Source: Actinomycetota bacterium
GTDB taxonomy: Bacteria > Actinomycetota > Thermoleophilia > Solirubrobacterales > Solirubrobacteraceae
Length of the DNA stretch: 64,000 bases
Direction of reading: 5' to 3'
Assembly: GCA_018268595.1 (NCBI GenBank)
Contig: JAFDWH010000014.1
Location: 62,001-126,000, forward strand
Shown: positions 1 through 64,000 of the stretch, in pieces
Position numbering within the stretch: position 1 is the first letter of the stretch
Layout: the number at the start of each line of letters is the position of its first letter
Made by a program: the position numbers and the translations under genes
The notes under the pieces: generated by a model
What the model was told of the DNA's origin: nothing
The model's database searches: none
What the model saw: the letters and a program-made list of their open reading frames with translations, nothing else

Positions 1-34
1 CGCTACCGCGCGCGCCGGGCGTGCGCGGCTGTCG

Positions 35-40
35 TAGCCT
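35..40 (+). promoter_or_regulatory. candidate -10 element (TAGCCT) of the YceH-family gene
   Basis: TAGCCT ends 9 bases before the ATG at 50, and no Shine-Dalgarno sequence lies between. This spacing would give a leaderless or nearly leaderless mRNA. The same arrangement recurs before several other genes in this window (see findings). No convincing -35 element is visible. Confidence 0.4.
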
Positions 41-49
41 TTCCGGCGC

Positions 50-727
50 ATGGAACCCGACGCCGTCGAGATCCGCGTGCTGGGCTGCCTGATCGAGAAG
101 CAGCGCACGACGCCGGACGCGTATCCGCTGTCGCTCAACGCGCTGCGGCTCGCGTGCAACCAGTCGACGAACCGCAACCCGGTCGTCGACTACGGCGAGG
201 ACGTCATCCGCGACGCGCTCCAGCGCACGTACCGGCGCGGCTGGACGCGGCTGACGAGCGGCCACGGCTCGCGCGCCGCGAAGTACCGCCACCTGCTCGA
301 CGAGGCGCTCGGCCTCGCGCCCGACGAGCTGGCGCTGCTCGGCGTGCTGATGCTGCGCGGCGCGCAGACGCCGGGCGAGCTGAAGCAGCGCAGCGAGCGG
401 CTGCAGCGCTTCGACGACCTCGACGCGGTCGAGGCGACGCTCGAGCGGCTGATCGCACGCGGCCACGTCGAGCGGCTCCCGCGCCAGCCGGGGCAGAAGG
501 AGGAGCGCTACGCGCAGCTGCTCGGCGGCGGCGACGACGACGCCCCTGCCGTCCCGCTGGCGGCGGACGCGCCGGAGCAGTCGCGCCCACCTGTCGAGCC
601 GGCGCCGGGACCGGCCCTCGGGAGCGCCGCCACCGGACAGCTCGAGCGCCGCGTCGAGCAGCTCGAGCGCGAGGTCGCCGAGCTGCGCGCCCAGCTCGCC
701 GAGCTGCGCGGCGAGCTGGGCGCCTGA
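50..727 (+). CDS. YceH/DUF480 family protein (winged-helix fold)
   Basis: The 225-aa product matches the YceH (UPF0502/DUF480) family. The N-terminal part has the characteristic stretch EIRVLGCLIEKQ..TPDAYPLSLNAL..ACNQ.(S/T)NR.PV (residues 5-45), and a second helical module follows up to about residue 155. The family folds as two winged helices; its function is not settled and a regulatory role is inferred. The C-terminal 70 residues are a Pro/Ala linker and then a heptad-like coiled coil rich in ELE/ELR repeats (about 197-224), longer than in a minimal YceH. The gene stands alone. ATG at 50 is chosen because a -10-like TAGCCT lies just upstream. Confidence 0.8.
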   Translation: MEPDAVEIRVLGCLIEKQRTTPDAYPLSLNALRLACNQSTNRNPVVDYGEDVIRDALQRTYRRGWTRLTSGHGSRAAKYRHLLDEALGLAPDELALLGVLMLRGAQTPGELKQRSERLQRFDDLDAVEATLERLIARGHVERLPRQPGQKEERYAQLLGGGDDDAPAVPLAADAPEQSRPPVEPAPGPALGSAATGQLERRVEQLEREVAELRAQLAELRGELGA

Positions 728-807
728 CGCGTCCGTAGAAACAGCGCCGAGCTTCACGTCGTTTTCCCGGATGGAAGCGCGCCGGCGGACGCATAGCGTG
801 CCCGTTC

Positions 808-981
808 GTGTTCATCCCAACCGTGCTCGGCGCCGCCTTTGATCTGAGCAGGCGGCCGCATTACGTCCACTGGCACTTCTTCCAGATGTCGGTCACGAAC
901 CTGCTCGTGATCGTGCTGATGATCGTCGTCTTCCTTGCGGCGATCCTGTTGCCGTTCCCGCACCGGAGAGCCGCGCCGTGA
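808..981 (+). CDS. small single-span membrane protein of the b-type cytochrome locus
   Basis: This 57-codon frame starts at GTG 808 and ends with a TGA that overlaps the GTG start of the cytochrome b gene (GTGA at 978-981). The overlap suggests translational coupling and is the main reason to call it a gene. The product has a short N-terminal segment with the charged/aromatic stretch RRPHYVHWHFFQ, one hydrophobic helix (about 31-50) and a basic tail. No Shine-Dalgarno sequence is evident and the frame stays open upstream, so the start is uncertain. No family is recognised; a structural or assembly subunit of the cytochrome is inferred from position only. Confidence 0.5.
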   Translation: MFIPTVLGAAFDLSRRPHYVHWHFFQMSVTNLLVIVLMIVVFLAAILLPFPHRRAAP

Positions 982-1625
982 GCGTCCACGACGCATCCCG
1001 CGAGCGCTCGTGGACCGCGCGCCTGCGCGCACGCGCCGAACGCGCGCTGCCGCCCGAGCAGCTGCTGCCCGACCGCCAGCCGGCCTACGTCGCGTCGTGG
1101 ATCTACGTGTTCGGCGCGCTGACGATCGCGGCGCTGGTCGCGATCGTCGCCTCGGGCCTGATCCTCGGCCTCAAGGGCCCGGCGTGGTGGCACGTGACGG
1201 CGATCGGGCGCTTCTTCAACGGCATCCACCTGTGGAGCGTCGAGATCTTCTTCTTCACGATGGTCGTGCACCTGTGGGGCAAGTTCTTCATGGGCGCGTG
1301 GCGCGGCGGGCGCTCGCTCACGTGGGTCGCCGGCGCGGTCACGTTCCTGATCGCGATCGCGGCCGCGTTCACCGGCTACCTCTCGCAGCAGAACTTCGAC
1401 GCGCAGTGGATCTCCACGCAGGCGAAGGACGGCCTCAACTCGGTCGGGATCGGCGCCTTCTTCAACGTCACGAACTTCGGCCAGATGTACACGTTCCACG
1501 TCATCCTGCTGCCGCTCGCCGTGGTCCTGCTGACGGCGTGGCACGTGCTGCTGGTGCGCCGCCACGGCGTCGTGCCGCCGTACGTGCGGAGCGCGGCGGC
1601 CGCCCGGGGCGAGGAGCACGCCTGA
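978..1625 (+). CDS. cytochrome b6-type diheme membrane subunit
   Basis: The 215-aa protein has four hydrophobic helices. It shows the four haem-ligating histidines of cytochrome b: H84 and H98 (13 residues between, helix B) and H174 and H189 (14 residues between, helix D). The 14-residue gap in helix D is the b6-type spacing. It resembles the N-terminal half of cytochrome b; the C-terminal half is supplied by the next gene, as in b6f-type systems. It overlaps the 57-aa gene by 4 bases and the next gene by one base. No Rieske gene is adjacent. A role in quinol oxidation or another membrane electron transfer is inferred; the partner is unknown. Confidence 0.8.
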   Translation: MSVHDASRERSWTARLRARAERALPPEQLLPDRQPAYVASWIYVFGALTIAALVAIVASGLILGLKGPAWWHVTAIGRFFNGIHLWSVEIFFFTMVVHLWGKFFMGAWRGGRSLTWVAGAVTFLIAIAAAFTGYLSQQNFDAQWISTQAKDGLNSVGIGAFFNVTNFGQMYTFHVILLPLAVVLLTAWHVLLVRRHGVVPPYVRSAAAARGEEHA

Positions 1626-2548
1626 TGGCCTCCCCGCGCGACGCGGCGCCGCCCTGGACCGGCCCGTACCGCTCCTACGACCTCGTCAAGGAGCTGGCGA
1701 TCTGCATCGCCGTCGTCGCGGCGCTGGCGACGCTGCTGACGATCCTCTTCTCCTCGCCCGACGAGAAGCCCTCGACGATCGCGAGTTGGGCCCGCACGCA
1801 GCCGAACGACTTCCTCACGACCGCGACCGCCGAGCTGGACGGCTCCAGCGACACGGCCGGCTACGGACCTCCGTACAACCACGCGGCGACCGGCCAGGTG
1901 ATCGGGCCGATTCACCTGCAGAGCTGGCTCGGCGTGAGCCACCCGGTGAACACCGCGGTCGACTACGTGCTCGCGCCGCTCGCGACGATCCCGAACGATC
2001 CGGCGCTGCGGGCCGCGCTCGCGCGCTACGTCGCCGCTCCGGCAGCGCAGCGCAGCGCGTGGACCGACGCCTACGCCAAGTCGATCGGCAGAGCGGGAGG
2101 CAGCAGCGGCGCCGGCCCGGTCGCGCCGATGATGACCTCGCTGCTGGCGCTCGCGCAGAGCGGCGGACTCGACGGCGCGCTGCTGACGAGCCGGCACTTC
2201 TACCAGACCGACTACACCAAGCCGCTGCTGTTCCTGGCCGACGGCTCGCTCCTGTCCGACCGGGCCCAGGCGCAGCATCTGCTCGGCGACCAGTGGGGGA
2301 TGATGAACGAGACCGGCAGCTACCCCGGGCAGGTGTGGCTGTGGCTCTACACGTTCTGGTACCAGATCGAACCGTTCAAGAGCTCGGACAACGCCGACGC
2401 GCTCGTGTGGGCGCTGATGATGCTGTTGAGCGTCGCGTTCGTCTGCGTCCCGTTCATCCCGGGCGTGCGCAGCATCCCGCGTTGGATTCCGCTGCACCGG
2501 CTGATCTGGAGAGCGCACTACCGCGCCCACGCGGGCCGCGCGAGCTGA
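1625..2548 (+). CDS. subunit IV-like cytochrome b partner with large extracytoplasmic insert
   Basis: The 307-aa protein has one hydrophobic helix near residues 24-43 and another near 257-278. The intervening ~190 residues are soluble and probably extracytoplasmic. Just before the last helix, PGQVWLWLYTFWYQIEPF (234-251) lines up by eye with the PEWY segment of subunit IV (PEWYFFFLFELLRVIKPP in the second complex of this window). Here the PEWY glutamate is missing (PGQV). The C-terminus carries a short basic tail. The family of the insert is not recognised. ATG at 1625 overlaps the stop of the preceding gene (TGATG). Assignment as a divergent cytochrome b C-terminal subunit is an inference from context and this local similarity. 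Confidence 0.6.
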   Translation: MASPRDAAPPWTGPYRSYDLVKELAICIAVVAALATLLTILFSSPDEKPSTIASWARTQPNDFLTTATAELDGSSDTAGYGPPYNHAATGQVIGPIHLQSWLGVSHPVNTAVDYVLAPLATIPNDPALRAALARYVAAPAAQRSAWTDAYAKSIGRAGGSSGAGPVAPMMTSLLALAQSGGLDGALLTSRHFYQTDYTKPLLFLADGSLLSDRAQAQHLLGDQWGMMNETGSYPGQVWLWLYTFWYQIEPFKSSDNADALVWALMMLLSVAFVCVPFIPGVRSIPRWIPLHRLIWRAHYRAHAGRAS

Positions 2549-2597
2549 CCTCGCACGCGCTCAAGAACCGCCCGCCCCGGCCGACCACCCGGGGCAG

Positions 2598-3293
2598 ATG
2601 GAGCGCGGCCTCTACATCGCGGCGTCCGGCATGGTCGCCGAGCAGATGCGGCAGGACCAGATTGCGAACGACCTCGCGAACAGCTCGACGCCGGGCTACA
2701 AGGCCGACCGCGTCATGCAGAGAGCGTTCGCCGACCTGCTGCTGAGCAACACCGCGACCGGCCAGGCGATCGGCGGCCTCACGACGGGCGTCGCGGCCGA
2801 CCGGATGGTGACCGACACGAGCCCGCAGCCGGTGCGCGACACCGGCGAGCCGCTCGACCTCGCGATCGTCGGCGACGGCTGGTTCGCCGTGCAGACGCCG
2901 CAGGGCGTCCGCTACACGCGCAACGGCCAGTTCAGTGCCGCCGCCGACGGCACGCTGACCGACCAGCTCGGCAATCGCGTGCTGAGCCCCGCCGGCCAGC
3001 CCGTCAAGCTCGACGCGAACGGCCACGTGAACGCGCGCGACGTCGGCGTCTTCGCGCTCACCGGCCCCGCCAAGCAGGGCGACAACCTCTTCACCGGCAC
3101 AGCCGCCGGACCGGCTGCCGGCACCGTCCGCACCGGCGCGCTCGAGGGCTCGGGCGTCGACCCGGCCCGCACGATGGTCGACATGATCGCCTCCTTCCGC
3201 GCCTTCGAGGCCGGGCAGAAGGTGATCCAGACGATCGACGAGTCGCTGCACAAGACCGCGGCGCAGGTCGGCTCGCCGAACGGGGGCGCGTGA
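2598..3293 (+). CDS. flgF: flagellar basal-body rod protein, FlgF/FlgG family
   Basis: The 231-aa protein opens with the rod/hook signature ERGLYIAASGMVAEQMRQDQIANDLANSSTPGYK, continues with the conserved core (LDLAIVGDGWFAV, YTRNGQF), and ends in the second signature (ALEGSGVDPARTMVDMI..FRAFEAGQKVIQ). These flank the D0/D1 helices that build the rod. It is first in a compact flagellar operon and overlaps flgG by one base. FlgF and FlgG are close paralogues; FlgF is preferred because it precedes a more FlgG-like gene, and the number could be wrong. Confidence 0.8.
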   Translation: MERGLYIAASGMVAEQMRQDQIANDLANSSTPGYKADRVMQRAFADLLLSNTATGQAIGGLTTGVAADRMVTDTSPQPVRDTGEPLDLAIVGDGWFAVQTPQGVRYTRNGQFSAAADGTLTDQLGNRVLSPAGQPVKLDANGHVNARDVGVFALTGPAKQGDNLFTGTAAGPAAGTVRTGALEGSGVDPARTMVDMIASFRAFEAGQKVIQTIDESLHKTAAQVGSPNGGA

Positions 3294-4033
3294 TGCTCGA
3301 AGGGCTCTACTCCGCGGCGGCCGGCATGGCCGCCCAGCAGCAGCGCCTCGACGGCGTCGCGAACGACCTCGCGAACGCCTCGACGACCGGCTACAAGCAC
3401 GTGCGCGTCGGCTTCCGCGACCTGCTCTACAGCGCGCAGGGCAGCGCGGCCGGCGCGACCGTGATGGCCGGCGCGGGCGCCACCGCCGGCCTGATCGGCC
3501 GCTCACAGGAGCAGGGCGCGCTGCAGACGACCGGCCAGCCGCTCGACCTCGCGATCCAGGGACCCGGCTTCTTCGAGGTCAAGCGCCCCGACGGCTCGCT
3601 CGCGCTCACGCGCGACGGCTCGCTGCGGCTCGACGCGCTCGGCCGCCTGACGACGCAGGACGGCGACCTCTTGCAGCCCCCGATCGCGGTCCCCAGAGGG
3701 ACGACGCCCGACGAGCTGTCGGTCGCCGCCGACGGCACCGTGCGCGCCGGGAGCGGGAGAGCGCTCGGCCGCATCGGACTCGTGACGGTTCCCGCGCCCG
3801 ACGGGCTCCAGTCGCTCGGCGGCAACCTGTTCGCGGCGAGCGCGCAATCCGGCCAGCCGGTCGCCGCCGGCACCGGCACGACGCTGCACCAGGGCGTCCT
3901 CGAGGGCTCCAACGTCGACGTCGGCGACGCGATGGTCGACATGATCGACGCGCAGCGCAGCTTCCAGCTCGCCAGCAAGGCGATCCAGATGCAGGACCAG
4001 ATGCTTGAGATCGCCAACCAGGTGAAGCGATGA
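3293..4033 (+). CDS. flgG: flagellar distal rod protein FlgG
   Basis: The 246-aa product begins MLEGLYSAAAGMAAQQQRLDG with NDLANASTTGYK following, typical of FlgG, and ends with EGSNVDVGDAMVDMIDAQRSFQLASKAIQMQDQML. The central region (LDLAIQGPGFFEV, LTRDGSL) matches the D1 core. ATG at 3293 is preferred over the in-frame GTG at 3290 because it fits the family N-terminus and sits behind a GGGGGCG stretch. It overlaps flgF by one base and flgJ by four, so these genes are probably translated as one unit. The product polymerises outside the membrane as the distal rod. Confidence 0.88.
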   Translation: MLEGLYSAAAGMAAQQQRLDGVANDLANASTTGYKHVRVGFRDLLYSAQGSAAGATVMAGAGATAGLIGRSQEQGALQTTGQPLDLAIQGPGFFEVKRPDGSLALTRDGSLRLDALGRLTTQDGDLLQPPIAVPRGTTPDELSVAADGTVRAGSGRALGRIGLVTVPAPDGLQSLGGNLFAASAQSGQPVAAGTGTTLHQGVLEGSNVDVGDAMVDMIDAQRSFQLASKAIQMQDQMLEIANQVKR

Positions 4034-4332
4034 GCCTCGCGCCGATCGACCAGTCGCTGCTGCCGGCCGACATCCGCACGGCGGCGCCGGCACGCAAGGA
4101 CGCCTACGAGGCCGGCCTCGGCTTCGAGCGCCTGCTCGTGCAGCAGCTCTCCCAGTCGCTGACGGACTCGGCCAGAGACGCGATGGGCGGCGACTCGCCG
4201 TACGCATCGCTGCTGCCCGACGCGCTCGCCGACGGGATCATGGGCGGCGGCGGGCTCGGCCTCGCCAGGCAGCTCGCCGACGCGATTCAGCCCGACGTGC
4301 CGGCGACGCCCGGACCGGGAGCCGCCGCATGA
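4030..4332 (+). CDS. flgJ: FlgJ-type rod-binding protein (rod domain only)
   Basis: This 100-aa protein corresponds to the rod-binding N-terminal domain of FlgJ: AYEAGLGFERLLVQQLSQSL..(M)GGDSPYASLLPDALADGIMGGGGLGLARQLADAI. The muramidase domain found in enterobacterial FlgJ is absent. Short FlgJ forms are known in other bacteria, where a separate enzyme opens the wall. The product is expected to cap or assist rod assembly. ATGA overlaps link it to flgG upstream and to flgN downstream. Confidence 0.75.
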   Translation: MSLAPIDQSLLPADIRTAAPARKDAYEAGLGFERLLVQQLSQSLTDSARDAMGGDSPYASLLPDALADGIMGGGGLGLARQLADAIQPDVPATPGPGAAA

Positions 4333-4892
4333 GTGCGCTCGCCGTCGCGCCGCACGCGGCCGACCCGCGCCTCGCCGGCGACGTGCTCGCCCACCTCGAG
4401 GCGCAGCTGCAGTCGACCCGGCGCCTCTTGCAGAGCGTGCTCGCCCAAGGCGCCGCGATCCGCGCGCAGGACGTCGACGGCGTCGTGCGCCAGGTCGCCG
4501 CGTTCCAGGCCGAGCTGGAGCGCCGCGCCCGCCTGGAGGAGGACCGCGCCCGCCTGCTCGCGCGCGCCGGCGCATCGCTGAACGTCGCCCCGCCGGCAGT
4601 CACGCTCTCCCAGCTCGCCGCGCTGATGAGCCCGCACGACGCCCAGCTCGCCCACGCCCGCAGCGCCGAGCTGCAGGGCCTGCTCGCCGAGCTGCAGCGC
4701 GAGCACGCCTGCAACCAGGCGCTGATGCGGCAGGAGCTGACGTTCCTCGACCACCTGCTGCGGCTCGTCGGGGCGGGCGGGATGGGTCCCGGCGACGCCG
4801 GCGCCTACACGGCAAGCGGGATCCGGCCGGCGGCGCACATGCCGCACACGACGATCCGCAGCGGCCCGCGCGCGCTCGACCTGCAGGCATAG
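4329..4892 (+). CDS. flgN: FlgN-like flagellar export chaperone
   Basis: The 187-aa product is almost entirely alpha-helical and rich in Leu, Ala, Glu and Arg (coiled-coil-like from about 12 to 148), with no membrane segment. Size, composition and position immediately before flgK and flgL fit FlgN, the cytosolic chaperone for the two hook-filament junction proteins. Sequence similarity alone would not prove this. The C-terminal 40 residues are poorly structured and end IRSGPRALDLQA, a possible client-binding tail. Confidence 0.65.
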   Translation: MSALAVAPHAADPRLAGDVLAHLEAQLQSTRRLLQSVLAQGAAIRAQDVDGVVRQVAAFQAELERRARLEEDRARLLARAGASLNVAPPAVTLSQLAALMSPHDAQLAHARSAELQGLLAELQREHACNQALMRQELTFLDHLLRLVGAGGMGPGDAGAYTASGIRPAAHMPHTTIRSGPRALDLQA

Positions 4893-4904
4893 GCCCCCGC
4901 CGCC

Positions 4905-6221
4905 ATGACCTCCTCCTTCTTCGGCCTCCAGACCTCGCTGCGCGGCCTGCTGACGCAGCAGCAGGCGCTCGACGTCGCCGGCCACAACATCGCGAACGCG
5001 AACACCGCCGGCTACTCGCGCCAGGAGGCGCTGCTGGAGCCGACGCGTCCCTACGTCGTCCCGTCGAACTCCGTCAACACGGGCGCGGGCGCGCAGCTCG
5101 GCAGCGGCGTCGACGTGGCCGCGATCCGCCGCGTGCGCGACCAGTTCCTCGACCTCCAGTACCGCGCGCAGCAGATGAGCCTCGGCGACGCGACCGCGCG
5201 CACGACCTCGCTCGACCAGGTCGAGGGCGCCTTCGCCGAGCCGTCCGACGACGGCCTCGCCGCGCAGCTGTCGAGATTCTGGGACGCCTGGAGCGACGTC
5301 GCCAACGCGCCCGAGGACGCCGGCGCGCGCTCCGCGCTCGTGACGACCGCGCAGACGCTGACGAACTCGTTCAGAACGATCTCCGACCAGCTCACGGCCG
5401 TCGCGCAGCAGGCGCAGGACGAGTACGACGCGATCACCGGCGCCAACGGCGACGTCGCCAACATGGCGAGCGAGCTGGCGGGCCTCAACAGAGCGATCGG
5501 CGACGCCGTCTTCCGCGGCCAGCAGCCGAACGACCTGATGGACCGCCGCGACCAGCTCGTCGACAGACTGAGCCAGCTCGCGCAGGTGTCCGTCACCGAC
5601 ACCGGCGACAGCCGCTGGAGAATCGACTTCGGCGGCGTCACGCTCGTCGACCCGAGCACCCCGACCGGCTACACGTGGCCGCAGACGCTGACGACGCCGG
5701 GCGGCAAGCTCGGCGCGCTGCTCGACCTCGCCTCGCCGACCGGCCCCGCACTCTCCTACCGCACGCAGCTCGACGCGGTCGCCGCCGATCTCGTGTCCAG
5801 CGTCAACGCGCTGCACACCAGCACGCCGTTCTTCGACCCGGCCGGCACGACCGCCGCCACGATCGCCGTCGTCGCCACGGCCGCGACCGTGCAGACCGGC
5901 AGCGGGACCGCCTCCGGCGAGAACGACGTCGCGCAGGCGCTCGCGAGACTGCGCGGCGGCACGACGGACCAGCTCTACCAGGCGCTCGTCGCGCGCGTCG
6001 GCACCGAGTCGCAGGCGGCCGTGCGCGCGCAGTCGACGTCGCAGTCGCTCGTCGACTCGATCGAGGACCGGCGCCAGAGCGTCGCGGGCGTCTCGCTCGA
6101 CGAGGAGATGACGAACCTGATCCGCTTCCAGCGCGGCTACCAGGCGTCCGCCCGCACGATGACGACGATGGACGAGCTGCTCGACACGCTCGTCAACCGC
6201 ACCGGGAAGGTCGGGCTCTAA
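4905..6221 (+). CDS. flgK: flagellar hook-associated protein 1 (FlgK)
   Basis: The 438-aa protein has the FlgK N-terminus (FFGLQTSLRGLLTQQQALDVAGHNIANANTAGYSRQEA, 5-42) and the matching C-terminal helix (GVSLDEEMTNLIRFQRGYQASARTMTTMDELLDTLVN). The central domain is modest, so it is at the small end for FlgK. It forms the first hook-filament junction. Six of its 29 arginine codons are AGA, strikingly high for this GC content (see findings). No clear Shine-Dalgarno precedes ATG 4905, 12 bases after flgN. Confidence 0.9.
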   Translation: MTSSFFGLQTSLRGLLTQQQALDVAGHNIANANTAGYSRQEALLEPTRPYVVPSNSVNTGAGAQLGSGVDVAAIRRVRDQFLDLQYRAQQMSLGDATARTTSLDQVEGAFAEPSDDGLAAQLSRFWDAWSDVANAPEDAGARSALVTTAQTLTNSFRTISDQLTAVAQQAQDEYDAITGANGDVANMASELAGLNRAIGDAVFRGQQPNDLMDRRDQLVDRLSQLAQVSVTDTGDSRWRIDFGGVTLVDPSTPTGYTWPQTLTTPGGKLGALLDLASPTGPALSYRTQLDAVAADLVSSVNALHTSTPFFDPAGTTAATIAVVATAATVQTGSGTASGENDVAQALARLRGGTTDQLYQALVARVGTESQAAVRAQSTSQSLVDSIEDRRQSVAGVSLDEEMTNLIRFQRGYQASARTMTTMDELLDTLVNRTGKVGL

Positions 6222-6224
6222 GCG

Positions 6225-7139
6225 ATGTCGATGCGCGTCACCCAGCTGATGAGCTCACGCGCCACGCTGCGCGACCTCAACGACGGCCTCTCGCGCCTCT
6301 CGCGCCTGCAGGACCAGCTGTCGTCGGGCAAGCAGATCGCGAGACCGTCGGACGACCCGTACGGCACGAGCCGCGCGCTCTCGCTGCGCGGCGAGCTGGG
6401 CGGGCTCGACCAGTACCAGCGCAACGTCGACGACGGCACCGCCTGGCTCAACACGACCGACACGGCGCTCGGGCAGATGTCGGACGTGCTGGCGCGCGTG
6501 CGCGAGCTGCTCGTGCAGGGCGGCAACGACACGGCCGGCCCGTCCGAGCGCGGCGCGATGGCGGACGAGATCGACCAGCTCGCCGAGAGCGTCAAGCAGG
6601 AGGCCGACGTGCAGTACAGCGGCCGCTACCTGTTCTCCGGCACGGCGACCGACACGGCGCCCTACGCGCTCGGCGGCGCGGACAGATACCAGGGCGACGC
6701 CGGCACGATCACGCGCGCGATCGGACCGCAGGTGCAGGTGCCGATCAACACCGACCTGCACGCGCTGCTCGGCGACGGCCAGCCGGCCGCCGACGGCAAG
6801 CTGCTGAGCACGCTGCGCGACATCGCCGACCACCTGCGCGGCGGCACGGCGGCGGACGCGAGCGCGCTGCGCGGCACCGATCTGCAGCGGCTCGACGCGA
6901 ACGTCGATGCGCTCAACGGCATCCGCGCCGACGTCGGCGCGCGCACGAACCGCCTCGCGATCGCCGGCTCGCGCCTGTCGGGCCTGTCGCTCAACGCGAC
7001 GAGACTGCTGTCGGACACCGAGGACGCCGACATGGCGCAGACGATCACGCAGTACACGACCCAGCAGGCCGCCTACAGCGCCGCGCTGAAGGCCGGCGCC
7101 AACATCGTGCAGTCCTCGCTGCTCGACTTCCTCCATTGA
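6225..7139 (+). CDS. flgL: flagellar hook-associated protein 3 (FlgL)
   Basis: The 304-aa protein has the flagellin-like N-terminus RVTQLMSSRATLRDLNDGLSRLSRLQDQLSSGKQIARPSDDPYGTSRAL and the C-terminal coiled coil (RLSGLSLNATRLLSDTEDADMAQTITQYTTQQAAYSAALKAGANI). These pair to form the filament-type core. FlgL is preferred over flagellin because of its position directly after flgK, 3 bases away, and its size. No separate flagellin gene is present in the window. Confidence 0.9.
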   Translation: MSMRVTQLMSSRATLRDLNDGLSRLSRLQDQLSSGKQIARPSDDPYGTSRALSLRGELGGLDQYQRNVDDGTAWLNTTDTALGQMSDVLARVRELLVQGGNDTAGPSERGAMADEIDQLAESVKQEADVQYSGRYLFSGTATDTAPYALGGADRYQGDAGTITRAIGPQVQVPINTDLHALLGDGQPAADGKLLSTLRDIADHLRGGTAADASALRGTDLQRLDANVDALNGIRADVGARTNRLAIAGSRLSGLSLNATRLLSDTEDADMAQTITQYTTQQAAYSAALKAGANIVQSSLLDFLH

Positions 7140-7165
7140 AACCCCCGCCAAGGAGCGCACGCACC

Positions 7166-7588
7166 GTGTCAACGACGATCGACAGCACCCGCTTCGGCCG
7201 CATCGAGGTCGCGCCGGACAGCGCGATCTCGTTCCCCCACGGCCTCGCCGGCCTCGACAGCCGGACCTTCACGCTGGTCGCGCGCGCCGAGGACGACGCG
7301 TTCGTGTGGCTGCACTCGCTGGAGGACCCGGCGCTCGCGCTGCCGCTCGCCGACCCGCGCCGCTTCTTCTCCGGCTTCGCGCTGGAGCCGGCGCCGCCCG
7401 CCGGCGCGGCCGTCTACGTGACGGTGCGCGCGAGCGAGCGGCTGGAGGACTTCACCGCGAACCTGCGCGCCCCGCTCGTGATCGCCGACGGGGTCGGCGA
7501 GCAGGTGATCAACGAGGCGCCGGGCGCGGAGCTGCGCGCGCCGCTGTTCGCCGAGCTGGCGGCGGCGGCAGCGGAGCAAGCCGCCTGA
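7166..7588 (+). CDS. fliW: flagellar assembly factor FliW
   Basis: The 140-aa product matches FliW: RFGRIEVAPDSAISFPHGLAGLD near the start and later DFTANLRAPLVIA. FliW binds flagellin and sequesters CsrA, coupling filament assembly to flagellin translation; here that role is inferred from the family. The start is GTG at 7166, preceded by AAGGAG at 7150-7155 with a 10-base spacer. The gene lies between flgL and csrA, the classic FliW-CsrA pairing. Confidence 0.88.
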   Translation: MSTTIDSTRFGRIEVAPDSAISFPHGLAGLDSRTFTLVARAEDDAFVWLHSLEDPALALPLADPRRFFSGFALEPAPPAGAAVYVTVRASERLEDFTANLRAPLVIADGVGEQVINEAPGAELRAPLFAELAAAAAEQAA

Positions 7589-7606
7589 TGTGAGACGCTC
7601 CCGGGC

Positions 7607-7834
7607 ATGCTGATCATCACGCGGCGGCCCGGCGAGAGAATCGTGCTCGGTGACGACATCGTCGTCACCGTGATGGAGATCAGCGGGCAGACGGCCCGCA
7701 TCGGCATCGCGGCGCCGAGAGAGCTGCCGGTCTACCGCGAGGAGATCTGGGAGGCGGTCAAGGCGGAGAACCAGGCCGCCGCCGCGGTCGACCCGGAGTC
7801 GCTGCCGCAGGTGCCGCCGGCGCCGGCCGACTGA
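7607..7834 (+). CDS. csrA: translational regulator CsrA
   Basis: The 75-aa protein is a clear CsrA: MLIITRRPGERIVLGDDIVVTVMEISGQTARIGIAAPRELPVYREEIW. It includes the RNA-binding first strand and the conserved arginine in the APRELPVYREE segment. It is about 14 residues longer than E. coli CsrA owing to an acidic, proline-rich tail. It probably represses translation of flagellin or related mRNAs by binding GGA motifs, with FliW as antagonist. It ends the flagellar operon, and the next gene is convergent. Confidence 0.92.
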   Translation: MLIITRRPGERIVLGDDIVVTVMEISGQTARIGIAAPRELPVYREEIWEAVKAENQAAAAVDPESLPQVPPAPAD

Positions 7835-7847
7835 CGCCGCGATCGGC

Positions 7848-8630
7848 TCACTCGGCGAGGCGCCACAGCGCGCTCGTGAAGCGGCGCTCGGCGACGACCT
7901 TCCACTCCAAGGCCAGCCGCCACAGCTCCGCACGGGCGCGCGGCCCCGGCAGCGCGCAGGCGGCCGCGACCTCCGCGGTCGCGAGCGTGCCAAAGCGGCG
8001 CAGCGCCTGCTCGATGCCGGGCGCCGGCTCGCCGAGCGGCTCGGCCCCGGCCGCCAGCGCGGCGGCCCGCCACTCGTCGTAGGGCACGAAGCCGCGCACC
8101 GCGCGCTCGCCGAAGACGATCGTGGGGAGCGCCTCGCGCCCGCAGATCGCACGCGTCGCGTCGAGCTGCTCCCCGAAGCGCTCGACGGTCGCGCTCGAGC
8201 CGAGGTCGCGCCGCAGCCGCACCGCGTCGAGCCCCGGCACCGCGTGCGCCTCGGCGACGAGCGCCTCGAGCCCGTCGAGCGTGCGGCGACCGCACATCAG
8301 GCCCTCGCGCAGGCGCCGCAGGTAGGCGGCCTGGAGGGCGGCCCCCTGCTCGCCGGCGGCGATCGTCGCGAGGCACGCGGGGTGCGAGCCGGACGGCGGC
8401 GCCTCCAGCCACAGGCGCGGGTCGAACGGCATGCCGCTGCGGTCGCAGGCGTCGAGCCATTCGGCCACCTGCGCCTGCGGATCGTCGAAGCGCGCCGCGC
8501 GCCCGCCCATCACCGGACGAATCGCGATCCGATCGCCGAACTCGACCTGCAGCCGGCGTAGATTGGGCTCGAGCGCCCACGACCAAGGACACGAGGGGTC
8601 CGTGTAGTAGGACGCATCGATGGCGGGCAC
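7848..8630 (-). CDS. DsbA-family thioredoxin-fold protein with CPWS motif
   Basis: The 260-aa protein begins AIDASYYTDPSCPWSWALEP, so the thioredoxin-like active site is C14-P-W-S17 with one cysteine rather than CxxC. The helical insert and the cis-proline region (ALPTIVFGERAVRGFVPYDEW) fit the DsbA/FrnE/YjbH clan. With only one active-site cysteine, classical disulfide oxidase activity is unlikely. A reductase, isomerase or protease-adaptor role (as for YjbH/SpxH) is possible, but the sequence does not decide. No signal peptide is seen, so it is probably cytosolic. A TATGTT -10-like element (8637-8642, minus strand) lies 6 bases before the GTG start. Confidence 0.7.
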   Translation of the reverse strand: MPAIDASYYTDPSCPWSWALEPNLRRLQVEFGDRIAIRPVMGGRAARFDDPQAQVAEWLDACDRSGMPFDPRLWLEAPPSGSHPACLATIAAGEQGAALQAAYLRRLREGLMCGRRTLDGLEALVAEAHAVPGLDAVRLRRDLGSSATVERFGEQLDATRAICGREALPTIVFGERAVRGFVPYDEWRAAALAAGAEPLGEPAPGIEQALRRFGTLATAEVAAACALPGPRARAELWRLALEWKVVAERRFTSALWRLAE

Positions 8631-8665
8631 GCGCGGAACATAGTCGGTAGAACGGGACGCATCAC

Positions 8666-10162
8666 ATGAGCACGCTGCTCGGAACCTGCCTGAACGGCCG
8701 CTATCGGCTGGAGGCCCGCATCGGCACGGGGGGGATGTCGTCGGTCTACCGCGCGATCGACGAGACGCTCGAGCGCCCCGTCGCGATCAAGCTGATGAAC
8801 GGCGAGATCGCGAGCGACTCCGATCAGCTCGAGCGCTTCAGACGCGAGGCGCGCGCGGTCGCGCAGCTGTCGCATCCGCACCTCGTCGGCGTGATCGACT
8901 ACGGCGAGGACCAGGGACGCCCGTACATCGTGCTCGAGTACGTCGAGGGCGAGACGCTGAAGGAGCGGATCCGCCGCAAGGGCGAGCTGGAGATCTCGGA
9001 GGCGGTCGCCTACGCGATCGAGATCGCGCGCGCGCTCGGCTGCGCGCACGCGCACCACATCGTGCACCGCGACGTGAAGCCGCAGAACGTGCTGATCGAC
9101 GAGGAGGGCAGCGCGAAGGTCACCGACTTCGGCATCGCCCGCTCGCTCGACGACGACGGCCTGACGGCCGACGGCCGCGTGCTGGGGACGACGGACTACG
9201 TCTCTCCGGAGCAGGCGCTCGGCCACGCCGTCACCGGCCAGTCGGACCTCTACTCGCTGGGGATCGTGCTGTACGAGATGCTGACGGGCGGCGTCCCCTT
9301 CAAGGGCGAGAACCAGGTCGCCGTCGCGATGAAGCACGTGCGCGAGGAGCTGCCGGACGTGCAGACGCTGCGGCCGGAGGTGTCGGCCTCGCTGGCGGCG
9401 GTGATCGACCGCGCGACGGCGAAGGACCTGCACGAGCGCTACCGCAGCGACGAGGAGCTGATCGCCGACCTCGAGAACGTGCTTGCGCTGGAGGCGGCGC
9501 GCTCCGGCAGCGCGACCGGCGAGGCGACGACGGTGCTGCGCTCGCTGCCGCTCAGCACGCGCCGGCGCGTGCCGCTGAGGGTGCGCTCGAGCCCGGCGTG
9601 GCTGGCGGTCGCCGCGCTGCTGACGGTCGCCGCGCTGGTCGCGGGCGTCGTGCTGCTGGGCGACCGCACGCACCGCGGCACCGGGACCGCCAGCACGGCC
9701 GGCGGCGGCGCGCTGACGCCGGTCGGGCTGCACTCCGACGCGGCGAAGGACTACGACCCGCTCGGCGACGGCACCGAGCACACCGACCAGACGGCGTTCG
9801 CGATCGACGGCAACCCGTCGACCACGTGGACGACCGAGTCGTACACGACCGGCGACCTGCAGAAGGACGGCGTCGGGCTCGTGCTGGACGCGCCGCCCGG
9901 CGCGGTCTTCCGCGAGCTGCGCGTGCGCACGCCGACGCCGGGCTTCGCGGCGAGCGTGTTCGTCGCGCGCCGCGACGCGCTGCCGGCGACGATGCCGGAC
10001 CCGGGCTGGATGCAGGTCGCGAGCGTGCCGTCGGTCGGCGCCAAGCAGACGATCGGCCTCGACACCGCCGGCCGCAGAAGCCGCTACGTGCTGCTGTGGA
10101 TCACGAGACTCCCGCCCGGCGGCGACAAGGCCGAGATCAGCGAGCTGTCGCTGTACCGCTGA
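8666..10162 (+). CDS. receptor-type Ser/Thr protein kinase with discoidin-like extracellular domain
   Basis: The 498-aa protein has a complete PknB-type kinase domain (about 13-275): glycine loop IGTGGM (19-24), K42 in VAIK, HRDVKPQN with D136, and DFG with D154. A single helix (about 311-331) and a ~165-residue outer domain follow. The outer domain has features of a discoidin (F5/8 type C) carbohydrate-binding fold: FAIDGNPSTTWTTESY near its start and RYVLLWITRLP..KAEISELSLYR at the end. It should sense an extracellular ligand and signal inward. It is not part of the wall-growth kinase operon but stands alone, followed by a hairpin terminator. The kinase call is firm; the discoidin call is by eye. 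Confidence 0.85.
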   Translation: MSTLLGTCLNGRYRLEARIGTGGMSSVYRAIDETLERPVAIKLMNGEIASDSDQLERFRREARAVAQLSHPHLVGVIDYGEDQGRPYIVLEYVEGETLKERIRRKGELEISEAVAYAIEIARALGCAHAHHIVHRDVKPQNVLIDEEGSAKVTDFGIARSLDDDGLTADGRVLGTTDYVSPEQALGHAVTGQSDLYSLGIVLYEMLTGGVPFKGENQVAVAMKHVREELPDVQTLRPEVSASLAAVIDRATAKDLHERYRSDEELIADLENVLALEAARSGSATGEATTVLRSLPLSTRRRVPLRVRSSPAWLAVAALLTVAALVAGVVLLGDRTHRGTGTASTAGGGALTPVGLHSDAAKDYDPLGDGTEHTDQTAFAIDGNPSTTWTTESYTTGDLQKDGVGLVLDAPPGAVFRELRVRTPTPGFAASVFVARRDALPATMPDPGWMQVASVPSVGAKQTIGLDTAGRRSRYVLLWITRLPPGGDKAEISELSLYR

Positions 10163-10165
10163 GCG

Positions 10166-10190
10166 GGCCGGGGCCGCGACCGCCCCGGCC
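10166..10190 (+). terminator. hairpin terminator after the discoidin kinase gene
   Basis: A perfect 9-bp stem (10166-10174 with 10182-10190, GGCCGGGGC/GCCCCGGCC) and a 7-base loop start 4 bases after the kinase stop. The following TTCT is a weak U tract. The minus-strand gene ending at 10208 is convergent, so the hairpin may serve both sides. Confidence 0.55.
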
Positions 10191-10207
10191 TTCTGCCAGT
10201 CAGTCGA

Positions 10208-10732
10208 TCAGGTGCACGCGATCGTGTTGACCGGCGAGTAGGTGCCGCTGCCGGCTAGCACGGTGCCGCCGTTGCTGAGCGACGACCTTAGGATCGAGAT
10301 CGAGCCTCTGCCGCTGGCGACTAGCGTGCCGATCGGACCGCTGCTCGAGAATATGCCGTCGATCGTGAAGCTGGCGGCGACGTTGCCTAGGAGGCCCGTG
10401 CTGGTGGACGGGCATCTTAGGGCCGTTTCGGCCGTCAGTCTCCACGGCAGGCCGCTCGCCCTGACCGTGTGGCTCGGCGAGCAGTTCGTTATCGAGGCGC
10501 TCGAGATGCTGCCGCCGGCGCCGGGCAGCACTATCGGGCCGGCCGAGACCGAGCCGCCGAGCGTGACGTCGCATCTGAATAGCGAGATGAGCGGGCCGCT
10601 GAAGCCGAGTCCTCTTATCGTCGCCGTTATTCCGCCGCCCGGACTTGCCGTGACGGTCGCCGCACCGGCCGCCGTCGTGGCGGCAGCGACGAGCGCCGCC
10701 GCGAGCAACAGCGACGTGAGCGTCTTGCGCAT
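10208..10732 (-). CDS. secreted protein of unknown function with atypical codons
   Basis: The 174-aa product starts MRKTLTSLLLAAALVAAATTAAGAAT, a Sec signal peptide with likely cleavage near residue 24. The mature part is Ser/Gly/Thr-rich and predicted beta-strand, with three cysteines (FRCD, TNCS, LRCP) plus a C-terminal CT. An AGGGGGA Shine-Dalgarno lies 4 bases before the ATG. No family is recognised; small beta-rich surface or matrix proteins of actinobacteria look similar. Codon use differs sharply from all neighbours: four ATA and at least five CTA codons and an AGG occur, triplets otherwise almost absent here. This hints at recent acquisition or selection on expression. Confidence 0.7.
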   Translation of the reverse strand: MRKTLTSLLLAAALVAAATTAAGAATVTASPGGGITATIRGLGFSGPLISLFRCDVTLGGSVSAGPIVLPGAGGSISSASITNCSPSHTVRASGLPWRLTAETALRCPSTSTGLLGNVAASFTIDGIFSSSGPIGTLVASGRGSISILRSSLSNGGTVLAGSGTYSPVNTIACT

Positions 10733-10857
10733 CGTTTCCCCCTGGTCTGCGTTGCTGTGTAGGAACGCAGGCGTCGACGCCAAGCGACCGCATAGTAGAT
10801 GAACGAGGACGTTCAGGTCAATCCAGGCGGTCGGCGCGCGCCGTTTCGGCGCACCGC

Positions 10858-11876
10858 TCAGAACTGGTAGGCGCGCTCGCGCGCGTGCCGCGCGAGCGCC
10901 AGCTCGACCAGCTGCGTCAGCAGCTCCTCGTACGGCAGCCCCGACGCCGCCCACAGCTTCCCGTAGACGCTCGTCTCGGTGAAGCCTGGCATCGTGTTCA
11001 GCTCGTTGACGAGCACCTCGCCGCGCGCCGCGTCGACGAAGAAGTCGGCGCGCGCGAGGCCCGAGCAGCCGAGCGCCACGAACGCCTCGACCGCCAGCGC
11101 CCGCACCCGCTGCGCCAGCTCGGCGGGGATCCGCGCCGGCACGACCAGCTCCATCCCGCCGGGCGTGTACTTCGCCTCGTAGTCGTACCAGCCGCCGTCC
11201 GCGCCGGCGGCCCCGCGCAGGACGATCTCGCCGGGGGTGGAGGCGCTCGGCGCGTCGTCGCCCAGCACCGCGCACTCGACCTCCAGGCCGCTCGCGCCCG
11301 CCTCCGCGATCACGAGCGGGTCGTGCGCGAACGCGGTCTCGAGCGCGTCCGCCAGCTCGTCCGCCGCGACCACGCGCACGATCCCGACCGACGAGCCGAG
11401 CCGCGCCGGCTTCACGAACAGCGGCAGGCCGAGCGCCGTCAGCTCGCCCAGCACCGCCTCCCGCGCGGCCGTCCAGCGCGCATGGCGCACGGCGCGATAC
11501 GCCACCTGCGGCAGCCCCGCGCGCGCGAGCAGCTCCTTCGCGACGACCTTGTCCATGCACGCAGCCGACGCCAGCACGCCCGAGCCGACGTATGGCACGT
11601 CGAGGCACTCGAGCAGCCCCTGCACGGTGCCGTCCTCGCCGAACGGGCCGTGCAGCGCCGGGAAGACGACATCGGCGCCCAGCAGTCCGCCGCCCGGCGT
11701 CAGCTCGACCGGCACGCCCGCGCACGACCACGCGCCCGCGCGCGAGATCTCGACCGCGACGACGTCGTGGCCGGCGCGCTCGAGGCCGGCGCGCACGGAC
11801 GCGGCCGACGCGAGCGACACGTCGTGCTCGGAGGAGCGGCCGCCGCCGAGGACGGCGACGCGGCGCGGCGCCGGCG

Positions 11877-11880
<4 letters not shown>
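10858..11880 (-). CDS. ddl: D-alanine--D-alanine ligase (copy in kinase operon)
   Basis: The 340-aa ATP-grasp protein has the Ddl N-terminus (VAVLGGGRSSEHDVSLASA), the HGPFGEDGT loop, LFVKPARLGSSVGI, and the metal-binding segment ARADFFVD..VLVNELNTMPGFTETS. It joins two D-alanines for the peptidoglycan stem peptide. It is last in the minus-strand wall-growth operon and overlaps pknB by 4 bases. A second Ddl lies at 42818-43771. A mid-domain stretch (ALHGPFGEDGTVQGLLECLDVPYVGSG) is shared with the other copy in diverged form. Confidence 0.9.
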
Positions 11881-13819
<1,939 letters not shown>

Positions 13820-13820
<1 letters not shown>

Positions 13821-15268
13821 CAGCTCAGGAGGGACTGGAGGACCGCGCGGGCGATCGGGGCGGCAACGGTACCGCCGAAGCCGCCCTGGGAGCGCTCGAC
13901 CGTGACGGCGATCGCGACGCGTGGCGCGTCGGCGGGGGCGAAGGCGACGAACGACGGCTGCGTGAGGTTCGCGCCGAGCGTGCCGATCTCGGCCGTGCCG
14001 GTCTTGCCGGCGACCTGGATGCCCGGCAGCTGCACCGCCGTGCCGGTGCCGGACTCGACGACGGTGCGCATCATCTGGTTGACCTGCGCGGCGGTCGTCG
14101 GCGAGATCGGCGTGCCGGCGACCGTCGGCTCCACGCGCTTCACGGTGCGCCCGTCGGGGTCGACGATGCGGTCGGTCAGGTGCGGCGTCATCAGCCGCCC
14201 GCCGTTCGCGACGGCCGCGACGACCATCGCCATCTGCATCGGCGTGACCGCCAGCTTGTCCTGCCCGATCGCCATGCGCCCGACGTCGACGCGGTCGCTC
14301 GTGACGGGCAGCAGCTTGCCGTTCAGCCGCTCGCCGCTGGCGAGCATCTCGTCGGCCGGGTAGTCGAGCGGCGGACGCCGGTAGAAGCCGAATCTGCGCA
14401 TGTAGTCGGCCATCGTGCGCTTGCCGAGCGCCTCGCCGATCTGGCCGAAGACGGTGTTGACGGAGTTCGTCATCGCGGTCGTCAGCGAGATGTCGCCGTA
14501 GCTCTGGCCGAGGTCGTTGCGCATCGGCACGCCCGAGATCGTCTTCGGCGAGTCGCCGTTGATGACGGAGTCGGGCGTGTACCTGCCGCTGTCGATCGCG
14601 GCGGCCGCCGTCAGCACCTTGAAGGTCGAGCCGGGCGCGTACGACGACTGCGTCGCGCGGTCGAGCAGCGGCGCGCCCGAGCCGGCGCTGTTGAGCGCTC
14701 TGAAGACGCCCGACCGCCCGAGTCCGTTGGGGTCGTAGCCGGGCGAGCTGGCCATCGCGAGGACCGCGCCGGTGCGCGGGTCGAGCGCGACGACGGCGCC
14801 GGGGCTGCCGGTCGCGGCGAGCTGGTCGGTCGCGACCCGCTGCGCCTGCGGGTCGAGCGTCGTGACGACCGTGTCGCCCTGCTGGCGCTTGCCCTGCAGC
14901 TGGTCGGCGAGCGAGCTCAAGCTGTCGCCTGCCTGGCCCGACAGCTCGTCGTTGCGATAGCGCTCGATCCCCGCGAGCTGGTTGAGCGCGACGATCGCGT
15001 AGCCGACCGGGTGCCCGAACAGCGACCCGGCCGGGTACGAGCGCCGGTAGGTGCCGCCCTGCCCGCGCACGCTGCGCGCCAGCACGCTGCCGTCGGCGGC
15101 CTTGATCGCGCCGCGCTTGACGTGCAGCTGCGCGAGCAGCGGACGCTTGTTGAGCGCGTTGTCGCGCAGCGCCTTCGCGTCGAACACCGACCAGCGCGAC
15201 GTCCCCACGACGAGGATCGCGAACAGCAGCACGATCGTCGCGAACAGGCGCATGATCGGCTGGCTCAT
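13820..15268 (-). CDS. pbpA: class B penicillin-binding protein (PbpA/FtsI-like transpeptidase)
   Basis: The 482-aa protein has an N-terminal membrane anchor (about 7-24), a short pedestal domain, and a transpeptidase domain with all three catalytic motifs: S214-TFK, S269-VN and K422-TGT. It cross-links peptidoglycan outside the membrane. The adjacent SEDS gene rodA would supply the glycosyltransferase partner, a standard pairing. The length equals PbpA of the actinobacterial pknB cluster, and no PASTA domain is attached. It overlaps rodA by 4 bases. Confidence 0.93.
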
Positions 15269-16575
15269 CGCGGCGCCTCCGCCTCGCGCCGCGCGCGGTC
15301 GCTGACCAGCAGCAGCAGCGCCAGCAGCACGAAGTTCGCGAGCAGCGACGAGCCGCCGTAGGAGATGAACGGCAGCGTGACGCCGGTCAGCGGGATCACG
15401 TTCGTGACGCCGCCGACGATCACGAACACCTGCAACGCGAAGACCGCCGACAGCCCGACCGCCAGCAGCGTCGAGAACGAGTCGCGCGCGAGCAGCGCGA
15501 CCTTGAAGCCGCGCTGCACGAACAGCAGGTAGGTGATCAGCACCGCGACCGCGGCCACGAGCCCCAGCTCGTTGACGATCACCGCGTAGATCAGGTCGGT
15601 CTGCGGCGCCGGCAGCAGCGGCCCGCCGCCCGGCAGCGTCAGGAACGCCTCGCCGAAGCCGCGCCCCAGCAGCCCCCCGTCCGCCTGCGCGAACAGCGAG
15701 TTGGCGATCTGGTAGCCGATCGTCGGGTAGCGGTGCGCGTTGAGCGGGTCGAGCCACACGTCGACGCGGTCGGTCACGTGCGGGACGTGCGTGCCGAGGT
15801 ACCAGGCGCCGCCGGCGAACAGCAGCAGCCCGACGACGACGAACGAGACGCGGTTCGTGGCGACGTACAGGACCGCCAGGAACGCGCCGAAGAACATCAG
15901 CGAGCTGCCGAGGTCGCGGATCACGATCAGCAGCAGCATCGCGACGCCCCAGATCACGAGCAGCGGGCCGAAGTGCTTCAGCGGCGGCAGCGTGATCCCG
16001 GCGACGCGCCGTGCCCCGGCGACCAGCAGCTGCCGCGTGTCGCGCAGGTACGAGGCGAGGAAGATGACGATCCCGATCTTCGCGAACTCGGTCGGCTGGA
16101 ACACGAACACGCCGGGGATGCGCACGCCGAGGTAGGCGCCGTTGACCTGCGCGCCGATCCCCGGCAGGCGCGGCATGCACAGCAACGCGAGCGATCCGGC
16201 GGCGATCAGGTAGCGGTACTGCTCCAGCTTGCGGTAGTCGCGCACGAACACGATCGTCGCCACGAACAGGCCCAGCCCGGCGACGAACCACTGCGCCTGC
16301 TGGCGCGCGAGCGTCTCGTCGATGCGGTAGATCACGACGAGCCCGAAGCTCGCCAGCACGGCGACGAGTGGGAACAGGTACGGGTCGGCGTACGGCAGCG
16401 CGATCCGCAGGAACACGTGCGCGGCGATGCAGAGGCCGAGGAAGATCGCCCCGTACGTCAGCGACAGGCTCGAGAGCTGCTGGGAGCCCTGCTGGATGAA
16501 GACCGCGGCGAACCCGGCGGTCACGAGCAGCGAGGCCGGGATCAGGCCGAGCAGCTCGCGGTTGCGGGCGCTCAT
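15265..16575 (-). CDS. rodA: SEDS peptidoglycan polymerase (RodA/FtsW family)
   Basis: The 436-aa protein has about eleven hydrophobic helices. It contains SEDS signatures: FQPTEFAKIGIVIFLASYL, the TDLIYAVIVNELG loop (which carries the catalytic aspartate in this family) and PFISYGGSSLLANF near the C-terminus. SEDS proteins polymerise glycan strands from lipid II. RodA is preferred because the gene sits beside pbpA in the pknB cluster. ATGA overlaps connect it to pstP upstream and pbpA downstream. Confidence 0.92.
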   Translation of the reverse strand: MSARNRELLGLIPASLLVTAGFAAVFIQQGSQQLSSLSLTYGAIFLGLCIAAHVFLRIALPYADPYLFPLVAVLASFGLVVIYRIDETLARQQAQWFVAGLGLFVATIVFVRDYRKLEQYRYLIAAGSLALLCMPRLPGIGAQVNGAYLGVRIPGVFVFQPTEFAKIGIVIFLASYLRDTRQLLVAGARRVAGITLPPLKHFGPLLVIWGVAMLLLIVIRDLGSSLMFFGAFLAVLYVATNRVSFVVVGLLLFAGGAWYLGTHVPHVTDRVDVWLDPLNAHRYPTIGYQIANSLFAQADGGLLGRGFGEAFLTLPGGGPLLPAPQTDLIYAVIVNELGLVAAVAVLITYLLFVQRGFKVALLARDSFSTLLAVGLSAVFALQVFVIVGGVTNVIPLTGVTLPFISYGGSSLLANFVLLALLLLVSDRARREAEAPR

Positions 16576-17768
16576 CTGGCGAGCCGGCCCAGCTCGAGCG
16601 CGCTGATCAGGTCGCGCACGTCGTTGCGCGAGCGCAGGCGGTGGTCGAGCAGCGTGCCGCGGCGCCCGCTCGACACGTCGCTCGCCGGCACGCCGGAGAC
16701 GTAGTACTGCTCGTACAGGTGGATGCCGGCCGGCAGCTCCCACGGCACGCCGCGATAGACCGTCACCATGCCGGCGTCGTTCGTGCCGACGAAGAAGACC
16801 GCGCGCGAGGCGAGCCAGCCGGCGACGCCGAGGCCGCCGACGACGATCACGACGGCCGCGGTGGCGGCGAGGAGCTTGACCTTGCGGGGCAGCGGCGCGT
16901 TGGCCCGCTCCCTGGTGCCGCGTGGCGGGACCGTTCGCGGGGTCCGGGCGCTGCTGCGGGCGGGTCCTGTCGTGGCGCGAGGCGATTTCGCGAGCAGGGT
17001 CGCGGAATCGTCCTCCGCCGCGCCACCCGCCCGATCGGCGTTGCTTGCGCCGATCTCCTCCAGGCGGAACAGGACGACCGTGATGTTGTCGCGCCCTCCG
17101 GCCTCGTTCGCGGCCTGCACGAGCGCGCGGCCGGCGTCGGCCAGCGACGCCGCGCCCGCGAGCAGCCCCTGCACGTCGTCCTCGCCGATCATGCCGGTGA
17201 GGCCGTCACTGCACAGCAGCAGCACGTCGCCGGCACGCACGGGGTGCGTGTGGAGGTCGATGTCGATGTCGGGTTCGGGGCCGAGCGCGCGCGTGATGAT
17301 CGAGCGCTGCGGATGCTCGGCCGCCTCCTGCTCGGTCAGCTCGCCGCGGCGCACCAGCTCCTCCACGAGCGTGTGGTCGCGCGTCAGGCGCGACAGCTCG
17401 CCGTCGCGCAGCAGGTAGGCGCGGCTGTCGCCGACGTGCGCGAGCGCCAGCTCGTCGCCTTCGAGGTAGGCGGCGGTGAGCGTCGTGCCCATGCCGTTGA
17501 GCGCGCGGTCCTCCTGCGAGACGTCGTGGATGCGCCGGTTCGCCTCGCGCACGCGCGCTTCGAGCCGCTGCTCGGACGTGCCGTCGTCCGGCAGGCCGGC
17601 GGAGAACGTCTCGGCCGCGAGCCGCGAGGCGACCTCGCCGGCCTGCGCGCCGCCCATCCCGTCGGCGACGACGAACAGCGGCGCGCGCACGAAGAAGCTG
17701 TCCTCGTTCGCGCGGCGCTGCCGGCCGGTGTCGGACTTCTCGAAGTGCTCGGCGACGCGCAGGCTCAT
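16572..17768 (-). CDS. pstP: PP2C-type protein phosphatase PstP
   Basis: The 398-aa protein has a PP2C domain (about 1-237) with the metal-site motifs RRANEDSFFV, VVADGMGGAQAGEVAS, ALAHVGDSRAYL, CSDGLTGM and RDNITVV. A disordered linker, one transmembrane helix (about 298-318) and an 80-residue extracellular tail follow, as in mycobacterial PstP. It dephosphorylates the kinases of this operon and their substrates. ATG at 17768 is chosen over an ATG-less extension upstream because it matches the family N-terminus and follows fhaB by 1 base. Confidence 0.92.
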   Translation of the reverse strand: MSLRVAEHFEKSDTGRQRRANEDSFFVRAPLFVVADGMGGAQAGEVASRLAAETFSAGLPDDGTSEQRLEARVREANRRIHDVSQEDRALNGMGTTLTAAYLEGDELALAHVGDSRAYLLRDGELSRLTRDHTLVEELVRRGELTEQEAAEHPQRSIITRALGPEPDIDIDLHTHPVRAGDVLLLCSDGLTGMIGEDDVQGLLAGAASLADAGRALVQAANEAGGRDNITVVLFRLEEIGASNADRAGGAAEDDSATLLAKSPRATTGPARSSARTPRTVPPRGTRERANAPLPRKVKLLAATAAVVIVVGGLGVAGWLASRAVFFVGTNDAGMVTVYRGVPWELPAGIHLYEQYYVSGVPASDVSSGRRGTLLDHRLRSRNDVRDLISALELGRLAR

Positions 17769-17769
17769 G

Positions 17770-18285
17770 TCAGTCCGCAAGGTACGTCAGCTCGCAGTCG
17801 CCAATGCGGATGCGGTCACCGTGGTGCAGCGGCTGCGGGCCGTCGAGCGGCTCCTCGTTGAGGTAGGTGCCGTTCGTCGAGCCGAGGTCCTCCAGCACCA
17901 GCACCGAGCCCTGCCGCTCGATGCGGGCGTGGCGCGTGGACGCGAACGGGTCCTCGAGACGGATCTCGACGTCGCCGCGGCCGAGCGTCGCGCCGTGCTC
18001 GAGCGAGTAGGCGATCCCGTCCGGATGACCGGCCGCCCGCTCGACGACGAGCCGCGGCTCGCCCTCGAGGTCGGGGCTCAGCACGATCGCCTCGTCGGCG
18101 CGGTGCAGGCCGGTCGCGTCCGGGTCCGGCGGCGGCCCGGGCACGACCCCGCCGGCCGGCCCGCCGCCGAGGCGCGTGCCGCGCAGGTCCTTCCACGCGC
18201 TGCGCACGACCCACAGCAGGAACAGGTACAGCACCGCCAAGAAGGCGAGCTTCAGCGCCACGGAGGCCGGCTCGAGCGTCGTCAT
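17770..18285 (-). CDS. fhaB: FHA-domain protein FhaB (FipA-type position)
   Basis: The 171-aa protein has an N-terminal membrane helix (about 12-30), a linker, and a C-terminal FHA domain (about 95-165) with conserved motifs TLGRGD, STRHARI and DLGSTNGTYLN. FHA domains bind phosphothreonine. In actinobacteria FhaB recruits wall enzymes in response to PknA/PknB phosphorylation. Position between fhaA and pstP is as expected. The GR..S..H..NG residues needed for phosphopeptide binding are present. Confidence 0.88.
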   Translation of the reverse strand: MTTLEPASVALKLAFLAVLYLFLLWVVRSAWKDLRGTRLGGGPAGGVVPGPPPDPDATGLHRADEAIVLSPDLEGEPRLVVERAAGHPDGIAYSLEHGATLGRGDVEIRLEDPFASTRHARIERQGSVLVLEDLGSTNGTYLNEEPLDGPQPLHHGDRIRIGDCELTYLAD

Positions 18286-18289
18286 CAGT

Positions 18290-19063
18290 TCACTCCACCT
18301 CGAACGTCAGCACGGTCGTGCCGAGCTCGATGCGGTCGCCGGGCTTCAGCGCATGCGCCTGCTCGATCCGGGCGCCGTTGACCGCGACGCCGTTCGTCGA
18401 GCCGAGATCGGCGACGATCCAGGCGCCGCCGCGCGGGCGGATCTCGGCATGCGTGCGCGAGACGTTCGCGTCCTCCAGCACGATGTCGCACGAGCGGCTG
18501 CGGCCGATCGTCGCGCCCGCAGCCCCGACGACGAGCCGCCTGCCGTCCGTCACGAGCAGCGCGCGCGCGTTGCGCGCCCGCGCGCGCTGCTCGAGCGGCT
18601 CCTGCAGCCGCTCGGCCGCGCTGTAGATCATCGTGTGGCCGACGTCGCCCTGGACCGCCTCCGCGCGCCCGGCCGCGCCGGCCGCCTCCTCGCCCGGCTC
18701 GACCAGCCGCGCCTGGATGCCGAACTCGCCGAGCCGCAGCCGGTCGTCGGTGCGGAACTCGATCGACGGCCTGCTCATCAGCGCGAAGCGCTCGCGCCGC
18801 GCATGCTCCAGCAGGTAGCCGGCCAGCTCGTCGCGCAGCTCGCGCTCGAAGCCGACGAAGCGCTCGTGGTCGTCCGGCGAGAGGTAGACGACGTACTCGT
18901 TCGGGACGTACACGCGCGAGACCGAGTGCGTCTGATGCTCCTCCATCTCGCGCGCGAGCTTGCGCGCGATCTCGACCGGCCGCACCTCCGAGCGGAAGGC
19001 ACGACTGAACGTCCCCTCGACGAGGCCCGCGATCTTGCTCTCGAGGCTGCGGAGGACGGTCAT
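18290..19063 (-). CDS. fhaA: FhaA (DUF3662 plus FHA domain)
   Basis: The 257-aa protein has an N-terminal DUF3662 domain (about 1-115: VLRSLESKIAGLVEGTFSRAFRSEVRPVEIARKLAREME..). A C-terminal FHA domain (about 178-255) carries TIGRSRSCDIVL, VSRTHAEI and LGSTNGVAVNG. In mycobacteria FhaA binds the phosphorylated pseudokinase of MviN to restrain lipid II flipping; that role is inferred here. The linker is shorter than in mycobacterial FhaA. It lies 4 bases upstream of fhaB. Confidence 0.9.
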   Translation of the reverse strand: MTVLRSLESKIAGLVEGTFSRAFRSEVRPVEIARKLAREMEEHQTHSVSRVYVPNEYVVYLSPDDHERFVGFERELRDELAGYLLEHARRERFALMSRPSIEFRTDDRLRLGEFGIQARLVEPGEEAAGAAGRAEAVQGDVGHTMIYSAAERLQEPLEQRARARNARALLVTDGRRLVVGAAGATIGRSRSCDIVLEDANVSRTHAEIRPRGGAWIVADLGSTNGVAVNGARIEQAHALKPGDRIELGTTVLTFEVE

Positions 19064-19096
19064 GGGCTGGACGGGGAGGCCGGCTCCCGGCCCATG

Positions 19097-21151
19097 CTAC
19101 GGAAGCACCCGCGGATCCGATGCGCGCGACAGGCCCGCACCGGCCCGCGCGCCGACGACGGCGCCGCGCGTCGCGCGCGCGCCGACGGCGATCAGGACTC
19201 CCGCGGCGGCCCCCAGCGCGGCCCCGCGCGCATCCGGCTGCGGCACCATCCCGGGCCCGAGCGCATGCCCGATCATGCCCGCGCCGGCCGCGAGCGCGGC
19301 CGCCCACAGCGTCGCGGCGAGCAGGTCGAGCGCGGCCGAGCGCCCGCGCACCAGCCACGGCAGGACCGCCGCCGCGGCCGCCCACAGGCCGGCGCACGCG
19401 AGCGCGCCGGACGCGACCAGCGGCTGCAGCACGTGCGCCACCGCGTCGGTCGGCGACCCCTCCCACGCCGCGCCGGCCCACGTCCCGCGCGCGCGGCCGT
19501 AGTAGAGCGTCGCGTGCGCGACCGGCTCGGCCAGCGCGAGGACCCAGAAGCCGAGCGCGCCGAGCGCGGCGCGGCGCCACAGCGTGCGCGCCTGCCCGGC
19601 GAGCGCCGGATAGGCGCCGGCCAGCAGCGCGACGCCCAGCAGCGGCGCCGCGAACGGGACCGACCAGGCGCGACCGCGCAGCGGCAGCAGCAGCGGCGGC
19701 GCGGCGAGCGCGCACGCCAGCACGAGCGCGAGCCCGGCGCCGCCGCCGGTCAGCGCGTCGCCGGCGACCCAGCCGAGCAGCACGGCCGCGGTCGCGATCC
19801 AGCCGACGCGCGGGAGCAGCCCGACGACTGCGGCGACGAGGGCGGCGGCGAGCAGCGGTCTGACGGGGGGTGGGCCGTCGCCGAGCGTCTGCAGGGCGAG
19901 CGCGGTCAGGCCGCCCGCGGCGAGGCCGGGCAAGACGTGGCCGCTCAGCATGGGCGCGGGCGCCCTGGCGGGCGGGTCCTGACCGCTCCGGGTGCGCGCA
20001 CCTGGGTCTTCGACCCAGGCACGTGCATCCTCACGGCCACCCGCCCGATCGGCGTGCGCGCCTCCCGGTCCCAGCCCCCAGCCGCGCCGGTCCTCCACCG
20101 ACCATGCGTCGCCTGCGCCCAGCTCCGCCGCGACCTCCGCCAGCTCGCGCTCGCGGCTCCTCCGCCGTCGCGGCCGCAGCGCGGCGACGCGCGTCACCGC
20201 CGTCGCGGCGCGGTCGAGGGCGGGCGCGGCGATCGTGCCCGGCGCGTCGTCCAGCTCCCTCAGCGCCGCTCTCAGCGCTCGGCTGAGGTGGGCGATCGTG
20301 CCGCGCTCGCCCGGGCGGGGCAGCAGCGCGCGGTCGACCGCGGCGCACAGCGCGGGCGGCAGGTCGCGGCGCTGGCGCGAGAGCGGCGGCAGCGTCGCGC
20401 CGAGCTTGCGCGCGGTCGCGACGGCGCTGCCGGCGCGCACCGGGTTCACGCCGCTGAGCGCCTCGTACAGCACGAGCGCGGTCGCGTACAGGTCGGCGGG
20501 CGCGCCGGCCTCGCGGCCCTCGGCCTGCTCGGGCGCCATGTAGGCGAGCGTGCCGACGACGTCGCCGGTGCGCGTCAGCACGTCCGTCCCCTCGCCGCCC
20601 CCGACCACGCGCGCGACGCCGAAGTCGGTCAGCTTCGCGGCCGGCTCCCCGGCCCCGCGCGCGTCGGGGACCAGCACGTTCGACGGCTTCACATCGCGGT
20701 GCACGACCCCCTGCGCGTGCGCGTGCGCGAGCCCGGCGCACAGCGCGATGCCGACCTCGGCCACGTCGCGGTCGCTGAGCGCGCCCTCGCGCAGCAGCTC
20801 CGCGAGCGTCCCGCCGCGCACCAGCTCGGACACGAGGTAGGTCGTCCCGTCCTCGGCGCCCGCTTCGTACAGCGTCACGATCGCCGGGTGCGCGAGCCGC
20901 GCCGCCGCTCTCGCCTCGCGCGTGGCGCGGCCGGCCGCCACCTGCTCGCCGGCGATCGCCTTCACCGCGACGTCGCGCTCGAGCCGCTCGTCGCGCGCGC
21001 GCCAGACGACGCCGAAGGCGCCGACGCCGAGCTGCTCGCCCAGCCGGTAGCGGTCGAGCACGAGCGCACCGCCCGGCGGGCGCGCCGGCGTCGCGGCGGG
21101 CCCGACCCGCTCCGTTGGGGCCTCGGTGCCGCTCACCCTGCTTGTTTCCAC
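19097..21151 (-). CDS. Ser/Thr kinase fused to a polytopic membrane domain (PknA position)
   Basis: The 684-aa protein has a full kinase domain (about 35-300): LGVGAFGVVW, K64, HRDVKPSN with D153, DFG with D177, and GTLAYMAPEQAEG. After a charged linker, a C-terminal ~280 residues contain about eight or nine hydrophobic helices instead of the single span of PknA/PknB. No extracellular sensor domain is visible, so the membrane domain itself may sense or transport. It is first in the wall-growth operon, 33 bases before fhaA. The multi-span domain resembles no family I can name. Confidence 0.85.
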   Translation of the reverse strand: METSRVSGTEAPTERVGPAATPARPPGGALVLDRYRLGEQLGVGAFGVVWRARDERLERDVAVKAIAGEQVAAGRATREARAAARLAHPAIVTLYEAGAEDGTTYLVSELVRGGTLAELLREGALSDRDVAEVGIALCAGLAHAHAQGVVHRDVKPSNVLVPDARGAGEPAAKLTDFGVARVVGGGEGTDVLTRTGDVVGTLAYMAPEQAEGREAGAPADLYATALVLYEALSGVNPVRAGSAVATARKLGATLPPLSRQRRDLPPALCAAVDRALLPRPGERGTIAHLSRALRAALRELDDAPGTIAAPALDRAATAVTRVAALRPRRRRSRERELAEVAAELGAGDAWSVEDRRGWGLGPGGAHADRAGGREDARAWVEDPGARTRSGQDPPARAPAPMLSGHVLPGLAAGGLTALALQTLGDGPPPVRPLLAAALVAAVVGLLPRVGWIATAAVLLGWVAGDALTGGGAGLALVLACALAAPPLLLPLRGRAWSVPFAAPLLGVALLAGAYPALAGQARTLWRRAALGALGFWVLALAEPVAHATLYYGRARGTWAGAAWEGSPTDAVAHVLQPLVASGALACAGLWAAAAAVLPWLVRGRSAALDLLAATLWAAALAAGAGMIGHALGPGMVPQPDARGAALGAAAGVLIAVGARATRGAVVGARAGAGLSRASDPRVLP

Positions 21152-21245
21152 GCGGCGGGAGGGCTCCCTGCCGCCTCGCCGAATCGGTGTCCAGCCGACG
21201 ACCCGGTCATACTGCGCCTTTCACGTTCCCGCAAGGAGCACGATT

Positions 21246-22385
21246 CTGTCGTTCTTCGACGAGTCCGACGAGACCCGCACCGCGCCTCGTCCGCGCCGCA
21301 TCCCCCCGTCCCGCGGCGGCGGACAGCGACCCCCGATGGACCAGCAGACGCTGCTCGTGCGGCGGCTCGTGGCCGCGGGCGCCGTGGTGCTCGTCATCGT
21401 GCTGCTCGTCGTGCTCGTGAAGGGCTGCGTCGACAGCCGGCGCGAGGCGGCGCTGAAGGACTACAACCGCGGCGTCCGCGCGCTCGTCGAGCACTCCAGA
21501 AGCGCCGTCGCGAAGCCGTTCTTCGCCGCGCTCGGGGGCGCGGCCGGGCAGGACCAGCAGCAGGTGCAGGAGACGATCAACCAGCTGCGCGTCGTCGCCG
21601 ACGAGGACGTCTCCCAGGCCGGCAGGCTCGACGCGCCGGACGCGATGAAGGGCGCCCAGTCGAACCTCGAGCTGGTGCTGTCGCTGCGCCGCGACGCGGT
21701 CGCGAAGGTCGCCGACGAGATCCAGACGGCGCTCGGCGGGACCGCCGGCGCCGGCACCGCGGTCGACGCGATCGCCGGCCAGATGCAGGCGTTCAACGCC
21801 TCCGACGTGGTCTACTCGCAGCGCGTCGCGCCGCTGATCCTCAAGGGCCTCAAGGACGACGGGATCGCCGCCAGCTACGACGGCACGGCCGGCGAGCAGG
21901 TGCTGCCGTACGCGAACTTCCTGCCGGACAGCGGCGGGCTGAGCTGGCTGAGCCCCGACTACGTCGCCCAGCAGCTCGGCGCCACCACCGCGAGCGGCAG
22001 ACAGAGCGGCACGCCGACGCCGGGGCTGCACGGCCATCAGCTCGACTCGGTCAGCGTGAACGGCGTCGACCTGACGACCAGCGGCTCGAACCGCATCCCC
22101 GCCACGCCGCCGCCGACGTTCGTCGTGAACTTCACGAACGGCGGCGAGAACAACGAGACGAACGTCAAGGTGACGGTCGAGATCACCGGCGGCGGCGCGC
22201 CGATCAGAGCGCAGACGATCGTCCCCAGCACGACCGCCGGCCAGTCCGCGACCGCCAACGTGACGCTGAGACAGTCGCCCTCGACGGCCGGCCCCTCGAC
22301 GATCAGAGTGACGATCGCGCCCGTCCTCGGCGAGCAGACGACCGACAACAACACGGCGACGTACACCGCCCTGTTCGAGGGCTGA
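21246..22385 (+). CDS. membrane-anchored protein with CARDB-like C-terminal domain; probable CTG start
   Basis: The likely product is 379 aa. Residues 1-30 are proline/arginine-rich, one transmembrane helix follows (about 40-60, ending VKGC), then a helical extracellular region and a beta-rich C-terminal domain (about 270-378: FVVNFTNGGENNETNVKVTVEIT..NVTLRQS..TDNNTATYTA) that looks like a CARDB/Ig-type fold. No ATG/GTG/TTG fits a ribosome site. A clean AAGGAG at 21233-21238 sits 7 bases before CTG 21246, so CTG is the best start; ATT at 21243 or the ATG at 21336 are alternatives. An upstream ATG at 21126 would overlap the divergent kinase gene and is less likely. Confidence 0.65.
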   Translation: MSFFDESDETRTAPRPRRIPPSRGGGQRPPMDQQTLLVRRLVAAGAVVLVIVLLVVLVKGCVDSRREAALKDYNRGVRALVEHSRSAVAKPFFAALGGAAGQDQQQVQETINQLRVVADEDVSQAGRLDAPDAMKGAQSNLELVLSLRRDAVAKVADEIQTALGGTAGAGTAVDAIAGQMQAFNASDVVYSQRVAPLILKGLKDDGIAASYDGTAGEQVLPYANFLPDSGGLSWLSPDYVAQQLGATTASGRQSGTPTPGLHGHQLDSVSVNGVDLTTSGSNRIPATPPPTFVVNFTNGGENNETNVKVTVEITGGGAPIRAQTIVPSTTAGQSATANVTLRQSPSTAGPSTIRVTIAPVLGEQTTDNNTATYTALFEG

Positions 22386-22423
22386 GCCGGCTCCCGCGCC
22401 GCCGCTCCGGCGCACGCCGCACG

Positions 22424-22429
22424 TATCCT
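22424..22429 (+). promoter_or_regulatory. candidate -10 element (TATCCT) of the DUF4446 gene
   Basis: TATCCT ends 8 bases before the GTG start at 22438, with no Shine-Dalgarno between, consistent with a leaderless transcript. No clear -35 is visible. Confidence 0.4.
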
Positions 22430-22437
22430 CTCCAGCC

Positions 22438-22983
22438 GTGCACGAGCTGACGGGCACCACGGGAATCGTCGCACTCGCCGCTGGCGCGCTCGCGCTCGTC
22501 GCGCTCGCCACGGCGATCTGGCTGGCGCTCGCGCTGCGGCGCCTGCGGCGCGACCAGCGCCTCGTGCTGGGCGACCACGGCACCCGCGACCTCGTCGAGC
22601 ACGCAGCCGGGCTCGAGCGCGAGTTCCGCGTGCTGCACGAGTACGTCGAGGACGCGGCGGAGCGCCTGCACGAGCGGATGGCCGAGGCGGAGCGGCGGCT
22701 CGACGGCGCGGTCGCGTACCGCGCGCTCGTGCGCTACGACGCCTACGGCGAGATGTCCGGCCACCAGTCGACCTCGATCGCGCTGCTCGACGCGCACCGC
22801 GACGGCGTCGTGCTGTCGTCGATCCTGCATCGCGACCAGGCGCGCCTGTACGCGAAGCGCGTCGAGGGCGGCGTCGGCGAGCTGGAGCTGTCGCCGGAGG
22901 AGCAGGAGGCGGTGCGGATCGCGCTGGAGGGCGCGCCCCAGGCCGCGCGCGCCCGCGGCGGCGCGCCCCGGGACGGCGGCTGA
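22438..22983 (+). CDS. DUF4446 family membrane protein
   Basis: The 181-aa protein has one N-terminal transmembrane helix (about 10-32), a coiled coil (about 38-85, rich in RRLRRDQ, LEREF, AERLHERMAEAERR) and a conserved globular region: YRALVRYDAYGEMSGHQSTSIALLDAHRDGVVLSSILHRDQARLYAKRV. That block is diagnostic for DUF4446, a family of unknown function common in Gram-positives. It overlaps pheA by one base, so the two are probably cotranscribed. Confidence 0.8.
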   Translation: MHELTGTTGIVALAAGALALVALATAIWLALALRRLRRDQRLVLGDHGTRDLVEHAAGLEREFRVLHEYVEDAAERLHERMAEAERRLDGAVAYRALVRYDAYGEMSGHQSTSIALLDAHRDGVVLSSILHRDQARLYAKRVEGGVGELELSPEEQEAVRIALEGAPQAARARGGAPRDGG

Positions 22984-23831
22984 TGCGGATCGCCTACCTC
23001 GGCCCCGAGGGCACGAACTCGCACGAGGCGCTGCTGGCCGCCACCGCCGGCGAGGACGGGCCACACGAGCCGGTCTCGCTGGGGACGATCTACGACTGCG
23101 TGATCGCGGTGCAGGAAGGCAGCGCCGAGCGCGCGTTCGTGCCGATCGAGAACGCGCTCGAGGGCTCGGTCAACGCGACGCTCGACGCGCTCGCGGTCGA
23201 GACGGAGGACGTCGAGATCGTCGGCGAGCACGTGCACGCGATCCACACCTGCCTGATCGCGAAGCACGCGCGCGAGCTGAGCGCGATCGAGACGGTCGTC
23301 TCGCATCCGCAGGCGAACGCACAGTGCGCGCACTTCCTGCGCACGCGGCTGCCGCAGGCGACGGTGCTGGCGGCCAGCTCGACCGCCGAGGCGGTGCGGC
23401 GCGTGGCCGAGCAGGACGACGCGAGCGCGGCGCTCGGCAGCCGCACGGCCGCGGAGCTGTACGACTGCGAGGTGCTGTGCGCCGACGTCGACGACGCGGC
23501 CGGGAACGAGACGCGGTTCGTGTGGCTGGCGCGCCGCGACGCCGCGCGAGCGGGCGGCGGGCACGGTCCGTGGAAGACCGCGATCGTCTTCTGGGGCGTC
23601 GGGGCGGAGGCGCCGGGCTGGCTGGTGCGGTGCCTGTCGGAGTTCGCCTTCCGCGGCGTGAACCTGACGCGGATCGAGTCGCGCCCGCGCAAGCAGGGCC
23701 TCGGTCGCTACATGTTCTTCGCCGACCTGGAGGGCCGTGCGGCGGAGGGCCCGGTGGCCGAGGCGCTGGAGGCGCTGCGCGGCCACGTCGAGCATCTGCG
23801 GGTGCTCGGCTCGTTCCCGGCGGCGGTGTGA
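22983..23831 (+). CDS. pheA: prephenate dehydratase
   Basis: The 282-aa protein converts prephenate to phenylpyruvate in phenylalanine synthesis. It starts RIAYLGPEGTNSHEAL, has the dehydratase core (AFVPIENALEGSVNATLD, SHPQANAQCAHFL, AALGSRTAAELYDCEVL, NETRFVWLAR), and ends with an ACT domain (about 200-280) with the effector motif ESRPRKQGLGRYMFF. The chorismate mutase domain of the enterobacterial fusion is absent, as in other monofunctional enzymes. Feedback control by phenylalanine via the ACT domain is expected. Confidence 0.93.
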   Translation: MRIAYLGPEGTNSHEALLAATAGEDGPHEPVSLGTIYDCVIAVQEGSAERAFVPIENALEGSVNATLDALAVETEDVEIVGEHVHAIHTCLIAKHARELSAIETVVSHPQANAQCAHFLRTRLPQATVLAASSTAEAVRRVAEQDDASAALGSRTAAELYDCEVLCADVDDAAGNETRFVWLARRDAARAGGGHGPWKTAIVFWGVGAEAPGWLVRCLSEFAFRGVNLTRIESRPRKQGLGRYMFFADLEGRAAEGPVAEALEALRGHVEHLRVLGSFPAAV

Positions 23832-23890
23832 CGCGGCCGCCGGGGCGGTCGAACGGGACATAATCGCCCGCTACACTTCGGCCCACGGCT

Positions 23891-24466
23891 ATGGCTGCGA
23901 CTGCGTCAGTACCACCAGCGCAAGTGGGGTCCGCGCCGCCTCTGGAGCACCAGCGGCGCGGACGTGAGTCTGGCCGGGTGCTCGTCCTCAACGCGACCTT
24001 CGAGCCGATCAACGTCTGCACGGTCCGCCGCGCGGTCGTGCTGCTGCTGAAGGAGAAGGCCGAGGTGCTCGAGCACGCCGAGTACGTGCTGCACTCGGGC
24101 AGCTCGACGGTCCCGCGCCCGGTCGTGATCCGGCTCGTCAGCTACGTGCGCGTGCCCCGCGACACGCACCGCCGCAAGATCACCCGCCGCGCCGTCTTCG
24201 CGCGCGACAACTGGACCTGCCAGTACTGCGGCTCGCGCGCGCAGCTGACGGTCGACCACGTGATCCCGCGCTCGAAGGGCGGCGACTCGAGCTGGGAGAA
24301 CATCGTCGCCTCGTGCGCGCCGTGCAACCGTAGGAAGGGCGACGCGCTCCCGCACCAGGCCGGCATGATCCCCAAGCGCACCCCGCGCACCCCCGGCCCG
24401 CACGTCTTCATCCAGGTCGCCAGCCCGCGGATCCCCACCGCCTGGCGCACCTACCTGGCGGCCTGA
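23891..24466 (+). CDS. HNH endonuclease family protein
   Basis: The 191-aa protein contains LVLNATFEPINVCTVRRAVVLLLKEKAEVLE, the N-terminal signature of a widespread actinobacterial/cyanobacterial HNH family. An HNH domain follows (about 105-150): WTCQYCG, LTVDHVIPRSKGGDSSWENIVASC and CAPCNRRK, i.e. two CxxC zinc pairs around the catalytic DH and N. The family is chromosomal and not tied to restriction; its biological substrate is unknown. A TACACT -10-like element (23872-23877) lies 13 bases before the ATG, and CATAAT (23859-23864) is an alternative. Confidence 0.85.
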   Translation: MAATASVPPAQVGSAPPLEHQRRGRESGRVLVLNATFEPINVCTVRRAVVLLLKEKAEVLEHAEYVLHSGSSTVPRPVVIRLVSYVRVPRDTHRRKITRRAVFARDNWTCQYCGSRAQLTVDHVIPRSKGGDSSWENIVASCAPCNRRKGDALPHQAGMIPKRTPRTPGPHVFIQVASPRIPTAWRTYLAA

Positions 24467-24524
24467 GAGCCGCTCGCCTGCGGCAGCGCAACGGCGGAGG
24501 CGCGAGGGCGGAGGTGCGGGGCGC

Positions 24525-24558
24525 AAAACGAAGGGCGCCCTCGACGAGGCGCCCTTCG
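24525..24558 (-). terminator. rho-independent terminator, minus strand
   Basis: A perfect 11-bp stem (24529-24539 with 24548-24558, CGAAGGGCGCC/GGCGCCCTTCG) with an 8-base loop is followed on the minus strand by TTTT (complement of 24525-24528). It would stop transcription leaving gyrA and the structured interval to its right, before the convergent HNH gene. There is no T tract on the plus side. Confidence 0.8.
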
Positions 24559-24780
24559 CTACGACCTGGCTGGACAGAGACCTCGACCAGAGGGACGGCG
24601 ATAGGAGCGCCGGTGCCAGAGGGACCAGTCCCGGCACTGGTCGAGGCGGTGTCTCGGTGTGGACTCCGCTACGCGGGGCCAGCCTTCCGACCTAGCGGCC
24701 GGACACCTCCAGGGTCCCGCAAGAACTGTCAGACAAGATGCGGACCACCTCCTTTCTCTGGTAAGCCCAGAGTAGCGGAC
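24559..24780 (-). ncRNA. candidate structured RNA between gyrA and the HNH gene
   Basis: This interval encodes no protein of normal size but is densely structured. It has a CTCTGG/CCAGAG hairpin (24756-24761 with 24767-24772) and a near-perfect anti-anti-SD sequence (24742-24757). It also has a 7-bp hairpin GACCAGT/ACTGGTC (24623-24629 with 24636-24642) and a mutually exclusive 10-bp pairing (24581-24590 with 24637-24646) extended by GAGAC/GTCTC (24577-24581 with 24651-24655). CCAGAGGGAC is directly repeated (24587-24596 and 24616-24625). It ends at the minus-strand terminator. It could be a separate small RNA or the 3' region of the gyrA mRNA. No Rfam family is recognised by eye. Confidence 0.5.
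24692..24736 (-). CDS. possible 14-codon leader/small ORF behind an extended Shine-Dalgarno
   Basis: On the minus strand AGAAAGGAGGTGGTCC (24757 down to 24742) can pair over its whole length, with one G-U wobble, to the 3' end of 16S rRNA. TTG at 24736, 11 bases beyond AGGAGG, opens a 14-codon frame encoding MSDSSCGTLEVSGR and ending in TAG. The strength of the ribosome site argues that something is translated or that ribosomes are deliberately bound here. The frame is too short for coding statistics to help. No homologue is known to me. Confidence 0.35.
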   Translation of the reverse strand: MSDSSCGTLEVSGR

Positions 24781-24806
24781 CCGCACGACGGCGACGAGCG
24801 GTTCGG

Positions 24807-27428
24807 TCAGCCCGCTCCGTCGCCGCTGTCGCCGTTCCCACCGGCCGGCTCGTCGGACCCGCCGTCGTCGCCGGCGGCGTCGGTCTCGCCCAGCCCCTCC
24901 GGCTGGTGCGAGGCACCATTGCCCTCCGGACCGAGGTCGGCGCCGGTCGCGTCGAGCGGCAGCTCCTCGACGCCGGCGTCGCCCTCGGACTCGACCACCA
25001 ACGCGATCGCGCGCACGCAGTCGTCCTCGCGCACGTTCATCACGCGCACGCCGGTCGCCGCGCGGCCCTGCTGCGAGATGCCGCGCACGCCGGTGCGCTG
25101 CACCATGCCCTCCTGCGAGATGAAGACCAGCTCCTGGTGCTCGCGCACCACGAGCGCGCCGGCGAGGCCGCCCTTCGCCTCGGTCAGCTTGATCGTTCTG
25201 ACGCCCATCGCGCCGCGCGAGGTCTTGCGGTACTGATCGATTCTGGAGCGCTTGCCGTAGCCGGCCTCGGTGACGACGAGCAGGTCCTGGTCGTCGCGCG
25301 CGACGTCCATCGCGATCACCTCGCCGTCGCCGACGTTCATGCCGCGCACGCCGCTCGTGTCGCGCCCCATCGCACGCGCGTCCTCCTCGCTGAAGCGGAC
25401 GGTGAGGCCGGCGCGCGAGACGATGATCACCTCGTCGCCTTCGTCGACCCGGCGCACGGCGACCAGCTCGTCGTCGTCTCTGATCGAGATCGCGATGATC
25501 CCGTCCGCTCTGATCGGCGTGTTGTATCTCTCGAGGGCGGTCTTCTTGACCGTGCCGTTGCGGGTCGCGAACAGCAGGTACGGCGCCTCGGAGAAGTCGC
25601 GCGTCGACAGCACCGACTGCACGCGCTCGCCCTCGCGCAGCGGCAGGATGTTCACCAGCGCGCGGCCCTTCGCGGTGCGCGACGCCTCCGGCAGCTCGTA
25701 GACCTTCGAGCGGTAGACCTTGCCGCGGTTCGTGAAGAACAGCAGGAAGTCGTGCGTCGAGGTCACGAACAGGTGCTCGATGTAGTCGCCGTCCTTCATG
25801 TCCATCCCGGTCACGCCGACGCCGCCACGCCGCTGCTGGCGGTAGGTGGCGAGCGGCAGCGACTTGATGTAGCCGCTATTTGTGATCGTGATGACCATCT
25901 GCTGGTCGGCGATCAGGTCCTCGATGTCGATCTCGCCCTCGGCGTGCGAGATCTGCGTGCGGCGCTCGTCGCCGTAGGCGTCGGAGATCTCCTGCAGCTC
26001 CTCGCGCACGATCGACATCACGCGCTCCTCGTCGCCGAGAATCGCGCGCAGCTCGGCGATCCGCTCGACGATGTCGGCGTGCTCCTGCTTGATCTTGTCG
26101 ACCTCGAGCGCCGTCAGGCGGCCGAGCGTCATCTGCAGGATCGCCTCGGCCTGGCGCTCGGACAGCTCGAAGCGGCTGACCAGCCGCACGCGCGCCTGCT
26201 CGCGGTCGGGCGATCTGCGGATCGTGTCGATCACCTCGTCGAGGTTCGCGAGCGCGATCAGCAGGCCCTCGAGGATGTGCGCGCGATCCTCGGCGATCCG
26301 CAGCTCGTGCTTCGTGCGGCGGACGATCACCTCGCGCTGGTGGTCGACGTAGCGGCCGATGACCTCGCGCAATGAGAGCGTCTTGGGGACGTTGTCCACC
26401 AGCGCGACCATGTTCACGCCGAACGTCGTCTGCATCGGCGTGTGCTTGTAGAGCTTGTTCAGCACGACCTTCGGGAGCGCGTCGCGCTTGAGCTCGATCA
26501 CGAGCCGCATGCCGCGCCGGTCCGACTCGTCGCGCAGGTCGCTGATCTCGGGGATCTTCTTCTCGTGGACGAGGTCGGCGATCTTCTGGATCAGCCCGCC
26601 GTCGCCGCCCTTCTTCACCTGGTAGGGCAGCTCGGTGACGATGATCGCCTCCTTGCCCTGCGACAGCGGCTCGATGTGCGCCTTCGCCTGCAGGCGCACC
26701 TTGCCGCGGCCGGTCTCGTAGGCGTCGCGAATGCCCTTCGAGCCGAGGATGATCCCGCCGGTCGGGAAGTCGGGGCCGGGCATGTGTCGCATCAGGCCCT
26801 CGACCGAGATGTCCGGGTCGTCGATGTAGGCGATCGTCGCCGCGACGGCCTCTCTCAGCGCGTGCGGCGGGATGTTCGTCGCCATGCCGACGGCGATGCC
26901 GGTCGCGCCGTTGACGAGCAGGTTCGGGAAGCGCGCCGGGAGCACGAGCGGCTCCTGGTTCTGCCCGTCGTAGTTGGGCCCGAAGTCGACGGTGTCGGCG
27001 TCGATGTCGCGCAGCATCTCGGTCGCGATGCGCGCGAGGCGGGCCTCCGTGTAGCGCATCGCAGCGGCGGGGTCGTCGTCGACCGAGCCGAAGTTGCCCT
27101 GGCCGTCGACGAGCGGGTGGCGCATCGAGAAGTCCTGCGCCATGCGCACGAGCGTGTCGTAGATCGCCGAGTCGCCGTGGGGGTGGTACTTGCCCATCAC
27201 GTCGCCGACGATGCGCGAGGACTTCGCGCGCGGGCGCGTCGGCTGCAGGCCGGCCTCGTTCATCGCGAACAGCACGCGCCGGTGGACGGGCTTGAGGCCG
27301 TCGCGCACGTCGGGCAGCGCGCGGCCGACGATGACGGACATCGCGTAGTCGAGATACGCCGAGCGCATCTCCTCCTCGAGCGCGCGCAGCTCGAAGTTGC
27401 CGCCGCTCAATTGATCGGTCGCGCTCAT
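24807..27428 (-). CDS. gyrA: DNA gyrase subunit A
   Basis: The 873-aa protein carries the breakage-reunion domain with the catalytic tyrosine Y126 in [10 protein letters not shown]. The quinolone-resistance region is [18 protein letters not shown], with Ser at 87 and Asp at 91 (quinolone-sensitive type). The C-terminal DNA-wrapping domain has repeated blades, including the GyrA box QQRRGGVGV. The tail is very acidic and Gly/Asp-rich. With GyrB it introduces negative supercoils. It starts 3 bases after gyrB, so the two are cotranscribed leftward from the origin. Confidence 0.97.
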
Positions 27429-27431
27429 GAA

Positions 27432-30011
<2,580 letters not shown>

Positions 30012-30317
30012 TCACGAGGACTCCCGGACGCCCGTCACGCAGCGCAGTCGCGTGACCTCGCCCACGCCGATCGCGGCGTTCAGCTTGTCGATCAGCAGCG
30101 GCGCCATCAGGTCCAGCTCCTGCGCCCACACGGAGGCCGCGCAGGCGACCGTCACGACGCCGCCGCGCTCGCTCACCGGCCTCGCCTCGCGCGCGATCGC
30201 GGGACCGGCCGCGGCGGGCCACGCGCGCTGCACCTCGGCGAGCAGCGTCTTCGGCGCCAGCGACGCCTGCAGCGGCGCGATCGCGCTCGACAGCGGCCGG
30301 GGGGCGCGGCGGCTCAC
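30012..30317 (-). CDS. DUF721 (DciA-like) family protein
   Basis: The 101-aa protein matches DUF721: PLSSAIAPLQASLAPKTLLAEVQRAWPAAAGPAIAREARPVSERGGVVTVACAASVWAQELDLMAPLLIDKLNAAIG. This family sits between recF and gyrB in actinobacteria and is related to DciA, the predicted loader or operator of replicative helicase. The start is GTG at 30317, overlapping the recF stop by 4 bases. Its role in replication is inferred from position and family. Confidence 0.85.
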   Translation of the reverse strand: MSRRAPRPLSSAIAPLQASLAPKTLLAEVQRAWPAAAGPAIAREARPVSERGGVVTVACAASVWAQELDLMAPLLIDKLNAAIGVGEVTRLRCVTGVRESS

Positions 30318-31417
30318 GCGGCCCGATCCTCCACGTGCACGGTGCCGTCCTCGACGCGCAAGCGCGTGACGTCGGGCTCCTCGGCGCCCGGCACGTGCTC
30401 CAAGTCCGTCGTCGTGATGACGCTCTGACCGCGCCCGCGCAGCAGGCCGACGAGGCGCGCGCGGCGGTCCCTGTCCAGCTCGCTCATCACGTCGTCGAGC
30501 AGCATCACCGGCGTCGCCTCGCGCGTCGCCGCGATCGCCTCGCGCTCGGCCAGCAGCAGCGCCAGCAGGCCGAGCCGCTGCTGGCCCTGCGAGCCGTAGG
30601 CGCGCAGCTCGCGCCCCTCGCGCGTCAGCAGCAGGTCGTCGCGGTGCGGCCCGTGGCCGGTGAAGCCGCGCTCGACGTCCTGCGCGCGCCGCTCGGCCAG
30701 CTCGGCCGCGAGCCCGTCGGCGTCGGACGCCTTCGAGCGCGGGCGGTAGGCGACCGCCGAGTCGCCGTCGAGGCCCAGCTCCTCGGCCCGGGCGGCGAAG
30801 CGCTCCGCCACCAGCTCGACCGCGGCCGCGCGGTCGGCCATCAGCGCGATCCCGTGGCGCGCCAGCTCGCGATCCCACGCCGACAGCGAGTCGAGCGAGG
30901 CGGCGCCGGCACGGATGCGTGCGACGAGCGCGTTGCGCTGCGCGAGCGCCTGCGCGTACGCGCGCCGCGTCGTGACGCGCGCCGGCCACAGCGCCGTGAC
31001 GAGCTGGTCGACATGCGCTCGACGCAGCGAGGGCGTCCCCTTGACCAGCTCGAGCCGGTCGGGCAGGAAGACGCTCACGAGCGGGCGGCCGGGGACGTCG
31101 AGCAGCCGCTCGACGCGCACGCCGTCGGCCGTCATCCGCTTCGGCTCGCCGGGGGTGAAGCCGACGCTCAGCTCGTGCGGCCCGTCGGGCGCCTCGGTCG
31201 TCACTTCGACGCGCACCACCTGCTCGCCGAAGCGCACCAGCTCGCGCTCGTTCGTCGTGCGCGAGGAGCGCCCGGTGCAGCCGAAGTAGAGCGCGTCGAG
31301 CAGGTTCGTCTTGCCGGCGCCGTTGCGCCCGCTGACGACCGTCACGCCGGGGCCCAGCTCGACGTCGGCGGCGGCGTAGCTGCGGAAGTTGCGCATCGCG
31401 AGGCGCACGATCCGCAT
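30314..31417 (-). CDS. recF: DNA replication/repair protein RecF
   Basis: The 367-aa SMC-like ATPase has Walker A in VSGRNGAGKTNLLDALYF, the signature region ELRAYGSQGQQRLGLLALLLAERE, and Walker B in TPVMLLDDVMSELD. It loads RecA at gaps and helps restart replication. It lies 9 bases after dnaN in the standard order dnaA-dnaN-recF. Confidence 0.95.
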   Translation of the reverse strand: MRIVRLAMRNFRSYAAADVELGPGVTVVSGRNGAGKTNLLDALYFGCTGRSSRTTNERELVRFGEQVVRVEVTTEAPDGPHELSVGFTPGEPKRMTADGVRVERLLDVPGRPLVSVFLPDRLELVKGTPSLRRAHVDQLVTALWPARVTTRRAYAQALAQRNALVARIRAGAASLDSLSAWDRELARHGIALMADRAAAVELVAERFAARAEELGLDGDSAVAYRPRSKASDADGLAAELAERRAQDVERGFTGHGPHRDDLLLTREGRELRAYGSQGQQRLGLLALLLAEREAIAATREATPVMLLDDVMSELDRDRRARLVGLLRGRGQSVITTTDLEHVPGAEEPDVTRLRVEDGTVHVEDRAA

Positions 31418-31426
31418 CGCGCGTCG

Positions 31427-32530
31427 CTAGACGTTCAGGCGGATCGGCATGATCAGGTAGAGGAAGCCGGGATCGTCCGCCGCCTGGATCAGGCCCGGGC
31501 GCAGCGGGCTGATCAGCTTCAGGACGATGTCGCCCGACTCGACGCCCTCGAGGCCGTCGCGCAGGAACTCGGGGTTGAAGCCGATCTCGAACGGCTCGCC
31601 CTGGAAGGCGACCGGCAGCGACTCGCGCGCTTCGCCGATGTCCGGCGTCTGCGAGGACACGGTCAGTTCGCCTGGCTGGAACGACAGCCGCAGCGGCGCG
31701 TTCTTCTGCGCCAGCAGGCTGATGCGGCGCACGACCTCGGTCACCTCGCCGCCCGCGAGCGTCAGCTCGTGCTCGTACGTCTCGGGCAGCAGCTGGCGGT
31801 AGTTCGGGAACTGGCCCTCGATCAGGCGCGAGGACAGCACCACGCCGCCGATCCCGAAGACGATCTGGTTCTGACGCGCGGCGACGGTCAGCTCCTCGCC
31901 GTCGAGCTGCTGCACGAGCCGTGCCAGCTCCTGCAGCGCACGCGCCGGCACGTTCGCCTCGAAGCCCTGCTGCAGTGGCGACTCGAGCTGCGTCTCCTTC
32001 ACGCTGAGGCGGTAGGAGTCGGTCGCGACCATCCGCAGCTCGCGGTCGGAGGCCGACACGAGGATGCCCGTCAGGACCGGCCGCGTCTCGTCCTTCGAGG
32101 CGGAGTTCGCGACCTTCAGGATCGTCGCCACGAACGCCTGCGCCGGCACGCGCACGGCGTCTTCGCCGGGAGCGTCGGGCAGCTGCGGGAAGTCCTCGCC
32201 GCGCAGCGTGCGGATGTGGAACGTCGCGTTGCCGGCGACGATCTCCACGTCCTGCTCCGCCGGCCGCTGCTCGAGCGTCACGGTCGCGCCCGGCAGGGCG
32301 CGCACGACGTCCACGAGCAGGCGGGCAGGCAGCACGACGGCGCCCTCGCGCTCGACCTGCGCCGGCAGCGGCACGCGCAGGCTCATCTCCTGATCGGTCG
32401 CCCGGAGCTCGACGCCGCCGCCCGCAGCGAGCAGCTGCACGCCAGAGAGGGTCTGGAGTCGCGTGGAGGCGACGCGGCTGACGGTCTGGAGCTGGGCGAG
32501 CAGCTCGTCGCGCGCGGCGGACAGCTTCAC
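31427..32530 (-). CDS. dnaN: DNA polymerase III sliding clamp (beta subunit)
   Basis: The 367-aa protein has the three-domain clamp sequence (KLSAARDELLAQLQTVSRVAS at the start; RPVLTGILVSA in the middle). The C-terminus LIQAADDPGFLYLIMPIRLNV is diagnostic for DnaN. It starts with GTG at 32530 behind GAGG with an 8-base spacer. It encircles DNA and tethers polymerase III. A DnaA-box-like nonamer lies 50 bases upstream of the start. Confidence 0.95.
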   Translation of the reverse strand: MKLSAARDELLAQLQTVSRVASTRLQTLSGVQLLAAGGGVELRATDQEMSLRVPLPAQVEREGAVVLPARLLVDVVRALPGATVTLEQRPAEQDVEIVAGNATFHIRTLRGEDFPQLPDAPGEDAVRVPAQAFVATILKVANSASKDETRPVLTGILVSASDRELRMVATDSYRLSVKETQLESPLQQGFEANVPARALQELARLVQQLDGEELTVAARQNQIVFGIGGVVLSSRLIEGQFPNYRQLLPETYEHELTLAGGEVTEVVRRISLLAQKNAPLRLSFQPGELTVSSQTPDIGEARESLPVAFQGEPFEIGFNPEFLRDGLEGVESGDIVLKLISPLRPGLIQAADDPGFLYLIMPIRLNV

Positions 32531-32579
32531 GATGAAGACCTCGAGTAGGAGGGAGTCGTTGTCATAGGAGGCGTCGAGA

Positions 32580-32588
32580 TGTGCACAA
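32580..32588 (-). promoter_or_regulatory. DnaA-box-like nonamer in the dnaA-dnaN gap
   Basis: TGTGCACAA on the plus strand (TTGTGCACA on the minus strand) repeats the origin-type box exactly. It lies in the 129-base dnaA-dnaN spacer, which in several bacteria also belongs to the bipartite origin. CTATGAC (minus strand, near 32563) is a possible -10 for dnaN. Confidence 0.5.
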
Positions 32589-32659
32589 GCCCACAGATCG
32601 CCCGTGGCGACGGGGGAGATCTGCGCACACGGGCTGTTGACACGGGCGTCGGAAGTCTC

Positions 32660-34015
32660 TCAGGCGGCGCGGTCGTCATCGGGCCGCTGGAGCAGCTCGG
32701 TGAGGCTGCGGACCAGCTCGTGCGCCTCGGCGTCGCGCGCGATCCGCTCGGTCGTGCGGCGGCAGGCGTGCAGCACCGTCGTGTGGTTGCGTCCGCCGAA
32801 CGCGCGGCCGATCGCCGGCAGCGTCGCGTCGGTCAGCTCGCGCGACAGGTACATCGCCACCTGGCGGGCCCAGGCGACGCGCGCGCTGCGGTCGGGCGAG
32901 GTGAGCGCCTCGGGCGAGATGCCGAGCCGCTCGCAGGTCGCGGCCTGGATCTCCGGCACGGTGTTGACGCGGTCGCAGCCGCCGGCGCCGGCCGGGTAGA
33001 GCCCGTCGAGCACGTGCGTCACGAGCGAGCGGTCGATCGGGCGGCCCGTCAGCGAGTGGAACGCGACGACGCGGATCAGCGCGCCCTGCAGCGCGCGCAC
33101 GTTGTTCGTGACGCGCTCGGCGATCGGGACGATCGCGTCGGGGTCGTCGAGCTGGATGCCGTCGTGCTGCACGCGCTTGCGCAGGATCGTCATGCGCGTG
33201 GCGAGGTCGGGCGGGCGCAGGTCCGCGACGAGGCCGGACTCGAAGCGCTCGCGCAGGCGGTCGGCGAGCGCGTTCATGTCGCCCGGCATGCGGTCGCAGG
33301 TCACGACGAGTTGGCTGCCGGTCTCGTAGAGCGCGTTGAACGTGTGGAAGAACTCCTCCTCGATCTTCGCCTTGCCCTCGAGGAACTGCACGTCGTCGAT
33401 CAGCAGGATGTCGGTGTCGCGATAACGGCGCTTGAAGACCTCGATCGAGCTGGACTTGAGCGCGCCGACGAACTCGCTCGTGAACGCCTCCAGCGTCGTG
33501 TAGCGCACGCTGATCCCGCCGCCGTACTCGTCGACGTAGTTGGCGATCGCGTGCAGCAGGTGCGTCTTGCCGAGGCCGGGCGGGCCGTAGAGGAACAGCG
33601 GGTTGTAGGCCTGGCCCGGCAGCTCGGCGACGGCCAGAGAGGCGGCGTGGGCGAGGCGGTTGCCGTCGCCGATCACGAACTGGTCGAACGTGTACTTCGG
33701 GTTGAAGACGTCCGGCGGATGCCCGGCGGAGGCGGGCGCCGGACGTGGGGAGACGGGCGCGAGCGGCTGGTCGAGCGGCACGACCGTGACCGCGGTGCCG
33801 TCGCCGAGGACGCGCGCCGCACAGGTCTCGAGGACCCGCGCGAAGCGGTCGGCGACCCACGTGCGGATCTCCTCCGGAGCGCCGACGAGCAGCGTCTGGC
33901 CCTCGATCGCCCGCGCGCGCAGCGGGGCGAGCCAGAGGTGGTAGGTGGAGTCGGTGACCGTGCGCCGGAGCTCGGCTTGGATCTGGGACCAGGTGTGCTC
34001 GAGCGCTGGCTGCAC
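32660..34015 (-). CDS. dnaA: chromosomal replication initiator DnaA
   Basis: The 451-aa protein has domain I (LEHTWSQIQAELRRTVTDSTYHLWLAPL), a short domain II, and the AAA+ domain III: NPLFLYGPPGLGKTHLLHAI Walker A, DILLIDDVQFLEGKAKIEEEFFHTFN Walker B. Domain IV has a helix-turn-helix ending in the DnaA signature GRAFGGRNHTTVLHACRR. GTG at 34015 is chosen: it gives the normal ~450-aa length and begins right at domain I. In-frame starts further upstream would read through the DnaA boxes. It lies directly left of the origin and is probably autoregulated by those boxes. Confidence 0.96.
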   Translation of the reverse strand: MQPALEHTWSQIQAELRRTVTDSTYHLWLAPLRARAIEGQTLLVGAPEEIRTWVADRFARVLETCAARVLGDGTAVTVVPLDQPLAPVSPRPAPASAGHPPDVFNPKYTFDQFVIGDGNRLAHAASLAVAELPGQAYNPLFLYGPPGLGKTHLLHAIANYVDEYGGGISVRYTTLEAFTSEFVGALKSSSIEVFKRRYRDTDILLIDDVQFLEGKAKIEEEFFHTFNALYETGSQLVVTCDRMPGDMNALADRLRERFESGLVADLRPPDLATRMTILRKRVQHDGIQLDDPDAIVPIAERVTNNVRALQGALIRVVAFHSLTGRPIDRSLVTHVLDGLYPAGAGGCDRVNTVPEIQAATCERLGISPEALTSPDRSARVAWARQVAMYLSRELTDATLPAIGRAFGGRNHTTVLHACRRTTERIARDAEAHELVRSLTELLQRPDDDRAA

Positions 34016-34342
34016 AGGGGTCGTCGACCGACTCCTCGTCGGGTTGCGTGGCGGGGGATGGAGGGGCCTGGAGGCCCCGGGGGGCGGCGAATATAGCAGC
34101 GGCCCGCGGGCCCGCCGCGCACCGTGGGGGCCCCGCCGGAGGCGAGTGCGCAAATCGCGAGAAAAAGGTCGCGCGAGGGTTGTGCACAAGCTGAAGCACG
34201 GTTGTGCACAAGCTGTGCACAACCGTGGCGCAGACGTCGCCGGGTCCGGAACGCGCCGGCGCGTATACTGGCCGTCCCCGACGGGATCGTTCGGGACCCG
34301 GCCGGCCGGCCGGCGGAGGCGGGTCCCCGCTCAGGAGTAGCC
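34016..34342. other. replication origin (oriC) between dnaA and rpmH
   Basis: This 327-base non-coding gap separates leftward dnaA from rightward rpmH, the canonical position of oriC. It has three DnaA-box-like sites: TTGTGCACAA at 34180-34189 and 34202-34211, and CTGTGCACAA at 34213-34222. The first two are perfect 10-bp palindromes. A-rich stretches near 34151-34166 and a small AT patch near 34087-34095 could serve as the unwinding element. The boxes differ from E. coli TTATCCACA at two positions. The dnaA and rpmH promoters must also lie here. Confidence 0.85.
34264..34269 (+). promoter_or_regulatory. -10 element (TATACT) of the rpmH operon
   Basis: TATACT stands out in GC-rich sequence 74 bases before rpmH, with no good -35 at 17 bases. 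It would produce an mRNA with a ~65-base leader including the AGGAG ribosome site (34333-34337). It lies only about 40 bases right of the DnaA boxes, so initiation and this promoter may interact. Confidence 0.5.
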
Positions 34343-34477
34343 ATGAAACGCACCTACCAGCCGAAGAAGCGCAAGCGCGCCCGCACGCACGGGTTCCGCG
34401 CCCGCATGCAGACGCGCGCAGGTCGTCTGACGCTCAAGCGTCGCCGCGACAAGGGCCGCAAGCGCCTCACCGTCTGA
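34343..34477 (+). CDS. rpmH: 50S ribosomal protein L34
   Basis: The 44-aa product [20 protein letters not shown]... ending in [12 protein letters not shown] is a full L34, highly basic and of normal length. AGGAG precedes the ATG by 5 bases. It is the first gene right of oriC and overlaps rnpA by one base (TGATG). Confidence 0.98.
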
Positions 34478-34893
34478 TGAGCGGCCGCCCGGGCGTCGCA
34501 GCCCGGCGAAGCAAGCGCGGGCGGCTCTCCCGCAGCGCCGAGTTCGACCGGGTCTTCCGCCAAGGACGCTCACACGGCAACCGCGTCCTTGTCCTCTACG
34601 GCTTCCCGCGCCCGGACGCGTCCCAATCTGCCGCCGCACCCGTCGAGCCCCGCCTCGGGCTGTCCGTCTCCCGCAGAGTCGGGGGCGCCGTCGAGCGCAA
34701 CCACGTCAAGCGCCTGCTGCGCGAGGCGTTCGAGCGGGAGGCGGAGCGCCTCCCGGCCGGCCACGACATCGTGGTCGTGGCGCGTCCTGAGGCGCGCGTC
34801 GTCGCCGAGCGCGACGGTCTGGAGGGCATCCTCACCGCGCTCGTGGAGCTGATCGACCAGCTGCGCGCACGCGTGGAGGGCGAGGGCAGATGA
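34477..34893 (+). CDS. rnpA: ribonuclease P protein component
   Basis: The 138-aa basic protein contains the RNR-box helix AVERNHVKRLLREAFE (RN..KR..RE) and LGLSVSRRVGGAV, diagnostic of RnpA. The N-terminal RLSRSAEFDRVFRQGRS matches the family start. It helps RNase P RNA process tRNA 5' ends. It overlaps rpmH and yidD, as usual. Confidence 0.93.
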   Translation: MSGRPGVAARRSKRGRLSRSAEFDRVFRQGRSHGNRVLVLYGFPRPDASQSAAAPVEPRLGLSVSRRVGGAVERNHVKRLLREAFEREAERLPAGHDIVVVARPEARVVAERDGLEGILTALVELIDQLRARVEGEGR

Positions 34894-35153
34894 GCGCGCT
34901 GCGGGCTGCCGTGATCGCTCCGATCCGCGTCTACCAGCGGCTGATCTCGCCGCTGATCCCGCCGCGCTGCAAGTACGAGCCGAGCTGCTCCCACTACGCC
35001 GCGCAGGCGGTGGAGGAGTTCGGCATACTGCGCGGGCTGGTCCTCGCCGGGTGGCGGCTGCTGCGCTGCAATCCGTGGAGCCACGGGGGATACGACCCCG
35101 TCCACGAGCAGCGCGTCTTCCACCCGCGACGACCGGCCGCACCGAGCGCCTGA
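34890..35153 (+). CDS. yidD: membrane protein insertion efficiency factor YidD
   Basis: The 87-aa protein has RVYQRLISPLIPPRCKYEPSCSHYAAQAVEEFGILRGLVLAGWRLLRCNPWSHGGYDPV, the complete YidD signature with three conserved cysteines. It is membrane-associated and supports YidC. ATGA overlaps the rnpA stop. Confidence 0.93.
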   Translation: MSALRAAVIAPIRVYQRLISPLIPPRCKYEPSCSHYAAQAVEEFGILRGLVLAGWRLLRCNPWSHGGYDPVHEQRVFHPRRPAAPSA

Positions 35154-35188
35154 CGGGACCGGATCCCGCTCGAACGACCCCCGCCCCC

Positions 35189-36160
35189 ATGTTCATCCCC
35201 TTCGCCAACCCACTTCAGCCGCTGATCGACGTGCTGGAGCAGGTGCTCCTGTTCTTCCACGACACGGTCGGGGTGAGCTGGGGCTTCGCGATCATCCTGC
35301 TGACCCTGTCGGTCCGTCTCGTGCTGCTGCCGCTGACCTTGAAGCAGGTCACGTCGATGCAGCGCCTCCAGCTGCTGGCGCCGGAGATGAAGGCGATCCA
35401 GGCGAAGTACAGAGACGACAAGCAGCGCCAGCAGCAGGAGATGATGAAGTTCTACCGGGAGAACAGAGTCAACCCTCTGGCCTCCTGCCTGCCGCTGGCT
35501 TTCCAGCTGCCGTTCTTCATCGCGCTGTACTACATGCTGCGCAAGGACCTGAAGACGGACATGTGCCCGGGGATCGACGGCTACGCCGCGTCGATCCACT
35601 CGAGCGTCACGCACGTCAGCTGCTCGCAGTTCAGCGACTCGGCGTATGCGGCGGCGCACCACATCAACGTCTCGGACCCGAGCTTCCTGTTCATCCCGGA
35701 CCTGACGGCGAAGGCGACCGGCGCCGTGCTGGTCGTGCTGATCGTGCTCTACGTCGCGAGCCAGCTCGCGTCCGGCCTCCTCAGCTCGGCCTCGATGGAC
35801 AGAAACCAGCGGATGATCATGCTGGGGCTGCCGATCGTCTTCGTGACCTTCATCATCAACTTCCCGGCCGGCCTGCTCGTCTACTGGATCACGACGAACT
35901 GCTGGACGATCGTGCAGCAGCTGATCGTGCGCCGGACGGTCGGCCTGCCGGGTAGACCGCGGGTCGCGACGGCCGGCGCACCGGCGCCCGCCGGGGCCGC
36001 CGCGCTGACGCGCGGCGGAGGCGGAGGCAAGGCGAAGGAGCCCGCCGCCGAGCGCAAGCCGGCGCGGTCGTCGGAGGCCAAGGGCACGGGGAACGGCGCG
36101 GCGCCGGCCGGGCCGCCGCCGTCGCGGAGAAAGAAGAAGCGGACGGGACGGCGCCGATGA
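35189..36160 (+). CDS. yidC: membrane protein insertase YidC
   Basis: The 323-aa protein has about five hydrophobic helices. The conserved groove arginine is in LTLSVRLVLLPLTLKQ, followed by the coiled-coil hairpin APEMKAIQAKYRDDKQRQQQEMMKFYRENRVNPLASCLP and the late helices FIINFPAGLLVYWITTNCWTIVQQ. It lacks the large periplasmic domain of proteobacteria. The lysine/arginine-rich tail (after about 270) may bind ribosomes. ATG at 35189 follows yidD by 35 bases. Confidence 0.94.
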   Translation: MFIPFANPLQPLIDVLEQVLLFFHDTVGVSWGFAIILLTLSVRLVLLPLTLKQVTSMQRLQLLAPEMKAIQAKYRDDKQRQQQEMMKFYRENRVNPLASCLPLAFQLPFFIALYYMLRKDLKTDMCPGIDGYAASIHSSVTHVSCSQFSDSAYAAAHHINVSDPSFLFIPDLTAKATGAVLVVLIVLYVASQLASGLLSSASMDRNQRMIMLGLPIVFVTFIINFPAGLLVYWITTNCWTIVQQLIVRRTVGLPGRPRVATAGAPAPAGAAALTRGGGGGKAKEPAAERKPARSSEAKGTGNGAAPAGPPPSRRKKKRTGRRR

Positions 36161-36618
36161 GCGAGAGCGACGCGGCCGCACGCGTGCGGCGGATGCTGGA
36201 GGAGATCGTCGGCGCGGTCGGCGTGGACGCCGAGATCGAGGTGTCGGAGGACGCGGAGGGCGTCCGCGCGAACCTCGACGGGGAGGACCTCGGCCTGCTG
36301 ATCGGGCGTCACGGGCAGACGATCGACGCGATCCAGCACCTGGCGTATCGCGTCGCCTACCGGGGCGAGGAGAACCGCAAGCGGGTGACCGTGGACGCGG
36401 CCGGCTATCGCGAGCGCCGTGCGGCGCTGCTGCAGCAGGACGCCGACGAGGCCGTCGAGGAGGCGCTGCGTACGGGTGAGCCCGTCGCGCTCGATGCGAT
36501 GAACGCCGTCGAGCGTCGTGTCGTGCATGAGTACCTGCGCGACCGCGACGGGATCGAGACGTACAGCGAGGGCGCCGAGCCCGACCGCTATCTCGTGGTC
36601 GCGCCCGTCGAGTCGTAG
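36157..36618 (+). CDS. jag: Jag/KhpB-type RNA-binding protein (KH plus R3H)
   Basis: The 153-aa protein has a KH domain (LDGEDLGLLIGRHGQTIDAIQHLAYRVAYR, about 42-80). An R3H domain (ALDAMNAVERRVVHEYLRDRDGIETYSEGAEPDRYLVVAP, about 112-150) follows. The N-terminal Jag_N domain of Firmicutes is absent, as in other actinobacteria. It binds RNA and influences division and wall regulation through unknown targets. It overlaps yidC by 4 bases. Confidence 0.9.
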   Translation: MSESDAAARVRRMLEEIVGAVGVDAEIEVSEDAEGVRANLDGEDLGLLIGRHGQTIDAIQHLAYRVAYRGEENRKRVTVDAAGYRERRAALLQQDADEAVEEALRTGEPVALDAMNAVERRVVHEYLRDRDGIETYSEGAEPDRYLVVAPVES

Positions 36619-36625
36619 CGGCGCC

Positions 36626-36639
36626 GTTTCACGTGAAAC
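36626..36639. promoter_or_regulatory. parS centromere site overlapping the rsmG start codon
   Basis: GTTTCACGTGAAAC is the exact 14-base core of the bacterial parS palindrome recognised by ParB. It lies 1.5 kb from parB and 2.4 kb from oriC. The GTG at 36633-36635 in its centre is the most likely rsmG start codon. The outer T/A bases of the 16-base consensus are C and G here. No other copy of the core was seen in the window. Confidence 0.85.
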
Positions 36640-37352
36640 GCCACACAGAGGTGGTGTCGCTGGCCGAGCGGTACGCGCTTCCGTCTACTGCCGCGCGCCA
36701 GCTCGACGCGCTGCTCGACGCGCTCGCGCGCGATCCACATGCGCCCACGACGGTGCGCGAAGCGGAGCGGGCGGTGCACACGCATCTGGCGGACTCGCTC
36801 GTCGCGCTCGACCTGCCCGCGGTGCGCGGCGCGACGGCGATCGCCGACCTCGGCGCCGGCGCCGGCTTCCCCGGACTGCCGCTGGCGATCGCGCTGCCCG
36901 CCGCGCGCGTGGCGTTGGTGGAGAGCGTCGCGCGCAAGTGCGAGTTCATCCGCGCGGCGGCGGCCGCGGCGGGGATCACGAACGTGGACGTGGTCGCCGA
37001 GCGCGCCGAGGCATGGAGCGCCGGCATCGGTGCGCACGACCTCGTGACCGCTCGCGCGCTCGCGCCGCTCGCGGTCCTCGCCGAGTACGCGGCGCCTTTG
37101 CTGCGCGAGGGCGGTGTGCTGGTGGCGTGGAAGGGGCGCCGCGACGCGCAGGAGGAGCGCGATGGCGAGGCGGCGGCCGCGGAGCTGGGCCTCGCGCTGG
37201 AGGAGGTCCGTCCCGTCGCGCCGTACCCGGGCGCCGACCACCGCCATCTGCACGTGCTGCGCAAGGTCGCGCCCACGCCGTCCCGCTTTCCCCGTCGCCC
37301 CGGGATGGCGCGGAAACGGCCGCTCGGTGCGAAGAACCGGCCGACCCTCTGA
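36633..37352 (+). CDS. rsmG: 16S rRNA (guanine-N7) methyltransferase RsmG
   Basis: The 239-aa SAM enzyme contains ADLGAGAGFPGLPLAIALP (motif I), VARKCEFIRAAAAAAG and VTARALAPLAVLAEYAAPLL, the RsmG (GidB) signatures. It methylates G527 of 16S rRNA. The N-terminus VKRHTEV read from GTG 36633 matches the family pattern (M)FHVKRH that is encoded by parS; GTG 36651 is an alternative. No clear Shine-Dalgarno precedes 36633. The C-terminal ~25 residues are basic. Confidence 0.9.
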   Translation: MKRHTEVVSLAERYALPSTAARQLDALLDALARDPHAPTTVREAERAVHTHLADSLVALDLPAVRGATAIADLGAGAGFPGLPLAIALPAARVALVESVARKCEFIRAAAAAAGITNVDVVAERAEAWSAGIGAHDLVTARALAPLAVLAEYAAPLLREGGVLVAWKGRRDAQEERDGEAAAAELGLALEEVRPVAPYPGADHRHLHVLRKVAPTPSRFPRRPGMARKRPLGAKNRPTL

Positions 37353-37404
37353 CCGTCTTCGTCGCTACCGTGGGGGCGATGCCGGCCGACCCCCGCAGCC
37401 GCCG

Positions 37405-38155
<751 letters not shown>

Positions 38156-38163
<8 letters not shown>

Positions 38164-39100
38164 GAAGTCGCGCAAGCCGCCACAGCGGGCGAGGCTGCGC
38201 AACGACGAGCTGCCGAAGCCGCACGGCAAGGCGCGCGGCATGGGCAAGGGCCTTGCCGCGATCCTCGCGGCCTCGCCGAAGGACGAGCCGGAGGAGCTGC
38301 GCCAGGTCGCGGTCGAGCTGATCGGGCCCAACCCGAACCAGCCGCGCCGGCACTTCGACGACGAGGCGCTGACCGCGCTCGCCGCGTCGCTGGAGGAGCG
38401 CGGCGTGCTGCAGCCGGTGCTCGTGCGGCCGCTGCCCGGCGGGCGTTACGAGCTGATCGCCGGCGAGCGCCGCTGGCGAGCCGCCCGGATCGCGCGGCTC
38501 GAGCAGATCCCCGCGATCGTCCGCCACCACGACGATGCCGCCTCGCTCGAGCTGGCCGTGATCGAGAACATGGCGCGCGAGGACCTCAACCCGCTCGAGG
38601 AGGCGCGCGCCTGTCTCGCACTGGTCGAGGAGCTCGGCCTTACGCGCGAGGAGGTCGGCCGTCGCGTCGGTCGCAGCCGCGTCGCGGTGTCGAACCTGAT
38701 CCGCCTGCTCGACCTGCCCGACGAGGCGCTCGAGCTGCTCGACCGCGGCGAGCTGAGCGAGGGTCACGGCCGCGCGCTGCTGCTCGCCAGAGACCACGAC
38801 GCGCGACGCCGGCTGGCGCGCGACGCGGCGGCCGCCGGCTGGTCCGTGCGCGAGCTGGAGCGCCGCGCGCGCGAGGCCGGCGAGACGGCGTCGGGCGCTC
38901 GCACGGCCGCACGCCGCAGAGCGCTCCACCCCGACCAGGAGGCCGCGGTCGAGCAGCTCTCCGACGCCTTCGGCGCGGCGCTCGGCACCGCGGTGGAGGT
39001 CGCCCCCCACGGCGACGGCTACCGGCTCCAGCTCGCGTTCGACTCGCTCGACGACGCGCTCGAGCTGGCACGCCGCCTGGGCGCCGCGACGCCCGCCTGA
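38156..39100 (+). CDS. parB: chromosome-partitioning protein ParB
   Basis: The 314-aa protein has the N-terminal CTPase fold (NPNQPRRHFDDEALTALAASLEERGVLQPVLVRPL..YELIAGERRWRAARIA, with the GERRWRA and ENMARED motifs). The HTH (TREEVGRRVGRSRVAVSNLIRLLDLP) binds parS, and a C-terminal dimerisation part ends at ARRLGAATPA. The basic N-terminal tail contains GKARGMGKGLAAIL, which should activate ParA. The start is GTG at 38156. Confidence 0.95.
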
Positions 39101-39142
39101 CGCGGCCGGCGGCCCGGCGCAGACACGCCCGCGCCATCCCGC

Positions 39143-39148
39143 TAGAAT
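39143..39148 (+). promoter_or_regulatory. -10 element (TAGAAT) of tRNA-Ile
   Basis: TAGAAT ends 11 bases before the mature 5' end of the tRNA. It is the only AT-rich hexamer in the parB-tRNA spacer. A matching -35 is not clear. Confidence 0.4.
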
Positions 39149-39159
39149 CGCCTCCCGCG

Positions 39160-39233
<74 letters not shown>

Positions 39234-39236
39234 TTT

Positions 39237-39269
39237 CGAAACGCCTCCCCTCATAGAGAGGTCGTTTCG
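39237..39269 (+). terminator. stem-loop after tRNA-Ile
   Basis: CGAAACG-CCTC (39237-39247) pairs with GAGG-T-CGTTTCG (39258-39269), an 11-bp stem with one bulged base and a 10-base loop, starting 3 bases after the tRNA. It is followed by G-rich sequence without a T tract, so it may end transcription as an I-shaped terminator or simply guide 3' processing. Confidence 0.45.
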
Positions 39270-39326
39270 GGGGAGCCTGCGGTAAGGCGTCAGCCAGGAC
39301 TGGTCTGTCGTCCGACTGTCGAGCGT

Positions 39327-39749
39327 TCAGCCGTTGAGTCGTTCGGTCGACTGGCCGGTGATCTCTGCGATGAGGTCGAAGTCCTTGTCCCGATGCAGGA
39401 CGACGAGGCCGGCACGCTCCGCGATGGCCGCGATGAGGAGATCGGGCACCGACGGCGCCCGATGATGGCCGCGATCGGCGAGCAGGCCGAGGACCTCGAC
39501 GGCGCGGTCCTCGGACGCGGGGGCCGCGTACTCGACGGGCATTGACGCAACCGGCGGCTCGCGCAGCCCCTCGTGAAGGTCTTGGGCATCGCGAGCGGAG
39601 TAGCCGACTTCGAGCAGCGTGACCGTGGCGACGCGCACGAGCCCGCGCTCGATCCGATCGGCCCACGCCTCGCTGTCCGGGCTGCGCCCCAGCCGGACCA
39701 GTGCGGACTTGTCGATCAGCCAGCCCGACGGCTCGGTCGCCGCGGTCAC
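39327..39749 (-). CDS. VapC-type PIN-domain toxin
   Basis: The 140-aa protein has the PIN acidic residues D13 (WLIDKSAL), E47 (LLEVGYS), D103 (VPDLLIAA) and D121/D123 (LHRDKDFD), which chelate the catalytic metal. VapC toxins cleave tRNA or rRNA; the target here is unknown. The start is GTG at 39749, overlapping the antitoxin stop by 4 bases. The [27 protein letters not shown] block is typical of active toxins. Confidence 0.85.
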
Positions 39750-39967
39750 GACCAGGCTCGGCGCATGACCTCGGGATCCTCGAGGTCGGAGAAGCGCGCG
39801 GCGAACCGCTGCAGATCCGCTGAGGTGACCGGCGTCGACGGACGGGCCGCCTCCTGATGGAGCCGGCGTCGCAGGTACTCCGTGCGGGAGAGCTTGAGCC
39901 CCGCGGCAAGCGCGTCGATGCGGGCGAGGTCCTCCGCGGGCACGTCTCGGATCAGGAGATCAGGCAC
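39746..39967 (-). CDS. VapB-type ribbon-helix-helix antitoxin
   Basis: The 73-aa protein has an RHH N-terminus ([38 protein letters not shown], about 3-42). A C-terminal toxin-binding tail ([21 protein letters not shown]) follows. It is translated first, from GTG 39967, and is coupled to the toxin. It should repress its own operon through the dyad at 39976-39991. Confidence 0.8.
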
Positions 39968-39975
39968 AGACGGAA

Positions 39976-39991
39976 GATATCAGCCGATATC
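39976..39991 (-). promoter_or_regulatory. operator dyad of the first toxin-antitoxin module
   Basis: GATATC-agcc-GATATC lies 9 bases upstream of the antitoxin start. Two identical 6-bp palindromes spaced 10 bases centre to centre (one helical turn) are what two RHH dimers would bind. The AT content is high relative to the surroundings. Confidence 0.6.
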
Positions 39992-40126
39992 ACCTGTGCA
40001 AGAGCACCGCCCGCTCGCCCGAGCGCATTTGTCGATCGGAGTAGTCCCACTCACGGTCGGTGAGAAGCCAGCGACCCATGGTTTGCGCGACGCCAAGTTC
40101 TCCCCACTCGCAGGCCGCCGCCACTC

Positions 40127-40145
40127 GTAGCACATGAGGTGCTAC
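40127..40145 (+). promoter_or_regulatory. operator dyad of the second toxin-antitoxin module
   Basis: GTAGCAC (40127-40133) and GTGCTAC (40139-40145) form a perfect 7-bp inverted repeat with a 5-base spacer, ending 9 bases before the antitoxin ATG. It is a natural site for autoregulation by the Phd-type antitoxin and must overlap the transcription start or leader. Confidence 0.65.
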
Positions 40146-40154
40146 CTTGTCGGC

Positions 40155-40430
40155 ATGGAGCGCATCGGAGTTCGTGAGCTGCGCCAGCACGCCACCCGGT
40201 ACCTGGGTCGCGTCAAAGCCGGCGAGACGGTCGAGGTGACCGAGCGCGGCCAGCTCATTGCGCTGCTCGTTCCGCCTGCACCGGGCGCGACCGAGCGCGA
40301 GCGACTGATCGCGAGTGGTCAGCTCGTGCCTGCGTCTCGTCCATTCCAAGTTCCTCGCCGTGCGCCGCTGCCAGCCGGCGGGCCGAGCACTGGCGCAGCG
40401 CTGGACGATCTCCGCAACGAGCGAACGTGA
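40155..40430 (+). CDS. Phd/YefM-type antitoxin
   Basis: The 91-aa protein starts MERIGVRELRQHATRYLGRVKAGETVEVTERGQLIALLVP, the Phd/YefM DNA-binding fold. The disordered C-terminal part should wrap the toxin. ATG at 40155 is chosen because it gives the family N-terminus; the ATG at 40134 lies inside the operator. It pairs with the PIN toxin that overlaps its stop by 4 bases. Confidence 0.85.
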   Translation: MERIGVRELRQHATRYLGRVKAGETVEVTERGQLIALLVPPAPGATERERLIASGQLVPASRPFQVPRRAPLPAGGPSTGAALDDLRNERT

Positions 40431-40822
40431 TCTACCTCGACTCCTCGGCGCTGCTCAAGCTGTTGCACGAGGAAGCCGAGAGCGCCGCTCTGGCTGACTG
40501 GCTGACTGCACGCACGGGGACGCCTCTCGTCAGCAGCGCGCTGGCGAAGGTCGAAGTCGTGCGCGCATGCCGGCGCATCAACCCAGCGACGCTGAGCGAC
40601 GCGGCGGCGCTGCTCGCCGGGCTGGACCTCATCCCCCTCAGCGGCGCGGTGATCGACCAAGCCGCCGACATCGGCGAGACGATGCTGCGCAGCCTCGACG
40701 CGATCCACCTCGCCAGCGCGCTCTCGATACAAGCCGAGCTCACCACCTTCGTCGCCTATGACCACCGCCTCGCCGAGGCCGCGTCAACCGCAGGCCTCGA
40801 GTTGCTGGTTCCAGGCACCTGA
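40427..40822 (+). CDS. VapC-type PIN-domain toxin (second module)
   Basis: The 131-aa protein MIYLDSSALLKLL.. has PIN acidic residues D5, E43 (AKVEVVRA), D91 (LDAIHLASA) and D112 (VAYDHRLAEAA). It is a different VapC subgroup from the first toxin, as their sequences share little outside the motifs. The start is GTG at 40427 in a GTGA overlap with the antitoxin stop. It is predicted to be an RNase neutralised by the Phd partner. Confidence 0.87.
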   Translation: MIYLDSSALLKLLHEEAESAALADWLTARTGTPLVSSALAKVEVVRACRRINPATLSDAAALLAGLDLIPLSGAVIDQAADIGETMLRSLDAIHLASALSIQAELTTFVAYDHRLAEAASTAGLELLVPGT

Positions 40823-40869
40823 CCAAGCGGCTCGTCTCGAGACGCCACTACGGACAAAGCGCCCGCGAG

Positions 40870-41523
40870 CTACGGCATCCCGCCACCGAGCGCAGCGATG
40901 CTCTTGAACGGCGTGGGAGCCGCTTGCTCGACGTAGGCGAACGTGCCCTCCGCCGTCACGTCCGTGCCTGAGGGGGACTCGGCGCGCAGCCGGTCCGCCC
41001 AAGCGCGTGCGGCGTCCTCGTCGTCGGCGCCGACGATCACGTGACGCCAGCGCCGCACGTTCGGCACGCCCTCCCGCGTCAGGCGCTCGGACAACTCGTG
41101 TGCGGCGCGTCGCGTCGGCAGCGTCGCACGCGCCTCGAACTCCGGGAAGCCGGCCGCGGCGCTCTCGGCGTCCTCGCGCTGCATCAGGCGCGCGCGCTCC
41201 GCCTCGCGCTGCGCGGCGGTCGTCGCGGCGGGCGCGTCGGCGGGCTCCCAGTCCTCCGCGTCCTCGTGCCACCGGCTCGCCACGATCTCGGCGCCCCAGC
41301 CGTCTCTCGCGAGATCCTGCCGGACGATCTGCTCGGCGGCGCGCAGCGCGGCGTGCGTGTCGGCGTAGAGGAAGACCTCCCGCTCGTCCCGGCTGACGAC
41401 GATCGCGTCGCCGAGCTGGTGGGCGACCTGCTCGCTCAGCTCTTTCGCCTCGAGCCGCCCGGTGAGCGCCTCGGCGTGCGCTGAGCCCGCCAGCGTGACG
41501 TGGAGGCGCCAGTCGTCCTGCAC
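40870..41523 (-). CDS. hypothetical protein with internal duplication
   Basis: The 217-aa soluble protein appears to contain two related alpha/beta halves, about 3-80 (DWRLHVTLAG..ALTGRLEAKELSEQV..AIVVSRDEREVFLYADTHAALRAAEQIV) and about 135-205 (EFEARATLPTRRAAHELSERLTREG..RRWRHVIVGADDEDAARAWADRL). A charged helical linker joins them. The halves suggest a ferredoxin-like (ACT/RRM-like) repeat. No function is recognised. GTG at 41523 is chosen because the fold begins there. It is unrelated to the toxin modules beside it. Confidence 0.6.
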   Translation of the reverse strand: MQDDWRLHVTLAGSAHAEALTGRLEAKELSEQVAHQLGDAIVVSRDEREVFLYADTHAALRAAEQIVRQDLARDGWGAEIVASRWHEDAEDWEPADAPAATTAAQREAERARLMQREDAESAAAGFPEFEARATLPTRRAAHELSERLTREGVPNVRRWRHVIVGADDEDAARAWADRLRAESPSGTDVTAEGTFAYVEQAAPTPFKSIAALGGGMP

Positions 41524-41625
41524 GCCGCGGACCCTACCGAGGTCGCGCACCGCCGCGGCGCGACAGCCCACGATCCGGTTCGTCGAAGTCGACGTCGGCG
41601 CGGCGACGTCGCGCGAACGCGCTGA

Positions 41626-42060
41626 TCAGCGCGGCGCCGGCTTGAGCACGGCGTACAGCAGCACCACCGCGACGATCGCCAGCGACGTCTGCGACAGGGC
41701 GCCGATCACGCCCGCGTAGGTGCCCGGCTCGCCGGCGCCGAGGTCGATCCAGTGGTTGAGGGCGTGGAAGCCGGTCGTCGCGACGGCGGCCGTCAACGCC
41801 CCCGCCCGCAGCGCCGGCCAGCGCACGGCGAACGCGAGCGCCACGCCGACCCCGCCGATGAACGCCGTCGCGTCGCGGAGGTAGTGCGCGTTGTACGGGC
41901 CGAACGCGCCGACCGAGGCGTGGAACCCCCGCGGGGCGACCAGCATCCAGGCGGCGGTGATCAGCTGCACCGCCGCGAGCAGCGCCAGACCGGGGACGAC
42001 AAGCCGCTCGAGCGAGGCGGCGCGCGGCCGCCCCACGGCGGAGCTTCCCTGAGCGCCCAT
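41626..42060 (-). CDS. small four-helix membrane protein, unknown function
   Basis: The 144-aa protein has four hydrophobic helices (about 21-41, 54-76, 84-104, 119-140). It contains the motifs VAPRGFHASVGAFGPYNAHYLRDATAF and GFHALNHWIDLG. Histidines and aromatic residues in loops suggest a DoxX-like or cofactor-binding bundle, but I cannot name a family. It is divergent from the DUF151 gene, with a 249-base gap between. Confidence 0.65.
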   Translation of the reverse strand: MGAQGSSAVGRPRAASLERLVVPGLALLAAVQLITAAWMLVAPRGFHASVGAFGPYNAHYLRDATAFIGGVGVALAFAVRWPALRAGALTAAVATTGFHALNHWIDLGAGEPGTYAGVIGALSQTSLAIVAVVLLYAVLKPAPR

Positions 42061-42273
42061 GGACGCAACGTACAGGTCCCCCACCGCCGCGCACAGGGCC
42101 AACCGCGCGTCGCGCGGCAGGACCAAGCGCAGCCTGCGACACAGGCACGCGACCATCCGGTCGGTCGACCGTCGCGCCTCGCGCCGGCCACAGAAAATCC
42201 CTGCAAATCCGACCTCTCCTCGGTCGGACCGGCGCTGTGCCGAGCGTCCCGGTTCGCGCGACAGAGCCCGGCC

Positions 42274-42279
42274 TATACT
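42274..42279 (+). promoter_or_regulatory. -10 element (TATACT) of the DUF151 gene
   Basis: TATACT is placed to start transcription about 24 bases upstream of GTG 42310. AAGGAG at 42297-42302 lies in that leader. The same hexamer precedes rpmH. The rest of the 42061-42309 gap shows nothing further that I recognise. Confidence 0.5.
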
Positions 42280-42309
42280 TGGACCTCGCCCAGCGCAAGG
42301 AGCCGGTTC

Positions 42310-42798
42310 GTGCAGGAGATGGTGATCTACGGCGTCAGCTTCGACATGGTCGGCAAGCAGCCGATCGTCCTGTTGAAGACCGTCGACAGCAACAAGTTCC
42401 TGCCGATCTGGATCGGGCATCCGGAGGCCGCCGCGATCCTGATGAAGCTGCAGGGCGCGACGACCCCGCGCCCGATGACGCACGACCTCCTGTCCGAGGT
42501 CCTCGGCGAGCTGGACGTCTCCTGCACCCGCGTCGCCGTCACCGAGCTGCGCGAGAACACCTTCTACGCCTCGATCACCCTCGCCGTGAACGGCAGAGAG
42601 CTGGAGATCGACTCGCGCCCGTCCGACGCGCTCGCGCTCGCCGTGCGCGCCGGCGCGCCGATCTTCGCGGCCGAGGAGGTCATCGCCGAGTCCGCGATCG
42701 AGTTCGAGCACGAGGTCGAGGACACCGAGGAGGTCGTCGAGAAGTTCAAGGACTTCCTCGACCAGGTCACGCCGGAGGACTTCGCCGGCGAGAGCTGA
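42310..42798 (+). CDS. bifunctional nuclease family protein (DUF151)
   Basis: The 162-aa protein contains PIVLLKTVDSNKFLPIWIGHPEAAAILMKLQG...RPMTHDLLSEVL and NGRELEIDSRPSDALALAVRAGAPIFAAEEV, the full DUF151/BFN signature. Family members have RNase/DNase activity in plants and are conserved in actinobacteria with unclear roles. AAGGAG with a 7-base spacer supports GTG at 42310. The C-terminus is acidic. Confidence 0.88.
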   Translation: MQEMVIYGVSFDMVGKQPIVLLKTVDSNKFLPIWIGHPEAAAILMKLQGATTPRPMTHDLLSEVLGELDVSCTRVAVTELRENTFYASITLAVNGRELEIDSRPSDALALAVRAGAPIFAAEEVIAESAIEFEHEVEDTEEVVEKFKDFLDQVTPEDFAGES

Positions 42799-42817
42799 GC
42801 GACGGCCGCCGCCGCGC

Positions 42818-43771
42818 TCAGGCGGCGGCGCGCTCCAGCGCGATCGCCAGGATCCGCTCGACGAGCGCGTCGAAGCTGATCCCCGCCGCGTCCGCCGCCT
42901 GCGGCAGCAGGCTCGTCTCCGTCAGCCCCGGCACGCTGTTGGCCTCCAGCACGAACAGCTCGCCGTCCTCGCGCAGCATCAGGTCCACCCGCGCGAAGCC
43001 CGCGCACCCCAGCGCGCGGTACACCTGGACCGCCAGCTCCTGGGTCCGCTCGGCCACGCCCTCGGGCAGCTCCGCGGGGCACACGAAGCGCGTGCGGCCG
43101 ATCTCGTAGCGCGCCTCGAAGTCGTAGAAGTCGCGGCCCTCGGCCACCGCCTCGACGACCGGCAGCGCGACCGGCTCGCCGTCCTCGCGCTCGACGACGG
43201 ACACCGCCAGGTCGCGTCCGGGCACGTAGCGCTCCAGCAGCACCTTGCGGTCGTACGAGAAGGCCGACACGATCGCCGCCGGCACGTCCGCCGCGGCGCG
43301 GGCGAACTTGATCCCGAGCGCGGAGCCCTGCGCCGCCGGCTTCACGACCAGCGGAAACGAGAGCTGGCGCTCGATCGCCGGGAGCGCCTGCGCCGCGCCC
43401 AGCTCGCGGAACGCCGTCTCGCTGAAGGCGTGGAAGTCGGGCGTCGGGATCCCGTGCTCGCGCAGCAGGTGCTTCGTCAGGACCTTGTCCCAGCTGCGGA
43501 TGCAGGCGGCCACGCCCGAGCCGGTGTAGCGCAGCCCCAGCACCTCCAGCAGCTCCTGGATCGTCCCGTCCTCGCCGTCGCGGCCGTGCAGCGCCACGAA
43601 CACGGCGTCGGGGGCGACGTCCGTCAGCCGGGCCACCAGATCGGCGCCGACGTCGATCGCGACGGCCGTGTGCCCCAGCCGCTGCAACGCGTCCTCGACG
43701 CGCGCCCCCGACTTCAGCGACACCTGCCGCTCCAGCGAGCGGCCGCCCTGCAGGACGGCGACGGTGCTCAT
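42818..43771 (-). CDS. ddl: second D-alanine--D-alanine ligase-like ATP-grasp enzyme
   Basis: The 317-aa protein has VAVLQGGRSLERQVSLKSGARVEDAL, VALHGRDGEDGTIQELLEVLGLRYTGSG, FPLVVKPAAQGSALGIKFA and VFVLEANSVPGLTETSLLPQAADAAG, a complete Ddl. It overlaps the upstream aminotransferase gene by 4 bases, so they form an operon. It differs from the copy at 10858-11880 in the substrate loops. Substrate preference (D-Ala-D-Ala or another D-amino acid pair) cannot be read from sequence alone. Confidence 0.85.
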   Translation of the reverse strand: MSTVAVLQGGRSLERQVSLKSGARVEDALQRLGHTAVAIDVGADLVARLTDVAPDAVFVALHGRDGEDGTIQELLEVLGLRYTGSGVAACIRSWDKVLTKHLLREHGIPTPDFHAFSETAFRELGAAQALPAIERQLSFPLVVKPAAQGSALGIKFARAAADVPAAIVSAFSYDRKVLLERYVPGRDLAVSVVEREDGEPVALPVVEAVAEGRDFYDFEARYEIGRTRFVCPAELPEGVAERTQELAVQVYRALGCAGFARVDLMLREDGELFVLEANSVPGLTETSLLPQAADAAGISFDALVERILAIALERAAA

Positions 43772-45159
43772 CGGTCGGCTTCGGCCGGGCGGCCCGAACC
43801 GGCTCTGCGTCCGCGTCGCGGCAGCTCGAGCACCTCGGCCAGCCCGGCGGCGTCGCGCGGCGCGTCGGCGGCCGCGGGCGCCTGCACCGGCGCCGCGCCG
43901 GTCAGCGTGCTGTACAGCCCGACCTGCTCGGCCACGACCTTGCCGATCCGCCGCACGCCCTCGCGGATCGCGGTCTCGTCGGAGCCCGAGAAGTTCAGCC
44001 GCATCGACGACCCGCCGCGCCCGTCGAGGTAGGCGGCGCGCCCCGGCACGAACGCGACGTTCTCGCTCAGCGCGCGCGCCAGCAGGTCGGTCGTGTCGAT
44101 GTAGTCGGGCAGCGTCGCCCAGATGAAGAGGCCGCCCTGCGGCTGCGTCCAGGCCGCCTCGCGGGGGAAGTGCGCGTCGAGCGCCTCCAGCATCGCGTCG
44201 CGCCGCCCGCGGTAGATCTCGACCAGCGAGTCGACGTACTCCCGCCAGTCGCCGGACGCGAAGTACTCGGCCACGAACAGCTGCGTCATCGAGGAGCTGC
44301 AGAGGTCGGCCGCCTGCTTGCCGAGGTTCATCTTCTGCAGCACCGGTCGCGGCGCCGCCGCCCAGCCGAGGCGGATCCCGGGCGAGAGGATCTTCGAGAA
44401 GGTGCCGAGGTAGATGACGAACTGGCCGCCGTCCATCGAGTAGAGCGTCGGCAGCGGATCGCCCTCGTAGCGCAGCAGCCCGTACGGGTTGTCCTCCAGC
44501 ACGAGCAGCTCGCGCTCGGCCGCGACCTGCACGAGCCGCCGGCGCCGCGGCAGCGACATCGTCACGCCACCCGGATTCTGGAAGTTCGGGATCGTGTAGA
44601 TGAACTTCGGCCGCCGGCCCTCGCGCTCGAGCCGGTCGAGCGTCTCCTCCAGCGCGTCGACGCGCATCCCGTCCTCGTCCAGCTCGATCTGCACGACGTC
44701 GGCCTCGTAGGAGCAGAAGGTCGGGACCGCGCCCGGGTACGTGGGCGCCTCGGCGACGATCACGTCGCCCGGGTCGACGAGCGTCTTGCAGACGAGGTCG
44801 ATCACCTGCTGGCCGCCGGTCGTGACCAGCAGCTCGCCTTCGTCGACCTCCATGCCCTCCGCTCGCATCACCTCGGCGATGCAGCGCGTGGCCGCGGCGA
44901 AGCCCTCGGTCGGCCCGTACTGGAGCGCTCTCGCGCACGCCTCGTCGGCCACGCGCGCCATCAGCGACGCGTACGTGTCGGCCGGGAAGCTCGACGTGTC
45001 CGGCATCCCACCGGCGAGCGAGATCACCTCGTCGCGCTCCGTCAGCGCCATCAGGTCGCGCATCGCGGAGGACTTCATGACCTTCGTGCGCTGCGCGAAC
45101 AGGCCCGCGTAGCGCTCCAGCTCGTGCGCCGTCGAGCGCGGCGGCGTGCGCCCCGTCAT
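43768..45159 (-). CDS. PLP-dependent aminotransferase (class I/II, 2-aminoadipate type)
   Basis: The 463-aa protein has the fold-type I aminotransferase core: VISLAGGMPDTSSFP, QYGPTEGFAALR-like YGPTEGFAAATRCIAEVM, VEAPTYPGA, YTIPNFQNPGGVTMSLPRR, NPYGLLRYEG and LGTFSKILSPGIRLGW with the PLP lysine. It resembles LysN/Aro8-type enzymes; the substrate is uncertain. No GntR domain is attached. The C-terminal ~50 residues are low complexity. Its coupling to a Ddl suggests a role in supplying or recycling amino acids for the cell wall, which is inference. Confidence 0.85.
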   Translation of the reverse strand: MTGRTPPRSTAHELERYAGLFAQRTKVMKSSAMRDLMALTERDEVISLAGGMPDTSSFPADTYASLMARVADEACARALQYGPTEGFAAATRCIAEVMRAEGMEVDEGELLVTTGGQQVIDLVCKTLVDPGDVIVAEAPTYPGAVPTFCSYEADVVQIELDEDGMRVDALEETLDRLEREGRRPKFIYTIPNFQNPGGVTMSLPRRRRLVQVAAERELLVLEDNPYGLLRYEGDPLPTLYSMDGGQFVIYLGTFSKILSPGIRLGWAAAPRPVLQKMNLGKQAADLCSSSMTQLFVAEYFASGDWREYVDSLVEIYRGRRDAMLEALDAHFPREAAWTQPQGGLFIWATLPDYIDTTDLLARALSENVAFVPGRAAYLDGRGGSSMRLNFSGSDETAIREGVRRIGKVVAEQVGLYSTLTGAAPVQAPAAADAPRDAAGLAEVLELPRRGRRAGSGRPAEADR

Positions 45160-45260
45160 CGCGGCGGCTCGCAGCGGCCGGTCATGCCCCGGGGTTCGCC
45201 GTCACGGCCCGGAAGCCTGTCGCGCTCGGCTATCGTCATGCAGCCAAGCTACCGCACGAC

Positions 45261-45851
45261 ATGACGCTCTTCCTCGCCATCTGCCTCGGAATCGGCCTCG
45301 CGCTGGCCGTCGGACTGCGTCCGTTCCTGCCCGCGCTGCTGGCCTGCGCGCTCGCGCGCGGCGACGCCGGGATCGACTTCGAGCACACGAACGTCGCGTT
45401 CATGGAGAAGCCGGCGTTTCTGCTGGCGCTGCTGATCGGCGTCGTCGTGCTGGTCGCGATGGAGCGCCGCCACCCGCCCGAGGACGTCTCCAGCGGCCCG
45501 TTCGGCGCCGCCGTCGCGGGCATCGGCCTGGCGCTCGGCGCGCTGCTGTTCGGCGGCGCGCTGCAGGACCACCACTACGCGTTCGGCGTCGGGCTGATCG
45601 CCGGCATCGCGTGCGCGGCGCTCGCGGAGGCGTCCGCGCGCGGCTTCTTCTCCAGCACGCGCAGACGGCTCGACCGCGAGGCGGCCGCGACGCTGCCGGC
45701 CTACGCCGAGGTCGCCGGACTGGTGCTGGCCGGCCTGTCGGTGCTGGCGCCGCCGGTCGCGCTCGTCGCGCTCGCCTTCCTCGTCTGGCTGCTGCTGCAG
45801 CAGCGCCGGCGCGCCGGCCAGAAGTACGCCGGCCTGCGCATATTGCGGTGA
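45261..45851 (+). CDS. DUF4126 family membrane protein
   Basis: The 196-aa protein has four to six hydrophobic helices: LFLAICLGIGLALAVGLRPFLPALLACAL, AFLLALLIGVVVLVAM, GPFGAAVAGIGLALGALLFGGAL, GVGLIAGIACAALA and a terminal pair near 150-180. The GLRPFLPALL stretch after helix 1 and the overall layout suit DUF4126. Function is unknown. It is coupled to the next gene through GTGA. Confidence 0.65.
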   Translation: MTLFLAICLGIGLALAVGLRPFLPALLACALARGDAGIDFEHTNVAFMEKPAFLLALLIGVVVLVAMERRHPPEDVSSGPFGAAVAGIGLALGALLFGGALQDHHYAFGVGLIAGIACAALAEASARGFFSSTRRRLDREAAATLPAYAEVAGLVLAGLSVLAPPVALVALAFLVWLLLQQRRRAGQKYAGLRILR

Positions 45852-47395
45852 GCGGCGGCGCGCCCGACGCACCGCGCAAGCTCGTCCTGACGGTCATCGA
45901 CGGGCTCAAGCCGGCGATGCTGGAGCGCGCCGTGCAGCAGGGCCGTGCGCCGATCCTGCAGGCGATCATGGAGCGCGGCGCGTACGTCGACGACTGCGTC
46001 GCCGCGTTCCCGTCGGTCACGCCCGTGTGCGCCGCCTCGATCGCGACGGGGACCGGGCCGGACGCCCATCACATCCCGTCGATGAACTGGTACGACCGCG
46101 CCGAGGGCCGCTACGTCGAGTACGGCTCGAGCTTCGGCGCGAGCCGCCGCGCCGGCGTGCTGCGCTCGCTCACCGACACGGTCTACAACATGAACGCGCG
46201 GCACCTCGCGTCCGAGGTGCCGACCGTCTTCGAGCGACTCGACGACGCCGGCCTGCGCACCGCCGGCACGACCTACCTGATCTACCGCGGGCGGCACCGC
46301 CACCAGCTCGCCGGCGAGACGGCGCTCGCGCGGATCGCGGGGGCGGTCTTCCGCGAGTCGGTGATGGGGCCGCGCGAGCTGTTCTACGCCGACCTGTTCG
46401 CGAGCCGCCGCACCGGCTGCCGCGGCCAGCTCGGCATGCCCGGCCAGCGCGACCAGCACTCCGGGTGCGTCGGCGCGCACCTGGTCGAGCACGACCTGTT
46501 CGACTTCCTGCTGCTGTCGCTGCCCGACAACGACGCCTTCTCGCACCGCAACGGGCCGCACGCGCAGGTCGCCTCGATCGCGAACGCGGACCGCCAGCTC
46601 GAGCGGCTCGTGCACGCCGGCGGCGGGCTCGAGCGCTTCCTCGAGCAGCACGCGATGATCGTGCTGGCCGACCACTCGCACGCCGCCGTCGAGCGGCGCA
46701 TCGAGCTGGCCGCCGCGTTCGAGGCGTGGGACGTCGCGCAGCCGCGGCCGAACGGCTCGCGCGCGCGGCGCGAGCGTGCGGCGGCCGACGACGATCCGGC
46801 CGAGGCGCTCGCCGCCGACAGCGGCGGCCAGCTCGCGCTCGGCCTCGCGCAGCGCTCGGCGATGCTCTATGTGCTCGACGACGAGCGCCGCGCGAAGCTG
46901 ACCGCGCGCGCGGCGCGCGAGGCCGGCACCGTCCCCGGCGTCGACCTCGTGATGCGCCGCACCGCCCCGCGCGAAGGCGCGATCGTGGGGGAGCGCGGCG
47001 AGCTGCGCTTCGCGCCCGGCGGGGATCTCGTCGACCGGCGCGGGCGGCGCTGGAGCGTCGACGGCAAGCTCGAGACGCTCGGTGCGCGCGTCGAGGACGG
47101 CCGCCTCCTGACGCCCGACTACCCCGACGCGCTCGGACGCGTGTGGTCGGCGCTCGCCTGCCCGACCGCCGGCGACGTGCTGCTGAGCGCCGCGCCCGGC
47201 TTCGAGTTCGTCGACTGGGGCGGCGCGGACCACCTCGGCGGCGGCAGCCACGGCTCGCTGCACAGGAGCGACTCGCTCGGCGCGCTGCTGTGGTGCGGGC
47301 TCGACGCGCATCCGACGCGCGCCGCGCGCGAGCAGTGGGCGCTGCAGGACATGGTCCCGCTCGTGACCGAGCACTTCGGGCTCGACGCCGCCTGA
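45848..47395 (+). CDS. alkaline-phosphatase-fold phosphodiesterase
   Basis: The 515-aa protein belongs to the type I phosphodiesterase/nucleotide pyrophosphatase group: LVLTVIDGLKPAMLERAV, FPSVTPVCAASIATGTGPDAH (nucleophile region, with the Thr/Ser), LLSLPDNDAFSHRNGP, MIVLADHSHAAVE and HLGGGSHGSLHRSDSLG (metal-binding His/Asp). It has no signal peptide, so it is probably cytosolic. The substrate is unknown; neighbouring sugar-lipid genes suggest a phosphoglycolipid or nucleotide-sugar role. GTG at 45848 overlaps the DUF4126 stop. Confidence 0.8.
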   Translation: MSGGAPDAPRKLVLTVIDGLKPAMLERAVQQGRAPILQAIMERGAYVDDCVAAFPSVTPVCAASIATGTGPDAHHIPSMNWYDRAEGRYVEYGSSFGASRRAGVLRSLTDTVYNMNARHLASEVPTVFERLDDAGLRTAGTTYLIYRGRHRHQLAGETALARIAGAVFRESVMGPRELFYADLFASRRTGCRGQLGMPGQRDQHSGCVGAHLVEHDLFDFLLLSLPDNDAFSHRNGPHAQVASIANADRQLERLVHAGGGLERFLEQHAMIVLADHSHAAVERRIELAAAFEAWDVAQPRPNGSRARRERAAADDDPAEALAADSGGQLALGLAQRSAMLYVLDDERRAKLTARAAREAGTVPGVDLVMRRTAPREGAIVGERGELRFAPGGDLVDRRGRRWSVDGKLETLGARVEDGRLLTPDYPDALGRVWSALACPTAGDVLLSAAPGFEFVDWGGADHLGGGSHGSLHRSDSLGALLWCGLDAHPTRAAREQWALQDMVPLVTEHFGLDAA

Positions 47396-47463
47396 CGCCG
47401 AGATCGGCTTCCGCGCTCCGGTCACCGCCGGCGGCGACCTGCGGGCGACGTCACCGCGCGGGT

Positions 47464-47469
47464 TACCCT
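47464..47469 (+). promoter_or_regulatory. candidate -10 element (TACCCT) of the GtrA gene
   Basis: TACCCT ends 6 bases before ATG 47476, the ideal spacing for a leaderless mRNA. No Shine-Dalgarno is present. Confidence 0.4.
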
Positions 47470-47475
47470 GTCCGC

Positions 47476-47922
47476 ATGCAGGACGACGCCTCCGCCGTCG
47501 CGCTGCCGCTGCACCGTCGCGTGCGTCACGGCATGCGCCACCCGGCCAACTGGCTCCAGCTCGTGCGCTTCGGGGCGGTCGGCGCGAGCGGCTACGTCGT
47601 GAACCTCGCCGTCTTCACGGCCACCGTCCACTTGCTCGGGATCGACTACAAGGTCGCCGCGGTGCTGGCGTTCCTGATCTCGGTCGCGAACAACTTCTGG
47701 TGGAACCGCCACTGGACGTTCGAGGCGCGCGACGGCCACGCCGGCTTCCAGGCGGCCCGCTTCCTGACCGTCAGCGTCGTCGCGTTCCTGTTCAGCTACG
47801 CCGTGCTGGTCGCGCTGGTGGAAGCGGCCGGCCTCCCGAAGGTGCTCGCGCAGGCGATCGCGATCGTCACCGCGACGCCGCTGTCGTTCGTCGGCCAGAA
47901 GCTCTGGAGCTTCCGCAGATGA
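47476..47922 (+). CDS. GtrA-family membrane protein
   Basis: The 148-aa protein has four transmembrane helices and GtrA motifs LVRFGAVGASGYVVNLAVFT, ISVANNFWWNRHWTFEA and a terminal TPLSFVGQKLWSFRR. GtrA-like proteins help flip polyprenyl-linked sugars for surface glycans or teichuronic-type polymers. The overlap with the next gene (ATGA) supports a shared role in glycolipid export. Confidence 0.9.
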   Translation: MQDDASAVALPLHRRVRHGMRHPANWLQLVRFGAVGASGYVVNLAVFTATVHLLGIDYKVAAVLAFLISVANNFWWNRHWTFEARDGHAGFQAARFLTVSVVAFLFSYAVLVALVEAAGLPKVLAQAIAIVTATPLSFVGQKLWSFRR

Positions 47923-49754
47923 CGCGCGCCGCGGCGCGGATCGCCGCGGCGATCCTGCTGCTCGCGGCGCTCCTCGCGAGCGGCAGCACGCCGGCGAGCG
48001 CGGCGCGGGTGCAGGTGCCCGCGCCGACGTTCGCGCCCTCGTCCGGCGCGCCCGCGACCGCCACGGCGACGAGCGCCACCGCGACCGACCCGAACGCGCT
48101 CGTGACCCCGCCGAGCCCGTCGCTGCCGCCGCCCGGTCACCGCCTCACGTCGAAAAGGGCGATCGCGATCGCCGAGCGCCTCCCGAAGATCGCGCGCGTC
48201 AGACGCGAGCACCCGGGCTCCTACCCGACCGCGTACACGAAGGGCGCGACCCAGTGGCAGGTGTCGATCTTCACCGCCAGAGACCGCCGCGAGATCGGGC
48301 AGGTGACGATCGACGACGCGAGCGGCGCGGTGCTGGAGGCGTGGACCGGCTACCAGGTGCCGTGGACGATGGCGCGCGGCTACGACGGCGCCTTCGGCAG
48401 GCGCGTCAACGCCTGGTACGTGTGGATCCCGATGTGCCTGCTGTTCGCGGCGCCGTTCCTGGCGGGACGCCGCCCCGGCCTGCGGCGCTGGCGGCCGCGC
48501 CTGCTGCACCTCGACCTGCTCGTGCTGCTCGGCTTCTCCGTCTCGCTCGCGTTCTTCAACGCGGCGCGGATCGGCCTCTCGACGCCGCTCGTCTATCCGC
48601 TGCTCGGCTACCTGCTCGTGCGCATGCTGCTGGTCGCGCGGCGCGGCGAGCGCGCGGAGCCCTTGCGCCTGCTGGTGCCGGTCTCGTGGCTGGCGGTCGC
48701 GCTCGTCTTCCTGATCGGCTTCCGCGTCGGGCTCAACGTCACCAACTCGAACGTGATCGACGTCGGCTACTCGGGTGTCGTCGGCGCGCACCGGCTCGTG
48801 CACGGGCAGCCGCTGTACGCCACGAGCTGGCCGAGAGACGACGCCTCCGGCGACACCTACGGTCCCGCGAACTACTACGCCTACGTCCCGTTCGAGCGCA
48901 TCTGGCCGTGGAGCGGCAGATGGGACGACCTGCCGGCCGCGCACGCCGCCGCCGTCTGCTTCGACCTGCTGACGATCCTCATGCTGTTCCTGCTCGGCCG
49001 CCGCATCCGCGGCCCGTCGCTGGGGATCGTGCTGGCGTACGCGTGGGCCGCCTACCCGTTCACGCTCTACGCCTCCTCGACCAACTCGAACGACGCGCTC
49101 GTGGCGCTGCTGCTCGTCGTGACGCTGCTGCTGGCGGGCCGCCCCGTCGCGCGCGGCGCGAGCGCCGCGCTCGCCGGGCTGACGAAGTTCGCGCCGCTCG
49201 CGCTCGCGCCGTTGTTCGCGCGCATGCCGCGCGACGCGCGCCGCGGCTGGCTGCGACCGGGGCTGGTCTCGCTCGCCGCCTACGCGCTCGCGTTCGCGCT
49301 GACGGCGGCCGTCGCGCTGCTGCCGGTGCTGCTGCGCGGCGACTGGCGGATCTTCTGGGACCACACGATCGGGTTCCAGCACGACCGCTCCTCGCCGTTC
49401 TCGATCTGGGGCCTGTGGGGCGGCCTCGGCGCCGTGCAGACGGCCGTGCAGGCGGGCGCGGTGCTGCTCGCGCTCGCGGTCGGGATCTGGCCGCGCCGCC
49501 CGGCGCTGACGCAGACGGCCGCCTGCGGGGCGGCGGTCCTGATCGCGCTTCAGCTCGGGCTCGACTACTGGTTCTTCCTGTACGTCGTGTGGTTCGTCCC
49601 GTTCGTGCTGGTCGCGCTGCTCGGCCGCTACGGGGAGCCGGGCACCGCGGCGTCGCTCGAACGCGACGCCCGCGCCGCGACCGCCGCCTCAGCGGAAGCC
49701 GGGCGGAGCGGGGACGAGCAGCTGCTCGATCCCGTCGGCGCGCAGCGGGTCTGA
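47919..49754 (+). CDS. membrane glycosyltransferase (GT-C/GT87-like) with N-terminal PepSY-like domain
   Basis: The 611-aa protein has a signal peptide (about 1-28), an extracytoplasmic domain (about 75-145: TSKRAIAIAERLPKIARVRREHP..WQVSIFTARDRREIGQVTIDDASGAVLEAWTG, PepSY-like), then about ten membrane helices. The early loop contains NVIDVGYSGVVGAHRLVHGQPLY, as in polyprenyl-phosphate-mannose-dependent GT-C enzymes. Donor and acceptor are unknown. Its 3' end overlaps the convergent ymdB gene by 66 bases, within a low-complexity tail. Confidence 0.75.
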   Translation: MTRAAARIAAAILLLAALLASGSTPASAARVQVPAPTFAPSSGAPATATATSATATDPNALVTPPSPSLPPPGHRLTSKRAIAIAERLPKIARVRREHPGSYPTAYTKGATQWQVSIFTARDRREIGQVTIDDASGAVLEAWTGYQVPWTMARGYDGAFGRRVNAWYVWIPMCLLFAAPFLAGRRPGLRRWRPRLLHLDLLVLLGFSVSLAFFNAARIGLSTPLVYPLLGYLLVRMLLVARRGERAEPLRLLVPVSWLAVALVFLIGFRVGLNVTNSNVIDVGYSGVVGAHRLVHGQPLYATSWPRDDASGDTYGPANYYAYVPFERIWPWSGRWDDLPAAHAAAVCFDLLTILMLFLLGRRIRGPSLGIVLAYAWAAYPFTLYASSTNSNDALVALLLVVTLLLAGRPVARGASAALAGLTKFAPLALAPLFARMPRDARRGWLRPGLVSLAAYALAFALTAAVALLPVLLRGDWRIFWDHTIGFQHDRSSPFSIWGLWGGLGAVQTAVQAGAVLLALAVGIWPRRPALTQTAACGAAVLIALQLGLDYWFFLYVVWFVPFVLVALLGRYGEPGTAASLERDARAATAASAEAGRSGDEQLLDPVGAQRV

Positions 49755-50492
49755 CGCGGCGCGGATCACGACCGCGTTGAGCCACGGGTCGACCTCGGAC
49801 GGCTCGAACTTGACCGGCATCTGCGTCACCAGCGCGTCGAGCGCCTGCTCGCGCTTGACGCCGATCACGCCGCCGCGTGCGCCCGTCATCCCCACGTCGG
49901 TGACGTACGCCGTGCCGCCCGGCAGCACGCGCGCGTCGGCCGTCGGCACGTGCGTGTGCGTGCCGACGACGGCGGTCGCGCGACCGTCGAGGTGCCAGCC
50001 CATCGCGACCTTCTCGCTCGTCGCCTCGGCGTGCATGTCGACGACCAGGTGGTCGACCTTCCCGCGCAGCGCATGCAGCGCCGCGTCGGCGTGCGGGAAG
50101 GCCGGGTGGCCGGCCTTCATGTAGAGGTTGCCGGACAGGCTCACGACGCCGAGCCGCACGCCCTCGCGCTCGACGACGCACCAGCCGTGGCCCGGCTGGC
50201 TTCTGAGGAAGTTCGCCGGGCGCAGGATCCGCTCGTGCTCGTCGAGGTAGCCGTAGATCTCTCTCTGGCGGTACGTGTGGTTGCCGAGCGTGATCGCGTC
50301 GACGCCGGCGGCGAAGAAGGCGTCGGCGATCTTCGGCGTGATGCCGACGCCGTTGGCGGCGTTCTCGCCGTTGACGACGACGAAGTCGATCGCGTGCTGC
50401 TCGACGAGTCCCGGCAGCAGCGCCAGCAGCAGTCGCCGTCCGGCCGCGCCGACGACGTCCCCGACGAACAGGATCGCGACCGGCCGGGTCAC
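49689..50492 (-). CDS. ymdB: YmdB-family metallophosphoesterase (2',3'-cAMP phosphodiesterase type)
   Basis: The 267-aa protein has AILFVGDVVGAAGRRLLLALLP, VVNGENAANGVGITPKIADAFFAAGVDAITLGNHTY, VDMHAEATSEK.A, VVGTHTHVPTADARVLPGGTAYVTDVGMTG, all metal-binding signatures of YmdB (TIGR00282). YmdB hydrolyses 2',3'-cyclic nucleotides and affects biofilm and RNA turnover in Bacillus. The start is GTG at 50492, only 12 bases from the divergent permease ATG. Confidence 0.9.
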   Translation of the reverse strand: MTRPVAILFVGDVVGAAGRRLLLALLPGLVEQHAIDFVVVNGENAANGVGITPKIADAFFAAGVDAITLGNHTYRQREIYGYLDEHERILRPANFLRSQPGHGWCVVEREGVRLGVVSLSGNLYMKAGHPAFPHADAALHALRGKVDHLVVDMHAEATSEKVAMGWHLDGRATAVVGTHTHVPTADARVLPGGTAYVTDVGMTGARGGVIGVKREQALDALVTQMPVKFEPSEVDPWLNAVVIRAASDPLRADGIEQLLVPAPPGFR

Positions 50493-50504
50493 GATGATTG
50501 ACCC

Positions 50505-51713
50505 ATGGCCGAGGACGAGCAGCACGAGCCGCCGCCCGGCGAGCCGCCGCTGCACACGCCGCGGAGCGCGACGCCGGCCGGGGTCGAGCCGCGCCCGTTC
50601 GTCGTCCCGCGCGGCGTCCAGCTCGTGCTGCTGCTCGTCGCGCTGCTCGGGGCGTGGGCGGTCGCGCGCGCCGCTGGCCCGGTCCTGCTCGTGTTCCTGA
50701 TCGCCGGCGTCATCGCGTTGATCCTCAATCCGCTCGTGAAGCTGCTGGAGCGTCGCGGGCTGCGGCACGGACTGGCCGTGCTCGCGGTGTATATCGGATT
50801 GCTCGCGGCGCTCGTCGGTGTCGCCGGCCTGCTCGCGAACCCGGTCAGCACCCAGGTGCAGAACTTCCAGCGCGACGTGCCGACGCTCGTCAGAGACGCG
50901 ACGAAGACGCTCGACGACGTGCAGGCATGGCTCGACCGGCACGGCATCAACGTGCACATCAAGAACCAGGGGCAGACGGCGCTGCAGACGCTCGAGAGCA
51001 GAGTGCTGCGCGGCTCCGGGAACGTCGTCTCGTTCACGCGCGACCTGCTGCAGCGGATCGTCTCGGCGGCGTTCGCGCTGATCCTGATCCTCGTGATCTC
51101 GATCTACATGCTCGTGTACGCGGCCGAGATCGGGAGCGTCGTGCGCTCGGTGATGCCGCGCGGCGCGGGCACGCCGGACGACGACTTCCCGCTGCGCGTC
51201 CAGCGCGCCGTCTTCCACTACGTGCGCGGCCAGCTGCTGTTCAGCCTGATCATGGGCGCGACCGCCGCGCTCGCGCTGTGGATCTTCGGCGTGATCGGGA
51301 TCTTCCCCGACGGGCAGCGTTACGCGCTCTTCTTCGGCGCCTTCTTCGGCCTGATGGAGCTGATCCCGTACATCGGGCCGGTCCTCGGCGCGATCCCCCC
51401 GATCCTCGTGGCGCTGTTCCACAGCCCGATCACGGCGGTCTGGGTCGCGCTGCTGTTCCTCGCGCTCCAGCAGCTCGAGGGGCACGTGGTGGCGCCGCAG
51501 GTGTTCGGCCACTCGCTGCGCGTCAACCCGCTGCTGATCATCTTCGCGCTGCTGTTCGGCGGCGAGCTGTACGGCGTCGTCGGCGCGCTCGTCGCGCTGC
51601 CGGTGGCGGCGATCCTGCGCGAGACGGTCGTCTACCTGCGCCGCCACGTCGTGCTGGAGCCGTGGCCGGCGTCCGCCACCCCATCCGCACCCCCGGAGCC
51701 GCCGCCTCCGTAG
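50505..51713 (+). CDS. AI-2E-type (PerM/UPF0118) membrane transporter
   Basis: The 402-aa protein has eight hydrophobic helices with the AI-2E family C-terminal block FGLMELIPYIGPVLGAIPPILVALFHSP and VLEGHVVAPQVFG-like LEGHVVAPQVFGHSLRVNPLLIIFALLFGGELYGVVGALVALPVAAILRE. The middle extracytoplasmic part (about 115-165) is helical. Family members export small molecules or act as Na+/H+ antiporters. The cytosolic N-terminus (about 1-35) is proline-rich and acidic. Confidence 0.88.
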   Translation: MAEDEQHEPPPGEPPLHTPRSATPAGVEPRPFVVPRGVQLVLLLVALLGAWAVARAAGPVLLVFLIAGVIALILNPLVKLLERRGLRHGLAVLAVYIGLLAALVGVAGLLANPVSTQVQNFQRDVPTLVRDATKTLDDVQAWLDRHGINVHIKNQGQTALQTLESRVLRGSGNVVSFTRDLLQRIVSAAFALILILVISIYMLVYAAEIGSVVRSVMPRGAGTPDDDFPLRVQRAVFHYVRGQLLFSLIMGATAALALWIFGVIGIFPDGQRYALFFGAFFGLMELIPYIGPVLGAIPPILVALFHSPITAVWVALLFLALQQLEGHVVAPQVFGHSLRVNPLLIIFALLFGGELYGVVGALVALPVAAILRETVVYLRRHVVLEPWPASATPSAPPEPPPP

Positions 51714-51716
51714 GCT
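51711..51716 (+). promoter_or_regulatory. candidate -10 element (TAGGCT) of the ABC transporter operon
   Basis: TAGGCT ends 6 bases before GTG 51723, the leaderless spacing seen elsewhere in the window. It overlaps the stop codon region of the preceding gene. Confidence 0.35.
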
Positions 51717-51722
51717 AGGCGG

Positions 51723-52472
51723 GTGCCCACGTCCGTGGCGACGCAGAGAGCGACGCCGGCCGCCCTCGCCGCGTCCGGCTTGACGAAGCGGTACGGCGAG
51801 CGCGTCGCGCTGCGCGAGGTCAGCTTCGCGGCGGCGCCCGGCGAGCTGGTCGCGATCATCGGGCCCAACGGCGCCGGCAAGACGACGCTGCTGTCGATCC
51901 TCGCCGGCATCCAGCGGCCCGACGCCGGCGCGGTCACGCGGCCGCCGCGCGAGATCGGCTGGGTGCCGCAGCAGCCGGCCGTCTACTCGAAGCTGTCGGT
52001 GGCGGAGAACCTGCGCCTGTTCGCGCGCTTGGAGAAGGTGGCCGACCCGGACGCCGTCGTCGCCCGCATGCTGGAGCAGACCGGCCTCGCCGCGCGCGCC
52101 GGCGACGAGCTGGGGACGCTGTCCGGCGGCAACCGCCAGCGCGTCAACATCGCCGTCGGGCTGCTGGCGGAGCCGCCGGTGCTGCTGCTGGACGAGCCGT
52201 CCTCGTCGCTCGACCCGCGCCAGCGGGCGCGGCTGTGGGAGTTCGTGCGCGGCCAGGCGGAGCGCGGCACGGCCGTGATCTTCTCGACGCACGACGTGCA
52301 GGAGGCCGAGCGCCACGCCGACCGCGTGCTCGTGCTGGCCGACGGCGAGCTGCTGTTCGCCGGCAGCGCGCGCGAGCTGGCGGCGACCGTGCAGCCGGCC
52401 GGGGGCGACGTCGCCGGACCGCAGGACTTCGAGACGGCGTTCGTCCAGTTCCTGCGCGAGCGGGGCCACTGA
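51723..52472 (+). CDS. ABC transporter ATP-binding protein
   Basis: The 249-aa protein has Walker A GPNGAGKTTLLSILAG, the Q-loop in GWVPQQPAVYSKLSVAENL, signature LSGGNRQRVNIAVGLL, Walker B VLLLDEPSSSLDPRQ and the H-loop FSTHDVQEAERHADR. The form is that of ABC-2 type exporters. It pairs with the permease that starts 3 bases downstream. The exported substrate is not evident. Confidence 0.92.
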   Translation: MPTSVATQRATPAALAASGLTKRYGERVALREVSFAAAPGELVAIIGPNGAGKTTLLSILAGIQRPDAGAVTRPPREIGWVPQQPAVYSKLSVAENLRLFARLEKVADPDAVVARMLEQTGLAARAGDELGTLSGGNRQRVNIAVGLLAEPPVLLLDEPSSSLDPRQRARLWEFVRGQAERGTAVIFSTHDVQEAERHADRVLVLADGELLFAGSARELAATVQPAGGDVAGPQDFETAFVQFLRERGH

Positions 52473-52475
52473 GCG

Positions 52476-53819
52476 GTGCGCTGGCTCCTGCTCAAGGACC
52501 TGCGCATCCTGCGCCGCTCGCCGCTGCTCGTGACGCTGCTCGTGGTCTACCCGATCGCGGTCGCGCTGCTGATCGGCTTCGCGCTCTCGCGCGGGCCGGG
52601 CAAGCCGACGGTCGCGATCGTCAACCAGATCCCCAAGCAGCAGCGCAGCTTCGACGTGGCCGGCTCGAAGCTCAACGCGGAGGAGTACCTGCCGGCCTTT
52701 CTCAGATCCGTGAACGTCGTCAGAGCGAGCAGCCCCGCCGACGCGCGGCGGCTCGTGCGCGAGGGCAAGGTGCTGGGCGCGCTGATCCTGCCGTCCGACA
52801 TCACGCAGAAGCTCGCGACGGGGCGCGAGCAGCCGACCGTCGAGGTGCTCTACAACGGCGAGGACGCGGTCAAGCAGCGCTACGTCGACTCGATCATCAG
52901 AGCGCGTCTCGCGGAGGCCAACGTCGCGCTCTCGCGCCGCTTCCAGCAGGCGACCGCGGGCTACCTGAGACTGCTGCTCGACGGCGGGACGCTGAGCGTC
53001 CTCGGCACGAAGGTCGACATCCTCGGCCTCAAGAACGCGCACGCGATCGTGACCGGCACGATCGCGTCGCTGCCGCCGAGCTCGCCGCTGCGCACGTCGC
53101 TCCTCCAGGTCGCCCAGTTCGGCCGGCTCGCGATCGACAACCTCGGCGTCTCCAGAGACGTGCTGAAGTCGGTCGGCCAGCCGGTGAAGGTGCGCCAGGT
53201 GCTGGTCGGCGGGCGCCGCACCCCGCTCGACACGTTCGCCGCCGCGATCGCCGTGACCGTCTCGCTGATGTTCCTGACGCTGCTGCTGGCGGCGGGCCTG
53301 CTGGCGCTCGAGCGTGAGGAGCACGCCTTCTCGCGACTGGTGCGCGGGCTCGTCTCGCGCGTCGGCCTGCTGGTCGAGAAGATCTCGCTCGCCGCGCTGT
53401 GCGCGTTCGGCGTGACGCTGCTGATGCTGCTCGGCCTGGGCGGCTTCTTCATCGAGCTGAACTGGAGCCGCCTCCCGCAGTGGCTGCTCGCGCTCGCGCT
53501 CGGCGCGGTCGCGTTCGCCGCGCTCGGCGTCGCGATCGGCGGGCTCGCGCGCGAGGTGCGCGCCGCCTCGCTGCTCGCCTTCCTGCTGTCGCTGCCAATC
53601 GCCTTCCTCGCGCTGGTGCCGAACGGCGCGGTGTCGGCGGGGTTGTACGACGTGGTGCGGGCGGTCTCGGCGGCGTTCCCGTTCAAGCCCACGCTCCAGG
53701 CACTCGACGCGGGCTTGAACGGCGGCGGCGGCCTCGCCGCCGCGCTCGCGCACCTGGCCGCGCTCGCGGTCGCCTACACGGCCGTGGCGCGCCTGCTGCT
53801 CGGCCGGCGCTTCGGTTGA
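52476..53819 (+). CDS. ABC-2 type transporter permease
   Basis: The 447-aa protein has one helix near 16-36 (LLVTLLVVYPIAVALLIGFAL), a long extracytoplasmic domain (about 40-240), then five or six helices in the C-terminal third (AAIAVTVSLMFLTLLLAAGLL, LAALCAFGVTLLMLLGLGGFF, LLALALGAVAFAALGVAIGGLAREVRAA, ...). This is the ABC-2 fold (YhgE/DrrB-like). At least five arginines use AGA. Its substrate is unknown: drug, lipid or polymer export is plausible. Confidence 0.85.
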   Translation: MRWLLLKDLRILRRSPLLVTLLVVYPIAVALLIGFALSRGPGKPTVAIVNQIPKQQRSFDVAGSKLNAEEYLPAFLRSVNVVRASSPADARRLVREGKVLGALILPSDITQKLATGREQPTVEVLYNGEDAVKQRYVDSIIRARLAEANVALSRRFQQATAGYLRLLLDGGTLSVLGTKVDILGLKNAHAIVTGTIASLPPSSPLRTSLLQVAQFGRLAIDNLGVSRDVLKSVGQPVKVRQVLVGGRRTPLDTFAAAIAVTVSLMFLTLLLAAGLLALEREEHAFSRLVRGLVSRVGLLVEKISLAALCAFGVTLLMLLGLGGFFIELNWSRLPQWLLALALGAVAFAALGVAIGGLAREVRAASLLAFLLSLPIAFLALVPNGAVSAGLYDVVRAVSAAFPFKPTLQALDAGLNGGGGLAAALAHLAALAVAYTAVARLLLGRRFG

Positions 53820-53826
53820 GCGCCGA

Positions 53827-53832
53827 TATCCT
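53827..53832 (+). promoter_or_regulatory. candidate -10 element (TATCCT) of the heme operon
   Basis: TATCCT ends 9 bases before the hemB ATG at 53842, in a 22-base gap after the ABC permease and without a Shine-Dalgarno. It matches the hexamer seen before gyrB and the DUF4446 gene. Confidence 0.4.
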
Positions 53833-53841
53833 CCGAACCGC

Positions 53842-54828
53842 ATGCCCTTCCCCGCCACCCGCATGCGGCGGCTGCGCCGCAGCGCCCCCCTGCGGGGGCT
53901 CGTGCGCGAGACGCGCCTCGCCGCCGGCGACCTGATCCTGCCGCTGTTCGTCACGCACGGCTCCGACCGGCGCGAGCTCGTCGCGGCGATGCCGGGCGTC
54001 GCGCGGCTCAGCATCGAGCACGCGGTCGAGGAGGCCGTCGCCGCGGCCGAGCTGGGCATCCCCGCCGTGATGCTGTTCGGCATCCCCGCGGACAAGGACG
54101 CGGAGGGCTCGGGCGCATGGGACGACGAGGGCGTCGTGCAGCTCACGACGCGCGCGATCAAGGAGCGCATGCCGGAGCTGTTGGTGATCCCCGACCTGTG
54201 CCTGTGCGAGTACACGAGCCACGGCCACTGCGGGATCCTGCGCAGCGACGGCGGCGCGGTCGACAACGACGCGACGCTGCCGCTGCTGGCGCGGACCGCC
54301 GTCTCGCAGGCGCGCGCCGGCGCGGACGTGATCGCGCCCAGCGACATGATGGACGGGCGCGTCGGCGCGATCCGCGCGGCGCTCGACGAGGAGGGCTTCG
54401 CCGACGTGCCGATCCTCGCCTACTCGGCCAAGTTCGCATCCGCCTTCTACGGCCCCTTCCGCGAGGCGGCCGACTCGACGCCCGCGAGCGGCGACCGCCG
54501 CGGCTACCAGATGGACCCGGCCAACGGCGACGAGGCGCTGCGCGAGGTGCTGCTCGACGTCGAGGAGGGCGCCGACCTCGTGATGGTCAAGCCGGCGCTG
54601 CCCTACCTCGACGTGATCCGGCGCGTCAAGGAGGCGACCCGCATGCCGGTCGTGGCGTACAACGTCAGCGGCGAGTATGCGATGGTGAAGGCCGCCGCCG
54701 CGGCCGGCGCCCTCGACGAGCGGGGGACCGTGCTCGAGGTGCTCACGTCGATCCGCCGCGCCGGCGCCGACGCCGTCATCACCTACCACGCGAAGGACGC
54801 CGCCAGATGGCTGTCAGAGATGGAATAA
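53842..54828 (+). CDS. hemB: delta-aminolevulinic acid dehydratase (porphobilinogen synthase)
   Basis: The 328-aa enzyme condenses two aminolevulinates into porphobilinogen. It has the zinc-type cysteine cluster DLCLCEYTSHGHCGIL, the two active-site lysines in AYSAKFASAFYGPFREA and LVMVKPALPYLDVI, and PSDMMDGRVGAIR. It is therefore probably zinc-dependent. It is first in the heme cluster and overlaps the siroheme decarboxylase gene by 22 bases. Confidence 0.96.
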   Translation: MPFPATRMRRLRRSAPLRGLVRETRLAAGDLILPLFVTHGSDRRELVAAMPGVARLSIEHAVEEAVAAAELGIPAVMLFGIPADKDAEGSGAWDDEGVVQLTTRAIKERMPELLVIPDLCLCEYTSHGHCGILRSDGGAVDNDATLPLLARTAVSQARAGADVIAPSDMMDGRVGAIRAALDEEGFADVPILAYSAKFASAFYGPFREAADSTPASGDRRGYQMDPANGDEALREVLLDVEEGADLVMVKPALPYLDVIRRVKEATRMPVVAYNVSGEYAMVKAAAAAGALDERGTVLEVLTSIRRAGADAVITYHAKDAARWLSEME

Positions 54829-55904
54829 CGGACACCGGAACGGCCACGCCCAAGCTGCGCAGCCGCAAGCACGGGGCGGCGATCCCGCTGGACGAGCTCG
54901 ACAGACGCCTGCTCAACCTGATGCAGGGCAGGTTCCCGATCGAGCCGCGCCCGTACGCGCGCGTCGCCGAGCTGGCCGGGATCGACGAGCAGCAGGCGAT
55001 GGCGCGCGTGCAGCACCTGCTCGACCAGCGCATCATCCGTCAGGTCACGCCGATCTTCGACACGCGCGCGCTCGGCTACAGCTCGATGCTCGTCGCCGCG
55101 AAGGTCGACGCCGAGAACCCCCACCGCGCCGCGAGCGTGATCAACGCGCACCCCGGCGTCTCGCACAACTACCTGCGCAACCACGAGTTCAACCTGTGGT
55201 TCACGATCGCGACGGAGCCCGACTCGCAGCTCGGGCTCGACGGCACGCTGGCCGCGCTCGCCGAGGAGGCCGGCGCCGAGTCGGTCCGCCAGCTGCCGAC
55301 GCTCAAGCTGTTCAAGATCCGCATGGACCTGGAGATGGAGGGCTCGACGGAGGACCTCGCGAGAGCCGCCGTCGCCGCCGACCCGGTCGAGCTGGAGCCA
55401 CAGCCCTACGACGACTTCGACGTCGCCGTGATCCGCGCGCTGCAGGGCGACATGCCGGTGATCCCCGAGCCCTACGCGCCCGCGGCGCAGGAGCTGGGCG
55501 TGACGCAGGAGCGCTTCCTCGACCACCTCGCCGGGATGCAGGAGCGCGGCCTGCTGCGCCGCGTCGCCGCGATCCTCTATCACCGCCGCGCCGGCTTCTC
55601 GGCCAACGGCATGGGCGTGTGGAAGGTGCCCGAGGAGCAGATCCTGGAGGTCGGGCGCCAGATGGCAGCGGTGCGCGGGATCTCGCACTGCTACCAGCGG
55701 CCCACCTACGCGGACTGGCCGTACTCGGTCTTCACGATGGCCCACGGCCGCTCGAAGGAGGAGTGCGACGCGATCCTCGACTCGATCGCCGAGACGCACG
55801 GGATCACCGAGCGCGCGACGCTCTACTCCTCGACCGAGTTCAAGAAGATCCGCCTCCTGTACTTCACGGACGAGTTCAAGGCCTGGGAACGTGAGCACGG
55901 GTGA
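54807..55904 (+). CDS. siroheme decarboxylase, AhbA-AhbB fusion
   Basis: The 365-aa protein joins two Lrp/AsnC-like halves. The N-terminal half (about 28-190) has LDELDRRLLNLMQGRFPIEPRPYARVAELAGI and GVSHNYLRNHEFNLWFTIATEP (AhbA/NirL type). The C-terminal half (about 205-360) has DDFDVAVIRALQGDMPVIPEPYAPAAQELG and SHCYQRPTYADWPYSVFTMAHGRSKEE (AhbB/NirD type). Siroheme decarboxylase removes two acetate groups to give didecarboxysiroheme, towards heme (Ahb route) or d1 heme. ATG at 54807 lies inside hemB and no later start precedes the first domain, so overlap is real. Confidence 0.9.
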   Translation: MAVRDGITDTGTATPKLRSRKHGAAIPLDELDRRLLNLMQGRFPIEPRPYARVAELAGIDEQQAMARVQHLLDQRIIRQVTPIFDTRALGYSSMLVAAKVDAENPHRAASVINAHPGVSHNYLRNHEFNLWFTIATEPDSQLGLDGTLAALAEEAGAESVRQLPTLKLFKIRMDLEMEGSTEDLARAAVAADPVELEPQPYDDFDVAVIRALQGDMPVIPEPYAPAAQELGVTQERFLDHLAGMQERGLLRRVAAILYHRRAGFSANGMGVWKVPEEQILEVGRQMAAVRGISHCYQRPTYADWPYSVFTMAHGRSKEECDAILDSIAETHGITERATLYSSTEFKKIRLLYFTDEFKAWEREHG

Positions 55905-57264
55905 CATCGCCCGCAGGTCGCCGCTCGCGGTGACCGGAGGGCGAAACCCGTCAGGGTCTGACGCGCCGCCGCTCGCCGACGCGAAGTCCGCCGAGCTGTA
56001 CGAGCGCGCCCTCGGGCTGCTCCCCGGCGGCGTCAACTCGCCCGTGCGCGCGATGCGGTCGATCGGCCGCGACCCGCTCTTCGTCGCGCGCGGCGAGGGC
56101 TGCGAGCTGGTCGACGTGGACGGCAACCGCTACCTCGACTACGTCTGCTCGTGGGGGCCGCTGATCCACGGCCACGCGCACCCTGAGGTCGTGCGCGCGG
56201 TCCAGGACGCAGCCGCGCTCGGCACCAGCTTCGGCGCCCCCACGCCCGGCGAGGTCGAGCTGGCCGCCGAGATCGTGGCCCGCGTGCCGTCCGTCGAGAT
56301 GGTGCGGATGACGTCCTCCGGCACGGAGGCGTCGATGAGCGCGCTGCGGCTCGCGCGCGCCGCGACCGGCCGCGAGCAGATCCTCAAGTTCGCAGGCGCC
56401 TACCACGGCCACGTCGACGGCCTGCTCGCCGACGCCGGCTCCGGCCTCGCGACGCAGGGCATTCCCGCCAGCCCCGGCGTCCCGGAGGCGGCGGCGAGGC
56501 AGACGATCGTCGTGCCGTGGAACGACGAGCAGGCGCTCGTCACGGCGACCGGCGCGCACGAGCTGGCCGCGATCGTGGCCGAGCCCTACCCGGCGAACAT
56601 GGGGCTCGTCCCGCCGAGGCCCGGCTTCCTCGAGCTGCTGCGCGAGCGTGCGGACGCGACCGGCGCGCTGCTGGTCTTCGACGAGGTGATCAGCGGCTTC
56701 CGCGTGGCGCCCGGTGGCGCGCAGGAGCGCAGCGAGGTGATCCCGGACCTCACGATCATGGGCAAGGTGATCGGCGGCGGGCTGCCGGCCGCCGCCTACG
56801 GCGGCAGACGCGAGCTGATGGAGCGGATCGCGCCCGCGGGCGACGTCTACCAGGCGGGCACCCTGAGCGGGAACCCGCTCGCCGTCGCGGCCGGCCTCGC
56901 GACGCTGCGGCTGCTCGACGCGACCGCCTACGCGACGCTCGCGAGAACGACCGAGCTGCTCGCCGACGGCCTGCGCGACGCGATCCGCGCCGGCGGCTGG
57001 TTCGGCCGCGCGCACGTCGTCAGCGTCCCCGGGCTGCTGACCGTCTTCTTCCGCCGCGACCGCGTGAAGGACTACGCCGGCGCGGCCGACTGCGACCGCG
57101 ACGCCTACGGCGCCTGGTGCCGCGAGCTGCTCGCGCGCGGCGTCTACCCGCCCGCGTCGCAGTTCGAGGCGTGGTTCCCGTCGCTGGCGCACGACGAGGC
57201 GGCGGTCGAGCGCACCGTCGAGGCAGCCACGGCCGCGTTCGCGGCGATCCAGGACCGCGCGTGA
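55891..57264 (+). CDS. hemL: glutamate-1-semialdehyde 2,1-aminomutase
   Basis: The 457-aa PLP enzyme makes aminolevulinate from glutamate-1-semialdehyde (C5 pathway). It has PGGVNSPVRAMRSIGRDPLFVARGEGCELVDVDGNRYLDYVCSWGPLIHGHAHP, SSGTEASMSALRLARAATGR, FDEVISGFRVAPGGAQE and TIMGKVIGGGLPAAAYGG with the catalytic lysine. A 25-residue N-terminal extension precedes the family start. GTG at 55891 overlaps the decarboxylase stop by 14 bases. Confidence 0.95.
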   Translation: MSTGDIARRSPLAVTGGRNPSGSDAPPLADAKSAELYERALGLLPGGVNSPVRAMRSIGRDPLFVARGEGCELVDVDGNRYLDYVCSWGPLIHGHAHPEVVRAVQDAAALGTSFGAPTPGEVELAAEIVARVPSVEMVRMTSSGTEASMSALRLARAATGREQILKFAGAYHGHVDGLLADAGSGLATQGIPASPGVPEAAARQTIVVPWNDEQALVTATGAHELAAIVAEPYPANMGLVPPRPGFLELLRERADATGALLVFDEVISGFRVAPGGAQERSEVIPDLTIMGKVIGGGLPAAAYGGRRELMERIAPAGDVYQAGTLSGNPLAVAAGLATLRLLDATAYATLARTTELLADGLRDAIRAGGWFGRAHVVSVPGLLTVFFRRDRVKDYAGAADCDRDAYGAWCRELLARGVYPPASQFEAWFPSLAHDEAAVERTVEAATAAFAAIQDRA

Positions 57265-57671
57265 GCGGCGGCGGCGCGCAGCTCGCCGACGCGCTGCGCG
57301 CGGAAGGCGGCCTGCTGGCTGCCGCGCTGCGCCGCGGCGGCCCGGACGATCCGCCGGCCGACGAGCCGCTGCTCGCGGGCGTGCCGTCGGGGCCGTACGC
57401 GCTCACGCTCGCGGCCGTGCGCGAGGGCTACCTGCTGCACTACGCCGACGGCAACCTCGTCGACGCGAGCGACGCCGACCTCGCGCTGCTCGGCGGCGAC
57501 CGCCTCTACGCGCTCGCGCTCGCCGAGCTGGCCGAGCTGGGCGACCTGGAGGCCGTCGCGGCGCTCGCCGACCTGATCTCGGACTGCGCGCGCGCGCACG
57601 CCGACGACGAGCCCGCGCAGGCCGTCGCCGCATGGGAGCGCGCGGCGAGCGCGATCGCCCGCCGCGCCTGA
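57261..57671 (+). CDS. hypothetical helical protein after hemL
   Basis: The 136-aa protein is Ala/Leu-rich and helical, with a central beta-hairpin-like part (YALTLAAVREGYLLHYADGNLVDASDADLALLGGDRLYALALAEL) and a C-terminal helix bundle (LADLISDCARAHADDEPAQAVAAWERAASAIA). GTG 57261 overlaps the hemL stop (GTGA), so it belongs to the heme operon. I do not recognise the family; a role linked to heme synthesis or the following cytochrome complex is only positional. Confidence 0.6.
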   Translation: MSGGGAQLADALRAEGGLLAAALRRGGPDDPPADEPLLAGVPSGPYALTLAAVREGYLLHYADGNLVDASDADLALLGGDRLYALALAELAELGDLEAVAALADLISDCARAHADDEPAQAVAAWERAASAIARRA

Positions 57672-57823
57672 CTCCGCGCCTCCGCGGCGGCGCTTCCGCC
57701 GTTCCTCCGTCAGCCGACGCACCCGTGCGACGCTTTGGGCCCGGTTGGCGGTATGGTTCGCGACCGCGCGTCGCGGCCCATACCGCGCGACCGCCTCGCT
57801 CCATTACCGCCAGAGACCTCACC

Positions 57824-58495
57824 GTGGCTGACGACAGATACAAGAAGAGCTCGCCGTACACGGCGGACCGTGGCATCCCCGGCGCGTTCGAGGGTGAGAC
57901 CGTCACCCGCCGCCGCTTCATGGGCGCCACCACTCACACCCTCGGCGCCGTCGCCGCCGGCGCGTTCGCGCTCCCGGCGCTCGGCTTCGCGCTCGGCCCC
58001 GTGTTCGAGCGCACGAAGCTGCCGTGGCAGTCGGTCGGCCCGCTCGACGACTTCACGAAGGACACGTACGTCCCGCGCGTGATCCAGATCGTGTCCGGCA
58101 TCGGCGAGGCCGGGAAGACGACCGTCTACGTGCGCCTCCGCAACCCGCAGATCGACACCGAGCCGGGCGGCAAGTCGGCCGCGATCGTGATCTCGACGCG
58201 CTGCAACCACCTCGGCTGCCCCGTGCGCTTCACCGCCGCCGCCGGCAAGTTCATCTGCCCTTGCCACGGCGGCGTCTACGACTTCCGCGGGCTGCGCGAG
58301 GGCGGTCCGCCGGTCCGCCCGCTCGACCGCTTCTACACCAGAGTTGAGAACGGCAACGTGATGGTCGGCCCGCGCTACAGCGTCAACAGCGAGCTGCGGC
58401 GCTTCTCGCCGCGCGACCCGGGCGAGCCGCTCGACGGCATCGGCCAGTACCTGTACCCGGCGCGCTTCTCGACGCCCGAGAAGGCTGGGAGATAG
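57824..58495 (+). CDS. qcrA: Rieske iron-sulfur protein of the quinol-cytochrome c complex
   Basis: The 223-aa protein has a Tat-type N-terminus (TRRRFMGATTHTLGAVAAGAFALPALGFAL, about 28-57) as membrane anchor. A C-terminal Rieske domain has cluster ligands C127/H129 (STRCNHLGC) and C145/H148 (CPCHGG), with C132 and C147 for the disulfide. It receives electrons from quinol at the Qo site. GTG at 57824 is 3 bases from no obvious Shine-Dalgarno but fits the family. Folded export would need the Tat system encoded at 62.4-63.6 kb. Confidence 0.93.
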   Translation: MADDRYKKSSPYTADRGIPGAFEGETVTRRRFMGATTHTLGAVAAGAFALPALGFALGPVFERTKLPWQSVGPLDDFTKDTYVPRVIQIVSGIGEAGKTTVYVRLRNPQIDTEPGGKSAAIVISTRCNHLGCPVRFTAAAGKFICPCHGGVYDFRGLREGGPPVRPLDRFYTRVENGNVMVGPRYSVNSELRRFSPRDPGEPLDGIGQYLYPARFSTPEKAGR

Positions 58496-58498
58496 GCG

Positions 58499-59305
58499 AT
58501 GGCGAGACTCAAGCTTCCCGTCCCGCCCGTCCCGCCCGCGCTCAAGCCGCGGCCGGCGCGTCCGGGCACCGGCAACGGCAGAGTCGGTCCGCTCGACCAG
58601 GCGGCCGAGGCCGGGATCACCGTCGTCGACTGGATCGACGAGCGCACGTCGCTGTCCGGCGGCCTGCGCTGGATGCTCTTCCGCAAGGTCCCGAAGGGGA
58701 CGAACTGGTTCTACACGCTCGGCTCGGCGGCGATGTTCGCCTTCCTGTCGCAGGCGGTGACCGGCGTCTTCCTGGCGATGTACTACGACCCGTCGCCGAC
58801 GCACGCGTACGAGAGCATCCGCTACGTCACCAACGAGGCCTTCCTGGGCGAGTTCGTGCGCGGCATGCACAAGTGGGGATCGACCGTGATGGTGATCCTC
58901 GTCTTCCTGCACATGGGCCGCACGTTCTTCTGGGGTGCGTACAAGTACCCGCGCGAGCTGAACTGGGTGATCGGCGTCGTGCTGCTGATCATGACGATGA
59001 CGATGTCGTTCACCGGCTACCTGCTGCCGTTCGACCAGCGCTCCTACTGGGCGACGATCGTCGGCGTGAACATCAACGGCACCGGCCCGCTGATCGGCCC
59101 GTACCTGTCCGACTTCCTGCGCGCCGGCCCGGAGTTCGGCGCCACGACGCTGTCGCGCTTCTACGCGATCCACATGATGCTCGTGCCCGGGTTGATCGCC
59201 GCGCTGATCGGCGCCCACCTGTACCTCGTCGCGAAGCTCGGCACCACAGCGCCGCCGTGGATCAAGGCCAAGCCGGACGAGCGCCTCACCGAGTCCGAGG
59301 TCTGA
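58499..59305 (+). CDS. qcrB: cytochrome b6-type subunit of the quinol-cytochrome c complex
   Basis: The 268-aa protein has four core helices. Haem ligands are H124/H138 (13 between) and H225/H240 (14 between, b6-type spacing). A ~65-residue cytosolic N-terminal extension precedes SGGLRWMLFRKVPKGTNWFYTLGS. Motifs SFTGYLLPFDQRSYWATIVG and IHMMLVPGLIAALIGAHLYLV are intact. This is the N-terminal half of a split cytochrome b. It lies 3 bases after the Rieske gene. Confidence 0.92.
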   Translation: MARLKLPVPPVPPALKPRPARPGTGNGRVGPLDQAAEAGITVVDWIDERTSLSGGLRWMLFRKVPKGTNWFYTLGSAAMFAFLSQAVTGVFLAMYYDPSPTHAYESIRYVTNEAFLGEFVRGMHKWGSTVMVILVFLHMGRTFFWGAYKYPRELNWVIGVVLLIMTMTMSFTGYLLPFDQRSYWATIVGVNINGTGPLIGPYLSDFLRAGPEFGATTLSRFYAIHMMLVPGLIAALIGAHLYLVAKLGTTAPPWIKAKPDERLTESEV

Positions 59306-59312
59306 TCCGCTC

Positions 59313-60047
59313 ATGAATCAACGCGAGAAGGAGCAGTACCTCCGCGAGTACGCGATCCTGAAGTCGCAGGGGAAGCCGTTCTTCCCCTACGCCGTCGCGA
59401 AGGACTCCGCGATGGCGGCGATCGTCCTGGTCGTCATCATCGTGCTGTCGATCGTCCTCGGCGCCGAGATGGGCCCGAAGGCCGATCCGACGACGACCAC
59501 CTACGTGCCGCGCCCGGAGTGGTACTTCTTCTTCCTCTTCGAGCTGCTGCGCGTGATCAAGCCGCCGCAGTTCGTGCCGCTCGCCACGATCGGCGTGCCG
59601 ACGATCTGCATGATCCTGCTGTTCCTGCTGCCGTTCTACGACCGCAGCCCGGAGCGGCGCCCGGAGCGGCGGCCGATCGCGACCGCGGCGGGCATCTTCA
59701 CGATCGCCGCGATGGCGTTCCTGACGTACCTCGGCGCCAGCGCCGGCTCGCCGAACGAGATCGACATGAAGCCGCCGGCCGGCCTGAAGGGCGCCGCTCT
59801 GGGCGAGTGGAACAGAGGCAAGCTGGTGGCCGCGCAGTCGGGCTGCCTCGCCTGCCACAAGATCGGCGAGAACGGCAACGACGGCCCGGGCCCGCACCTG
59901 ACGAACATCGGCAGCGTGCTGCCCGAGTCGGCGATCGCCCAGACGCTGCGCAACCCGACGGCGCCGATGCCCTCGTTCCAGACGCTCGCCGAGACGCAGC
60001 CGCAGAAGTTCCAGGCGCTCGTCTCTTTCCTCGGCCAGCTCAGATAA
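59313..60047 (+). CDS. cytochrome b subunit IV fused to a monohaem cytochrome c
   Basis: The 244-aa protein has a subunit IV part (about 30-110) with the Qo motif P68-E-W-Y71 in VPRPEWYFFFLFELLRVIKPPQ and the last helices VPTICMILLFLLPFYD. Another membrane helix (about 124-142) and a cytochrome c domain follow: C178-LA-C181-H182 haem site and probable axial methionine M219 in TAPMPSF. Electrons would pass from the Rieske protein to this haem. The fused b-c form replaces a separate cytochrome c1. Confidence 0.92.
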   Translation: MNQREKEQYLREYAILKSQGKPFFPYAVAKDSAMAAIVLVVIIVLSIVLGAEMGPKADPTTTTYVPRPEWYFFFLFELLRVIKPPQFVPLATIGVPTICMILLFLLPFYDRSPERRPERRPIATAAGIFTIAAMAFLTYLGASAGSPNEIDMKPPAGLKGAALGEWNRGKLVAAQSGCLACHKIGENGNDGPGPHLTNIGSVLPESAIAQTLRNPTAPMPSFQTLAETQPQKFQALVSFLGQLR

Positions 60048-60066
60048 CGCTGGCCGAGGCCCCGCG

Positions 60067-60801
60067 ATGACCGCGAACGGCCGCACGAGCGACGCGGGAC
60101 CGGCGACGGGAACGCTCGAGGAGCCGCAGGTGCGCGCGATGTTCGACCGCATCGCGCGCGTCTACGACCGCATGAACTCGGTCATGACGGCGGGCATGCA
60201 CCACCGCTGGCGCGCGCGCGCGGCCGATCTCGCGGACCTCAAGCCCGGCGGGCGCGCGCTCGACGTCGCCTGCGGCACCGGCGACCTGGCGCTCGAGCTG
60301 GCCGACCGCGTGGGACCGGGCGGCGAGGTCGTCGCGTGCGACTTCTCCGAGCAGATGCTGGAGCTGGCGCGCGCCAAGGCAGCCGACAGACCGACCGTCC
60401 GCATCGCGTGGGCGAACGCGCTCGAGCTGCCCTACAGAGACGACGAGTTCGCGGCCGCGACGGTCGGCTTCGGCGTGCGCAACTTCTCCGATCTGGAGCG
60501 CGGCCTGTCGGAGCTCGCGCGCGCCGTGCGACCGGGCGGCAAGGTCGTGATCCTCGAGATGACAACGCCGACGCGACCGCCGCTGTCGACCTTCTTCAGC
60601 GTCTGGTTCGACCGCGTCGTGCCGCTGCTCGGCCGCCTCGCCGGCGACGGCGACGCGTTCACGTACCTGCCGCGCTCGGTCCAGCGCTTCCCCGGGCCGC
60701 GCGAGCTTGCTGCCACGATGGAGCGATGCGGCCTGCGCGACATCCGCTACGTGATCACCGCCGGGGGGATCATCGCGATCCACGTCGGCGAGGTCGCGTG
60801 A
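60067..60801 (+). CDS. menG: demethylmenaquinone methyltransferase (UbiE/MenG)
   Basis: The 244-aa SAM enzyme has FDRIARVYDRMNSVMTAGMHHRWR, ALDVACGTGDLALELADR (motif I), ANALELPYRDDEFAAATVGFGVRNFSD and GGKVVILEMTTPT, the UbiE/COQ5 signature. It makes menaquinone from demethylmenaquinone as the last step. The location right after the cytochrome complex and before a polyprenyl synthase gene fits menaquinone as the quinol donor. Confidence 0.93.
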   Translation: MTANGRTSDAGPATGTLEEPQVRAMFDRIARVYDRMNSVMTAGMHHRWRARAADLADLKPGGRALDVACGTGDLALELADRVGPGGEVVACDFSEQMLELARAKAADRPTVRIAWANALELPYRDDEFAAATVGFGVRNFSDLERGLSELARAVRPGGKVVILEMTTPTRPPLSTFFSVWFDRVVPLLGRLAGDGDAFTYLPRSVQRFPGPRELAATMERCGLRDIRYVITAGGIIAIHVGEVA

Positions 60802-61817
60802 GCGACGCGACCGAGCTGAGCCCGCCGCCGTCGGCCGGAGCTGCGGCGCTCGAGGCGGTGGTGCGCGCGGGCGGGACGCAGCTCGGCGCACTGCTCGACC
60901 GCACCGAGGAGCGGCTGGTCGCGCTCGCGGGCGGCCACGGCGCGACGCTCGCGCGCCACGCGACCGCGACGATCTCCGCCGGCGGCAAGCGCCTGCGGCC
61001 GCTGCTCGTGTTCCTCGCGGCCGGCGAGGCGCCCGACGGCGCGGCGCAGGCGCGGCTCGTGCGCGCCGCCGTCGCGGTCGAGCTGATCCACAGCGCGAGC
61101 CTCGTCCACGACGACGTGCTCGACGCCGCCGCGCTGCGCCGCGGAGCGCCGACGGTCGTCGCCGCGGCCGGTCGCACGATAGCCACCGCGACCGGGGACC
61201 TGTTGTTCTCGCGGGCCTTCGCGGAGCTGGTCGAGGGCGGCGAGCTGGCCGACGTGCGCGCCCTGTCGGCCGCCGCGTCCGCGCTCGCGACCGGCGAGTT
61301 GATGCAGCGCACCGACGCCTGGGACGCGCAGGTCCCGGTCGAGCGCTATCTGCGCCGCTGCGAGCTGAAGACCGGCAGCCTGTTCGAGGCGGCCTGCCGG
61401 CTCGGCGCGCTCGGCGGGGGCGCCGCGGCGGCGGAGGCGGACGCGCTCGCGCTGTTCGGCCGGCGCATCGGGCTCGCCTTCCAACTGCTGGACGACGTGC
61501 TCGACGTCTCCGGGCCGCCGGAGCGCACCGGCAAGGCGCGTGGGACCGACCTGCTCGACGGCACCGTCACGCTGCCGCTGATCCTCGCGCGCGAGCGCGA
61601 CGCGCAGCTCGCGCGGATCGCCCTGCGCACGCTGCGCACCGCGCAGGACGCCGAGGAGGTGTGCGACCGCATCGCCGCCACCGGTGCGCTCGCCGTCGCG
61701 AAGGAGCGCGCGCTCGCCGTCGTGGCCGACGCGCGCGCCGGCCTGCCGCCGCTGCCACCGGCCCAGCGCGACGCGCTCGAGCTGGTCGCCGCCGGCGTCG
61801 TCGAGCGCTACGCCTAG
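60798..61817 (+). CDS. polyprenyl diphosphate synthase (trans-isoprenyl)
   Basis: The 339-aa enzyme has GGKRLRPLLVFL, the first aspartate motif LVHDDVLD and the second QLLDDVLDVSG, plus GTDLLDGTVTLPLILA. It builds a long prenyl chain, probably for the menaquinone side chain in view of menG directly upstream (GTGA overlap). A heptaprenyl/octaprenyl product is likely but chain length cannot be read reliably. Confidence 0.92.
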   Translation: MSDATELSPPPSAGAAALEAVVRAGGTQLGALLDRTEERLVALAGGHGATLARHATATISAGGKRLRPLLVFLAAGEAPDGAAQARLVRAAVAVELIHSASLVHDDVLDAAALRRGAPTVVAAAGRTIATATGDLLFSRAFAELVEGGELADVRALSAAASALATGELMQRTDAWDAQVPVERYLRRCELKTGSLFEAACRLGALGGGAAAAEADALALFGRRIGLAFQLLDDVLDVSGPPERTGKARGTDLLDGTVTLPLILARERDAQLARIALRTLRTAQDAEEVCDRIAATGALAVAKERALAVVADARAGLPPLPPAQRDALELVAAGVVERYA

Positions 61818-61825
61818 TACGGCGG

Positions 61826-62242
61826 CTAGAAGTCCTCGGGCAGGATCGCGCCGGCGTGCAGCGCGGCGACGAAGCGGTCGACGTCGTCTTCCATGTTGGC
61901 GCGCATGAGCCTCAGCAGGTCGCGCACGAGCGCCTCCGTCCCGCGATCGAGCTCCTCGTCGAAGCGCTCCACGGTCGCCTCGTCGAACACGTCGGCGTCC
62001 CACCACTCGCAGTTCGGGCACTGGATCGTGACCGCCCACTCGCCCGGGCCGGCGTGCTCCCACGCGACGGGCGCGACCAGCTCCGAGCGGCACGCGGGAC
62101 AGACGTGCAGGCCCGCCTCGCGTCGGTCGGCCTCGTGCGGCGCGCCCCGCGTCCCGGCGCCCTCGACGAACAGCACGTCGACGAACTGCCCGGTCGGGAG
62201 CGTCACGCGGCGGGTGGAGCGGTGGTCGGCGGGGTGCTTCAC
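61826..62242 (-). CDS. zinc-ribbon-like hypothetical protein
   Basis: The 138-aa protein has two Cys pairs, CPACRSE and CPNCEWWD, separated by about 26 residues, forming a zinc ribbon. A helical acidic C-terminal part (DVFDEATVERFDEELDRGTEALVRDLLRLMRANMEDDVDRFVAALHAGAILPEDF) follows. The family is unknown to me. It is the only minus-strand gene between 53.8 and 64 kb and has no functional partner visible. Confidence 0.65.
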   Translation of the reverse strand: MKHPADHRSTRRVTLPTGQFVDVLFVEGAGTRGAPHEADRREAGLHVCPACRSELVAPVAWEHAGPGEWAVTIQCPNCEWWDADVFDEATVERFDEELDRGTEALVRDLLRLMRANMEDDVDRFVAALHAGAILPEDF

Positions 62243-62366
62243 AGCCTCAGGATCGGCCGCCCCGCGCCGGAACTTGAGCGGACCTCCACCTATCTGACAC
62301 CGCGGAACGTCCGGATGCCGGCGGCGATCGGGCGCTACGCTGTGCGGACCCCATCGGAGGCTTTTC

Positions 62367-62618
62367 GTGTTCTCTCAGATTGGTCCCCTCGAGATCGTCC
62401 TGGTCATCGTCGTGCTGCTGGTGATCTTCGGCCCCAAGCGGCTCCCGTCGCTCGGCAAGTCGCTCGGCACCGGCATGCGCGAGTTCAAGGACTCGATCAC
62501 CGGCGAGGACAAGCAGCGCGAGCAGGCTGACGCGCCCGACCGACCGGCGCTCACGCAGGCGCAGGCCGACGCCGCCGCCACGCCGGCGGCCGAGTCCGCG
62601 CCCGAGCAGCGCGGCTGA
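62367..62618 (+). CDS. tatA: Sec-independent translocase subunit TatA
   Basis: The 83-aa protein has one N-terminal helix, the FGPKRLP hinge (IGPLEIVLVIVVLLVIFGPKRLPSLGKSLGTGMREFKDSITG) and an amphipathic helix, the TatA/B pattern. A long Ala/Asp tail follows. Glu in GPLE (residue 8) fits TatA. It starts at GTG 62367 behind GGAGG with a 9-base spacer. It is followed by tatC in the usual order. Confidence 0.93.
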   Translation: MFSQIGPLEIVLVIVVLLVIFGPKRLPSLGKSLGTGMREFKDSITGEDKQREQADAPDRPALTQAQADAAATPAAESAPEQRG

Positions 62619-62636
62619 CGCGCACCCGCAGGATCG

Positions 62637-63641
62637 ATGGCGACCGCGCTCAAGCCGATCGGCCACGACGAGCGGCTGACGATCGTCGATCACCTCGACG
62701 AGCTGCGCTCGCGGCTGATCGTGTGCGCGGTCACGCTCGGGATCGCGTTCGCCGTCTGCTTCTGGCAGAACGGCACGCTGCTCGACGTCCTCAACCAGCC
62801 GTTGAAGGACAGCACGCCGACCGTCCAGCACAGCCAGGGCAACGGCCGCCTTGCACAGGTCGCTGCGGCCCAGGCGGAGGTCCAGAGAGGCTTCGCGGCG
62901 ACCGCCAGAGCGTTCGCGGCGCTCGCGACCGCGCCGAACCTGACGGCGTCGCAGAGAGCCGCCGTCGCCGCGGCGGCTGCGCAGGCGGCGAGCGCGGCCA
63001 GAGCGCTGCCGAAGACGATCCCGCCGCGCGTACCGATCACGACCGGCGTCGGCGAGCCGTTCACGGTGACGCTCACGATCGCGGCGTACTTCGCGCTGCT
63101 GTTCTCGCTGCCGATCCTGCTCTACCAGGCGTACGCGTTCGTGCTGCCCGCGTTCAGCCCGCGCGAGCGGCGGCTCGCGCTGCCGATGATGCTGATGGTG
63201 CCGGTCCTGTTCCTCGTCGGCGTCGCGTTCGGCTACTTCCTCGTGCTGCCGCCCGCGATCTCGTTCCTGCAGAACTTCAACGACACGAACTTCGACGTGC
63301 TGATCCAGGCGAAGGACTACTACCGCTTCTCGGTCCTCGCGCTGCTGTCGACAGGGCTCGTGTTCCAGCTCCCGGTCGGGCTGCTCGCGCTCAACGCGGT
63401 CGGGATCGTGAGCGCTCACCAGCTGCGCGCGAGCTGGCGTTACGCGATCGTCGCGATCGCCGTGATCGCGGCGATCATGCCGGGCGTCGACCCGGTCACG
63501 ACGGTGATCCTGATGGTACCGCTGCTCGGCCTCTACCTGCTGAGTATTCTGCTCTTGACGATCGCCGACCGGCGACGGGGGAGCCGCGGCGACACCGACG
63601 CCTTCGCGTTCCACAGCGACGACGACTTCGAGGAAAGCTGA
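62637..63641 (+). CDS. tatC: Sec-independent translocase subunit TatC
   Basis: The 334-aa protein has six transmembrane helices, with HLDELRSRLIVC at the start and LPILLYQAYAFVLPAFSPRERR in the centre. TatC is the receptor for twin-arginine signal peptides. The first extracytoplasmic loop is expanded: between PL (55-56) and EPF (139-141) there are about 80 residues rather than ~20, mostly Ala/Gln-rich helix. This insertion is unusual (see findings). It would export the Rieske protein among others. Confidence 0.93.
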   Translation: MATALKPIGHDERLTIVDHLDELRSRLIVCAVTLGIAFAVCFWQNGTLLDVLNQPLKDSTPTVQHSQGNGRLAQVAAAQAEVQRGFAATARAFAALATAPNLTASQRAAVAAAAAQAASAARALPKTIPPRVPITTGVGEPFTVTLTIAAYFALLFSLPILLYQAYAFVLPAFSPRERRLALPMMLMVPVLFLVGVAFGYFLVLPPAISFLQNFNDTNFDVLIQAKDYYRFSVLALLSTGLVFQLPVGLLALNAVGIVSAHQLRASWRYAIVAIAVIAAIMPGVDPVTTVILMVPLLGLYLLSILLLTIADRRRGSRGDTDAFAFHSDDDFEES

Positions 63642-63645
63642 GCCG

Positions 63646-64000
63646 ATGCTGTTCGACCTGCAGAGCCGCGGCCGCAGAAACTTCGTCCGCGTGATCTACC
63701 TGGGCCTCGCCATACTCATGGGCGGCGGCCTGCTGCTGTTCGGGATCGGCACGGGGTCGGGCGGCGGCGGCTTCCTCGACATCTTCGGCAAGGGCGGCTC
63801 CAGCACGAGCGCGCAGGTCAGCACGCTCGAGAAGCGGGCGGACAGAGAGGTCCGGCTGCACCCGCAGAGCGCGCAGGCGTGGGCCGACCTGACCCGTGCG
63901 CGCTACCAGACGGCCGGGCAGGGGAGCAACTACGACGCTGCCGCGAACCAGAGGCAGGGCCAGTTCACGAAGACCGGCCTCGCGAAGCTCGGGCAGGCGT
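63646..64000 (+). CDS. membrane-anchored TPR-type protein, truncated by window edge
   Basis: The first 118 residues are visible. A basic N-terminus (FDLQSRGRRNFVRVIY) is followed by one transmembrane helix (about 17-36) and a Gly/Ser linker (SGGGGFLDIFGKGGSSSTSA). A region then starts with LEKRADREVRLHPQSAQAWADLTRARYQTAG, a TPR-like motif. The gene runs past 64000, so its full length is not visible. It follows tatC by 4 bases and may belong to the same operon. Confidence 0.75.
   Translation, partial: MLFDLQSRGRRNFVRVIYLGLAILMGGGLLLFGIGTGSGGGGFLDIFGKGGSSTSAQVSTLEKRADREVRLHPQSAQAWADLTRARYQTAGQGSNYDAAANQRQGQFTKTGLAKLGQA

What the first reader, a model, noticed from the sequence alone, without database searches (positions are those of the whole stretch)
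24525..24780. Structured minus-strand element between gyrA and the HNH gene with near-perfect anti-16S ribosome site and competing stems
Seen in the sequence: (a) AGAAAGGAGGTGGTCC (24757-24742, minus) pairs at all 16 positions, one as G-U, with a standard 16S 3' end. (b) A TTG 14-codon frame MSDSSCGTLEVSGR follows it. (c) The 7-bp stem 24623-24629/24636-24642 and the 10-bp stem 24581-24590/24637-24646 share CTGGTC and cannot coexist. (d) CCAGAGGGAC is directly repeated. (e) An 11-bp terminator with TTTT ends it. Ribosome occupancy, leader translation or alternative folding could control transcription past this point or a free small RNA. I cannot match it to a known RNA family.
Basis: partly seen in the sequence, partly recalled or inferred. 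Interest (0 to 1): 0.68.

Follow-up and report, generated by a model that had tools for sequence, protein, structure and literature searches.

The report
Ribosome-loaded Actinobacterial small RNA (Ms_IGR-5 relative)
Between gyrA and an HNH gene lies a small stand-alone RNA gene, a distant relative of the little-studied Actinobacterial RNA Ms_IGR-5, which carries an almost perfect ribosome-docking site, a conserved 10-15-codon reading frame whose peptide does not matter, and a pseudoknot that a translating ribosome would have to open.

Summary
The minus-strand element (24774-24526) is conserved in most order-level relatives and is a divergent homologue of Rfam RF02471, Ms_IGR-5. The match spans all 184 model positions but scores 26.3 bits, below the 45-bit cut-off. 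A model built only from Thermoleophilia relatives finds the mycobacterial and other Ms_IGR-5 loci, so homology is secure in both directions. It is a gene of its own, not gyrA's 3' end: a -10 motif sits at fixed distance, a terminator follows, and orientation to gyrA flips in two relatives. Across the phylum the core is a 15-16-nt anti-16S box, a 10-15-codon ORF, a GAGGUG site usually nine nt before the stop, and a long-range helix (GGUG...CACC). Most families also have a pseudoknot; neither is in Rfam's structure. The ORF is kept open and in frame in over 230 elements while its peptide is not, so translation itself appears selected. Ms_IGR-5 homologues carry ribosome footprints in two mycobacteria (PMC4974804). 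Best mechanism, partly inferred: a loaded ribosome translates to the stop, is held by the second SD-like site, and switches the RNA between open and closed folds.

The parts
24769..24774 (-). Putative -10 element TACTCT; transcription would start a few nt upstream of the 16S-complementary box
   Evidence: TANNNT ends 13-14 nt upstream of AAAGGAGG in 62 of 122 elements phylum-wide; only 5 and 2 elements have any TANNNT in the two neighbouring 15-nt control windows
24742..24757 (-). Extended Shine-Dalgarno box AGAAAGGAGGUGGUCC, complementary to the last 16 nt of 16S rRNA
   Evidence: 16/16 pairs, unique in window; near-invariant across 26 relatives and 123 phylum-wide elements
24692..24736 (-). 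Mini-ORF TTG...TAG, 14 codons (MSDSSCGTLEVSGR*)
   Evidence: Stop codon at the homologous place and frame open in over 230 distinct elements
24704..24710 (-). Internal SD-like site GGAGGUG inside the ORF, nine nt before the stop codon
   Evidence: GAGGUG invariant with 9 nt to the stop in 115/123 elements and 8 nt in the other 8; predicted duplex with anti-SD -18.3 kcal/mol
24713..24718 (-). Pseudoknot strand 1 GGGACC (inside the ORF)
   Evidence: 98.1% of cells paired with 24626-24621, both-sided changes; GGAC/UGAC/CGAC/AGAC matched by GUCC/GUCA/GUCG/GUCU phylum-wide
24621..24626 (-). Pseudoknot strand 2 GGUCCC, in the loop of hairpin P4
24699..24707 (-). Helix P1, 5' strand GGUGUCCGG (overlaps internal SD and last ORF codons)
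   Evidence: 94.9% paired, compensatory changes; found independently by RNAalifold and single-sequence MFE; phylum-wide variants
24648..24657 (-). Helix P1, 3' strand CCGAGACACC (mimics the CACC of the 16S anti-SD)
24666..24676 (-). Hairpin P3 CCGC-GUA-GCGG
   Evidence: 87.9% of cells paired in 26 relatives
24615..24635 (-). Hairpin P4 GCCGG...CUGGC whose loop holds pseudoknot strand 2
   Evidence: 97.7% of cells paired, 3 of 5 pairs with both-sided changes
24637..24646 (-).
   Evidence: covarying partners in L002-L007 read from the alignments; MFE; corresponds to the 3' helix of the Ms_IGR-5 model
24581..24590 (-). Helix P5, 3' strand CUGGUCGAGG
24526..24560 (-). Intrinsic terminator (GC hairpin + UUUU)
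   Evidence: sequence; hairpin conserved in most relatives

Best explanation
A stand-alone small RNA gene of about 240 nt, homologous to Actinobacterial sRNA Ms_IGR-5, that works as a ribosome-occupancy switch. Shown by sequence: own -10 motif and terminator; anti-16S box of 15-16 nt; a mini-ORF kept open across Actinomycetota while its peptide changes; a second SD-like GAGGUG at near-fixed distance before the stop; helix P1 and a pseudoknot, both overlapping the ORF and both covarying. Inferred: a 30S/70S loads on the extended SD and translates 10-15 codons. At the stop codon the internal GAGGUG lies where the 16S tail can grip it, so the ribosome tends to be retained. In that state P1 and the pseudoknot are open and the 3' domain is exposed; without a ribosome they close. 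The output is therefore set by the supply of ribosomes with an intact 16S tail. What the open or closed RNA then does (hold subunits, bind a protein or an mRNA, change its own half-life) is not shown. Confidence by step: homology and independent gene about 0.95, translated ORF about 0.9, ribosome-dependent refolding about 0.5, the whole chain about 0.4.
For: Homology: RF02471 full-length match; RF02471 hits in Thermoleophilia fall on this element; model R1, built only from Thermoleophilia, hits Rfam-positive loci such as L034 (7e-8), L035 (9e-9) and L042 (5e-12). Own gene: fixed -10 position; orientation to gyrA flipped in L018 and L029, gyrA absent from the flanks in other families. Translation: stop codon at the homologous place in 123/123 (TAG/TGA/TAA mixed; in 8 it lies 1 nt earlier and start and frame move with it) and 118/118 in a second set drawn from named genomes, which overlaps the first in taxa; first ATG/GTG/TTG in frame with the stop 86/91 and 101/105; frame open 112/115 and 117/118, against 19 and 37, and 7 and 33, in the other two frames. 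Ribosome footprints on Ms_IGR-5 homologues in M. abscessus and M. smegmatis (PMC4974804). Structure. Expression of homologues: S. lividans (PMC8079986), S. avermitilis (PMC8780764), M. smegmatis (PMC10454040).
Against: No transcript, ribosome or structure data from this organism or any Thermoleophilia were available. Thirteen elements lack ATG/GTG/TTG/CTG and would have to start at AUC, three at AUU and one at ACG. Family f5 lacks the pseudoknot, so the pseudoknot is not essential to every member. Single-sequence folding is only modestly stable against shuffles (z -1.91). That the internal SD holds the ribosome is a reading of spacing, not a measurement. More than half of the sampled phylum genomes gave no match, so the RNA is either dispensable or often missed.
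Confidence: 0.4

Rival explanations
1. Ribosome or 30S decoy: the RNA's job is to tie up small subunits through the very strong SD (and the second one at the stop), lowering free initiation capacity or protecting the 16S 3' end. The fold only spaces the two sites and stabilises the RNA.
For: -29.9 kcal/mol SD duplex; two 16S-complementary sites; ribosome footprints on homologues; no conserved peptide; no conserved neighbour.
Against: A pure decoy needs neither an open reading frame kept in step with a stop codon nor a pseudoknot overlapping that frame; both are conserved. It would need to be very abundant, which is unknown.
Confidence: 0.25
2. Dual-function sRNA or base-pairing regulator: the 3' domain (P4/P5, with the GUCC loop) pairs with target mRNAs, and translation of the mini-ORF only tunes stability or access.
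For: Small stand-alone RNA with own promoter motif and terminator; the loop that forms the pseudoknot is freed when a ribosome occupies the ORF.
Against: Loop sequence changes family by family to follow the ORF strand (GUCC/GUCA/GUCG), which fits an internal partner better than a fixed external target; no target was tested.
Confidence: 0.15
3. Small mRNA whose peptide is the product.
For: ORF with start, stop and very strong SD conserved across the phylum.
Against: Peptides differ wholly, e.g. MSDSSCGTLEVSGR, MINHRTCEVAAA, and in family f5 MQQDCGGGSS, where the frame relative to GAGGUG is shifted by one nt. The conserved residues fall where RNA pairing and SD constraints lie.
Confidence: 0.08
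4. Leader-peptide attenuator or gyrA 3' UTR element controlling transcription or decay of a neighbouring gene.
For: It sits between gyrA and HNH and holds a short ORF plus alternative stems and a terminator.
Against: Orientation to gyrA and HNH flips in L018 and L029, and neighbours are unrelated in other families; here the downstream gene is convergent.
Confidence: 0.03

Closest known systems
Rfam RF02471, Ms_IGR-5 (Actinobacteria sRNA; known from M. smegmatis, annotated through Rfam in Streptomyces)
   Same: Full-length alignment, anti-16S box, mini-ORF, GGAC box, GAGGUG and stop at the same places, CACC strand, P4/P5 at the 3' end
   Different: Scores below the family's gathering cut-off; an extra 3' segment with separate terminator in Thermoleophilia; longer ORF (14 against 12 codons). 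Rfam's structure has a helix on the SD tail and lacks P1 and the pseudoknot found here.
prfB (RF2) programmed frameshift site (from own knowledge, not tested)
   Same: SD-like sequence inside a frame shortly before a stop codon, acting on an elongating or terminating ribosome
   Different: Spacing here is longer (9 nt to the stop, rather than about 3 nt before the slippery codon), there is no downstream protein frame, and three different stop codons are used.
Small ORFs with extended SD motifs and non-canonical starts in Staphylococcus aureus (PMC13009471)
   Same: Extended SD pairing together with unusual start codons; regulatory small ORFs
   Different: The worked example there is a leader ORF before a gene; this is a gene of its own.
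Ms1 / 6S-like and 6C sRNAs of Actinobacteria
   Same: Stand-alone Actinobacterial small RNAs
   Different: No Rfam match to them here; Ms1 binds RNA polymerase core (PMC4191392, abstract).

Membership tests
Rfam RF02471 Ms_IGR-5 | Score at or above the curated gathering cut-off (45 bits) | tested here: not met
   26.3 bits; this is a curation threshold, so the element is filed here as a divergent homologue, not as a certified Rfam member
Rfam RF02471 Ms_IGR-5 | Significant full-length match to the model | tested here: met
   positions 1-184/184, E 2.4e-4 in a 321-nt search and 6.3e-4 in the whole genome, where it is the only match
Rfam RF02471 Ms_IGR-5 | Homology through intermediates and in the reverse direction | tested here: met
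   Thermoleophilia-only model R1 hits Rfam-positive loci among L034-L052; mixed model R2 hits 118/296 phylum genomes
Rfam RF02471 Ms_IGR-5 | Expressed as a small RNA | not testable with these tools
   shown in literature for Streptomyces and Mycobacterium homologues only
Rfam RF02471 Ms_IGR-5 | Rfam's consensus structure (SD-tail helix, hairpin 2, 3' helix) | tested here: inconclusive
   3' helix P4/P5 fits; the SD-tail helix of Rfam was not tested by pair counts; P1 plus pseudoknot are supported and use part of the same bases
Leader-peptide attenuator | Conserved regulated gene directly downstream on the same strand | tested here: not met
   convergent HNH here; different neighbours elsewhere; flipped in L018 and L029
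Peptide-coding small gene | Amino-acid sequence conserved beyond RNA constraints | tested here: not met
   peptides differ between families and the frame is shifted by one nt in f5
Dual-function sRNA | Translated ORF plus a separate RNA activity | tested here: inconclusive
   ORF conservation met; RNA activity not tested

The most novel reading that the evidence does not exclude
An ancient Actinomycetota RNA that measures or holds initiation-competent ribosomes: two 16S-complementary sites bracket a peptide-indifferent mini-ORF, and ribosome occupancy toggles a pseudoknotted fold. This would be a kind of trans-acting, translation-driven RNA switch not described in the literature searched here.
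Probability: 0.3. Interest if true: 0.85.

Novelty: new member of a known kind. Interest (0 to 1): 0.62.

Why it matters
Ms_IGR-5 is annotated in mycobacteria and Streptomyces, but none of the papers found here gives it a function. The comparison extends it to Thermoleophilia and Acidimicrobiia, corrects its structure, and shows that its ORF, its two 16S-complementary sites and its fold are selected together. That turns an anonymous sRNA into one with a testable ribosome-coupled mechanism in laboratory strains such as M. smegmatis and S. coelicolor.

Tried and rejected
Default Rfam scan: only the tRNA. gyrA 3' UTR and attenuator readings: rejected by flipped orientation and changing neighbours. 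P0 (SD tail GGUCC with GGACC), predicted by RNAalifold: not taken as conserved, because in the families with UGAC or CGAC boxes the SD tail stays GGUCC and does not follow. A second local hairpin around the stop (CCGGCC/GGUCGG): shares bases with P1, and L029 keeps P1 and loses it. A possible helix GGCUGGA/UCCAGCC to the 3' segment: seen by eye, not counted. First alignment attempts without orienting loci were discarded. Paper searches for the M. tuberculosis name of the RNA found nothing useful.

Full report
What is in the sequence. On the minus strand between gyrA (24807-27428, minus) and an HNH gene (23891-24466, plus) there is a -10-like TACTCT (24774-24769), the box AGAAAGGAGGUGGUCC (24757-24742), a TTG frame of 14 codons ending in UAG (24736-24692), a set of helices, and a terminator (24560-24526). 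The box pairs at 16 of 16 positions with the 16S 3' end and is the only such place on either strand of the window. The host's own 16S end was located as its reverse complement.

Conservation. A DNA search found a clear match to the region in most of 61 genomes from the same order or closer, 79-82% identical in five of six congeners (its tally of 61/61 counts matches at E <= 1 and includes chance hits). The core, window 24762-24691, is the most conserved part. One congener's contig is 19,398 bases long, as is a record titled Conexibacter sp. RYN_242 (JAOPZA010000020.1), and the element sequence is the same. The window therefore comes from a Conexibacter-like Solirubrobacterales genome (inference).

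Identity. Rfam at gathering thresholds gives nothing here. At relaxed threshold RF02471, Ms_IGR-5, matches all 184 positions at 26.3 bits, E 2.4e-4, against a cut-off of 45. Searched across the phylum, RF02471 has 51/198 genomes at E <= 0.01, 19 over the cut-off, and its hits in the window's own family and order (G000, G014, G019, G024, G041) are this same element. A covariance model built only from 26 Thermoleophilia sequences (R1) hits the Rfam-positive mycobacterial and other loci over its full length. A mixed model R2 hits 118/296 phylum genomes, nearly always once per genome. Named genomes with the element include Mycobacterium, Mycolicibacterium, Nocardioides, Nonomuraea, Actinomadura, Cellulomonas, Micromonospora, Conexibacter, Patulibacter and Acidimicrobiia. 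Homology is therefore secure, although the Rfam threshold is not met.

A gene of its own. The -10 motif ends 13-14 nt upstream of AAAGGAGG in 62 of 122 elements, with 5 and 2 elements in two control windows. In L018 and L029 the element points towards gyrA instead of away from it. In other families the flanks hold unrelated genes (the variety of neighbours there is my reading of the translations, not a family search). Homologues are transcribed as sRNAs in S. lividans (PMC8079986), S. avermitilis (PMC8780764) and M. smegmatis (PMC10454040).

The ORF is selected, the peptide is not. In 123 distinct elements, 115 have a stop codon exactly nine nt after GAGGUG (90 TAG, 21 TGA, 4 TAA). The other eight have TAG or TAA one nt earlier, and their frame and start codon move with it. 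In the 115, the first ATG/GTG/TTG after the box is in frame with that stop in 86 of 91 cases, and the frame is open in 112, against 19 and 37 for the other two frames. A second set of 118 distinct elements from a separate collection gives 118/118 stops, 101/105 starts in frame and 117/118 open, against 7 and 33. The two sets overlap in taxa, and related sequences are not independent, so these are counts and not probabilities. Peptides differ completely between families. Thirteen elements have AUC, three AUU and twelve CUG as the likely start; extended SD sites with non-canonical starts are documented in S. aureus (PMC13009471). Ribosome footprints on Ms_IGR-5 homologues are reported in M. abscessus and M. 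smegmatis (PMC4974804).

Structure. On 26 Thermoleophilia sequences the proposed P1, P3, P4 and pseudoknot (with a short stop-codon hairpin) pair in 94.8% of cells with nine pairs changed on both sides; shuffles give 90.6% and 3.3, and slid versions pair in at most 51%. RNAalifold finds P1 without being told, and so does the single-sequence fold. Phylum-wide, the first base of the pseudoknot box and its partner are G-C in 77, C-G in 11, U-A in 10 and A-U in 1 of 112 parsed elements. The paired fraction is 0.812, against at most 0.754 in 1000 shuffles (the loop was chosen as the best-pairing one within a short window, which favours pairing somewhat). P1 takes many forms, such as GGUGGCUGC/GCAGUCACC, GGUGAUGAG/CUCAUCACC and GGUGGCAGU/GCUGCCACC, while GGUG/CACC itself hardly varies. 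Rfam's structure line leaves the CACC strand unpaired and has no pseudoknot. Family f5 has lost the pseudoknot and keeps SD, ORF, P1 and a terminator, so that is the minimal core.

Mechanism. The pseudoknot strand, P1's 5' strand and the internal GAGGUG all lie inside the ORF. A ribosome reading it must open both pairings. With the last sense codon in the P site, GAGGUG lies roughly where an initiation SD would lie, so the 16S tail could hold the ribosome there (inference from spacing). I propose a ribosome-occupancy switch, with a 30S decoy as the strongest rival. The final output is unknown.

Limits. No expression, probing or genetic data exist for this organism here. The internal SD and ribosome retention are untested. 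Absence in many genomes may reflect model sensitivity or true loss.

Noticed in passing
L033 (own genome G000:C16:35860, +): A second near-perfect 16S-complementary box (AGAAAGGAGGTGATT) precedes a short hydrophobic frame starting at ATT, (I)EVTISLIVLLLVIHRVTR*, followed by a strong hairpin and a partly repeated copy of the same coding words; it looks like a small membrane peptide gene, perhaps toxin-like.
   Followed up: no
L088 1655-1755 (G043:C1:347645-347745): A second, partial match (model positions 57-149) directly follows a complete element: apparent tandem duplication of the 3' half.
   Followed up: no
L093, L189, L190, L191, L194, L195, L197, L198 (mostly family f5): A short form without the GGAC box and pseudoknot, with a 10-codon ORF whose frame is shifted by one nt relative to GAGGUG, and in most a terminator right after the CACC strand.
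   Followed up: partly
L210 and L250: The element also occurs in two records titled Acidobacteria/Acidobacteriota MAGs; mis-assigned or contaminated bins and transfer were not told apart.
   Followed up: no
window 24568-24573 and 24679-24684, minus: A conserved TCCAGCC before the terminator could pair with GGCTGG after the ORF in many Thermoleophilia relatives; not counted formally.
   Followed up: no
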